NCBI GenBank assembly: GCA_020851455.1
Contig: JADZCT010000021.1
Location: forward strand, 1 to 42,838
Direction: 5' to 3'
Source of the DNA: Gemmatimonadaceae bacterium
Lineage (GTDB): Bacteria; Gemmatimonadota; Gemmatimonadetes; Gemmatimonadales; Gemmatimonadaceae
DNA length: 42,838 bases
In this document: positions 1 through 42,838 of the stretch, piece after piece
How positions within the stretch are numbered: the stretch's first letter is position 1
How the letters are laid out: each line of letters begins with the position of its first letter
The notes under the pieces: model-generated
What the model was told of the DNA's origin: nothing
What the model saw: the letters and a program-made list of their open reading frames with translations, nothing else
Databases searched by the model: none
Position numbers and translations under genes: made by a program

Positions 1-29
1 CCCGCCCCACCCCGCGTCCATCTATCCAG

Positions 30-102
30 CTCCCGAGGAGGGACTCGAACCCCCGACCCGGTGATTAACAGTCACCTGCTCTACCACCTGAGCTACTCGG
101 GA
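30..102 (-). tRNA. tRNA-Asn (anticodon GTT)
   Basis: Read on the minus strand this folds into a complete cloverleaf. The 7-bp acceptor stem is TCCCGAG/CTCGGGA, the D-arm carries AGCTCAGGTGGTAGAGC, and the anticodon loop CTGTTAA gives anticodon GTT (Asn). The T-loop is GTTCGAGTC. The base after the acceptor stem (position 30) is the discriminator G. CCA is not encoded, so it must be added by nucleotidyltransferase. The tRNA begins one base after the uvrA stop codon on the same strand, so it is probably processed from a transcript that also carries uvrA, unless a promoter lies inside the uvrA 3' end. Confidence 0.96.
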
Positions 103-103
103 A

Positions 104-2986
104 TCACTTAAAGCTACCCGAACGGCGCGCGATCGGGAGTGGGTTGCCCGCGAAATGGCGTTGGAGCCACTGGCCGGTATGGGAATCGGCGTTCCTGGCG
201 ATGTCGGCGGGTCTGCCTGTGGCGATGACGCGGCCGCCTGCGTCGCCGCCCTCGGGGCCGAGGTCTATGACCCAGTCGGCTGTGGCGATCACGTCGAGGT
301 TGTGCTCGATGAGGACCACGGTGTGGCCGGCGTCAACGAGGCGGCCGAGCACGTCCATGAGCTTGCCGATGTCGTCGAGATGCAGTCCTGTGGTGGGCTC
401 GTCCATGACGAACAGTTTTCGGCCGCGGGACTTGCCACTGGCGATGAGCTGGCGGGCGATCTTGAGGCGCTGTGCCTCGCCGCCGGAGAGCGTAGTTGCA
501 GCCTGCCCGAGCCGAAGGTAGCCGAGGCCGACCTGCTGCACCTGCCAGAGGGCCTGGCCGAGCTTATCCTCGCGCGGGAAGGCCCTGATGGCCTGGTCCA
601 CGGTGAGGTCGAGCGCGTCCACGATGCTCCGGCCGTTGACCTTCACGTCCAGCACCTCGGCTTTGAAGCGGCGGCCATCGCACTCCTCGCACGGGAGGAA
701 GAGGTCGGCCATGAACAGCATCTCGACTTCCTGGTATCCCGCGCCCTGGCAGCGTTCGCACCGGCCGCCGGCGACGTTGAAGCTGAAGGTGCTGGCCGTG
801 TACTTGCGCTCGCGGGCGAGGGGGGTGGCGGCGAAGATGCGGCGGATTTCGTCGAACGCCTTCACGTACGTGACCGGGTTGGAGCGTGGGGTGCGTCCGA
901 TGGGCTCCTGGTCAACCATGACGGCTTCGTCGAGCCCTTCACAGCCATCGAGCGAGTCATAGGCGCCGAGCGCTTCGCCGAGGTGGAGCTTGGCGCTGTG
1001 TTCGCCGGTGAGCGTCCGTTCGAGGGCGCGGAAGAGGACGTCGTGGACGAGGGTGCTCTTGCCGCTGCCGGACACGCCGGTCACGCAGGTGAGCGCGCTG
1101 AGCGGGAAGCGCACGTCAACGCCCCGGAGGTTGTGCTGGCGTGCGCCGCGGAGCGCGAGCCACCTGCGGAGTTCGCGGGGACGCGAGCCCGGGCGAAGCG
1201 TGAGTTCTCCCGAGAGGTACTTGCCGGTTAGCGGACTGCGGGCGGGCGCGTCGGCGACGGGCCCGTTGAAGACGACGGTTCCGCCGTTGTCGCCGCTACC
1301 GGGCCCGAGCTCGACCATCCAGTCGGCGGCGCGGATGGCGTCGAGGTCGTGCTCTACCACGACGACGGTGTTTCCGCCGTCGCGGAGGCGGGCGAGGATG
1401 GCAAGCAGCCGGCCCAGGTCGCGCGGGTGGAGCCCGATGCTTGGCTCGTCGAGGACGTACGTGGTGTCAACGAGACGGGAGCCGAGAGAGTTGGCGAGGG
1501 TGATGCGCTGCGCCTCGCCGCCCGAGAGGGTGCGGGCGGCGCGGCCGAGGGTGAGGTATGTGAGCCCGACATCGCAGAGGAAGCGGATGCGCGAGCGCGC
1601 CTCGCGCAGGACATGGGCGGCGATCTCCTGCTCGCTGCCCGCGAGGAAGAGAGAGTCGGCCCACGCGCGGAGCGATGCGATGGGCATGGCGGAGACTTCC
1701 GCGATGGAGCGGCCGCCGACCTTCACGTTGAGGGCGTCGGGCTGGAGCTTCGCGCCGTGGCACGACGGACAGGTGACCGCGGACTGGTAGCGGCGCAGGA
1801 AGACGCGGATGTACTGCTTGTATTTCTTGGGTTCGAGCGACTCCAGGTGACGGATGACGCCCATGAATCCCTTCGCCTTGCCGCGCAGCAGCACCTCGCG
1901 CTGCGCCGCGGTGAGATTGCGCCACGGGCGGTCCGTCGGGATTTTCTCACGCCTGCAGAACTCGGCGAGCGCGCGGCGCTTGTTGTCGTAGCGCGGCATC
2001 GTCCACGGATCGAGGGCGCCATCTTTCAGGGTGCGTTCCGGGTAGCGGACGATCAGCGCCTCGTCGTACTCGAGGGTGGCGCCGAAGCCGTTGCACGTGG
2101 GGCATGCCCCGCGGGGGTTGTTGAACGAGAAGAGCTGCGGCGTGGGCGCGGGCGCGACGTGGCCGTCGTTCGGGCAGCGGAAGTGCTGCGTGAATGCGTG
2201 ACGCGAGTCGCCCGCGATGACGATTGCGTCGCCGTCGCCTTCGCGGAACGCGGTCTCGAGGGCGTCGGTGAGGCGCGCGCGGATGTCCGGGGCGACGGCG
2301 AGCCGGTCGGTGACCACGAGGAGCTCTCTCGCGTTCGCGAGGTTGGCGGCCGGCGGCAGTTCATCGAGGTGCAGTCCTTCGCCGTCGGCCACCACGCGGA
2401 TGAAGCCCTGCGCGCGGAGGTTCTCGACGATCTCCGAGTGGGTGAACTTCGCCGAGCGGCGCAGCGGGAAGGTCACGTGGATGCGGGCGCCGGAGTCGAG
2501 GCCAAGGATGGCGGTCGCGGCCGACTCCGGCGAATCGGGGCGCAGCTCCCTTCCGCATTGCGGGCAGGTGGTTCGTCCGACGCGCGCCCAGAGCAGCCGA
2601 AGGTAGTCGTAGATCTCCGTGGCGGTGCCCACGGTGGACCTGGAAGTTCGCGTCGGGTTCTTCTGCTCGATCGCGATCGCCGGAGAGAGGCCGTCCACGA
2701 AATCCACCGCCGGCTTATGCATTCGCTCGAGGAACTGCCGCGCGTAGGCGGAGAGCGACTCGACGTAGCGCCGCTGGCCTTCGGCGTAGATCGTGTCGAA
2801 GGCGAGCGACGACTTTCCCGAGCCGGAGGGGCCCGTGATGACCGTTATGGCCCTGCGCGGAATGTCGAGGTCGAAACCCTTGAGGTTGTGCTGCCGGGCG
2901 CCGCGGATGCGGATTGCTGGTGCCACTGTGACGATGGCCGCTCGCTTGAGGAATGAGGCGGCGGTCGCGCCGCGCGGCGCCGTCAT
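104..2986 (-). CDS. uvrA: excinuclease ABC subunit A (UvrA)
   Basis: This is the damage-sensing ATPase of nucleotide excision repair, which loads UvrB at lesions. Two ABC modules are visible: Walker [10 protein letters not shown] near residues 52-60 with a first LSGGEAQR, and GVSGSGKST in the second half with [13 protein letters not shown]. Several CxxC zinc-finger pairs are present (CPQC, CPTC, CPSC, CERC, CEEC), as expected for UvrA. The reading frame is open upstream to 3094, but that extension is low-complexity and overlaps the divergent gene. The ATG at 2986 gives 960 residues. A GTG at 2926 would give 940, the same length as E. coli UvrA, and is a serious alternative because a -10-like TAGCTT lies only 4 bases before the ATG. 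The stop codon is one base from tRNA-Asn. Confidence 0.95.
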
Positions 2987-2990
2987 CTGT

Positions 2991-2996
2991 AAGCTA
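2991..2996 (-). promoter_or_regulatory. uvrA: possible -10 element for uvrA
   Basis: On the minus strand TAGCTT is followed by ACAG and then the candidate ATG of uvrA. It matches the TAnnnT hexamers seen before several other genes here. No convincing -35 lies 16-19 bases upstream. If the hexamer is used, transcription would start at or just inside the ATG at 2986, which would favour the downstream GTG at 2926. Confidence 0.3.
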
Positions 2997-3041
2997 GTCG
3001 GGCGGGGAATGCGACCCCGCCGACGCCCGCGGAAAAATGCC

Positions 3042-3070
3042 TTGCCACCCCTGTGGGCGGGGCGTAGTTT
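3042..3070 (+). promoter_or_regulatory. sigma70-like promoter of the FHA/PP2C operon
   Basis: TTGCCA (3042-3047) and TAGTTT (3065-3070) are separated by exactly 17 bases. Transcription would begin about 3 bases before the ATG at 3080, so the mRNA would be almost leaderless. No Shine-Dalgarno sequence is present in the 9 bases between the hexamer and the ATG, which agrees with this. It is the best two-box promoter in the window. Confidence 0.5.
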
Positions 3071-3079
3071 CCGTGCCGA

Positions 3080-4504
3080 ATGCCGTATCTCCAATACCGC
3101 GGGCAGCGCGTCACCTTAACGCAGGCCGTCCAGGTCATCGGCGCGTTCGACGGGGCAGCGCTCCGCATTCCCGGCGACGACCCGGCGGCGCGTGCCACGA
3201 TCCGGCTGGGCGCCGACGGCACCGGGATCATCAGCCGCGCCGACGCATCGTCGGAGGTGTCGGTGAATGGCGTGCAGTTGGGCGCCGAGCCATCGCCGCT
3301 GCTTCATGGCGACAAGGTCGAGCTCGGCGGCGAGCAGCTCCAGTACGGGGACGACGCACAGGGTGGCAGCACCCAGTTCATCAGCGCGGCGAACGTGGCA
3401 GCGCATCTTGGGGCCGCGAAGGGACCGCGGAAGGCCACGAGCGCCACGGGCGGCCGCCTGGTTTCGCTCGTGGACGGGCGGGAGTACACTATCGCTGACG
3501 CGGGCGCGAGCTTCGGTCGCGAGATCGGCAACGACATCGTCATCGCCTCTGCGGAGGTGTCGCGGCGGCACGCCGAGATAGTGCCTGCCGAGGGCGGGTA
3601 CGTACTGAAAGACCTCAGCACCAACGGCGTGCTGGTGAACGGCGTGCGCGTGGAGAAGGAGCAACTGCTCGGCCGCGCCGACGTGATCAGGATCGCCAAC
3701 GAGGAGTTTCGGTTCTACGCCGACAAGGCCAGGGATGTCGCGGCGGCGGTGGCACCCCCATCGGCGGGCGCGCAGAGCGCGCAGCCGGCCACCGCCGCGG
3801 CGGCTCCAGCGCAGGCCAGCCAACCCTCTGCGCCGGTTTCGCCAACCGCTCCGCTGCCGGAAGCGCCAACAGTGCCAAAGCCGATTCGTCCGTCAGCGGC
3901 GCGGGAACCGCTGGCGACGCTCGAAGTCGTGAACGAGGGCCCGGCCAAGGGCGAGAAGTACCAGATTTTCACCCCGCTCGCGAACGTCGGTCGCGGGGCG
4001 CACAACGACGTGGTGATTGCGGACGACAGCGTCTCCGACTCGCACGCCAAGATCCTTCACCGGGACGGGCACTGGTTCATCGAGGATCAGGGCTCGACGA
4101 ACGGCACGTACATCGGCGGGAACCGCGTGCACGGCGAGCAGCAGGTCGTTGGCGCGCCGGACGTCCGCTTCGGGAACGTCAAGCTCACCTTCCGTCCTTC
4201 GGCCGCTACGGCTGACACCGGGGGCAGCACGCGCGCGATAGCATCGGTGAACGCCGAGCAGGCGCGCCGGATGTCAACGCACGGCGCTCCTGCCGCCGGG
4301 CCCGCCCCGGCTGGCTCCGGGCGGCACAGCCAGGGGGGCGGCGCCGTGGCGCATCCGGCGCACAAGCCAGAGAAACCCGTGGTCATCCCCGAAGCGGATC
4401 TGCCGGCGAAGAAGGGCTGCGCCACGGCGATCGCATTCGTGCTGGCAACCGCGGCCATGGCGGGCGCGGGGATGCTGGCCATCCTGTTCAGGGTCGGGGG
4501 CTGA
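3080..4504 (+). CDS. multi-FHA-domain protein with C-terminal membrane anchor
   Basis: FHA domains bind phosphothreonine peptides. FHA2 (about residues 126-215) has the full signature: G146-R147, S161-R-R-H164 and the T-N182-G turn. FHA3 (about 278-373) has G304-R305, S321-H322 and TN341G. Residues 10-95 look like a third, degenerate FHA domain (VNG turn, but no GR or SxxH). An Ala/Pro-rich linker spans 221-275 and a Ser/Gly/Pro-rich one 375-440. One hydrophobic helix (about 448-470) ends the chain, so the protein is probably tail-anchored with the FHA domains in the cytoplasm. The gene lies 3 bases before a PP2C phosphatase, so it is likely an adaptor in Ser/Thr phospho-signalling. No kinase gene is in the window. 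Confidence 0.85.
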
Positions 4505-4507
4505 GCG

Positions 4508-5272
4508 ATGCAGATTGCCATCGGCGCCCGGTCGGACGTGGGGATGGTTCGCTCCGGCAACGAAGACAACTTCTTCGCAGATGCGGATGAGCGCCGCGGG
4601 CTATTCGTCGTGGCCGACGGCATGGGGGGGCACGCCGCGGGCGAGGTTGCGAGCGAGATGGCGGTGCAGATCGTATCGCGCAACCTGCTGCCGATCGAGA
4701 CGCTGCTGGATGCGGCGGCGGACGAACGGATGGCCACTTCGATCCAGGAGGCCAACCGCGCCATCTACGACCGGATGCTTGCCGAGGTGGACAAGCAGGG
4801 GATGGGCACGACGGCATCGGTGCTCGTGGTCGCGGGGGACCGGTTCCTCATCGGGCAGGTCGGCGACTCCCGGGTGTACCTCCTTCGCGACGGAGCACTG
4901 CAGCAGGTCACGAAGGACCACTCTTACGTGCAGGAGCAGGTTGACGCGGGCCGGCTGACGCCTGAGCAGGCGCGCTACCACCCGTACAGCAACGTGATCA
5001 CGCGGTGCGTGGGGGCGAGCGAAGGGGTCGAGGTGGACCTGTACCGCGGCGATGTGAAGCCGGGCGATGTATTCCTCCTGGCGAGTGACGGGCTCACGGG
5101 CATGGTGGACGACCGGCGGCTGCAGCAGATCCTGCTGGCGAGGTCGAGCCCGGGCCGCATCGTTGACGCGCTGATCGCCGAGGCGAACGGACGCGGCGGG
5201 CTGGACAACATTACGGCAATCGTCGTGCAGGTCGGCTCGGTGTCGGTGTCGGGCGAGGGCGCGACGGCCTGA
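4508..5272 (+). CDS. PP2C-family serine/threonine phosphatase
   Basis: This is a Mn/Mg-dependent protein phosphatase of the bacterial Stp/PrpC type, 254 residues long and made only of the catalytic domain. The metal-site motifs are all present: SGNED with D20, ADGMGGH with D37-G38, GDSR (120-122), LASDG with D194 and GLDN with D233. There is no signal peptide or membrane segment, so it acts in the cytoplasm. It follows the FHA gene by 3 bases and overlaps the next ORF (TGATG), so the three form one operon. The inferred role is to remove the Thr phosphorylation read by the FHA protein. Confidence 0.93.
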   Translation: MQIAIGARSDVGMVRSGNEDNFFADADERRGLFVVADGMGGHAAGEVASEMAVQIVSRNLLPIETLLDAAADERMATSIQEANRAIYDRMLAEVDKQGMGTTASVLVVAGDRFLIGQVGDSRVYLLRDGALQQVTKDHSYVQEQVDAGRLTPEQARYHPYSNVITRCVGASEGVEVDLYRGDVKPGDVFLLASDGLTGMVDDRRLQQILLARSSPGRIVDALIAEANGRGGLDNITAIVVQVGSVSVSGEGATA

Positions 5273-5457
5273 TGGCCGACGACGCGGGTGTAGCGTCGGT
5301 GGCGACGCTGTTCCTGGGCAACATTCTTTACGCGCTCGAGCGGTGCGCCATGTCCCTCGACGACGAGGGCAGGGGCGAGGACGCGTCGTTCTACCGTGGG
5401 ATCGCGCGGATGCTCGCCGAGGCGCACGGGCGCGAGAAGTCGCAGGGGAAGTCGTAG
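5272..5457 (+). CDS. small protein coupled to PP2C, unknown function
   Basis: A 61-residue ORF whose ATG overlaps the PP2C stop by one base (TGATG), a typical translational-coupling junction. The product is predicted to be helical: a hydrophobic first half (ATLFLGNILYALERC) and a charged second half ending in a Lys/Gln/Ser tail. I recognise no family. The tight coupling and normal codon use support a real gene. It may be a partner or regulator of the phosphatase/FHA pair, but that is inference from position only. Confidence 0.6.
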   Translation: MADDAGVASVATLFLGNILYALERCAMSLDDEGRGEDASFYRGIARMLAEAHGREKSQGKS

Positions 5458-5517
5458 CGAGGCATGGCGCAGGCGTGGCGACCCGGCGCGGGCGGCCATG
5501 CGTACAGATCGCCGGCT

Positions 5518-6738
5518 TCAGGGCTCCAGCGATGAGAGCAGGGCGTCGCGGTCAAGCGTGGTGCGCGTGCCGGTGAATACCCGGAGGCAGCGCGCGCTGG
5601 CGTAGAGCTCTCCGGCCAGGCGGGGCAGGTCAATTGCGCCCGCGAGGCCGGCCTGCGTGAGCCGACGCACCGTGCGATCCTTGCGCGCGACGAGCACGTC
5701 GAGCCCGAGCATCTGTGTCTTGGCGGGATAGTCGAGGAGTACCTCGTCTGCGGGGAGGCCAAGGCGCGCGGCGATGCGCCGCTCGGCGGCAGCCGTCCGG
5801 GTGCGGTCGTCGGCGATCCACTCGAGGTCGGCGTCCGGAAGGGCGGCCGCTGGCGCTTCGAACGCGCGCTTGAACAGGCGGCGGGTGCGCAGCCGCGCGA
5901 GCATGGGATCGCCACCGCCGAACTCGAGGGCGTTGAGCAGTCCTTCGTCGGTGAAGCTGCCGAGGCTGGCCATGCTGACCGCGCCGCGGGCGACCGCGCG
6001 CTCGACAATGCGCTTGTACATCGCCGTCGCGGAACGGCATGCGTGGTGCCAGTAGACGTTGCGGTACATCTGGTACTTGGCGAAGAGGAGGGTCTCGACG
6101 GCGGAAAGGCCCTTCTCGAGGATGCCGATGGACGATGTGCCGGTTGCGGGGTCGCGCAGCACGAGCATGGACTGGAGGAGGCGGTCTTCGTCAATCTCGC
6201 CGTAGGGGACGCCGCACATCCGGGCGTCGCGCTGCAGGTAGTCAATCTTGTCGAGGTCGAACGACCCGGAGATGAGCCCCTGGAGGGGAGACGCGCTTCG
6301 GCCCTGGATGAGGTCGGAGATGCGGCGGGGAGCGTCGGCGCCGATATCGGCCTGGAGGATGTCTGCGACTGCGCCGCTGGTGACGATCTGCTCCGCAAGC
6401 GTCTCGTGCAGCGGGGCGCCGATCTCCTCGAGTGCGTGCGAAAACGGGTAGTGGCCGACGTCGTGGAGGAGGGCGGCCGCCGCGATCACGGCCGGCTCAT
6501 CCGGAGGAACGGCGGCGAGCGCGCCGGCTTCGCGGAGCTTCGCAAGCGCTCGCCGCGCGAGGTGGTACGCTCCCAGGGCGTGCTCGAACCGCGAGTGCGT
6601 GGCGCCCGGGTACACCAGGTGCGCGAGCCCGAGCTGCCGCACCTGCCGCAGCCGCTGGACGGCTGGCGTGTCGAGCAGCCTGGCGGCGGTGTCGTCAACC
6701 GCTATCGAGCCCCAGAGGGGGTCGCGGACATGGAGCAT
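5518..6738 (-). CDS. HD-domain phosphohydrolase (YdhJ/dNTPase-like)
   Basis: A 406-residue protein of the HD superfamily group that includes dGTPase/SAMHD1-like enzymes. The metal-binding residues are visible: H53 in HSRFEH, H92-D93 in LLHDVGHYPFSH, and D163 in the DLDKIDYLQRD segment. N-terminal DPLWGSI and TPAVQRLRQVRQLG are characteristic of the family. The ATG at 6738 starts the conserved region; upstream in-frame codons to 6798 encode no conserved sequence and lie in the divergent promoter gap. The substrate cannot be read from sequence; dNTP hydrolysis is the family expectation. The gene is convergent with the FHA/PP2C operon. Confidence 0.88.
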   Translation of the reverse strand: MLHVRDPLWGSIAVDDTAARLLDTPAVQRLRQVRQLGLAHLVYPGATHSRFEHALGAYHLARRALAKLREAGALAAVPPDEPAVIAAAALLHDVGHYPFSHALEEIGAPLHETLAEQIVTSGAVADILQADIGADAPRRISDLIQGRSASPLQGLISGSFDLDKIDYLQRDARMCGVPYGEIDEDRLLQSMLVLRDPATGTSSIGILEKGLSAVETLLFAKYQMYRNVYWHHACRSATAMYKRIVERAVARGAVSMASLGSFTDEGLLNALEFGGGDPMLARLRTRRLFKRAFEAPAAALPDADLEWIADDRTRTAAAERRIAARLGLPADEVLLDYPAKTQMLGLDVLVARKDRTVRRLTQAGLAGAIDLPRLAGELYASARCLRVFTGTRTTLDRDALLSSLEP

Positions 6739-6811
6739 GTGAGGGTGGGTGCGGTTGTGTGGAACCTCGCACCGTCTAAGTTCGCACCGCGGAGCCACGC
6801 GGACAACGCGC

Positions 6812-6817
6812 TATGCT
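6812..6817 (+). promoter_or_regulatory. -10-like element of a leaderless gene
   Basis: TATGCT ends exactly 6 bases before the asparaginase-like ATG at 6824, which would place the transcription start on the A of the ATG. There is no Shine-Dalgarno sequence. No good -35 is visible, so the call rests on hexamer position and on similar arrangements elsewhere in the window. Confidence 0.35.
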
Positions 6818-6823
6818 TAGTCC

Positions 6824-7308
6824 ATGCGAATCAGGCTGTTTGTCACCGGCGGCACCTTCGACAAGCAATACGACGAAGTGAACGGAGCGCTCGCGTTCGG
6901 CGAGACCCACGTGCCGCGGATGCTCGACCTTGGACGGTGCCGCGTTGAAGTCGCAACCGAGGTGCTGCTGCTGAAGGACAGTCTCGACCTTACCGCCACC
7001 GACCGCGCGGCAATTGTGAACGCGTGCAGGTCGTGCGCGGAGACACGCATCGTGATCACCCACGGCACCGACACGATGGTCGAGACGGCGCAGGCAATCG
7101 CGGCCGCGGTCACGGGCCGCACCGTCGTGCTCACGGGCGCGATGATTCCCTTTGCGTTCGGCAGTTCTGACGGGCTGTTCAACCTCGGCAGCGCGCTCTC
7201 GTTCGCGCAGGCGCTGCAGGCAGGCACGTACATAGCGATGAACGGCCGGTTCTTCCCGCACGACAACGTGAGGAAGAACCGGCCTCAGGGGGTGTTCGAG
7301 GCGATTCG

Positions 7309-7312
<4 letters not shown>
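6824..7312 (+). CDS. half-length asparaginase-like protein
   Basis: 162 residues matching only the N-terminal catalytic lobe of type I/II L-asparaginases, which are normally about 320-350 residues. The nucleophile motif TGGTFDK (T11) and HGTDTM (T82-D83) are intact, and K151 in RKNRP sits where the asparaginase catalytic Lys would fall. There is no C-terminal lobe and no signal peptide. The reading frame closes cleanly with no visible continuation downstream, so this looks like a genuine short family rather than a decayed gene. Its activity on asparagine is not assured. Its TAG stop overlaps the pckA stop on the other strand in the palindrome CTAG. Confidence 0.85.
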
Positions 7313-8928
<1,616 letters not shown>

Positions 8929-8977
8929 GTCGAGATCGGGATGGGGAAGGGGACTGTATTTAGCCGGCAGCGGGCGC

Positions 8978-11281
8978 CTAGTGCAGCGGAAGCTCTCCGC
9001 CAGTGCCGACCGGAACGTAAGTGCCGCTGGTGGTGCGCACGCGCCACTGCGCGTCAATCACCGCGACCGCCGCCATGTTGACGATATCCCGCACCTCGGC
9101 GGCCTGTTCGAGCACGTGCACGGGATACGCCATGCCGGCGAGGATCGGGCCAATGGCCGTGGCCCCGCCGAGTTTCGTGAGCAGCTTGTACGCGATGTTG
9201 CCCGCGCTCAGGTTCGGGAAGATGAGCACGTTCGCGTCCTGCGTGAGGAGGCTGAACGGGTACTCCGTCGCGAGGACGTCCGCGCTGAAGGCGGTGTCGG
9301 CCTGCATTTCGCCGTCCACCATGAGCGTGGGCCTGCGGGCCCGCACGATCCGCACCGCCTCGGCCATCTTCTCGGCTTCCGGATGCTTCACGGATCCGAA
9401 GTTCGAGAACGACAGCATCGCGATCCGCGGCACTTCGCCGAGGTTGGCCACGAGTCCGGCCGCGGAGATCGCGATCTGGGCTACCTGCTCGGCGGTGGGA
9501 TCAATGTTCACCGTGGTGTCGCCGCAGAAGATCACGCGCTTGTCGAAGGCGAGCATGTACACCCCGCTCGCCAGCTTCGTCACATGGTGCGCGCCGATGA
9601 CCTCGAGCGCGGGCCGGATCGTCTCGGGGTAGTGCTTGCCCAGGCCGCCGACGATGCCGTCGGCGTCGCCCGAGGCCACCATCACGCAGCCGAAGTAGAT
9701 GCCCCGGTACAGGCGCTGCTCGGCCTCTGCGAGAGAAAGCCCCTTGCGCTGGCGGCGCTCGAAGAGGAACTGCGCGTAGCGCTGCCGGTCGGGCGAGGTG
9801 GAGGGCTCCTCGATGCGTACGCCCTCGAGCGATACGCCAAGCTCCGCGGCGACCTCTCCGATGCGATCGCGGCGGCCGAGGATGATCGGGTGGGCGATCC
9901 CTTCGTCAACGAGGATCTGCGCTGCCTTCAGGACGCGCGGCTCCTCGCCTTCGGGGAAGACGATGCGTTTCGGGTCGTGCTGGGCTCGGCCGATGATGCT
10001 GCGCATGAATCCGCGCGCACGGCCGAGGCGGCTCTCGAGCTGGTCGCGGTAGCGCTCGAGGTCAATCATCTCGCGCGCCACTCCGCTGGCGACCGCGGCC
10101 CAGGCGACGGCCGGCGTCACCCAGAGAAGCGCCCTCGGATCGAACGGGAAGGGGATCAGGTAGTCTGGCCCGAAGTGCACGCTTGCCAGGCCGTAGCGCT
10201 GGGCCACGTCGTCCGGGACGTCTTCCCTGGCCAGCGCCGCGAGTGCGCGCGTTGCGGCCATCTTCATCTCCTCGTTGATCTCCGTCGCGCGCACGTCGAG
10301 CGCGCCGCGGAAGATGAACGGGAAGCCGAGCACGTTGTTCACCTGGTTGGGGAAGTCGCTGCGTCCCGTGGCGATGATCGCATCGCTGCGCACCGCCTTG
10401 ATCTCGTCCGGGAGGATCTCCGGCACCGGGTTGGCAAGCGCGAAGATGATCGGGCGCGGGCCCATGGAGGCGACCATCTCCCCGGTCATCGCGCCTGCGG
10501 CGGAGAGCCCCACGAAAACATCGGCGCCCTTCAGCGCGTCGGCGAGGGTTCTTGCTTCGGTCTTGACGGCGAAGCGGGCCTTGTACGGGTCCATGTGCTC
10601 GGTGCGGCCCTCGTAGATCGCGCCGGACCGATCGCACATGATGAGGTTCTCGCGCCGGACGCCGAGCCGGATGTAATGGCCCGCCGTGGAGATCGCGGCG
10701 GCTCCGGCGCCGGAGAACACGACCTTGACCTTGTCTATCTCCTTGCCGGTTACCTCGAGCGCGTTGAGCAGCGCGGCGCCCGAGATGATTGCCGTGCCGT
10801 GCTGGTCGTCGTGGAAGACGGGGATCTTCATCGTCTTCCGCAGCGTTTCCTCGATGTAGAAGCAGTCTGGCGCGCGGACGTCCTCGAGGTTGATCCCGCC
10901 GACGGTCGGTTCGAGCAGTTGGCAGAACCGGATGAGGTCGTCCGGGCTCTCCGAGCCGACCTCGAGGTCGAACACGTCAATGTCGGCGAACTGCTTGAAC
11001 AGGTTGCCCTTGCCTTCCATCACCGGCTTGCCCGCCTGCGCGCCGATGTTTCCGAGGCCGAGCACTGCGGTGCCGTTGGTGACCACGGCCACGAGGTTTC
11101 CCTTGGCCGTGTAGGTGTAGGCGTCTTCCGGGTGGTCCCTGATTTCCAGGCAGGGTTCCGCGACACCGGGGCTGTAGGCGAGGGAGAGGTCGCGTTGGTT
11201 GGCGAGTGGCTTCGTGGGGACGACGGCGATCTTGCCAGGGCGTCCGCTCGCGTGGTAGTCGAGCGCGTCTTCGCGTTTCAT
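8978..11281 (-). CDS. maeB: NADP-dependent malic enzyme with phosphotransacetylase-like C-terminal domain
   Basis: Oxidatively decarboxylates malate to pyruvate. At 767 residues it is the long MaeB type. The N-terminal malic domain has [24 protein letters not shown] and the [11 protein letters not shown] block. The NAD(P)-binding domain has a GAGAAA turn. From about residue 430 to the end there is a Pta-like domain ([26 protein letters not shown]), which in this family is regulatory rather than catalytic. The start ATG at 11281 is preceded by GGGGA 8 bases upstream, which rules out the longer frame to 11380. Next to pckA it completes the malate/oxaloacetate-to-PEP/pyruvate node. Confidence 0.95.
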
Positions 11282-11336
11282 ATGAGTATCCCCGAAGAAT
11301 AACGCCTGCGGCGCCCCCGGGAGCGATGCGAACCCG

Positions 11337-12164
11337 CTAATTCGTCCGCAAACGGGCCGCGCCGGCCGCCACCAGGGCAAGCGCGCCGCTCGCGGCGATT
11401 ATTGCCGGACCGCTGGGCAGGTCGAACGGGATGGACAGCGCAAAGCCGGCCACCGACGCCACCACCGCCGAGGCCACTGCGATCGTGAAGATGCCGCGCA
11501 TGCTGCGCGCGAGGAGCAGGCCAGTCACCGGCGGAATCACGAGGTAGTTGAAGACCAGCATGACGCCCGCGTACTGCATGGAGTAGGAGATCACCAGTCC
11601 CAGCGTCAGGTAGAGGAACAAGTTCCAGCGGTTGACCTTGTACCCGAGCGTGCGCGCCGTTTCGCGATCGAACGAAACAAAGAGGAACTCCTTGTAGAAC
11701 AGGGCGTGGACGACCAGGACCGGCAGGCAGACCGCGAGCAGCACCAGGGTGTCGGATCGCGTGATGCCGAGGATGTTTCCCTGAAGGAAGATGTCGTGGG
11801 CCTCGCCGGTCTTGGCCTTGGCGATGAGCAGGATGCCGGCCGCGGCGGCGACGGCGTAGGTCACTCCGATGGCGGCGTCCGGGGGCACGCTGGCCCTGGC
11901 ACCGCCGCCAGCGCCGAAGAAGAGCGCGCCAGCAAGCGTGACGACGAGCGCCATGACGACCGGATGGTGCGTGAACTCGCCGCCGATGCCCAGCCCGCCG
12001 AGGAAGAGGGCGAGCGCGATGCCTGCCGACGAGAGCTGGGCGAGCGCGGCGCCGACGAATACGATGCGCCGGAGGACGACGTACGCGCCGAGCACGGAGC
12101 ACGCGATTCCGATCACCAGAGCGCCGTAGAGCGCCTCGCGGAAAAGGAGGATGGTGCTAAGCAT
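11337..12164 (-). CDS. metal ABC transporter permease (ZnuB/MntB family)
   Basis: A 275-residue, highly hydrophobic protein with about eight predicted membrane helices, of the ABC-3 permease family that imports Zn2+ or Mn2+. Family features include the N-terminal VLGAYVVLRRIVFVGAALAQLSS segment and the late YAGVMLVFNYLVIPPVTG segment. The ATG at 12164 overlaps the end of the ATPase gene by 8 bases, so translation is coupled. It forms the pore with the ATPase and binding protein encoded just upstream in the transcript. Confidence 0.92.
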   Translation of the reverse strand: MLSTILLFREALYGALVIGIACSVLGAYVVLRRIVFVGAALAQLSSAGIALALFLGGLGIGGEFTHHPVVMALVVTLAGALFFGAGGGARASVPPDAAIGVTYAVAAAAGILLIAKAKTGEAHDIFLQGNILGITRSDTLVLLAVCLPVLVVHALFYKEFLFVSFDRETARTLGYKVNRWNLFLYLTLGLVISYSMQYAGVMLVFNYLVIPPVTGLLLARSMRGIFTIAVASAVVASVAGFALSIPFDLPSGPAIIAASGALALVAAGAARLRTN

Positions 12165-12939
12165 TGGCCGTGGTCCCGCGCGCGCGATGGGTCGCGCCCG
12201 GGCGGGCAACGACGATGCGGTGACCGTCGAACCGCTCGACGTCCACCGGGATGCCGTACATCGCCGAGAGCACCGGCTCGCTCATCACGTCGTCCACGGC
12301 GCCGATCTGGAAGCCGCCCTGGTGGACGAGCGCGATGCGATTGACGTAGTTGGCGACCTCGTTGAGCGCGTGGCTCACCATGAGCACGGTGAGGCGGTCG
12401 CTCGCGTGGAGCTCGCGCACCAGGCCGAGGATCTGCGTCGTGGCCATTAGGTCCATCCCTTCGGTGGGCTCGTCGAGCACGAGCATGTCGGGCTTGCCGA
12501 CGAGCGCGCGCGCAATGAGCGACCTTTGCTTCTGCCCTCCCGAGAGGGAGGCGAACTGCTGCTCCGCCAGGTGGCTGATTCCCACGTGTTCCAGCGCCTC
12601 GATCGAGAGGGCCCTGTCGCCGGGGCCGGGCCGCCGGCCAAGCCCGATGCGGTCGTAGCGCCCCATCATTACCACGTCTATCACCTTGAGCGGGTACACC
12701 GCGTCCACGGCGCCGCGCTGCGGCACGTAGCCAAAGCGGAGTCCCGGCCTGACCGAGACCGTGCCGGCGCGCGGCGCAAGCGTGCCAAGGATTGACCGGA
12801 GGATGGTGGTTTTGCCCGCGCCGTTCGGCCCGACGACCCCGAGGAAGTCGCCCTCGGGAACCTCGAAGGACACGTTCGAGAGGACCGTGCGCGACCCGTA
12901 CCCCAGCGACGCCGCATGGAATGAAACCAGCGCGCTCAT
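12157..12939 (-). CDS. metal ABC transporter ATP-binding protein (ZnuC/MntA-like)
   Basis: A 260-residue ABC ATPase. Walker A GPNGAGKT is at about 37-44, Q-loop YVPQR near 74, signature LSGGQKQR from 132, Walker B LVLDEP near 155, and the switch His in MVSHALNEV. It powers metal import together with the adjacent permease and binding protein. The ATG at 12939 overlaps the stop of the binding-protein gene (ATGA), which selects this start over the in-frame extension to 13245. Confidence 0.93.
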   Translation of the reverse strand: MSALVSFHAASLGYGSRTVLSNVSFEVPEGDFLGVVGPNGAGKTTILRSILGTLAPRAGTVSVRPGLRFGYVPQRGAVDAVYPLKVIDVVMMGRYDRIGLGRRPGPGDRALSIEALEHVGISHLAEQQFASLSGGQKQRSLIARALVGKPDMLVLDEPTEGMDLMATTQILGLVRELHASDRLTVLMVSHALNEVANYVNRIALVHQGGFQIGAVDDVMSEPVLSAMYGIPVDVERFDGHRIVVARPGATHRARGTTANA

Positions 12940-13844
12940 TTCACCGCCTTCGCGACCTGCGCGATGTCGTACTGCATCAGCTTCACGTAGTCCGCGGCCG
13001 CCGGCGTGCCGCCCACGGACGGCGGAAGAATGAGCACCTGCACCCCCGTCTCGCGCGCCACGACGTCGGCGAGCTTCCGGTCGTAGAAGGGCTCCATGAT
13101 GATGACCTTCGCGCCGGTGCGCTTCACCGCCGCGACGACCGCCATCAGCTGCGAGGGAGACGGCGGCACGCCGGGCTTGGGCTCCATGTATGCGACGATG
13201 TCCATCCCCGTGTATTCGGCGAAGTAGCGCCAGCTCGTGTGCCATGCCACGACGGGCTTACCCTTGATGGCCGCAAGGTCGGCCTGCCAGCCCTTTTCGG
13301 CGGCGTTGAGCCGGTCCTCGAACGCCTGCTCGTTCGCCGTGTAGGTGGCAGCGTTCTTCGGATCGAGCTCGCTGAACTTGTCCCTGAACAGCCGTGCGAT
13401 GCGGCGCCCGTTTTCCGGGTCCAGCCAGTAGTGCGGGTTGCCGAGCGGGTGGACGTCTCCCTGGCTCCGGTCAACCGTGCCGCGCGGGACGTCAATGACC
13501 GGGACCACCTTCGACACGTCGAGGTACCCGGGCCCGCCCATCATGATCTTCTGGTTCCGCGCACCGTCGAGCAGCAGCGGCATCCAGCCGATCTCGAGGT
13601 CCAGCCCGACGAACGCCCAGACATCCGCGTTGCGGAGCTGAATGACGAAGCTCGGTTTGGCCTCGATGAAGTGCGGATCCTGGAACCCTTCTCCGATGTG
13701 GGACGCCTTGATCCTGTCGCCACCCACGGATCGTGCGATGTCGTACAGGTCGCTGGTGCTGGTGACCACCTTGAGCTGGGCGCCAGCGTCGCCGGCGGCT
13801 ATGCCGACGAGCAGCGCGGCTGTTGCGAATAGTCTTGCGAGCAT
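12936..13844 (-). CDS. periplasmic metal-binding protein of ABC transporter (ZnuA/TroA-like)
   Basis: 302 residues with a signal peptide (about 1-22, cleaved after AGA). It is a cluster A-I solute-binding protein. Three metal-ligand histidines can be placed: H58 in DPHF, H138 in GNPHYWLDP and H202 in AWHTSW. A His at the third position is usual for zinc-type proteins, where Mn-type ones carry Glu. The fourth ligand, an Asp late in the chain, is not in its expected place: the segment around 271-279 reads LILPPSVGG. The His-rich loop of classical ZnuA is also absent. A GGGAG ribosome site precedes the ATG. First gene of the ATP-driven importer, downstream of a porin-like gene. Zinc is the most likely ligand. 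Confidence 0.9.
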   Translation of the reverse strand: MLARLFATAALLVGIAAGDAGAQLKVVTSTSDLYDIARSVGGDRIKASHIGEGFQDPHFIEAKPSFVIQLRNADVWAFVGLDLEIGWMPLLLDGARNQKIMMGGPGYLDVSKVVPVIDVPRGTVDRSQGDVHPLGNPHYWLDPENGRRIARLFRDKFSELDPKNAATYTANEQAFEDRLNAAEKGWQADLAAIKGKPVVAWHTSWRYFAEYTGMDIVAYMEPKPGVPPSPSQLMAVVAAVKRTGAKVIIMEPFYDRKLADVVARETGVQVLILPPSVGGTPAAADYVKLMQYDIAQVAKAVK

Positions 13845-13857
13845 GTCAGTCAGCTCC

Positions 13858-13875
13858 CGGCGCGCTCACGCGCCG
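13858..13875 (-). other. intercistronic hairpin between porin and metal-binding protein genes
   Basis: CGGCGCG and CGCGCCG form a perfect 7-bp stem with a CTCA loop (read on the plus strand) in the 40-base gap. On the transcript it sits just before the ribosome site of the binding-protein gene. No T-run follows, so it is more likely a processing or stabilising element, or a weak attenuator, than a full terminator. Confidence 0.4.
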
Positions 13876-13884
13876 CATGAAGTC

Positions 13885-15081
13885 TCAGAATGGATGCGGC
13901 TTGTGCGGGCCGATGGCGAACGACGCCTGCAGGAGGATGCGGTCGAGGGCCGGGCCGCCGGACGGCGACGTGCGCTCGTACTGCGCGATGAGCTTCGAGA
14001 ACTCGCTCGGGTACCACTCGAGGAGCGCTGAGCCGGCGGTGAAGCGGGCGCCCTCGGCTTCGGGGTCCTGGAGCGCGTCGTAACGCGCGCCGGCGTACAG
14101 GCGCCGGGACAGCTGCCATCTGCCGAAGACGTAACCGCCCGTGTAGCCGGACGTGGGCCCGGCGTACGCGAGGGGCGGAGCCGACGCGCCCGGGCCCGGG
14201 CGCCCCAGCGGCGGGACGACGGACGGTATGTCGTTAGCCTGGTGCATCACCTCCGCCTGGAGGATGAGCGACTTGTACAATCCCTGCTGCAGCGGGCGCC
14301 AGCGGAACGTGACGTCGCCCGCGAACACGGACTGCCGCACGTTTACCGCATTCACATCCCCGCTGGCGGCGCCGGCGGGGAGCGCTAACGGCTGTTCCCT
14401 GAGGCTCGTGATTGCGCTCCCCGACACCTCGATGTTGGTTGCTTCGGAGATGTCCCAGTAGTTGCGGAGCCGCGCGGAATAGCCGAGTCCGTCCAGGTTC
14501 CTGTTGGCCGGCGCAGCGGGCGTGAGTCCCTCGGCACGTTCGCCAGCGCGGTCCGTCACCGAGACCATGAACTCCTGGTAGAACCCGAATGGGGCGAACA
14601 CGTCGCTCAGGGTCGCGCCGGTGCCCTTGAGTCCCTCGCTTCCGAAGAAGCGCTGGATTATGTACGGGTACTCGACGGTGTGGAGGTCATGGCGGTGCGT
14701 TGTGTTCTGCTTGCCGAAGGGCATCAGGAAGCGGCCCAGCCGCGCCTGGAGTCCGCCGGGGAGCGCGGTGGTCGTGAGGAACGCCTGCTCGATGGAGGCG
14801 CCCTCGGCGTCGCTGAACCCGAGGAACACGTCGCCCCTGAAGTACGGATCCACCACGGCCTGCAGCGCAACTTCCACTTCGCGCACGGCGAATCGCGAGA
14901 GGTCGGGCTGCGTGCTGCCCTTGGGCGACAGGTCCGCGACAAGGTCGCCAACCGCGCTCACGTCAGGCAGCATCCGTGGATTGGTGGGCCCCTGCGCGCC
15001 GCCCTGCTGGGCGGCGGCTGAGGCAGAAAGCAGTGCAAGCGCCGCGAGTGCCGCGGCGATACTCCTTGGCATGATCGGCAT
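13885..15081 (-). CDS. outer-membrane porin-like beta-barrel protein
   Basis: 398 residues with a clear signal peptide (hydrophobic AAALAALALLSASAAA, cleaved before QQGG). The mature part is rich in alternating amphipathic stretches and aromatic residues. It has porin-like segments such as ARLGRFLMPFGKQNT and WRPLQQGLYKSLILQAEVM, and it ends in a Phe residue (HKPHPF), as barrel proteins often do. I cannot name a family; the fold is inferred. Either M1 or M4 could be the start. It lies directly upstream of the metal ABC genes on the same strand, so an outer-membrane route for the same metal is the natural proposal. Confidence 0.75.
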   Translation of the reverse strand: MPIMPRSIAAALAALALLSASAAAQQGGAQGPTNPRMLPDVSAVGDLVADLSPKGSTQPDLSRFAVREVEVALQAVVDPYFRGDVFLGFSDAEGASIEQAFLTTTALPGGLQARLGRFLMPFGKQNTTHRHDLHTVEYPYIIQRFFGSEGLKGTGATLSDVFAPFGFYQEFMVSVTDRAGERAEGLTPAAPANRNLDGLGYSARLRNYWDISEATNIEVSGSAITSLREQPLALPAGAASGDVNAVNVRQSVFAGDVTFRWRPLQQGLYKSLILQAEVMHQANDIPSVVPPLGRPGPGASAPPLAYAGPTSGYTGGYVFGRWQLSRRLYAGARYDALQDPEAEGARFTAGSALLEWYPSEFSKLIAQYERTSPSGGPALDRILLQASFAIGPHKPHPF

Positions 15082-15117
15082 TTTTCCCCCGCGTGGGTGG
15101 TACTCGTCGTCTGCACG

Positions 15118-15164
15118 GCGCGGCGACCGGCCGCGCGGTGTTCACGGGGCGCCGTGGCGGCGCC
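15118..15164 (-). other. two consecutive GC-rich hairpins upstream of the porin gene
   Basis: Within the 94-base gap, 15118-15136 forms a 7-bp stem (GCGCGGC/GCCGCGC, 5-base loop) and 15148-15164 a 6-bp stem (GGCGCC/GGCGCC, 5-base loop). They lie between the small secreted protein gene and the porin start. No U-run follows, so the function, if any, may be attenuation or mRNA processing. Confidence 0.3.
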
Positions 15165-15175
15165 GCGGATGGGTG

Positions 15176-15526
15176 CTAGGCGAGTACTGGCGGGGCGCGG
15201 GACGCGTATGTGCTGACCCGCGGCGCGCGCCCGGCCTCCTGAGCGCGCCCTGCGTCGGGCAGCCGCTCCGGCGGGGCGGCGACGGCCGTCGTTGCGACCG
15301 GTGTCGGCGACTGGAGATGCCGCAGCGAGCAGACCTGGCAGCTGTCTTCACGGTGCAACTCGACGTGCGACCGCTGTTCGGCCTCGATGTGCGTCCCGTG
15401 TGGCCCCGTGGCGATCGGCTCCCACACGGCGCTCGATGCGACGCCCGCCTGCAACACGATTATGAGCGCGCCGATGATGCGGCGAGCCCATGGTGAGGCG
15501 AGGCGGCAGTTGCTGGGGCGGGTCAT
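15176..15526 (-). CDS. small secreted Cys/His protein, DUF2946-like
   Basis: 116 residues with an N-terminal hydrophobic segment (about 16-33) acting as signal peptide or anchor. A short metal-site-like cluster follows: H54, H58, C63, C66 and H70. The rest is low-complexity Ala/Pro, ending in SRAPPVLA. The HxxC-x2-C arrangement and the RAPP tail resemble the DUF2946 type of small exported proteins found near metal-uptake genes. GGAG precedes the ATG by 4 bases. It is the first gene of the metal block, which suggests a role in periplasmic metal handling or sensing; this is inference. Confidence 0.6.
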   Translation of the reverse strand: MTRPSNCRLASPWARRIIGALIIVLQAGVASSAVWEPIATGPHGTHIEAEQRSHVELHREDSCQVCSLRHLQSPTPVATTAVAAPPERLPDAGRAQEAGRAPRVSTYASRAPPVLA

Positions 15527-15536
15527 GACGCTCCGT

Positions 15537-15566
15537 ATACTACGCCGGAGGCGCCCGGATTGTTAG
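15537..15566 (-). promoter_or_regulatory. candidate promoter of the metal-uptake genes
   Basis: On the minus strand CTAACA (15566-15561) and TAGTAT (15542-15537) are 18 bases apart. The hexamer ends 10 bases before the ATG of the small secreted protein gene. It is the only promoter-like pair in the 120-base gap behind the endonuclease IV gene. I do not see a clear Zur or Fur palindrome around it. Confidence 0.35.
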
Positions 15567-15646
15567 CAGGGAACTGGCTTCCGGTGACGCGCCACGTCGG
15601 CGGTCGCGGCTGCCGGCGCCGTGGCAGGCGTGGTGCGGGCCGAAGC

Positions 15647-16546
15647 TCAGCCAGCCGCGAAGCGGCGCAGGAGCCGCAACGTACGCCGGTCGTTCAGGTC
15701 GTTCTCGCCCTTTGGCGTTTCGAGGATCTTCGGGATCCGGGCGAGCTGCGGGTCGTTCATGATTCTCCGGAACGGCTCCGTACCCATCGCTCCCTTCCCG
15801 ATGACTTCGTGGCGGTCGCGGCGGGAGCCAAGCGGCGCCTGCGAGTCGTTGATGTGGATCATTCCGAGGCGCCGGTAGCCGATTGTCCGTGCGAATTGCC
15901 TCCACACCCCGTCGTAGTCGCCGACGAGGTCATACCCTGCCGCGAAGACATGGGCAGTATCGAAGCAGACACCCACGCGCCGCCTGAGCGGTGCCGGGAC
16001 CCTCGCGATGAGCCCGGCCATTTCGTCGAAGGTGGAGCCCAGTACCGTGCCTTGCCCCGCGGTGAGCTCGAGGAGGAGCCGCGTGCGCGTGGGTACCGCG
16101 TCGAGCGCTTCCGCGATGGCGTCCGCGTTGCGGGCGAGGCCACGCTCGCGGTCGTCCATGAAGTTGCCTGGATGCGAGCACAGTGCGTCGAGCCCGAGTG
16201 CGTCGCACCGGCGCAGTTCAGCGATGAAGCTCGCCACCGAGCGGGTGCGGAGCGCGCGGTCGGGCGAGGCGAGGTTGATGAGGTAGCTGTCGTGCGCGGC
16301 CGCGAACTGCATTCCGCTCGCGCGCAGGGCAGCGCGGAACGCGGCTGCCTGGCCCGCGCTGATGACCGGCTCACGCCACTGGTTGGGGGTCTTGGTGAAG
16401 ATCTGCAGTACGTTTGCGCCGATCGCCACCGCGCGGGCAGGGGCAAGGTCCACGCCGCCCGCGATGGAGACATGCGCGCCGACCAGCGGGAGCTGCTTCG
16501 GAGCAGGTTCGCGACGTGCCTTCCGCGCGGCGGTGACGCCCCTCAT
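15647..16546 (-). CDS. nfo: deoxyribonuclease IV (endonuclease IV)
   Basis: AP endonuclease of base excision repair, a TIM barrel with a trinuclear zinc centre. The 299-residue chain shows the family's ligands in order: GAHVSIAGG near the start, AAHDSYLINLA, SHPGNF, LLLELTAGQG, CFDTAHVFAAGYD, MIHINDS and the final LETPKGEN. The ATG at 16546 begins shortly before the conserved LVGAHVS; the open frame to 16714 overlaps the zinc-ribbon gene and is not conserved. It lies 10 bases behind that gene, so it is probably the last cistron of the ftsE-ftsX-envC transcript. Confidence 0.95.
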   Translation of the reverse strand: MRGVTAARKARREPAPKQLPLVGAHVSIAGGVDLAPARAVAIGANVLQIFTKTPNQWREPVISAGQAAAFRAALRASGMQFAAAHDSYLINLASPDRALRTRSVASFIAELRRCDALGLDALCSHPGNFMDDRERGLARNADAIAEALDAVPTRTRLLLELTAGQGTVLGSTFDEMAGLIARVPAPLRRRVGVCFDTAHVFAAGYDLVGDYDGVWRQFARTIGYRRLGMIHINDSQAPLGSRRDRHEVIGKGAMGTEPFRRIMNDPQLARIPKILETPKGENDLNDRRTLRLLRRFAAG

Positions 16547-16556
16547 CGCGATGACA

Positions 16557-16763
16557 TCAGTCAACGCCGTCGGCGCGGCCACGAAGGCGTCGCCCGCAGC
16601 GGGGGCAGTGAAGCTCGTGGCCGTTCTCGCCCGGCGCGTAGCCAAAGGACCGGCCGCAGGCGCACTCCGCCTCGAGCGAATCGTGGCCGCACGCGAGGCA
16701 GAAGGAGTCGTCATCCTCGTACTCGGCGAAGCGGCTGCACGTGGAGCAGCGCTTGACGGTCAT
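16557..16763 (-). CDS. small double zinc-ribbon protein, unknown function
   Basis: 68 residues with four Cys pairs: C6/C9, C22/C25, C34/C36 and C53/C56, enough for two zinc sites. No catalytic domain or membrane segment is present, so it is probably a cytoplasmic nucleic-acid- or protein-binding ribbon. Its ATG overlaps the envC stop (ATGA) and the nfo gene follows 10 bases later. Coupling on both sides supports a real gene. Its role is not predictable; a link to repair by Nfo or to the division module are equal guesses. Confidence 0.75.
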   Translation of the reverse strand: MTVKRCSTCSRFAEYEDDDSFCLACGHDSLEAECACGRSFGYAPGENGHELHCPRCGRRLRGRADGVD

Positions 16764-18016
16764 CGGCGGCGCCGGAGCCAGTCGAGCGGGTCGGCGGCCC
16801 TGCCGTTCGGCCGGACCTCGAAGTGGAGGTGCGGCGCGAGGTCCGGGTCGGAGGTGCCAACGGTCCCGATCACCTGGCCCTGCGTGACCGGCTCGCCCTG
16901 GCTGATGTCGGTGCGATCGAGCGAGCCGTACATTGTGAAGTTTCCTTCGCCGTGGTCAATGATCACGACGAGCCCGTAGGTGCCGACGTGGTCGGCGATG
17001 GCGACTACGCCGGCTTGCACCGCGCGAACCGGGGTACCGGCCTTGGCGGCAATGCCGATGCCGTTCCAGCGGATGGCGGTGTTGTTGGGGTTCACCTGCC
17101 TGCCGAAGCGGTACAGGATCGTGCCGTCCACTGGCCAGTCGAGGCGGCCCATTGCCGATGGCTTGAGCGTCGAGACGGCGGGCGGCGCGGCGCCCCGGGG
17201 TGCTTCGCCCCGGAGGCGGGCTGCCTCGAGCGAAGCCAGCAGCGCGGCGACGCGGGCTTCGTCGCGCTGGATCTGCGCGAGGCGTGCCTCGACCTGGCGC
17301 TGCTGGGCCTCCACCTGCACGAGACTTCGCCCGCGCTGCTGTTCGAGTGTGCGCAGGCGTCGTTCCTCCGCCTGCTTGTCCTCGCGCGTCGCCTGCGCGT
17401 CGGCGCGGAGCCGCACGAGCGATTCGCGCTGCACCCCGATCTGCTCGTTGAGCGCTTCCACGCCCTGCACGAGCGTCCGGTCGCGGAGGGCTATGAGGTG
17501 CAGGTACTTGTAGCGCGCCACGAGCTCGCCGAACGACCCTGCCGTGAGCAGCGCCTCGACGGTGTACAGCGGCCCGCGCTTGTAGATCTCGCGAAGCCGG
17601 TAGCGGAGGATGGCGCGCTTGATCGCCAGTTCGTCCTGTGCCGCTACGAGGTCGGCGGTTGCGTCGGCTTCCTCGTCGGCGATCGCGAGGATCTGCGCGT
17701 CGAGCGCGCGCACTACACGCGCGGTGGCGTCCGCCTGGCGGTCGAGGTTCGTGCGTTCCTCGGCGAGGTCGTGGCTCCTCGTGCGGAGGTCGCGCATCCG
17801 CTCCTCGAGGTCCGCGCGTTCGCGCCGGATACGATCCAGTTCCTCGCGTTGCTGCTTGAGGCGCTCGGCGCCGGCCGGCGGATTCTGTGCGCGGGCCGGC
17901 GTGGCGGCGCCGGCAACGAGCATCGCGATTGCGGTCGCGGCGAGGGCAGCATGCCACCGGCGAGCCGACATCCGGGCTGCGCGAGGGCGGCGTGCGCTGG
18001 TCGGGCCCGCCGCCAT
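16760..18016 (-). CDS. envC: EnvC-like amidase activator: coiled coil plus degenerate LytM (M23) domain
   Basis: 418 residues: signal peptide (about 16-43), long coiled coil (about 48-140 and 185-265) and a C-terminal LytM/M23 domain (about 290-415). The zinc site is degenerate. N318 and G321 stand where active enzymes have His and Asp, and S365 replaces the His of the Y-x-H-L motif; only H396-x-H398 is kept. That is the EnvC pattern: no hydrolase activity, but activation of cell-wall amidases at the septum. The coiled coil is the part of EnvC that binds the periplasmic loop of FtsX, and ftsX lies directly upstream with an ATGA overlap. An alternative start is the ATG at 17971, closer to the signal peptide. 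Confidence 0.88.
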   Translation of the reverse strand: MAAGPTSARRPRAARMSARRWHAALAATAIAMLVAGAATPARAQNPPAGAERLKQQREELDRIRRERADLEERMRDLRTRSHDLAEERTNLDRQADATARVVRALDAQILAIADEEADATADLVAAQDELAIKRAILRYRLREIYKRGPLYTVEALLTAGSFGELVARYKYLHLIALRDRTLVQGVEALNEQIGVQRESLVRLRADAQATREDKQAEERRLRTLEQQRGRSLVQVEAQQRQVEARLAQIQRDEARVAALLASLEAARLRGEAPRGAAPPAVSTLKPSAMGRLDWPVDGTILYRFGRQVNPNNTAIRWNGIGIAAKAGTPVRAVQAGVVAIADHVGTYGLVVIIDHGEGNFTMYGSLDRTDISQGEPVTQGQVIGTVGTSDPDLAPHLHFEVRPNGRAADPLDWLRRRR

Positions 18017-18864
18017 CAGACGTGCTTGAGGTGGCGGCCGACGCTGAACGCGCTGCCAACCAGCCCGATTAGCGCGCCGGCCAGGATTCCGAGGAGGGAC
18101 AGGCGGAGGTTGAAGAACGCCGCCGCGAAGACGTACCGGACGATGACTTCGTTCGTGGCCCATGTGAGCAGGAGCGCCGCGACTCCGCCCAGCGCGCCTT
18201 TGATCGCACCCTCGATGAGGAACGGGCGACGGATGAAGCCGTCGGTCGCGCCCACCACCCGCATGATCGCGATCTCGCGCGAGCGCGCCAGCACCGCCAT
18301 CCGGATGGTCGAGCCGATGATGATGACCGCGACGATGGCGAAGGTGAGTCCGAGCACCGTGCCGGCGAGCGTGGCGACGTTGCGGATCTGGTAGAGCTTC
18401 TCGATCCACTCCTCCCCGAAGCGCACGTCCTCGATGAAGTCGTAGGTTCGGATCCGCTGGGCCACGGTGCGCACGCTTGCGGGGTCGCGCGAGCCGGGTT
18501 TGAGCTTCACGTCAATTGACGCGGGAAGGATCGCCGCATCGAACACGTCGCTGAACTCACCGAGCTCCTGGCGCGCGCGATCGAGCGCCTGCGCGGGCGT
18601 CACGAGCGACGCCGACGCCACCTCCGGGAACGCCTGGATATCGCCGAGTGCCGCGGCGGCCGCCTCCACGGGGGTGCGGTCGGCGAGGAAGGCGCGGATC
18701 TCGACCCGATCCTCGATCCTCCCGAGGGCGTCGCGGATGTTGAGCGCCACGAGCCCGAAGAGCCCGAACGCGAAGAGCGAGAATGCGATGGTGGTGACCG
18801 ACAGCGCGCTGAGCATCGGTGCGCGCCGGAACGCGTTGACGGCCTCGCGCAGCGCGACGGTCAC
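18016..18864 (-). CDS. ftsX: cell-division ABC transporter permease-like protein FtsX
   Basis: 282 residues with the FtsX layout: short cytoplasmic N-terminus, TM1 (about 20-45), a periplasmic domain (about 50-160), then three more helices (about 165-190, 222-245, 253-275). The PFLIEGAIKGALGG segment before TM3 is typical. With FtsE it couples ATP hydrolysis in the cytoplasm to activation of a periplasmic cell-wall hydrolase regulator, here EnvC. The GTG start overlaps the ftsE stop (GTGA) and the gene's own stop overlaps the envC ATG. Confidence 0.94.
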   Translation of the reverse strand: MTVALREAVNAFRRAPMLSALSVTTIAFSLFAFGLFGLVALNIRDALGRIEDRVEIRAFLADRTPVEAAAAALGDIQAFPEVASASLVTPAQALDRARQELGEFSDVFDAAILPASIDVKLKPGSRDPASVRTVAQRIRTYDFIEDVRFGEEWIEKLYQIRNVATLAGTVLGLTFAIVAVIIIGSTIRMAVLARSREIAIMRVVGATDGFIRRPFLIEGAIKGALGGVAALLLTWATNEVIVRYVFAAAFFNLRLSLLGILAGALIGLVGSAFSVGRHLKHV

Positions 18865-19580
18865 TGGCCGTCGCCCCGGGACGGACCCTCGCCGGAGTCA
18901 TACACGAGGCGGCCGTGGTTGATCTCGATCGTGCGGCAGTCGGAGCGCTTCACGAGGTCGAGGTCGTGCGTGGCCATCATGACGGCGGTGCCGGCGGCGT
19001 TGATGTCGCGCAGCAGCTCGAACACGCCGCGCGTGGCGCGCTCGTCGAGGTTGCCGGTTGGCTCGTCTGCGATGAGTACGAGCGGGTCGTTGACGAGGGC
19101 GCGCGCGATCGCCACCCGCTGTTGTTCGCCGCCCGAGAGCTCGCGCGGAAGCGACGAGCCCTTGGACGCGAGGCCGACCTGCGTCAGGAGCCGCGACACT
19201 CGCGGCGCGATGGATGCGCGCGGCGCGCCGGTGACCTCGAGGGCGAATCCGACGTTGGCCTCCACCGTCCGGTCTTCGAGCAGGCGGAAGTCCTGGAAGA
19301 CGATACCCAGCTTGCGCCTGAGCCGCGCCACGTCGCGCGCGCGCAGCGCGGCCGAGCTCACGCTGGCGACCTTGACCTCGCCCGCCGTCGGCCGTTCCTC
19401 GGCGAAGACCAGCTTGAGGATTGTGCTCTTGCCGGCGCCGCTCGGGCCGGTGAGGAAGACGAACTCGCCCTTGCCGATGGCGAGCGATATGTCGTCGAGC
19501 GCCACGCCCGTGCGCGCGTACTCCTTCCGCACGCGGGTGAAGCGGATGACCGTGCCGCCGCCGTCATGCGGGTTGGACAC
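18861..19580 (-). CDS. ftsE: cell-division ATP-binding protein FtsE
   Basis: 239 residues from a GTG start one base after the upstream stop codon. Walker A GPSGAGKS is at 45-52, Q-loop VFQDFRLL near 95, signature LSGGEQQR at 148-155, and Walker B LIADEP with D172-E173. The D-loop is NLDERAT and the switch His is in MATHDLDLV. FVFLTGPSGAGKST followed by LGIVFQDFRLL is the FtsE-type sequence. The frame is open to 19673, but the extension is inside the PLP-enzyme gene and is Ser-rich shadow sequence. No strong Shine-Dalgarno is present, so translation probably depends on coupling. Confidence 0.94.
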   Translation of the reverse strand: MSNPHDGGGTVIRFTRVRKEYARTGVALDDISLAIGKGEFVFLTGPSGAGKSTILKLVFAEERPTAGEVKVASVSSAALRARDVARLRRKLGIVFQDFRLLEDRTVEANVGFALEVTGAPRASIAPRVSRLLTQVGLASKGSSLPRELSGGEQQRVAIARALVNDPLVLIADEPTGNLDERATRGVFELLRDINAAGTAVMMATHDLDLVKRSDCRTIEINHGRLVYDSGEGPSRGDGQ

Positions 19581-19581
19581 T

Positions 19582-20733
19582 CTACTTGAGCGCCTGCTCG
19601 AGGTCGGCGACGAGGTCGTCGGCGTCCTCGATGCCGATGGACATGCGGATGAACCCGTCCGGGACGCCGGCACGCGCCCTCTCCTCCGCCGACAACCGCG
19701 CGTGCGACGTGTACCGTGGCTCGCTCACCAGCGAGTCAACGCCGCCGAGGCTTGCGGCGTGAATGAAGAGCTTGAGGCGCCTCAGGAACCGCTCCGCTGC
19801 CCGCGCGCCGCCCTCGAGTTCTATGGCCAGCATGCCGCCGTACCCGTCGAGCATCCCGCGCGCCACCTCGTAGTCAGGATGGCTGGTGAGCCCCGGGTAG
19901 TGAACCTTGGAGATTTCCTTCCGTCCGGCGCACCATGCCGCGATGCGCATGGCGTTGTCGTTCTGGCGTCGCACGCGCACTTCGAGCGTCTTCAGCCCCC
20001 GTTCGAGGAGCCACGCCGCGAAGGGGTCGGGCGCCTGGCCCCAGAGAACCATCTTCTGGAGCACTTCCTGGATGTACGGCTCCGTCCCGGCGACAACCCC
20101 GCACATCGCGTCGTGGTGCCCGTTGAGGAACTTTGTCCCGGAGTGGATCACGACGTCGGCGCCGTGCTCGATCGGGCGCAGGTTCACGGGACTCGCGAAG
20201 GTCGAATCCACCACGAGGGCGATGCCGCTCTCCTTCGTCAGATAGGAAATCGGCCGCAGGTCTATCACGCGGCAGGTCGGGTTTACGGGCGTCTCCACGA
20301 AGAGGGCGCGCGTCTCGCGGCGGAGCGCTTTGCGCCACACGCGGGGCTCGAAGGGATCCACGAGCGTCACCGCGATGCCGAAGCGCGTAAACTCCTCCTC
20401 CAGCAGGCGCTTGGAGCCGCCGTAGATGTGGCCGCTCGCCACGAGGTGATCGCCGGGCCGGAGGAGGGCAAGCATGGCGCACGCCGTGGCACCCATTCCG
20501 CTGGCGAGCACCAGCGCGGCCTCGGCACCCTCGATCAACGCCATGCGCTTCTGCACGCGCTGGAGCGTGGGCGTGTTCCCGTACCGGTTGTACATGAGCC
20601 CGGCTTCCGTGCCGATTTCCTGCACGAAGTTCACGGACTGCACGAGGGGCGGGGCAACCGGGTCGCCGGGATACCGGATGCCTTCGCCGCCGTGGATGGC
20701 GGTGGTGGCGATTGCGGGCTTCTTCCGGGTCAT
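19582..20733 (-). CDS. PLP-dependent cystathionine gamma-synthase/lyase family enzyme
   Basis: 383 residues, a complete Cys/Met metabolism PLP enzyme (trans-sulfuration family). YNRYGNTPT near the start binds PLP phosphate from the neighbouring subunit. ASGMGA (78-83), VDSTFASP (175-182) and HSGTKFLNGH with the Schiff-base K201 complete the active site. The family covers cystathionine gamma-synthase, cystathionine lyases, methionine gamma-lyase and O-acetylhomoserine sulfhydrylase; the sequence alone does not separate them safely. The start overlaps the stop of the preceding small gene (ATGA). Confidence 0.9.
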   Translation of the reverse strand: MTRKKPAIATTAIHGGEGIRYPGDPVAPPLVQSVNFVQEIGTEAGLMYNRYGNTPTLQRVQKRMALIEGAEAALVLASGMGATACAMLALLRPGDHLVASGHIYGGSKRLLEEEFTRFGIAVTLVDPFEPRVWRKALRRETRALFVETPVNPTCRVIDLRPISYLTKESGIALVVDSTFASPVNLRPIEHGADVVIHSGTKFLNGHHDAMCGVVAGTEPYIQEVLQKMVLWGQAPDPFAAWLLERGLKTLEVRVRRQNDNAMRIAAWCAGRKEISKVHYPGLTSHPDYEVARGMLDGYGGMLAIELEGGARAAERFLRRLKLFIHAASLGGVDSLVSEPRYTSHARLSAEERARAGVPDGFIRMSIGIEDADDLVADLEQALK

Positions 20734-21056
20734 CTGCCTCGTCGTGGTTTCGGGCCGGGGTTGTCACTAATGATGTCGCGGTCGGCCGTCACGCGCACTA
20801 TCCGGACAACTTCCGACGTGGCGAGCCCGGCTACGTCGCGCACGACCACCTCGCCGCGCGGGAGCGAGTCGTCCAGCCGGATGACCGCCAGGTCATGCCG
20901 CCGCGGGCCGTACACCCATGCCATCTCGCCTTCCGAAATGCCCCGCAGGTGCGCTTCCCACGGCGCCATCATGACGAGGGGGCCGCGATCCGGGTCACCA
21001 CGCTTCGTTGCGACGAATCCCGTTACCTGCAGCGGCGGATTGTACAACTCCGCCAT
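20730..21056 (-). CDS. small protein with a double-psi beta-barrel-like pattern
   Basis: 108 residues. The core (about 8-92) has the rhythm of the molybdopterin-dinucleotide-binding or aspartate-decarboxylase-like barrel: hydrophobic strands, then GISEGEMAWVYGPRR, a second strand, LPRGEVVVRD, and a final strand. No cofactor residues can be identified and no enzyme domain is attached. The C-terminal tail is basic (KPRRGR). Both ends are coupled by 4-base overlaps, to the STAS/winged-helix gene before it and the PLP enzyme after it. I do not recognise the family; the fold is inferred from pattern only. Confidence 0.6.
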   Translation of the reverse strand: MAELYNPPLQVTGFVATKRGDPDRGPLVMMAPWEAHLRGISEGEMAWVYGPRRHDLAVIRLDDSLPRGEVVVRDVAGLATSEVVRIVRVTADRDIISDNPGPKPRRGR

Positions 21057-21601
21057 CACGCCACCACGCCGATCGGGGCGTAGGTGAAGCCGTCCCGGCG
21101 GAGGAGCCGTCGGGTGTAGAGGGCTTGCAGCACCAGGAGCACATCGGCGGCATCGCGCGCCACGTCCCGCGCCACCTCCTCGGCGGCTGCCGGTCCGCGG
21201 GCGTGCACGCACTGCCACACCGTGCGCTCGTCGTCGCTCACTGAGCCCACCAGGCGCGCGGCGCCGTCCGCGAAGTGAACCACCAGCGCGAGCCCGTGGT
21301 GCACGGCGACATCCTCGATCGCCTCGAGGTGCGCGTCCGTGATGCCGTGGAACACCAGCGACGACGCGTCGTCGCCGCGCCGCTCCAGGTCGAGCAGGAG
21401 CTGGGCGACCACTTCGTCGGCGCACGAGTAGTCCATCATCACGATGTGCGTGAAGTCGAGCGTCACCACGGTGCCGGAGGCTACAGCGGCGATCTCTTCC
21501 TCGATGCACTTGCGCACCGCTGCGCCCGTCGTGCGCGTGACGAGGTTCGCGTACGGGTGGTTCGCCGAATGGCGGAGAACCGCCCCGACGTCAATGCGCA
21601 T
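21056..21601 (-). CDS. STAS-like domain protein with winged-helix-like C-terminus
   Basis: 181 residues. Residues about 40-112 look like a STAS domain or the STAS-like DUF4325 type: a beta strand VTLDF, a helix start at MMDYSCADEVV, then LVFHG and LALVVHFAD strands. S59 in MDYSC sits where SpoIIAA-type anti-anti-sigma factors have their phosphorylated Ser (MDSSG). Residues about 125-178 resemble a winged helix (VWQCVHARG, helix, VLLVLQALYTRRLL, wing DGFTYAPI). The start overlaps the ATPase stop (ATGA). The likely role is the switchable partner of the adjacent ATPase; the winged helix might bind DNA or protein. Confidence 0.7.
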   Translation of the reverse strand: MRIDVGAVLRHSANHPYANLVTRTTGAAVRKCIEEEIAAVASGTVVTLDFTHIVMMDYSCADEVVAQLLLDLERRGDDASSLVFHGITDAHLEAIEDVAVHHGLALVVHFADGAARLVGSVSDDERTVWQCVHARGPAAAEEVARDVARDAADVLLVLQALYTRRLLRRDGFTYAPIGVVA

Positions 21602-22485
21602 CACGCGACCTTCTCGGGGATCGTGATCTGCAACTGCGCGCCGGGAAACGGGGCGAGGTTTTCGCGGAGCGCGAGGTCGTCGTCCCACTTCGGGACCACG
21701 GCAACGCGCGCCGTGCCGCTGCGCACTGACAGCTTGCCTTCCCATCGGTGCACGTACCCCCTGATCCCCTTCAGCCCCTGGCCGCGCCCCGCCTCGGGGA
21801 AGCGGCTCACGCCGTTGATCACCGCGGCTTCCAGCGCGATCCTGTCGTCCCACCTGTCGGTGAGCGGGCGGCGGGGGCTGGACTCGAGGGATCGGCGAAA
21901 GCCCACGCCGGCGTCGCACACCGCGATCACAACCGCAAGACGACCATGCAGCCGCTCACGATACTTGTACACCTGCACCGCCAGCCAACCGCCGCGCCCG
22001 GCGTGCTCGACGATGTTCTGGCAGGCCTCCGAGAGCGTCATCGTAAAGCCCATCGTGGCGCGCGACACCAGGTGCAGCTTCTCGGTGAGTATCTCGGTTG
22101 CCTTGTCCCTGATCCGCTCGACGACGGTATGCACGTCGTCGCTCTTCACGATCGGCGTGATCTCGAGGAGATAGCCGCTCTCTTTCGGAGCCCTCTGGCG
22201 TGGAACCGCGCCCTGGATGTCGTAGAGATCTTCGGCGTGCGCGAAGAAGCCCACGCGGGCCCAGTAAGACGACTTGTCCTGGTCTTCGGGCGGGAGCAGC
22301 GTCGGCTTCGCCGTGCGCGTCTGCGCAAGCGTGAGGAGCGCGGTCAGGCCGTAGGGAGACGCGAAGGTGCAGTGCCTCGCGTCCACGATCACCCTGGCGT
22401 CAGTCGGCTGCTCCGCCATCTGGTCGAGCACCTGCTCGAACGACAGGTCGTTCAGGCTCGACGGAACGGTGATCACGGCGGTCAC
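21601..22485 (-). CDS. STAS-like plus HATPase protein (anti-sigma-kinase-like)
   Basis: 294 residues from a GTG that overlaps the PfkB-gene stop (GTGA). The N-terminal 1-110 look STAS-like (strand RVIVDARHC, then FASPYGLTALLTLA). The C-terminal half is a GHKL/HATPase fold with all ATP motifs: N-box E153-xxx-N157 (SEACQNIVEH), G1 box D191AGVG and G2 box G233RGQGLKG. There is no dimerisation/phospho-His domain and no membrane segment, so this is not an ordinary sensor kinase. It resembles SpoIIAB/RsbW-type Ser kinases that phosphorylate STAS partners. The coupled downstream STAS protein is the obvious substrate candidate. Confidence 0.75.
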   Translation of the reverse strand: MTAVITVPSSLNDLSFEQVLDQMAEQPTDARVIVDARHCTFASPYGLTALLTLAQTRTAKPTLLPPEDQDKSSYWARVGFFAHAEDLYDIQGAVPRQRAPKESGYLLEITPIVKSDDVHTVVERIRDKATEILTEKLHLVSRATMGFTMTLSEACQNIVEHAGRGGWLAVQVYKYRERLHGRLAVVIAVCDAGVGFRRSLESSPRRPLTDRWDDRIALEAAVINGVSRFPEAGRGQGLKGIRGYVHRWEGKLSVRSGTARVAVVPKWDDDLALRENLAPFPGAQLQITIPEKVA

Positions 22486-23474
22486 GAGTGACTCAGCTCT
22501 CCCCGGAGGTGGTGCGCGAGGCCGGAGGCTCCCCGGTGCTCGACGTTCCGCGCCGCGGCGCACATCGCCGCGTCCAACGCGTCGCTCATTATATCACCAT
22601 CGAGCAGCCGCGCAAAGAACGTTGCGCCCCACACGTCGCCACATCCGGTTGGGTCACCCCCTTGCGGAATCCGCGCGGGTACTCCACGCGCCAGCGCGGT
22701 GCGGACGGGTCCGCCTCTTGCGGAAATGCGATTGCCTGCTCCGCGCCCGAGGTCGCCAAGCCGTGCGAATCCTGGCGCGGCGAAGTAGACCGCGCCGCGC
22801 GCACCGAGCGTCACGACCAGCACGCTCGCCCCGGCGCCGAGCGCCATGGCGGAGAGCGCGAGCGGGTCGCGCGCCATCATTGCCATTTCGTCCTCGTTCA
22901 TCTGCACGATGTCCATGCAGCGGAACCACTCGCCGGCATCCGGCACCGGTTGCGGCGAGCGCTCCCCGCCGTCGCGATGGTCGAGCGACAGCGAGTGGAT
23001 GTCGCAGTAGATGGGACCACGGAATTGCTGGCGGAGGATGCGGAACGTGTCGAGATCGAGTTCCCATCCGCTCATCAGGTTCACGTACAGGGCGTCGAGT
23101 CCGCGGACGAGCGGAGCCAGCCCCGCCCACGTCCACCCGGGCACGCCGCCGCTGAGCGTCTCGGTGCGGCGTTCCGCGTCGCGGTAGACCAACGTGACGC
23201 GGTTGTTGCGGTGCGGGACGACGACGGGTGCGGCGTCGGGCGCAACGCGGCGGAGTGTGCGGAGGTAGTCGCGCGCGCGGCCCGCCAGGTCCTCGCCGAC
23301 CTTCACGATGGGCACGGACTCCCATCCGGGCCCGAGCGCAGCATCGAACGCGGCGAGCGAGTAGGCGATTCCGCCCCACTCTTCGAGTGGAGCGCTCCGT
23401 GCCGCGGCGGTGTCGCGGCCGTGGATGACGTCCCAGACGAAGCTCCCGATTATCCCGACGCGCTTCGGTGCCAC
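22482..23474 (-). CDS. PfkB-family carbohydrate/nucleoside kinase
   Basis: 330 residues from a GTG start. The C-terminal PfkB signature GGDPTGCGDVWGATF is at about 272-286, with the catalytic base D280. The N-terminal half has the GGIAYSLAAFDAALG substrate region and a nucleotide-binding VVTLGARGAVYF segment. The substrate is unknown: it lacks clear hallmarks of ribokinase, fructokinase or HldE. It lies 12 bases behind a ROK kinase and overlaps the STAS/HATPase gene, so it may supply a phosphorylated sugar or nucleoside in the same pathway as its neighbours. Confidence 0.85.
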   Translation of the reverse strand: MAPKRVGIIGSFVWDVIHGRDTAAARSAPLEEWGGIAYSLAAFDAALGPGWESVPIVKVGEDLAGRARDYLRTLRRVAPDAAPVVVPHRNNRVTLVYRDAERRTETLSGGVPGWTWAGLAPLVRGLDALYVNLMSGWELDLDTFRILRQQFRGPIYCDIHSLSLDHRDGGERSPQPVPDAGEWFRCMDIVQMNEDEMAMMARDPLALSAMALGAGASVLVVTLGARGAVYFAAPGFARLGDLGRGAGNRISARGGPVRTALARGVPARIPQGGDPTGCGDVWGATFFARLLDGDIMSDALDAAMCAAARNVEHRGASGLAHHLRGELSHS

Positions 23475-23486
23475 GACCGCGCCGCC

Positions 23487-24464
23487 CTATGCCTTTCGCT
23501 CGGCGAGGTACGCCGCCGCGGCGCCCACCACGCCGGCGCGGTTCCCGAGCTCGCCGGTGACGATCCGGGCCGCCTCCACCGCCGGCCTGAACGCGCGTGT
23601 CCGGATTTCGGCGCGCATCGGCGCGAGGATCAATTCGCCCGCAGCGGTGACCCCGCCGGCGAGCACCACGACTTCCGGGTTCACCGTGTTCAGCATGTTG
23701 GCCACGCCAGTGCCGAGGTATCGCGCGGTGTCGCGCACGACCTCGCGCGCGATTTCGTCGCCTTCGCGGGCGGCATTGTACACCTGCTCCGCCGTCAGGG
23801 CCGCGATGTCGCCGCCGTTCACCATGCGCAGGAGCGAGTGGCCGTCGCCGTCGAGCGCCTCCCTCGCGCGCTCGGCGATCGCCGGGCCGGAGGCGTATGC
23901 TTCCAGGCATCCATAGTTGCCGCATTTGCAGCGCCGGCCCGACGTCTCGATCGTCGTGTGGCCGATCTCGCCAGCAACGTCGCTCGCGCCATGCAGGAGC
24001 CGACCGTCCACGATGATGCCGCCGCCGATTCCGGTCCCGATGGTCATCCCGATCACGGTATTGGCGCCTTTCGCAGCGCCTACCCACCACTCGGCGAGCG
24101 TTGCACAGTTGGCGTCGTTGTCGAGGACGGCGTCCATCTCCGTGGCAGCGTGGAGGCGGTCGCGAAGCGGATACTCGTGCCAGCCGAGGTTGGGCGCCAC
24201 CACGACCACACCGCTGGCGCGCCTCAGCGGGCCGGGCGCGCCAATGCCAACGCCAAGAAAATCTCCGCGCGCCGCGCCGGTCTCCGCGATGGCCTGGTCT
24301 ACGACCGAAGCAACTGTCTTCGCGATGCGCGCGACCACATCGTCGGCGCCGCGGCTCGCAAGCGTGGGTTCACTGCGGCACGCAACGGTCAGCTCGCCGT
24401 CCGTCGAAACGGCGCCAACGGCGAACTTCGTACCGCCAAGGTCAACCCCGATGACGAAGGGCAT
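23487..24464 (-). CDS. ROK-family sugar kinase (glucokinase-like)
   Basis: 325 residues. N-terminal phosphate-binding GVDLGGTKFAVG, catalytic D117 in LDNDAN, glycine-rich IGMTIGTGIGGG, and the ROK zinc motif H169 with C179-x-C181-x4-C186 are all present. Family members phosphorylate glucose, N-acetylglucosamine or N-acetylmannosamine; glucokinase is the likeliest. There is no N-terminal helix-turn-helix, so it is an enzyme and not a ROK repressor. The ATG at 24464 begins the conserved region; the long upstream frame lies within the glycosyltransferase gene. Confidence 0.9.
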   Translation of the reverse strand: MPFVIGVDLGGTKFAVGAVSTDGELTVACRSEPTLASRGADDVVARIAKTVASVVDQAIAETGAARGDFLGVGIGAPGPLRRASGVVVVAPNLGWHEYPLRDRLHAATEMDAVLDNDANCATLAEWWVGAAKGANTVIGMTIGTGIGGGIIVDGRLLHGASDVAGEIGHTTIETSGRRCKCGNYGCLEAYASGPAIAERAREALDGDGHSLLRMVNGGDIAALTAEQVYNAAREGDEIAREVVRDTARYLGTGVANMLNTVNPEVVVLAGGVTAAGELILAPMRAEIRTRAFRPAVEAARIVTGELGNRAGVVGAAAAYLAERKA

Positions 24465-24484
24465 GCGGGAAGATAGGCGGGCGC

Positions 24485-25501
24485 TCAGGCGGAACGAATC
24501 AGCGCCAGCGTGGCATCGAGCACGCGGTCCGCGCCGAGGTTCACCATGCACTTCCAGTGCCGGAGCGGACAGACCTCCGGGCCGTGCGGGTCGCAGGGCC
24601 GGCACGGCAGTCCATCTACCTCGACGATCGTCGAGCGCGTGGAGAGCGGGCCAAAGCCGAACGCTGGCACGGTGGGCCCGAAGAGCGCGACCGTTGGCAC
24701 GTTCATGGCGCTCGCCAGGTGCAGCGGCGCCGAGTCGTTGGTGACGATCGCGACGCACCTTGCCAGCAGCTCCGCCGTGCCCAGCAGCGACAGCCGTCCG
24801 GTGGCGTCGAGCACGCGGTCGGATCCCGCTGCACGCGCGATCGCGGCAGCCAGCGGTGCGTCGGCCGCGGACCCCACGACCACCAGCCGGTGGAGCGGCG
24901 CGAGCCGGGCCGCGAGGTCGGGGTAGTACGGCCAGCGCTTCGTGCCCCACACGCTACCCGGCGCGAGGGCGACGAGACTGGCCCCGTCACGGGGAAGCCC
25001 CGCCGTGAGCGCGTCCACCGCTCCCCGCTCCGCGGGGCCGGGAAAGAGCCGCGGACGGATCTCGTCGGGGGTGGATGGCGACGCATCCCGCCGGGCGCCA
25101 AGCAGCCACAGCCGTTCGGCGTGATGCCGGTCAGCGGCATACCGTACCAACTCCGTGTACAGCAGCCGTCCGGCGCTCGTATCGAACCCCACGCGACGCG
25201 GGATCCGCGCAGCCGCGGCCAGCGCCGCGCTGCGCCACGACCCCTGCGCCAGGTAGGCCGCGTCGTACCGCGGGCGCCTGAGCCGCGATGCGAGCCGCAG
25301 CATCCCGCCGATGCCGGCATCCGCCCCGCGCTTGTCGTACACGATGCACTCGCGCACGTCGGCGTTGTTGGCGAGCAGGTCAGCCGCCGCAGGAGTCGCC
25401 ACGACATCCACGGCGCCGAGCCGGGCGAGTTCGGCGACCAGTCCAGTGGTGAGCACGGTGTCGCCGAGGAACGACGTCTGGATTACCAGCGAAGTGGGCA
25501 T
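24485..25501 (-). CDS. glycosyltransferase family 9 (heptosyltransferase-like)
   Basis: 338 residues with the family 9 layout: N-terminal SLVIQTSFLGDTVLTTGLV for acceptor binding, mid-chain LVALAPGSVWGTKRWPYYPDLA, and the C-terminal nucleotide-sugar site VTNDSAPLHLASAMNVPTVALFGPT. It ends with a Cys-rich GLPCRPCDPHG...CPLRHWKCM segment, common in WaaF-type enzymes. The expected role is transfer of heptose to lipopolysaccharide core at the inner membrane, which supports a diderm cell. The ATG at 25501 is used because the upstream frame only overlaps lepA. Confidence 0.88.
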   Translation of the reverse strand: MPTSLVIQTSFLGDTVLTTGLVAELARLGAVDVVATPAAADLLANNADVRECIVYDKRGADAGIGGMLRLASRLRRPRYDAAYLAQGSWRSAALAAAARIPRRVGFDTSAGRLLYTELVRYAADRHHAERLWLLGARRDASPSTPDEIRPRLFPGPAERGAVDALTAGLPRDGASLVALAPGSVWGTKRWPYYPDLAARLAPLHRLVVVGSAADAPLAAAIARAAGSDRVLDATGRLSLLGTAELLARCVAIVTNDSAPLHLASAMNVPTVALFGPTVPAFGFGPLSTRSTIVEVDGLPCRPCDPHGPEVCPLRHWKCMVNLGADRVLDATLALIRSA

Positions 25502-25539
25502 TGCCGTGCGATGCTCGTTTCGTTGCCCGCCCTGCGTCT

Positions 25540-27336
<1,797 letters not shown>

Positions 27337-27441
27337 GCGTTCGGGGTCGGGGCGCGGCGTCTGTGCGGCCGGGCAAGATCGGCTTCGGAACTGCTTGGGG
27401 CAATCGGTTAATGATAGTTGCGCGTACAATTGGCGGCCGTG

Positions 27442-27471
27442 TTGTTCCCGCGCGGCGCACCCCTGTAGCTT
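27442..27471 (+). promoter_or_regulatory. promoter of the DUF58/BatA/mfd operon
   Basis: TTGTTC (27442-27447) and TAGCTT (27466-27471) are spaced by 18 bases in the divergent gap. TAGCTTTG also fits the TAnnTTTG form of the Bacteroidota -7 element. Transcription would start about 13 bases before the ATG at 27492. The remaining gap towards lepA is relatively AT-rich around 27410-27430, but I cannot define a lepA promoter there. Confidence 0.4.
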
Positions 27472-27491
27472 TGACACCTGTCCACCGACTG

Positions 27492-28406
27492 ATGACCGAC
27501 CCGCGCGCCAGCCGCCCCGACCTGATGGATCCTGCCCTGGTTGCGGGCCTCGGGTCGCTGGAACTCATCTCCCGCCGCATCGTGGACGGGTTCATGCAGG
27601 GCCTCCACCGCTCGCCGCGGAAAGGTTTCTCGGTCGAGTTCGCCGAGCACCGGCCGTACCAGCCGGGCGACGACCTCCGCTACATAGACTGGAAGGTGCT
27701 CGCGCGCAGTGACCGCTGGATGATGAAGATGAACAACGAGGACACGAACCTCCGGGCCACGGTGGTGCTGGACGTGAGCAAGTCCATGGACTGGACCGGT
27801 TCCCCGGCGCGGCTCACCAAGGCGGAGTATGCGCAGAGGCTCGCCGCGGCTGTGGCCTACCTGCTTCTCCACCAGCGCGACGCGGTCGGCCTGGTTCGGT
27901 TCGACGATCAGGTACGCACGGTCATCCCTCCCCGCGCGCGGACCGTGCACTGGCACCGGATCATCGCGGCGCTCGAGGAGGAGGGGAGCGGTCGCGGGAG
28001 CGACGCGCCGGGCGGGCTCATCCGCGCTGCGTCCATGATCTCGCGGCCGGGGATGGTGGTGCTGATTTCCGACCTGCTCATGGACCCGGAGGAGGTAGCC
28101 GAGGCGCTGAAGGGGCTCGCGGCCGCGGGGCACCACCTCACGGTGCTGCAGGTGATGGACCCGGCCGAGCGCGACCTCGCGGTGACGGCGGTGGAGGCGG
28201 AGTTCCAGGATCCCGAATCGCTCCAGAAGCTGCCTGCCACGGTGCCGGAAGTGCGTGAGGCGTACCGCACCGCGGTTGCCGAGACGATCGAGGAGTGGCG
28301 CAGCCACCTGAGCGGCGCCGCGGCGTCGCATGAAGTGGTGATGACCGACCAGCCGTTCGCCATGCCGCTCCGGCGCGCGTTCCTGAACCGCCAGTACCTG
28401 CCGTGA
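27492..28406 (+). CDS. DUF58 (VWA-like) protein
   Basis: 304 residues. The DUF58 core motif is clear: [20 protein letters not shown] near residues 53-72, followed by the VWA-like strand and metal site [11 protein letters not shown] (DxSxS). There is no signal peptide or membrane segment. In many bacteria this protein works with a MoxR AAA+ ATPase and VWA membrane proteins in envelope stress or assembly of membrane complexes. The start ATG at 27492 is preceded by a good promoter; the longer frame to 27363 would run through it. Its stop overlaps the GTG of the next gene (GTGA). Confidence 0.88.
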
Positions 28407-30226
28407 CCTTTCTCTCCCCGCTTGCGCTGCTGCTCGCCGCGGCGGTGGCAGTACCGCTCGTGCTCCACCTGCTGCGCCGCAAGACGGGCGAGCAGGTGGA
28501 GTTCCCGGCGCTTCGCTACCTGCTGCGGGCGCAGCGTGAGTTCTCGCGCACGCTGAAGCTGCGCAACCTGCTCCTCATGCTCATCCGGGTGGCGGCCGTC
28601 CTTGCGATCGCGCTTGCTGCTGCACGCCCGGTGGGGCGGATGGTTGGCGGCGGCCATCCGCCAACCGCGCTCGCCGTGGTGCTCGACAATTCGCTCTCGA
28701 CGTCGGCGGTGGTGGCCGGGCGGCCGGTGCTCGCCCTGCTGAAGGACGCGGCGCGGCAGGCGCTTGGCCGGGCGTCGGCCGGCGATCGTGTCTGGCTGGT
28801 GACGGCCGACGGGCGCGTCGTGGGAGGCGATGCTGGCGCGGTGCGCGACGCGGTGGATCGCACGGAGACGTTCGCCGGAGCCGGGGATCTGCCCGGCGCG
28901 ACCGCGCGGGCGGCCCAACTCGTGCAGGCGTCCGGGATTCCGTCGCGGCAGGTGGCAGTGCTGACGGATGGGCAGGCGTCCGCCTGGCAGCGGCCCGTCG
29001 CCATGGGTGGTGTGAGCACGACGGTGTTCGCGCCGGCGGGCGCACCGCCGCGCAACCGCGCGGTAGTGCGGGCCGTGCCGGAGCCGCCGCACTGGACGCC
29101 GCGGGGCGCTGTTCGCGCGAGCATCAGCGCACCCGACTCGGCGACCTTCCGGGTGCTCCTTGGGGGGCATCCTGTCGCCCGCGGCACGGCTGCGCCGGGC
29201 GCGGAGGTGGAGGTGCGGCTCCAGCCGTCGGAGCGCGGCTGGCTCTCGGGATCCGTCGAGCTGGAGCCGGACGAACTCCGGGGCGACGACGTCCGCTGGT
29301 TTGCGGCGCACGTGGGTCCGCCGCCCTCCGTCGTCGCCGACCAGAGCGCGGGCGCGTTTGCGCGCACCGCGGTGGACGCGCTCGCACAGGAAGGCCGCGT
29401 GACGCGCGGCAACGACGTGGTCATTGCCGGGGCCGAGGCCGCGCGGCGCCCCGCAGTGCTTTTCGCGCCAGCCGACCCGGTTCAGCTTGGCGCGGCCAAC
29501 CGTGCCCTGCAGCGCGCCGGGGTTCCGTGGCGGCTGGGCGCGGAGCGGAAGGGGCCGGCTCCCGTCCGCGGGCCGGGCCTCGATGGGGTCACCGCGACGC
29601 TCTGGTATGCGCTCGATCCGGTTGCCGCCGCTGGCGGCGCGGCGCCGGCCGACACCCTCGCTCATGCCGGCGGTGACGCATGGGCGGTTGCAGGCGACGG
29701 CTACGTCCTGGTTGCCTCGCCGCTGCAGCCGGCCGCAACCGACCTGCCGATACGCGCCGGATGGCTGCCGTGGCTTGGCGCCGCCATCGCCGACCGGCTC
29801 GGCGGCGAGGCAGGTGCGGTGACCGAAGCGGCGCCGGGCGCGCCGATCACGCGCCCGTCGTGGGCGCGCGAGCTCGAGTGGCCGGACGGGGCCGTGCGGG
29901 CCGTCATCGAGCCGCGTCCGCGGGCACCTGCGCGCGCGGGCGTGTACTTCTGGCGGCGCGGGACGGCGCGGGGCAGCGCATTGGTCGTCAACCCTGAGGT
30001 TGCCGAGAGTGACCTGTCGCGGCTCGCCGTCGCGCAGCTTCAGGCGCAGTTCGCCGGCGGCCCGGTGGAGGTGAGCAGCGCGGAGTCGGAGTGGCTTCCA
30101 ACGGTGTTCGCAGTTGGCGGGCGCCGCGCGCTGGAAGGCACGCTGCTCGCGGTGGCCGCGCTCCTTCTCATCACGGAAGCAGCGGTTACGAGGGCCCCAA
30201 GGGATACGGCGGGGGACACCGACTAG
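28403..30226 (+). CDS. BatA-like membrane VWA protein
   Basis: 607 residues from a GTG start. The N-terminus has two membrane helices (about 3-22 and 52-73) flanking the conserved HLLRRK and FPALRYLLRAQREFSR stretch of BatA N-terminal domains. A periplasmic or cytoplasmic VWA domain follows with the DNSLS metal motif (DxSxS, near residue 94). The long remaining part has no domain I recognise, and a final hydrophobic helix lies near residues 583-600. It is coupled to the DUF58 gene, which is the usual partnership of these families, and abuts mfd without a spacer. Confidence 0.82.
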   Translation: MTFLSPLALLLAAAVAVPLVLHLLRRKTGEQVEFPALRYLLRAQREFSRTLKLRNLLLMLIRVAAVLAIALAAARPVGRMVGGGHPPTALAVVLDNSLSTSAVVAGRPVLALLKDAARQALGRASAGDRVWLVTADGRVVGGDAGAVRDAVDRTETFAGAGDLPGATARAAQLVQASGIPSRQVAVLTDGQASAWQRPVAMGGVSTTVFAPAGAPPRNRAVVRAVPEPPHWTPRGAVRASISAPDSATFRVLLGGHPVARGTAAPGAEVEVRLQPSERGWLSGSVELEPDELRGDDVRWFAAHVGPPPSVVADQSAGAFARTAVDALAQEGRVTRGNDVVIAGAEAARRPAVLFAPADPVQLGAANRALQRAGVPWRLGAERKGPAPVRGPGLDGVTATLWYALDPVAAAGGAAPADTLAHAGGDAWAVAGDGYVLVASPLQPAATDLPIRAGWLPWLGAAIADRLGGEAGAVTEAAPGAPITRPSWARELEWPDGAVRAVIEPRPRAPARAGVYFWRRGTARGSALVVNPEVAESDLSRLAVAQLQAQFAGGPVEVSSAESEWLPTVFAVGGRRALEGTLLAVAALLLITEAAVTRAPRDTAGDTD

Positions 30227-33200
30227 ATGGCGCTTTCCGCGCTCCTCGATCGGATCGCGGCTCTCCCGGCGTTCACGCGGCTGACGGCAGAGCTCCCGGA
30301 GCGCGGGAGCGCGGTGCGCGTGACAGGGCTGCCCGGTTCGGCCGACGCGGTTCTCGTGGCCGCGCTGGCCGTGCGGCACCCGACGCGGCTGGTGGCCGTG
30401 CTCGCCGACAACGTCGCAGAAGCCGAGCGGTGGCTGGCCGACCTGACCTCCATTCGCGGTGCCGATGGCGTTTCCCTCTATCCGCCGCGAGAAGGGTTCG
30501 GCGAGACCGAACCCCACGCCGAGGTGGCGGGCGAACGCGTGGAGTCGCTGAACAGCTTCGCGAGCGGCGGAGTGCGGATTCTCGTGACGACCGCCCGCGC
30601 AGCCATGGAGAAGACGCGGCTTCCGCGCGCCCTTGCCGGCGCGCGCATGGAGATCGCGCGGGGCGCGGCGGTGCGCCCCGGCGACGTGGTCGCGCACCTC
30701 GACCGGGTCGGGTTCGCCCGCGTGCCCGTCGTCGAGGATGTGGCCCAGTACGCCGTGCGCGGCGGCATCGTGGACATCTACGGCTTCGGGATGGCCGACC
30801 CGGTTCGCCTCGAGTTCTGGGGCGACGAAGTCTCGGAGATCCGCCGCTTCGACCTGTTCACGCAGCGCTCGCTCGGCCCGGTCGAAAAGGCGGTGGTCCT
30901 GCCCGTGGAGGCCGCGCCATCCGACGACGACGCGGCCGACGGCGAGCGCACCACGCTGCCCGCACTCTGGCCGCCGGATACGCTGGTGCTGCGCGCAGCG
31001 GACGCGCGCGTGCGCCCGGAACTCGAGCGGACCTGGGAAGAGGCCTCACGTTACGCCGAGCTTGCGCGCCGCCGCGGCGAACTCGTCCCGCCGCGTGATG
31101 GACTCTTCGAGGCGCCGGATGCGGCCATGGCGCGCATCGGCGCCTTCCCCGGCATCGAACTGATCCCGCCAGGAGTGCCGGGTTCGGGCGAGAGCGGCGA
31201 CGGCGACGTCGTGCGGTTTCCCCTGCGCGCGCCCGAGGCCGTCGAGCGCAATATGGACCGGCTCGGCGCGCTCGTCCGGGACGGAACGCCCACCGTCATC
31301 CTCTGCGACAACGCCGGGCAGGTGGAGCGGCTCGACGAACTCCTCTCCGCGCACGGCAGCGCCTCGCCCGCCACGATCGCCATCGGCGTGCTGGGCGGCG
31401 GGTTCGTCATTCCACCGCCGGACGGAGACCCGTCCAGCGGGCTGAGGGTGCTCACGGACCACGAGGTCTTCCGGCGGGAGCGACGCCTGCGCCGCGCGCG
31501 ACGGTACGCCACCGGCACCGCGCTCGAGTCGGTGACGGCGCTCCGGAACGGCGACTTCGTCGTGCACCTCGAACACGGTGTGGGGATCTACCGCGGGATG
31601 TCCACCATCTATCAGGGCGAGTCAACGCTCGAAGTGGTGGTCATCGAGTACGAGGGCGGTGACCGCCTCAACGTTCCGCTCTACCGCCTCGACCAGATCG
31701 AGCGGTACAAGGCCGCCGCCGACGTGTCGCCCGACGCGCCAGCCCCGCGGCTCCACCGGCTCGGCGGCAGGAAGTGGAAGGCGCAGCGCGATCGCACGCA
31801 ACAGGCGATCCATGAGATGACGGGCGAGCTTCTGGATCTGTACGCCCGCCGGAAGACGGCAAGCCGCCCTCCGCACGCGCCCGACGGCGCCTGGCAACGC
31901 CAGCTCGAATCCAGCTTCCTCTTCGAGGATACGCCCGACCAGGTGAAGGCCACCGAGGACGTCAAACGCGACATGGAGGCATCGCGGCCGATGGACCGGC
32001 TTCTCGTGGGCGATGTGGGCTACGGAAAGACCGAAATCGCCGTGCGCGCCGCGTTCAAGGCGGTGCAGGGCGCCCGGCAGGTCGCGGTGCTGGTGCCCAC
32101 GACCGTGCTCGCCGAGCAGCACCGGAGAACGTTCGAGGAGCGCTTCGCCGACTTTCCCGTGCGCGTGGCCGTCCTCAGCCGGTTCGCGACCGCGAAGGAG
32201 CAGGCGGGAATACTCGCCGAAGCAAAGGCGGGTACCGTTGACGTCCTGATCGGAACCCACCGGCTCCTCTCGCCTGACGTCGAGTTCAGGAACCTCGGCC
32301 TCGTGATCGTGGACGAGGAGCACAGGTTTGGCGTGAAGCACAAGGAACGGCTCAAGCAGATGCGCCTCGAGACCGACGTGCTCACGCTCACGGCGACGCC
32401 AATACCGCGCACGCTGCACCTCTCGCTGGCCGGGCTCCGCGACATGACGATCATGGAGACCCCGCCGCGTGACCGTTCCCCCGTGCTCACTTACGTGGAG
32501 CCGTGGGATGACGGGCTCATCGAGGAAGGCATCTCGCGCGAGCTCGACCGCGGCGGGCAGGTGTTCTTCGTGCACAACCGGATCGAGACCATCCAGGGCG
32601 TGGCCGACCACATCGGACGGCTGGTACCAAGGGCGCGCGCGGCCGTCGCGCACGGACAGATGCGCGAGCGCGAGCTGGAGGCCGTGATGACGAAGTTCGT
32701 CGGCGGCGCTGTGGACGTCCTCGTCTCGACGCTCATCGTCGAGAGCGGGCTCGACGTGCCGAATGCGAACACGATGTTCGTGAGCCGCGCCGACCATCTG
32801 GGGCTGGCGCAGCTCTACCAGCTGCGTGGCCGCGTGGGAAGGTCGCACCGGCGGGCGTTCTGCTACCTGCTCGTTCCCGACAACCTCGAGGAGAACGCCG
32901 AGCGGCGGCTCAAGGTCCTCGAGCACCACACCGAACTCGGCGCCGGCTACCGCATCGCGCTCCGGGACCTGGAGATGCGCGGGGCGGGGAACCTCCTGGG
33001 TCCCGAGCAGTCGGGGTTCGTGCACGCGGTGGGCTTCGACCTGTATCTGCGGATGCTCGACGAAGCCGTACGGCGGATCATGAGCGGCGACGACGCGCCC
33101 CCGCCGCAGCCGGCGGACGTGTCGCTCGACCAGGCCGCGTTCCTCCCGGACGACTACGTCGAGGACCAGGCAGCCAAGCTCGACATCTACCGCCGGCTCA

Positions 33201-33547
33201 CGCACGCACCCGGCGCGGTGGCCATCGCAGAGGTGCGAGCCGAGGTTCGCGACCGGTTCGGGCCGCTGCCGGCCGCGGCCGAGCGCTACTTCGCGGTCGC
33301 GGCGCTCAGGCGACTCGGGGCCGGCCTGGGGATCGAGGGAGTGCTGGTGCGCGGAGACGAGGCCCGCATTAACTTCCGGGACGATGCGCTGCCGCGCCTG
33401 AAACCGCTGTCGGCTGCCTTCCGGGACGTCCAGTTCCAGGTAGATGTGCGGCGACTCCAGCCACTATCCCTGAAGCTCACGCGGCTCGGCGGGTCAGCCC
33501 TGCTCGATGGCCTGCTGCACGCGCTTCGAACAATCGCCACCCCCTGA
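30227..33547 (+). CDS. mfd: transcription-repair coupling factor (Mfd)
   Basis: ATP-dependent translocase that removes stalled RNA polymerase and recruits UvrA. 1106 residues, slightly short for the family. An N-terminal UvrB-like region covers about 1-290. The RNA-polymerase-interacting CarD-like domain starts with FVVHLEHGVGIYRGM (about 441-457). The RecG-like motor has Walker A GDVGYGKTE (about 593), DEEH at about 695, TATPIPRTLH, VHNRIETIQ and the QLRGRVGRS block. The C-terminal D7 region, which binds UvrA in cis, covers about 1000-1106. The ATG follows the previous stop directly, with a GGGGGA ribosome site 9 bases upstream. Confidence 0.97.
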   Translation: MALSALLDRIAALPAFTRLTAELPERGSAVRVTGLPGSADAVLVAALAVRHPTRLVAVLADNVAEAERWLADLTSIRGADGVSLYPPREGFGETEPHAEVAGERVESLNSFASGGVRILVTTARAAMEKTRLPRALAGARMEIARGAAVRPGDVVAHLDRVGFARVPVVEDVAQYAVRGGIVDIYGFGMADPVRLEFWGDEVSEIRRFDLFTQRSLGPVEKAVVLPVEAAPSDDDAADGERTTLPALWPPDTLVLRAADARVRPELERTWEEASRYAELARRRGELVPPRDGLFEAPDAAMARIGAFPGIELIPPGVPGSGESGDGDVVRFPLRAPEAVERNMDRLGALVRDGTPTVILCDNAGQVERLDELLSAHGSASPATIAIGVLGGGFVIPPPDGDPSSGLRVLTDHEVFRRERRLRRARRYATGTALESVTALRNGDFVVHLEHGVGIYRGMSTIYQGESTLEVVVIEYEGGDRLNVPLYRLDQIERYKAAADVSPDAPAPRLHRLGGRKWKAQRDRTQQAIHEMTGELLDLYARRKTASRPPHAPDGAWQRQLESSFLFEDTPDQVKATEDVKRDMEASRPMDRLLVGDVGYGKTEIAVRAAFKAVQGARQVAVLVPTTVLAEQHRRTFEERFADFPVRVAVLSRFATAKEQAGILAEAKAGTVDVLIGTHRLLSPDVEFRNLGLVIVDEEHRFGVKHKERLKQMRLETDVLTLTATPIPRTLHLSLAGLRDMTIMETPPRDRSPVLTYVEPWDDGLIEEGISRELDRGGQVFFVHNRIETIQGVADHIGRLVPRARAAVAHGQMRERELEAVMTKFVGGAVDVLVSTLIVESGLDVPNANTMFVSRADHLGLAQLYQLRGRVGRSHRRAFCYLLVPDNLEENAERRLKVLEHHTELGAGYRIALRDLEMRGAGNLLGPEQSGFVHAVGFDLYLRMLDEAVRRIMSGDDAPPPQPADVSLDQAAFLPDDYVEDQAAKLDIYRRLTHAPGAVAIAEVRAEVRDRFGPLPAAAERYFAVAALRRLGAGLGIEGVLVRGDEARINFRDDALPRLKPLSAAFRDVQFQVDVRRLQPLSLKLTRLGGSALLDGLLHALRTIATP

Positions 33548-33620
33548 TGGTATCACCGATGGCCGAGTCTCCGGTGCGCCGACGCGCTGCCGGGTTCGTC
33601 CACTCAACCTGGTCAAGTTG

Positions 33621-35075
33621 ATGCTACGCCGCCGCGCCGCCCTCGCCGCATTCACGCTGTCCGTCGCTGCATGCGGCGGGTTGAAGGACGCACTGTCCAG
33701 TCACGTTGACGTCGCGGCCAGTGCCGGCGGCCGGGAGCTTTCCGCGCAACGGCTGGCACAGCTCATGACCGAGGGGCAGATGCCCCCGCGCAAGGACCTC
33801 GCCGAGGCCGTCGCCAACCTGTGGGTGAGCTACCACCTGCTGGCGCAGGCAGCCGCGCGCTCCGACACCCTCGGCGCCGACGCCACCGCCGACCAGGCGA
33901 TGTGGGCCCAGATCGCACAGCGCCGCCTCCAGAAGCTCGAGGAGGAGATGGGTGCCACCTTTGCCAAGGCGAGCCCCGGAAACGCCGAGGAGGCGTACAA
34001 CAGGGGCGACCTGCTGGTCGCGCGGCACATCCTCATCTCCGCCGACAAGGGCGCGCTCAAACCCGCGCAGCTCGACTCGGCCCGCAGGGTCGCCGAGAAC
34101 GTCCGCAAGCAGGTCACGCCCTCCAACTTCGTCGCGATGGTCAAGAAGTACAGCGGCGACCCGGGCTCGAAGGAAACGGGTGGAGAGTATCTCTTCCCCG
34201 CGGGCAAGATGGTTCCGGAGTTCGAGCAGGGGACCCGCGCTCTGAAGCCGGGCGAGATCTCCGACCCGATCCAGACGCAGTTCGGGTTCCACATCATTTA
34301 CCGCGAGCCGTACAGCGAGGCCCGCGCGAAGTTCGACACAGCGTACAAGGTGGTTGCTCGCCAGCGCGCCGAGAGCGCGTGGATCGCCGGCGTCGAGTCG
34401 GCAGGCAACGTGAAGGTGAAGGACGGCGCTGCAACCGTCGTCAAGGCGATCGCTGCCGACATTGACGCCTACCGCGGCAACCGTACCGTGCTTGCTACGG
34501 CGCGCGGGGTGGACCTCCGGGCGTCGCGCGTCGCCAACTGGATCGCGGCCTTCCCGCCGCAGATGCAGGCGCGCCAGCAGTTGCAGCAGGCGCCAGACTC
34601 GCTGATGCCCGACTTCCTCCGCAGTCTCATGCGCAACGAACTCCTCCTCCGGGTCGCCGACAGCGCCAAGGTCGAGCTTACCAGCGATGACCTGAACCAG
34701 GTTCGCAGTGCGTTCCGCGCGTCTGTGAGGAACTCCATGTCCGGACTCGGAATCCTGCCTTCGGAGCTTGCCGATAGCACGCAGGCGGGCGCCGACCGGG
34801 GCGCGATCGCGGCCGCGAAGGTTGACGCCTACCTCGAGCGCCTCGTGAAGAACGAGGCTCAGTTCGTTGACATCTCGGAGCCGGTGGTGATCGCGCTCCG
34901 CGCGTCGTACAAGGGAAGCGTCAACGAGCCGGGGATCGAGCGCGCTCTGACGCTCGCCACGGAGCAGAAGGCCAAGGCGGACTCGGCCGCGAACGCGGCA
35001 CTCCCGCCCTCGGCGGTGCCGATGCCCGGCGCCGAGCCGCCGGCCGCGAAGGCCCCGGCGGCAAAGAAGCCGTAA
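33621..35075 (+). CDS. parvulin-type (PpiC) peptidyl-prolyl isomerase lipoprotein
   Basis: 484 residues. A short signal peptide ends in a lipobox (S-V-A-A-C18), so the mature protein is a lipoprotein, probably periplasmic-facing. An N-terminal chaperone-like helical region is followed by one PpiC domain at about 132-232 (ARHILIS, DPGSKETGGEYLF, PIQTQFGFHII). The long C-terminal helical region ends in an Ala/Pro/Lys tail. It resembles PrsA/PpiD-type foldases. Its stop overlaps the ATG of a SurA-like PPIase (TAATG). The ATG at 33621 is used because it precedes the signal peptide directly; the upstream frame runs into mfd. Confidence 0.87.
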   Translation: MLRRRAALAAFTLSVAACGGLKDALSSHVDVAASAGGRELSAQRLAQLMTEGQMPPRKDLAEAVANLWVSYHLLAQAAARSDTLGADATADQAMWAQIAQRRLQKLEEEMGATFAKASPGNAEEAYNRGDLLVARHILISADKGALKPAQLDSARRVAENVRKQVTPSNFVAMVKKYSGDPGSKETGGEYLFPAGKMVPEFEQGTRALKPGEISDPIQTQFGFHIIYREPYSEARAKFDTAYKVVARQRAESAWIAGVESAGNVKVKDGAATVVKAIAADIDAYRGNRTVLATARGVDLRASRVANWIAAFPPQMQARQQLQQAPDSLMPDFLRSLMRNELLLRVADSAKVELTSDDLNQVRSAFRASVRNSMSGLGILPSELADSTQAGADRGAIAAAKVDAYLERLVKNEAQFVDISEPVVIALRASYKGSVNEPGIERALTLATEQKAKADSAANAALPPSAVPMPGAEPPAAKAPAAKKP

Positions 35076-36466
35076 TGCCGGCGCGGCGCGTCCGGCGAAT
35101 CGCGGTGGCGGCCGTCGCGCTTTGCGCGACGGCCGCTGCCGTGCGTCCCGCGCGAGCCCAGGTGCAGGAGACCGCCGGCGTCCACGTGCTCGACCGCGTG
35201 GTGGCCGTGGTAGGCAACAAGCCGATCATGCTCAGCGAGGCGCTCGAGGAAGTCAACACGAGGCGCCAGCAGGGGCTGCAGGTGCCGCGTGATTCCGCCG
35301 GGCAGGCCACTCTGCTGCGCCAGGTGATCAGCGACCTCATTGATATCGAGGTCGTGCTCAACGTCGCGAGCAGCTACAAAGCCGAGGTCAAGGACGACGA
35401 TGTCGTACGGCAGGTGGACGACCAGTACAACAAGGTTCGCGGCCAGTTCAAGACGGAAGCCGAGTTTCGCGAGGCGCTCAAACACGACGGCTTCGGCACG
35501 CCTGAGGACTACCGGCGCACCGTCCGCGAGCAGATCAAGCGCTACAAGCTCCAGCAGATGGGATACGACTCGCTGAAGGCGCACGGCCGGCTCGCCGCGC
35601 CGGTACAGGTCACGGAGGAGGAGGTGAGCGCCGCCTTTGCCTCCTCGAAGGACAAGCTGCCGAAGCGCCCCGAGATGGTGGCCTTCCGCCAGGTCGTCGT
35701 TGCCCCTCGGCCCTCCGCGGCCGAACGAGCGGCAGCCCGCGCGAAGGCGGAATCGCTGCTCGTCGAAATCCAGAAGGGCGCCGACTTCGCGACCGTCGCC
35801 AGGCGCGAGTCCATGGATCCCGGGTCGAAGGACCTCGGCGGCGACCTCGGGTGGGCCCGCCGCGGCAGCGGCTTCGTTCCCGAGTTCGAGCGCGTGATCT
35901 TCTCCCTCCCGCCAGGCGCTGTCAGCCCGGTGTTCGAGACGACGTTCGGGTTCCACATCGTGAAGATTGACCGCGTTCAGCCGGCCGAGGTGAAGTCGCG
36001 GCATATCCTCATCGCCCCGCAGATTGACAGCGCCGACGTCGCCCTCGCCCGCCTGCGCGCCGATACCGTGCTGCAGAAGTGGAAGGCCGGCGCTCCGTAC
36101 GACTCGCTCGTCGCCCAGTACCACGACCCTGCCGAGGAGAAGAGCCTGCTCGACGGCTTCGCCGTGGACTCGCTGCCGCCTGCGTACCAGACGGCGCTCC
36201 ACGGGGTCGCGTCGCAACAGTTCGCAGGCCCGTTCGAGATTGCCGATCCACGCACCGGCAGGCCGAAGTTCGGCGTCATCCAGGTCACTGACCGGCGGCC
36301 CGGCGGAGAATACACTGTTGCCGACTGGAAGGATCGCATCCGCCAGCAGCTCACGCAGGAGAAGCAGATCCGCCGCATGCTCGATCAACTTCGCCGCGAG
36401 CAGTACGTGCGCGTGATGTTCGACGACAAGGCCCCGACAGCGCAGCCAGCCGCCAGGCAGCCGTAG
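35075..36466 (+). CDS. surA: SurA-like periplasmic chaperone/peptidyl-prolyl isomerase
   Basis: 463 residues with a signal peptide (about 1-28, ending ARA). The SurA N-terminal chaperone domain is about 30-190 (LDRVVAVVGNKPIMLSEALEE). A parvulin domain follows at about 200-300 (DPGSKDLGGDLGWARRG, ETTFGFHIVKID) and a second, degenerate one at about 308-410 (KSRHILIAPQ, then a weaker core). It helps fold outer-membrane proteins. The surA-pdxA order is also found in E. coli, so the pair is old or repeatedly selected. Confidence 0.9.
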   Translation: MPARRVRRIAVAAVALCATAAAVRPARAQVQETAGVHVLDRVVAVVGNKPIMLSEALEEVNTRRQQGLQVPRDSAGQATLLRQVISDLIDIEVVLNVASSYKAEVKDDDVVRQVDDQYNKVRGQFKTEAEFREALKHDGFGTPEDYRRTVREQIKRYKLQQMGYDSLKAHGRLAAPVQVTEEEVSAAFASSKDKLPKRPEMVAFRQVVVAPRPSAAERAAARAKAESLLVEIQKGADFATVARRESMDPGSKDLGGDLGWARRGSGFVPEFERVIFSLPPGAVSPVFETTFGFHIVKIDRVQPAEVKSRHILIAPQIDSADVALARLRADTVLQKWKAGAPYDSLVAQYHDPAEEKSLLDGFAVDSLPPAYQTALHGVASQQFAGPFEIADPRTGRPKFGVIQVTDRRPGGEYTVADWKDRIRQQLTQEKQIRRMLDQLRREQYVRVMFDDKAPTAQPAARQP

Positions 36467-36471
36467 CCACC

Positions 36472-37362
36472 ATGGGCGCGCGCGTCCGCCTTGCGGTAAC
36501 GCTCGGCGACCCACGGGGCATCGGTCCCGAAGTCGTGCGTAAGGCGCTCGCCGATCCGCGCGTCGCCGCTGCGGTGGAGCCGACGGTGGTCGGCCCGGGT
36601 GGAACGGAGCAGCCAGCCGACCTCGTCACTGGCACATGGACTCCCGGCGGACCCGCCGGCGAAGCGGGCCGACTCGCCGGACTCGCGATCCAGAGGGCGG
36701 TTCGGCTCGCCCAGTCCGGCGCGGTGCAGGGGATCGTCACTGCGCCAATAGACAAGGCCGCGTTCGCGGCCGGCGGGTTCGACTACCCGGGCCATACCGA
36801 GATGCTCGCCGCGCTCGCTGGCGCCGAGGTGGCGATGATGCTGGCGTCGGACCGGCTGCGCGTCGTGCTCGCGACCACTCACATTGCGCTCCGCGACGTG
36901 CCCGCCGCGGTCACACCGGAAGTGATCGCGAAGACGGCACGGATCACGCTGCAGGGTCTGAGGGAGTGGTACGGAATTGCCGAGCCGCGCGTGGCTCTCT
37001 GCGGCCTGAACCCCCACCTCGGCGACGGTGGCCGCTTTGGCTCCGACGATGCCGCCGTCCTTGCTCCCGCCGCGGCTGAAGCCGGGCTTGCCGGGCCGTT
37101 CAGCGCTGACACCGTGTTCGTGCGCGCGATGCGAGGGGAGTTCGATGCCGTCATTGCGCCCTACCACGACGTTGGAATGACGGCGATCAAGGTCGCCAGC
37201 TTCGGTGGCGCGGTGAACGTGACCCTGGGGCTGCCGTTTCCGCGCACGAGCCCGGACCACGGCACGGCGCTCGACATTGCCGGCACCGGCAGCGCCCGGC
37301 CGGACTCGATGGTCGAGGCGCTGCTTTCGTGCGCCTCGATCGCCGCTCGCCTGGCGCGCTGA
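36472..37362 (+). CDS. pdxA: 4-hydroxythreonine-4-phosphate dehydrogenase (PdxA)
   Basis: Makes the pyridine-ring precursor in the DXP-dependent route to pyridoxal phosphate. The family signature TLGDPRGIGPE is near the start (usually DPAG). TAPIDKAAF, YPGHTE, the metal histidines H137 (TTHIALRD), H182 (NPHLGDGG) and H232 (YHDVG), and the SPDHGTALDIAG block are intact. At 296 residues it is about 30 shorter than E. coli PdxA; the missing part is a loop between residues 40 and 75 of the family, away from the catalytic residues. It starts 5 bases after surA. Confidence 0.93.
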   Translation: MGARVRLAVTLGDPRGIGPEVVRKALADPRVAAAVEPTVVGPGGTEQPADLVTGTWTPGGPAGEAGRLAGLAIQRAVRLAQSGAVQGIVTAPIDKAAFAAGGFDYPGHTEMLAALAGAEVAMMLASDRLRVVLATTHIALRDVPAAVTPEVIAKTARITLQGLREWYGIAEPRVALCGLNPHLGDGGRFGSDDAAVLAPAAAEAGLAGPFSADTVFVRAMRGEFDAVIAPYHDVGMTAIKVASFGGAVNVTLGLPFPRTSPDHGTALDIAGTGSARPDSMVEALLSCASIAARLAR

Positions 37363-37379
37363 CCCGATCTCTGGCCGCT

Positions 37380-37395
37380 GGCCCGTTATCGGGCC
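37380..37395. terminator. hairpin between convergent genes
   Basis: GGCCCG-TTAT-CGGGCC is a perfect 6-bp stem with a 4-base loop in the 39-base gap between pdxA and the convergent CorC-like gene. It is symmetric, so it could act on both transcripts. No T-run follows in either direction. Confidence 0.45.
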
Positions 37396-37401
37396 GCCTG
37401 G

Positions 37402-38718
37402 TCACTCGCGGTCAATGCCAGGCGGCTGAAGCAGCACGAGCGACTCGATGCGGCGGCCTGTCATTGACCGCACTGTCCAGGTCACGCCGCCGCGCTCGAC
37501 GCGGTCGCCTGCCGTAGGCAGACGGCCAAGTTCGCCAAAGATGTAGCCGCCGATCGTGGTGAAGTCGGAATCCGGGATTGCCAGGCCGAAGCGCTCGTTC
37601 ACGTCGGCTATCGCCGAGCTGCCGTCCACGATGGTCTCGCCTGGACCCGCTGGTCGGGCCGCCGGCTCGGTCGCTTCGTCGAGCTCGTCGCGAATATCGC
37701 CGACGAGCTCCTCCAGCAGATCCTCCATGGTCACCAGCCCAGCCGTGCCCCCGAACTCGTCGAGCACGATCGCGAGGTGTTCCTTGCGGCGCTTGAAGTC
37801 GGCGAGGACGTCTTCGACTTCCCGTGTCCCTGGCACAACGTGAACGTGCCTCATCACGTCGCGCACGCGATCCTGTCCGCGTCCGTCAGCCGCGGCCCAG
37901 AGCAGGTCGCGCACGAGCGCCATGCCCACCACCTCGTCAACGCTCGCCTCGTAGACCGGGAAGCGCGAGAACCCGCTCTCGCGCGCCGTGCCGAGCGCGA
38001 CAGCGATCGGGACGTCGGCGGGGAGCGCCACGACCTGCGTCCGTGGCGTCATTACGTCGCGCGCCGACTTCTCCGAGAACTCGAAGACCGCGTCAATCAT
38101 CCGGGCGTCTTCCGACTCGATCGCTCCGCCTTCCTCCGCCTGCTCCACCAGGATGCGGAGCTCTTCGGGCGAGTGAACCGGGTCGGCTTCGCTCAGGTCT
38201 TCCTGACGCATGAGCCGCAGGATTGCCACCGCCGACGAGTGGAGCACCCAGATGAACGGCTTGGCGACCCACGCGAACGCGTACAGCGGCGGCGCGAGCC
38301 ACTTCGCGAGCACTTCGGGGTGGTTCAGCGCCATGGTGCGTGGGGCGAGTTCCCCGAACACCACATGCAGGTAGGTGACGCAGAGCAGCGCGGTTGCGGC
38401 GGCGATGCTCGTCCGCACCCCGGCTTCCAGGCCGAACGGGAGTGCCAGGAACCAGGAACTGAAGGCGTGACCCAGCGTTGATTCCGCCGCCCAGCCCAGG
38501 CCGAGCGAGGCCAGGGTGATGCCCAACTGGCTGGCCGAGAGGATCGTGGTGAGATTACGGGGATCGGTGGCCTTGAAGGCGAACCGCGCGATCGGGTCGC
38601 CGGCACGGATCATTGCCTGCAGCCGCGAACGCCGCGCGCGGACGAGGGCGAACTCGACGGCGACGAAGTACGCGTTCAGCAGCAGAAGGAAGACGATGAG
38701 CCAGAGGCGCTCGATCAC
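37402..38718 (-). CDS. CNNM/CorC-HlyC-type CBS-domain membrane protein
   Basis: 438 residues: an N-terminal DUF21/CNNM transmembrane domain (about 1-190, starting LWLIVFLLLLNAYFVAVEFALVRARRSRLQ), a CBS pair (about 205-330, VMTPRTQVVALP) and a C-terminal CorC_HlyC domain (about 345-435, GYIFGELGRLPTAGD). The family is linked to Mg2+/Co2+ transport or resistance, despite the old name hemolysin. A TTG at 38724 also opens the frame, but the GTG at 38718 lies exactly 6 bases behind a TAGCTT hexamer and is preferred. Confidence 0.9.
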   Translation of the reverse strand: MIERLWLIVFLLLLNAYFVAVEFALVRARRSRLQAMIRAGDPIARFAFKATDPRNLTTILSASQLGITLASLGLGWAAESTLGHAFSSWFLALPFGLEAGVRTSIAAATALLCVTYLHVVFGELAPRTMALNHPEVLAKWLAPPLYAFAWVAKPFIWVLHSSAVAILRLMRQEDLSEADPVHSPEELRILVEQAEEGGAIESEDARMIDAVFEFSEKSARDVMTPRTQVVALPADVPIAVALGTARESGFSRFPVYEASVDEVVGMALVRDLLWAAADGRGQDRVRDVMRHVHVVPGTREVEDVLADFKRRKEHLAIVLDEFGGTAGLVTMEDLLEELVGDIRDELDEATEPAARPAGPGETIVDGSSAIADVNERFGLAIPDSDFTTIGGYIFGELGRLPTAGDRVERGGVTWTVRSMTGRRIESLVLLQPPGIDRE

Positions 38719-38724
38719 GGACAA

Positions 38725-38730
38725 AAGCTA
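38725..38730 (-). promoter_or_regulatory. -10-like element of the CorC-like gene
   Basis: TAGCTT on the minus strand is followed by TTGTCC and then the GTG at 38718, so transcription would start on the GTG itself. It argues for the GTG and against the TTG start. The -35 region is not recognisable. Confidence 0.35.
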
Positions 38731-38782
38731 TTGGCCGGCGTCGCACGACCGCCAGCGCCTGCCGCTCGGTTTAGTCCCGCGC

Positions 38783-39778
38783 GTGCGTCGGCACCGCGGT
38801 GGCGCCGGCCACTCGCACGGCGCGCCGGCGGGGCGCGTGGGTGCGGCGGCCGGGAGCGGAGCATCCGCGTCCCGGCGGCGCGCGTTCGACCACGGCGCAC
38901 GCGGCGATGCCCGTGACACCTCGCGGGCGCTGCGCGGCGCGCTGGTGATCACTTCGATCTTCTTTGCCGTTGAGGTCGCCGGAGGCCTGCTCTCCAACTC
39001 GCTGGCGCTCCTTGCCGACGCCGGCCACATGCTCACGGACGTCGGGGCGCTCGCGTTCTCGCTGTTCGTGGCGTGGCTGTCGCGGCAGCCGGCGACGCCG
39101 CGCCGCACGTACGGGTATCTCCGTTTCGAGATCCTCGCGGCGCTTCTCAACGGGGCAACGCTGCTTGCCGTGTCGGCGGCGATCGTCTGGGAGGCGCTTG
39201 GGCGGCTGCGCCACCCGCCGGAGGTCGAGACCGGGCTGATGCTGGTCGTTGCGGGGGCCGGCCTCGTGGTCAACATCATTGCCGCGCGGCTGCTGGCCCG
39301 GGGCGCGGGCGAGTCGCTCAACGTCCGTGGCGCGTACCTGCACGTGCTGAGCGACATGCTCGGTAGCGTCGCGGCGGTGATTGCCGGCCTGCTCGCGCGG
39401 TACCTCGGCTGGCAGATTGCCGACCCGATTGCGTCCATCGTGCTGACGGTGCTCATCGTGCGCGGGGCCTGGTCGCTCGTGAAGGAGAGCGTGGACATCC
39501 TTCTCGAGAGTACGCCGTCGCACATTGATGTTGCGGAGGTGCAGGCGGCGATGGAAGCCGTGCCGGGCGTGGAGTCGGTGCACGACCTGCATGTCTGGAC
39601 GCTCACGTCGGGGTTCGTCGCGCTGAGCGCGCACGCCATGGTGCGCGAGCCGGAGCGCCACCAGCAGGCGCTCGAGGCGATGACGGCGGCGGCGGCGCTG
39701 TTCGACATCCACCATACGACGATCCAGGTCGAGAAGCGCGAGATCTCCGACTGTGCGCCGGCGGTGCCGGCCACGTGA
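38783..39778 (+). CDS. cation diffusion facilitator (Zn/Cd/Co exporter-like)
   Basis: 331 residues from a GTG start. A short His-containing N-terminus (H4, H10, H12) is followed by six predicted membrane helices. The TM2 metal site is D79/H82-x3-D86 (LLADAGHMLTD) and the TM5 site is H187-x3-D191 (YLHVLSD). The C-terminal cytoplasmic domain carries GVESVHDLHVWTL. The His-containing N-terminus and HxxxD sites fit zinc-type CDF proteins such as ZitB/CzcD. A TTTAGT hexamer ends 7 bases before the GTG, so this gene is probably leaderless too. The frame is open to 38516 but overlaps the divergent gene. Confidence 0.9.
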   Translation: MRRHRGGAGHSHGAPAGRVGAAAGSGASASRRRAFDHGARGDARDTSRALRGALVITSIFFAVEVAGGLLSNSLALLADAGHMLTDVGALAFSLFVAWLSRQPATPRRTYGYLRFEILAALLNGATLLAVSAAIVWEALGRLRHPPEVETGLMLVVAGAGLVVNIIAARLLARGAGESLNVRGAYLHVLSDMLGSVAAVIAGLLARYLGWQIADPIASIVLTVLIVRGAWSLVKESVDILLESTPSHIDVAEVQAAMEAVPGVESVHDLHVWTLTSGFVALSAHAMVREPERHQQALEAMTAAAALFDIHHTTIQVEKREISDCAPAVPAT

Positions 39779-39797
39779 ATCTCCGCTGAAAACCCGC

Positions 39798-39803
39798 TAG
39801 ATT
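39798..39803 (+). promoter_or_regulatory. typA: -10-like element of typA
   Basis: TAGATT ends 9 bases before the typA ATG, giving a leader of about 2-3 bases. There is no Shine-Dalgarno sequence in this stretch and no strong -35. Confidence 0.35.
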
Positions 39804-39812
39804 ACCACGGCT

Positions 39813-41654
39813 ATGGAGATTCGGAACGTCGCAATCATTGCGCACGTAGACCACGGGAAGACCACGCTCGTAGACCAGATGCTCCGGCAGGCCGGGGCAT
39901 TCCGCGAAAACCAGCAGGTTGCCGAGCGCGTCATGGACTCGAACCCGCTCGAGCGCGAGCGCGGGATCACGATCCTCGCCAAGAACACGTCGGTGCGGTG
40001 GAAGGGCGTCAAGGTCAACATCGTTGATACCCCCGGCCACGCCGACTTCGGCGGCGAGGTCGAGCGCATTCTTCGCATGGTGGACGGCGTGCTGCTCGTC
40101 GTGGACGCATTCGACGGCCCCATGCCGCAGACGCGGTTCGTGCTTCGCAAGGCCCTGGCCCTCGGCAGGCGACCGATTGTCGTGATCAACAAGATTGACC
40201 GGCCCGGCGCGGACCCCCTCCGGGTCCACGACGAAGTCCTCGACCTGCTCATCGAGCTCGAGGCCGGCGAGCACCAGCTCGACGCCCCGTTCGTGTACGC
40301 GTCGGGGCGCGATGGCACGTCCACGCTCGACATGGACATCCCGCCCGGGGACCTCACGGCGCTCTTCGAGACCGTAGTTGCTTCGGTCCCGGCGCCGCCG
40401 TCGGACGCCGCCGGGCCGTTCCAGATGCTCGTCTCCACGATTGACTACTCGCCGTACCTCGGGCGCCTCGCGATTGGCCGCATAGAGCGGGGCACGGTGC
40501 ACGTCGGCGACCAGGTGGCGCTCCTTCCCATGGACGCCGAGGCGAAGCCCGCGATGGCGCGCGTGACCCGGCTCTACGCCTTCGAGGCGCTCGACCGGAC
40601 GGAGATCGAGTCGGCTTCCGCGGGCGAGATCGTCGCGCTCGCCGGCCTGGAAGGCGTGGAGATCGGCCTCACGCTGGCCGATCCCGACCACCCCGACCGG
40701 CTCGAGGGGATCGCGGTGGAAGAGCCCACGATCTCGGTGGACTTCCTGGTGAACAACTCGCCCTTCGCGGGAAAGGAAGGGAGGTACGTCACGTCGAGGC
40801 AGATCCGTGACCGGCTCTACAAGGAGCTAGAGCGGAACGTGGCGCTGCGGGTGGACGACACCGACTCGACCGATACCTGGACCGTGAGCGGCCGCGGGGA
40901 GCTGCATCTCACGATCCTCATGGAGACCATGCGGCGGGAGGGGTTCGAGTTCCAGGTCTCGCGTCCGCGCGTGATCACGCGCGCCGGGCCCGACGGCGAG
41001 CGGCTGGAGCCGTACGAGGAGCTCTCGATAGACGTGCCGGATGAGTTCCTGGGCGTCGTCATCGAGAATCTCGGGCGGCGCAAGGGCACGATGGTCGAGA
41101 TGAAGCACCCAGGGCAGGGGCTCGTCCGGCTGCTCTACCGGATCCCCGCCCGAGGGCTCTTCGGCTTCCGGTCGGAGTTCCTGACGGAGACGCGCGGCAC
41201 CGGCATCATCCACCATCGCTTCCTTGAGTACGGCGAGTGGGCCGGCCACCTGGAGGGGCGCGGCCGCGGCGTGCTGGTCTCGATGGAGGGCGGCACGATC
41301 GTTGCATTCGCGCTCAACAACCTGCAGGACCGCTCCGTACTCTTCGTGGCGCCGGGCGACGCCGTCTACGAGGGCATGATCGTCGGAGAGAACGCCCGCC
41401 CGGCCGACATGGACGTCAACCCCACGAAGGAAAAGAAGCTGACCAACATGCGATCGAAGTCCGCCGACGAGCACATCATGCTGGAGCCGCCGCGGGTGTT
41501 GACGCTGGAAGGTGCGTTGGAGTATATCGAACCCGATGAGCTCATCGAGGTCACGCCCGCGTCCATACGCCTGCGAAAGCGGCTGCTCTCGGGCAGCGAC
41601 CGCAAGCGCGTGTCGCGTGGACTGAAGCGAGAGCGGGAAGCAGAGGCCTCGTAG
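39813..41654 (+). CDS. typA: translational GTPase TypA/BipA
   Basis: Ribosome-binding GTPase acting in 50S assembly and stress translation. 613 residues, the family's normal length. The G1 motif AHVDHGKTT (about 10-18), switch [28 protein letters not shown] and the BipA-type C-terminal domain ([15 protein letters not shown]...) are all present. It stands alone with its own promoter, followed by a small acidic protein 40 bases later. Confidence 0.97.
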
Positions 41655-41694
41655 TCCTTCAATGCCGCACCAACCCACCGCGGAGAACCGGTAA

Positions 41695-42042
41695 ATGCTG
41701 GGCGAAGTGAAGGAATGGGAGATGGCCGAGGGCGACGCCGCGCCGGACGTCGCATTCCCATGGCTGGTGCCGGCCTCCGCGGCGGCGACCCTGGCGGCGC
41801 GCAAGAGCGTCCCGGAGCCCGATTCCGAGGATGAGCCGGAAGACGAGCCCGCCGCCGACGAGGAACTGAATGAGGAGTCCGACGATGACGAGGACTTCGA
41901 GGACGATGATGGAGACGAAGGCGAGGACGATGAGGATGGCGAGTACCGCGAAGTGGACGACGACCTCATAGACCTCGACGACGAATGGGACCGTGGCGAC
42001 GAGGAAGATCGCCACGACAACCCCCGCCGGTACTACGAATAG
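41695..42042 (+). CDS. small, extremely acidic protein, unknown function
   Basis: 115 residues. The first 40 are ordinary and slightly hydrophobic (VAFPWLVPASAAATLAA). From about residue 38 to 105 some 60 percent of residues are Asp or Glu, in long runs. The chain ends in a basic/aromatic RRYYE. A GGAGAA ribosome site precedes the ATG, and the frame closes before tRNA-Ile. An internal ATG at 41722 is a second possible start. No family is recognised. Acidic tails of this kind often mimic nucleic acid or bind basic proteins, but no role can be assigned. Confidence 0.65.
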   Translation: MLGEVKEWEMAEGDAAPDVAFPWLVPASAAATLAARKSVPEPDSEDEPEDEPAADEELNEESDDDEDFEDDDGDEGEDDEDGEYREVDDDLIDLDDEWDRGDEEDRHDNPRRYYE

Positions 42043-42057
42043 GCCCGTGCGGCTTCG

Positions 42058-42087
42058 TTGACCGGCCCTCGGGGAACCGGCTATCTT
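42058..42087 (+). promoter_or_regulatory. promoter of tRNA-Ile
   Basis: TTGACC (42058-42063) and TATCTT (42082-42087) are 18 bases apart. The start would be about 42094, giving a short 5' leader of about 7 bases before the tRNA. TATCTTTC also fits the TAnnTT pattern seen elsewhere in the window. Confidence 0.5.
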
Positions 42088-42100
42088 TCGCGTCTTCGCC

Positions 42101-42174
<74 letters not shown>

Positions 42175-42189
42175 TTCGAGCGGCTCATG

Positions 42190-42223
42190 GAGCCCCATCC
42201 GCGTTGCGCGTCGGGTGGGGCTC
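42190..42223 (+). terminator. terminator-like hairpin after tRNA-Ile
   Basis: GAGCCCCATCCG pairs with CGGGTGGGGCTC (one G-T wobble) to give a 12-bp stem with a 10-base loop. The strong stem and position 16 bases behind the tRNA suggest transcription termination, although only a weak T-containing tail follows. Confidence 0.55.
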
Positions 42224-42267
42224 TCGTGTGCGTGGAACCGGCTGTCCATCGCTCGACTGCCCTCCGG

Positions 42268-42273
42268 TAGATT
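42268..42273 (+). promoter_or_regulatory. -10-like element of the response regulator gene
   Basis: TAGATT ends exactly 6 bases before the ATG at 42280, so the mRNA would begin on the start codon. There is no Shine-Dalgarno sequence. A weak CTGTCC lies near 42242-42247, about 20 bases upstream. Confidence 0.4.
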
Positions 42274-42279
42274 GAGCCC

Positions 42280-42838
42280 ATGCGGATCCTGCTCGTCGAG
42301 GACGACGCCACTCTCGCAGGCTCCGTTGCCTCCTACCTCCGCGGCGCCGGCTTTGCCGTGGACGCCGTCGAGTCGGTGGCGGCGGCGATGCGCGAGGTGC
42401 GCCTCAATCCGTACGACGCCATCGTCCTCGACGTGAACCTTCCTGACGGCACGGGCTTCGACCTCTGCCGCGCGCTGCGGAAGGCCGGGAACGGGGCCAG
42501 GATCGTCATGGCGACCGCCCGCGACGACGTGGACGACCGCGTGCTCGGGCTCAACCTGGGCGCCGACGACTACGTGGTGAAGCCCTACGTACTCGCCGAG
42601 CTCGTGGCGCGGCTCCACGCCGTGCTGCGCCGCCCGGACGACGGCGGCAACCCGGTTCTCCGCGTCGAGGACCTCGAGCTCAACACCGCGACGCGGACGG
42701 CGTACCGCGGCGAGCGCGTCATCCCGCTGACGGCCAAGGAGTTCGCGGTGCTCCACTTCCTCGTGCTGCACGCTGGGCGCGTCGTCACCCGCGAGCAGAT
42801 CATCGAGCAGTACCGCGACGTCTTTGCCGGCTCCGAAC
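42280..42838 (+). CDS. OmpR/PhoB-family response regulator (truncated by window end)
   Basis: The first 186 codons of a two-component response regulator; the gene runs off the window. The receiver domain (about 1-115) has the acidic pair D8-D9, phosphoacceptor D51 (IVLDVNLPDG), T79 and K101 (VVKP). A winged-helix effector domain follows from about residue 125 (LTAKEFAVLHFLVLHAGRVVTREQII), typical of the OmpR class. A sensor kinase may lie downstream outside the window. It starts without a ribosome site, directly behind a -10-like hexamer. Confidence 0.92.
   Translation, partial: MRILLVEDDATLAGSVASYLRGAGFAVDAVESVAAAMREVRLNPYDAIVLDVNLPDGTGFDLCRALRKAGNGARIVMATARDDVDDRVLGLNLGADDYVVKPYVLAELVARLHAVLRRPDDGGNPVLRVEDLELNTATRTAYRGERVIPLTAKEFAVLHFLVLHAGRVVTREQIIEQYRDVFAGSE

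Follow-up and report, generated by a model that had tools for sequence, protein, structure and literature searches.

The closest described systems to the locus analyzed here are CapK/CapS and VapKSC. The CapK/CapS pair, published in 2026, regulates anti-phage operons (Chambers et al., EMBO J 2026, PMC13373217). CapK, with the domain order HTH-STAS-GHKL, phosphorylates CapS, a STAS-wHTH repressor, on Ser54, and the phosphorylated CapS dimer dissociates and leaves the DNA (PMC13373217). Activation of CapK by ssDNA runs through Trp68, the N-terminal HTH of CapK was not needed in the published assay, and CapK/CapS lie upstream of an immune operon in 348 of 443 published cases (PMC13373217). In VapKSC, the STAS protein VapS sequesters VapC, and the ssDNA-binding aromatic residue of VapK, Phe54, is the counterpart of CapK Trp68 (PMC13373217). 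The pairs SpoIIAB/SpoIIAA and RsbW/RsbV likewise combine a GHKL serine kinase with a STAS substrate whose serine stands at the start of a helix; in these pairs, however, the kinase has no fused STAS domain, the antagonist has no winged helix, and the target is a sigma factor.

We analyzed a stretch of 42,838 nucleotides from a Gemmatimonadaceae bacterium (contig JADZCT010000021.1), hereafter the window. A preliminary description of this DNA had proposed a sigma-free partner-switching system made of three genes, here called P1, P2 and P3. A search of a literature library found no paper on the P1/P2 pair in Gemmatimonadota.

Locus layout and the P1 and P2 proteins

All three open reading frames were confirmed on the minus strand, where the gene order is PfkB, P1, P2, P3, a Cys/Met metabolism enzyme, FtsE and FtsX (Table 1); the neighbors at the locus comprise LepA, ROK, PfkB, the Cys/Met metabolism enzyme, FtsE and FtsX. 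The 4-base overlaps reported earlier for P1-P2 and P2-P3 hold when the GTG starts are used. With the in-frame ATG that directly follows each GTG, the overlap is 1 base (TGATG). A further 4-base overlap, between PfkB and P1 (GTGA, 22485-22482), had been missed. Because the P1 and P2 genes overlap, there is no room for an operator between them, unlike in capKS.

Table 1. Features of the P1/P2 locus in window coordinates
Feature	Position	Strand	Evidence
PfkB-family sugar kinase, conserved operon neighbor of P1	22482..23474	-	PfkB E 6e-9
P1: STAS + GHKL ATPase/kinase, CapK-like without N-terminal HTH	21601..22485	-	Pfam, alignment, hhalign
P2: STAS + C-terminal winged helix, CapS-like, presumed P1 substrate	21056..21604	-	Pfam, model, hhalign
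Ser59 codon of P2 (numbered from ATG), in D-Y-S-C-A-D-E; presumed phospho-acceptor, equivalent of CapS Ser54	21425..21427	-	
P3: small double-psi-barrel-like protein, lineage-specific neighbor	20730..21059	-	sub-threshold Molydop_binding match

P1 (294 aa) had been read as a STAS-like domain fused to a GHKL ATPase, and the alignment bears this out. The N box (LSEACQNIVEHA, with E153 and N157), the G1 box (DAGVGF, with D191) and the G2 box (GRGQGL, G233-G237) are intact in 42/42 aligned sequences, their residues being invariant or nearly so. In Pfam searches, HATPase_c was matched by 23/23 members of the P1 family and STAS_2 by 4/23 (best E 1.2e-5). The STAS domain of P1 carries no phospho-acceptor serine, the position reading SPYG or DPNG in the aligned sequences. 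Structure predictions used sequences from the window and related loci, in alignments of four rows; for P1 the resulting model was of low confidence (pLDDT 47) and too poor for a structure search, so the fold of the P1 STAS half rests on homology. In four genomes (G252, G041, G207 and G042), the P1 gene contains a single in-frame stop codon (TGA or TAG), for which the start-codon region, sequencing error and decay are all candidate causes. When viral contigs were scanned with the P1 profile, no relative was found. The 1750-position DrmA model of PADLOC matches the GHKL part of P1 (residues 100-264, E 1.2e-10) and, weakly, CapK, which probably reflects a shared ATPase-like stretch.

The second product, P2 (182 aa), had been described as a STAS-like domain with a winged-helix-like tail, and its model gives both. 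In the model, the STAS part has a beta/alpha topology in which Ser59 begins the helix 59-75; residues 120-182 form a winged helix that is predicted with confidence (pLDDT 94-96 for most of this domain; structure-search Z 11). The match of P2 to Pfam STAS_2 was weak (E 0.0014). Since winged-helix matches filled the Foldseek list, in which the one STAS-bearing chain, SLC26A11, ranked 31, we argue for the STAS fold of P2 from profile comparison, topology and homology to CapS. DUF4325 (PF14213), a group of STAS-like proteins, was rejected as the family name: only 1/22 P2 members matched it, weakly (E 0.0079), and the P2 of the window gave no match.

Ser59, which had been placed at the position of the SpoIIAA phosphoserine, is invariant in 43/43 aligned sequences, and the surrounding D-x-SCAD motif is present at 93/93 loci. 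Its counterparts in the alignments are Ser54 of CapS and, in the classical STAS protein of the genome, the serine of the DSSG motif.

P1 and P2 are inherited vertically in nearly the whole class. P1 is present in 238 of 249 genomes of the phylum and P2 in 141 of 149 genomes of the class, and the named related records are Gemmatimonadetes; outside the class, P1 is absent from all six sampled members of group f11. The two genes are adjacent in 41/43 distinct loci. No homologue lacks the serine, and genomes without P2 also lack P1, bar fragmentary cases (G091, G184). Both of these results speak for the preliminary description. This conservation of the pair and of the setting of Ser59 far exceeds chance. 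In some genomes there is a second match, diverged and P1- or P2-like, as at G010:C4:199685-200176 and G032:C93:7763-7966 and in the second P1 matches of G124, G202, G010 and others; these additional matches are perhaps mobile capKS or vapKSC loci.

The third product fared less well. A match of P3 to the molybdopterin-dinucleotide-binding domain, a double-psi barrel, does exist, as the preliminary description would lead one to expect, but it is weak and below the cut-off (E 6.9e-5). P3 was found in 13/13 loci of the window's own family and in 0/30 loci elsewhere. Because it is confined to one family, we do not regard P3 as a core part, and we rejected it as the effector, although the barrel protein had been suggested as a possible output.

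Comparison with CapK/CapS and VapKSC

CapK and CapS profiles were built around WP_001567866.1 and WP_001567865.1, respectively, with four relatives; the published CapS (WP_001567865.1) and its CapK neighbor (WP_001567866.1) were located on an Enterobacter plasmid. P1 aligned with the CapK profile end to end over 271 columns (hhalign prob 99, E 6e-18), and P2 aligned with the CapS profile through both domains over 149 columns (E 8e-8), these E-values being pairwise rather than database E-values. As a control, the genome's classical STAS and RsbW-like proteins gave probabilities of 1.2 and 3.7; these controls were single sequences rather than profiles, which makes them somewhat weaker than the test. 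In addition, phrog_3364 was matched by P1, by CapK and by a Nostoc homologue. At another place in the same genome (L082, G000:C120, about 210064-212166), a STAS protein (DSSGLG), an RsbW-like kinase and a SpoIIE-type phosphatase are encoded in a row beside the KsgA and Rex genes, with no adjacent sigma factor; they make up a classical module apart from P1/P2.

The pair in the window shares with CapK/CapS a STAS-GHKL kinase gene followed directly by a STAS-wHTH gene, and an invariant serine that occupies the equivalent position of a D-x-S-[C/F]-x-x-E motif. The notion of a sigma-free kinase with a STAS partner, in which a further STAS domain is fused to the ATPase, corresponds to the CapK/CapS architecture (PMC13373217), and no sigma factor is encoded nearby. 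It is true that an ATPase carrying its own STAS domain departs from the classical arrangement, but this was already known from CapK.

Several features set the two apart. CapK has an N-terminal HTH, whereas P1 starts with the first STAS strand. CapK/CapS are mobile and lie upstream of an immune operon, whereas P1/P2 are class-wide core genes in a housekeeping cluster; no immune operon adjoins P1/P2 at the locus. The winged helix of P2 is missing in some lineages, and the CapS DNA-contact residues N145, K151, G169 and G170 are not retained in P2. Finally, the site of the aromatic Trp68 of CapK is Ser10 in P1 and is aromatic in 0/42 aligned sequences; the adjacent position 11 is Phe in 7 of the 42. 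The loop after Tyr173, which in CapK contains Lys237/Lys239, is still basic in P1 and gains a mostly conserved Trp175. Thus, judging from these residues, the signal for P1 may be a polyanion or nucleic acid.

In VapK/VapS, as in P1/P2, a STAS-GHKL kinase without an N-terminal HTH is paired with a STAS substrate, and the layout of VapS is resembled by those P2 variants that lack the winged helix. VapS has a short C-terminal region, whereas the P2 of the window carries a full winged helix. VapKSC also includes a gene for the PIN-domain protein VapC, whereas the conserved neighbor of P1/P2 is PfkB; there is no PIN-domain VapC gene behind P2, where the next genes are those for P3 and the Cys/Met metabolism enzyme.

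A pair on a Nostoc linckia plasmid (AP018224.1; BAY80308.1/BAY80307.1) bridges the CapK/CapS and P1/P2 groups. It resembles P1/P2 in having an HTH-less STAS-GHKL protein followed by a STAS-wHTH protein, with an IDVSFLDE motif, but it lies on a conjugative plasmid upstream of an MBL/E1-E2-JAB immune operon. At positions 6004-11038 of this plasmid (L083), the capKS-like pair, unannotated as such, is followed by an MBL-fold protein and an E2-E1-JAB fusion.

P1/P2 are thus not categorically new, because CapK/CapS are of the same kind. Since we looked for the N-terminal HTH and the immune operon and found neither, the pair should not be classed under capKS; it represents a new variant within the CapK/CapS kind, non-immune and present class-wide.

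Proposed switch and its output

We think it probable that P1 and P2 work together like CapK and CapS, as a kinase/STAS switch that is sigma-free. By analogy with that system, unphosphorylated P2 would dimerize through its STAS domain and hold its target, which would be DNA for proteins that have the winged helix and perhaps a partner protein in lineages that have lost it. A signal at the STAS-GHKL groove of P1 would activate the kinase, P1 would phosphorylate Ser59 of P2, and the P2 dimer would then separate and release the target. This reading builds on the architecture, the homology to CapK/CapS, the conserved catalytic and acceptor residues and the co-inheritance of the two genes, as shown above, whereas phosphorylation, dimer dissociation and a transcriptional output are carried over from PMC13373217. 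The missing immune operon and operator space, the non-aromatic Trp68 site, the winged-helix losses, the unretained CapS DNA-contact residues and the poor P1 model count against it. A phosphatase would reset P2, possibly a Stp1-type PP2C encoded in the window or a SpoIIE-type enzyme encoded elsewhere in the genome. At 3080-5272 (plus strand), the window encodes an FHA-domain protein and then a PP2C phosphatase of the Stp1/IreP type that scores over the NCBIfam cut-off, and we regard the latter as a candidate Ser59 phosphatase.

The winged-helix protein itself had been suggested as the output, and this idea survives in part. Most P2 proteins keep a confident winged helix, as does the P2 of the window, but among 78 distinct P2 sequences the domain is lost or truncated in 9, leaving short-tailed proteins in at least two lineages that retain STAS and Ser59. 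The recognition helix has no conserved DNA-contact or polar residues except Arg-Arg at its end, and the domain has a mean net charge of -1.2. On account of this loss, the unconserved helix and the charge, DNA is weakened as a general output. The same observations, together with the better conservation of STAS than of the winged helix (0.58 vs 0.42), speak for another version of a CapKS-type switch, one that overlaps with the main reading: the conserved output would be protein-protein, with the P2 STAS domain sequestering an enzyme in the way VapS sequesters VapC (PMC13373217), phosphorylation releasing this partner, and the winged helix being secondary or degenerate. PfkB, encoded directly upstream of P1 in 39/43 distinct loci, mostly with a 4-base overlap, would be the first candidate partner. 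Nevertheless, the retention of a confidently modeled winged helix in most P2 proteins, and in the Nostoc pair likewise, counts against a purely protein-directed output, and PfkB is an imperfect fit, since more diverged copies of it persist in P1/P2-less genomes of f6 and f9, and P1/P2 are retained in two genomes that have no PfkB. Because each occurs alone in some genomes, we rejected the idea that PfkB strictly depends on the switch. Overall, we hold an output through a sequestered protein to be a tentative alternative, and rather unlikely.

Two further explanations appear much weaker. In classical partner switching, P1 would be an anti-sigma factor, P2 its antagonist, and the sigma factor would be encoded elsewhere. 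The domain classes are indeed those of SpoIIAB/SpoIIAA, with a GHKL kinase with intact N, G1 and G2 boxes and a STAS protein with an acceptor serine, and the genome has sigma-70 family proteins at other loci. However, no sigma factor lies beside P1/P2 in the window, the genome's four matches to the sigma-70 family all stay below the SigBFG cut-off, and P1/P2 match CapK/CapS rather than the genome's RsbV/RsbW-like module at another locus; we therefore judge this explanation very improbable. The alternative of a true CapKS or VapKSC locus, with a toxin or an anti-phage system under its control, draws on the homology to CapK/CapS and on the Nostoc pair beside its MBL/E1-E2-JAB operon. Against it stand the class-wide vertical inheritance of P1/P2 among LepA, ROK, PfkB, the Cys/Met metabolism enzyme and FtsEX, a sugar kinase as the conserved neighbor, and no adjacent PIN nuclease or immune operon, and we consider a dedicated immune role highly improbable.

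A probable class-wide switch in a housekeeping cluster

Because P1 and P2 lie in a housekeeping cluster in nearly all species of the class, they probably control something basic. A bolder possibility, which we regard as doubtful, is that an immune-type phospho-switch acts as a core housekeeping regulator of the whole class, its output having moved, in some of the class, from DNA to a protein, most simply PfkB. That a relative of CapK/CapS is kept almost class-wide, at a constant position among housekeeping genes, suggests that such switches have a role in ordinary physiology as well, perhaps as their original one. The P1/P2 locus is a clear place to seek the signal and the target of such a switch, and the lineages in which P2 has no winged helix offer a natural experiment on the function of the STAS domain alone.
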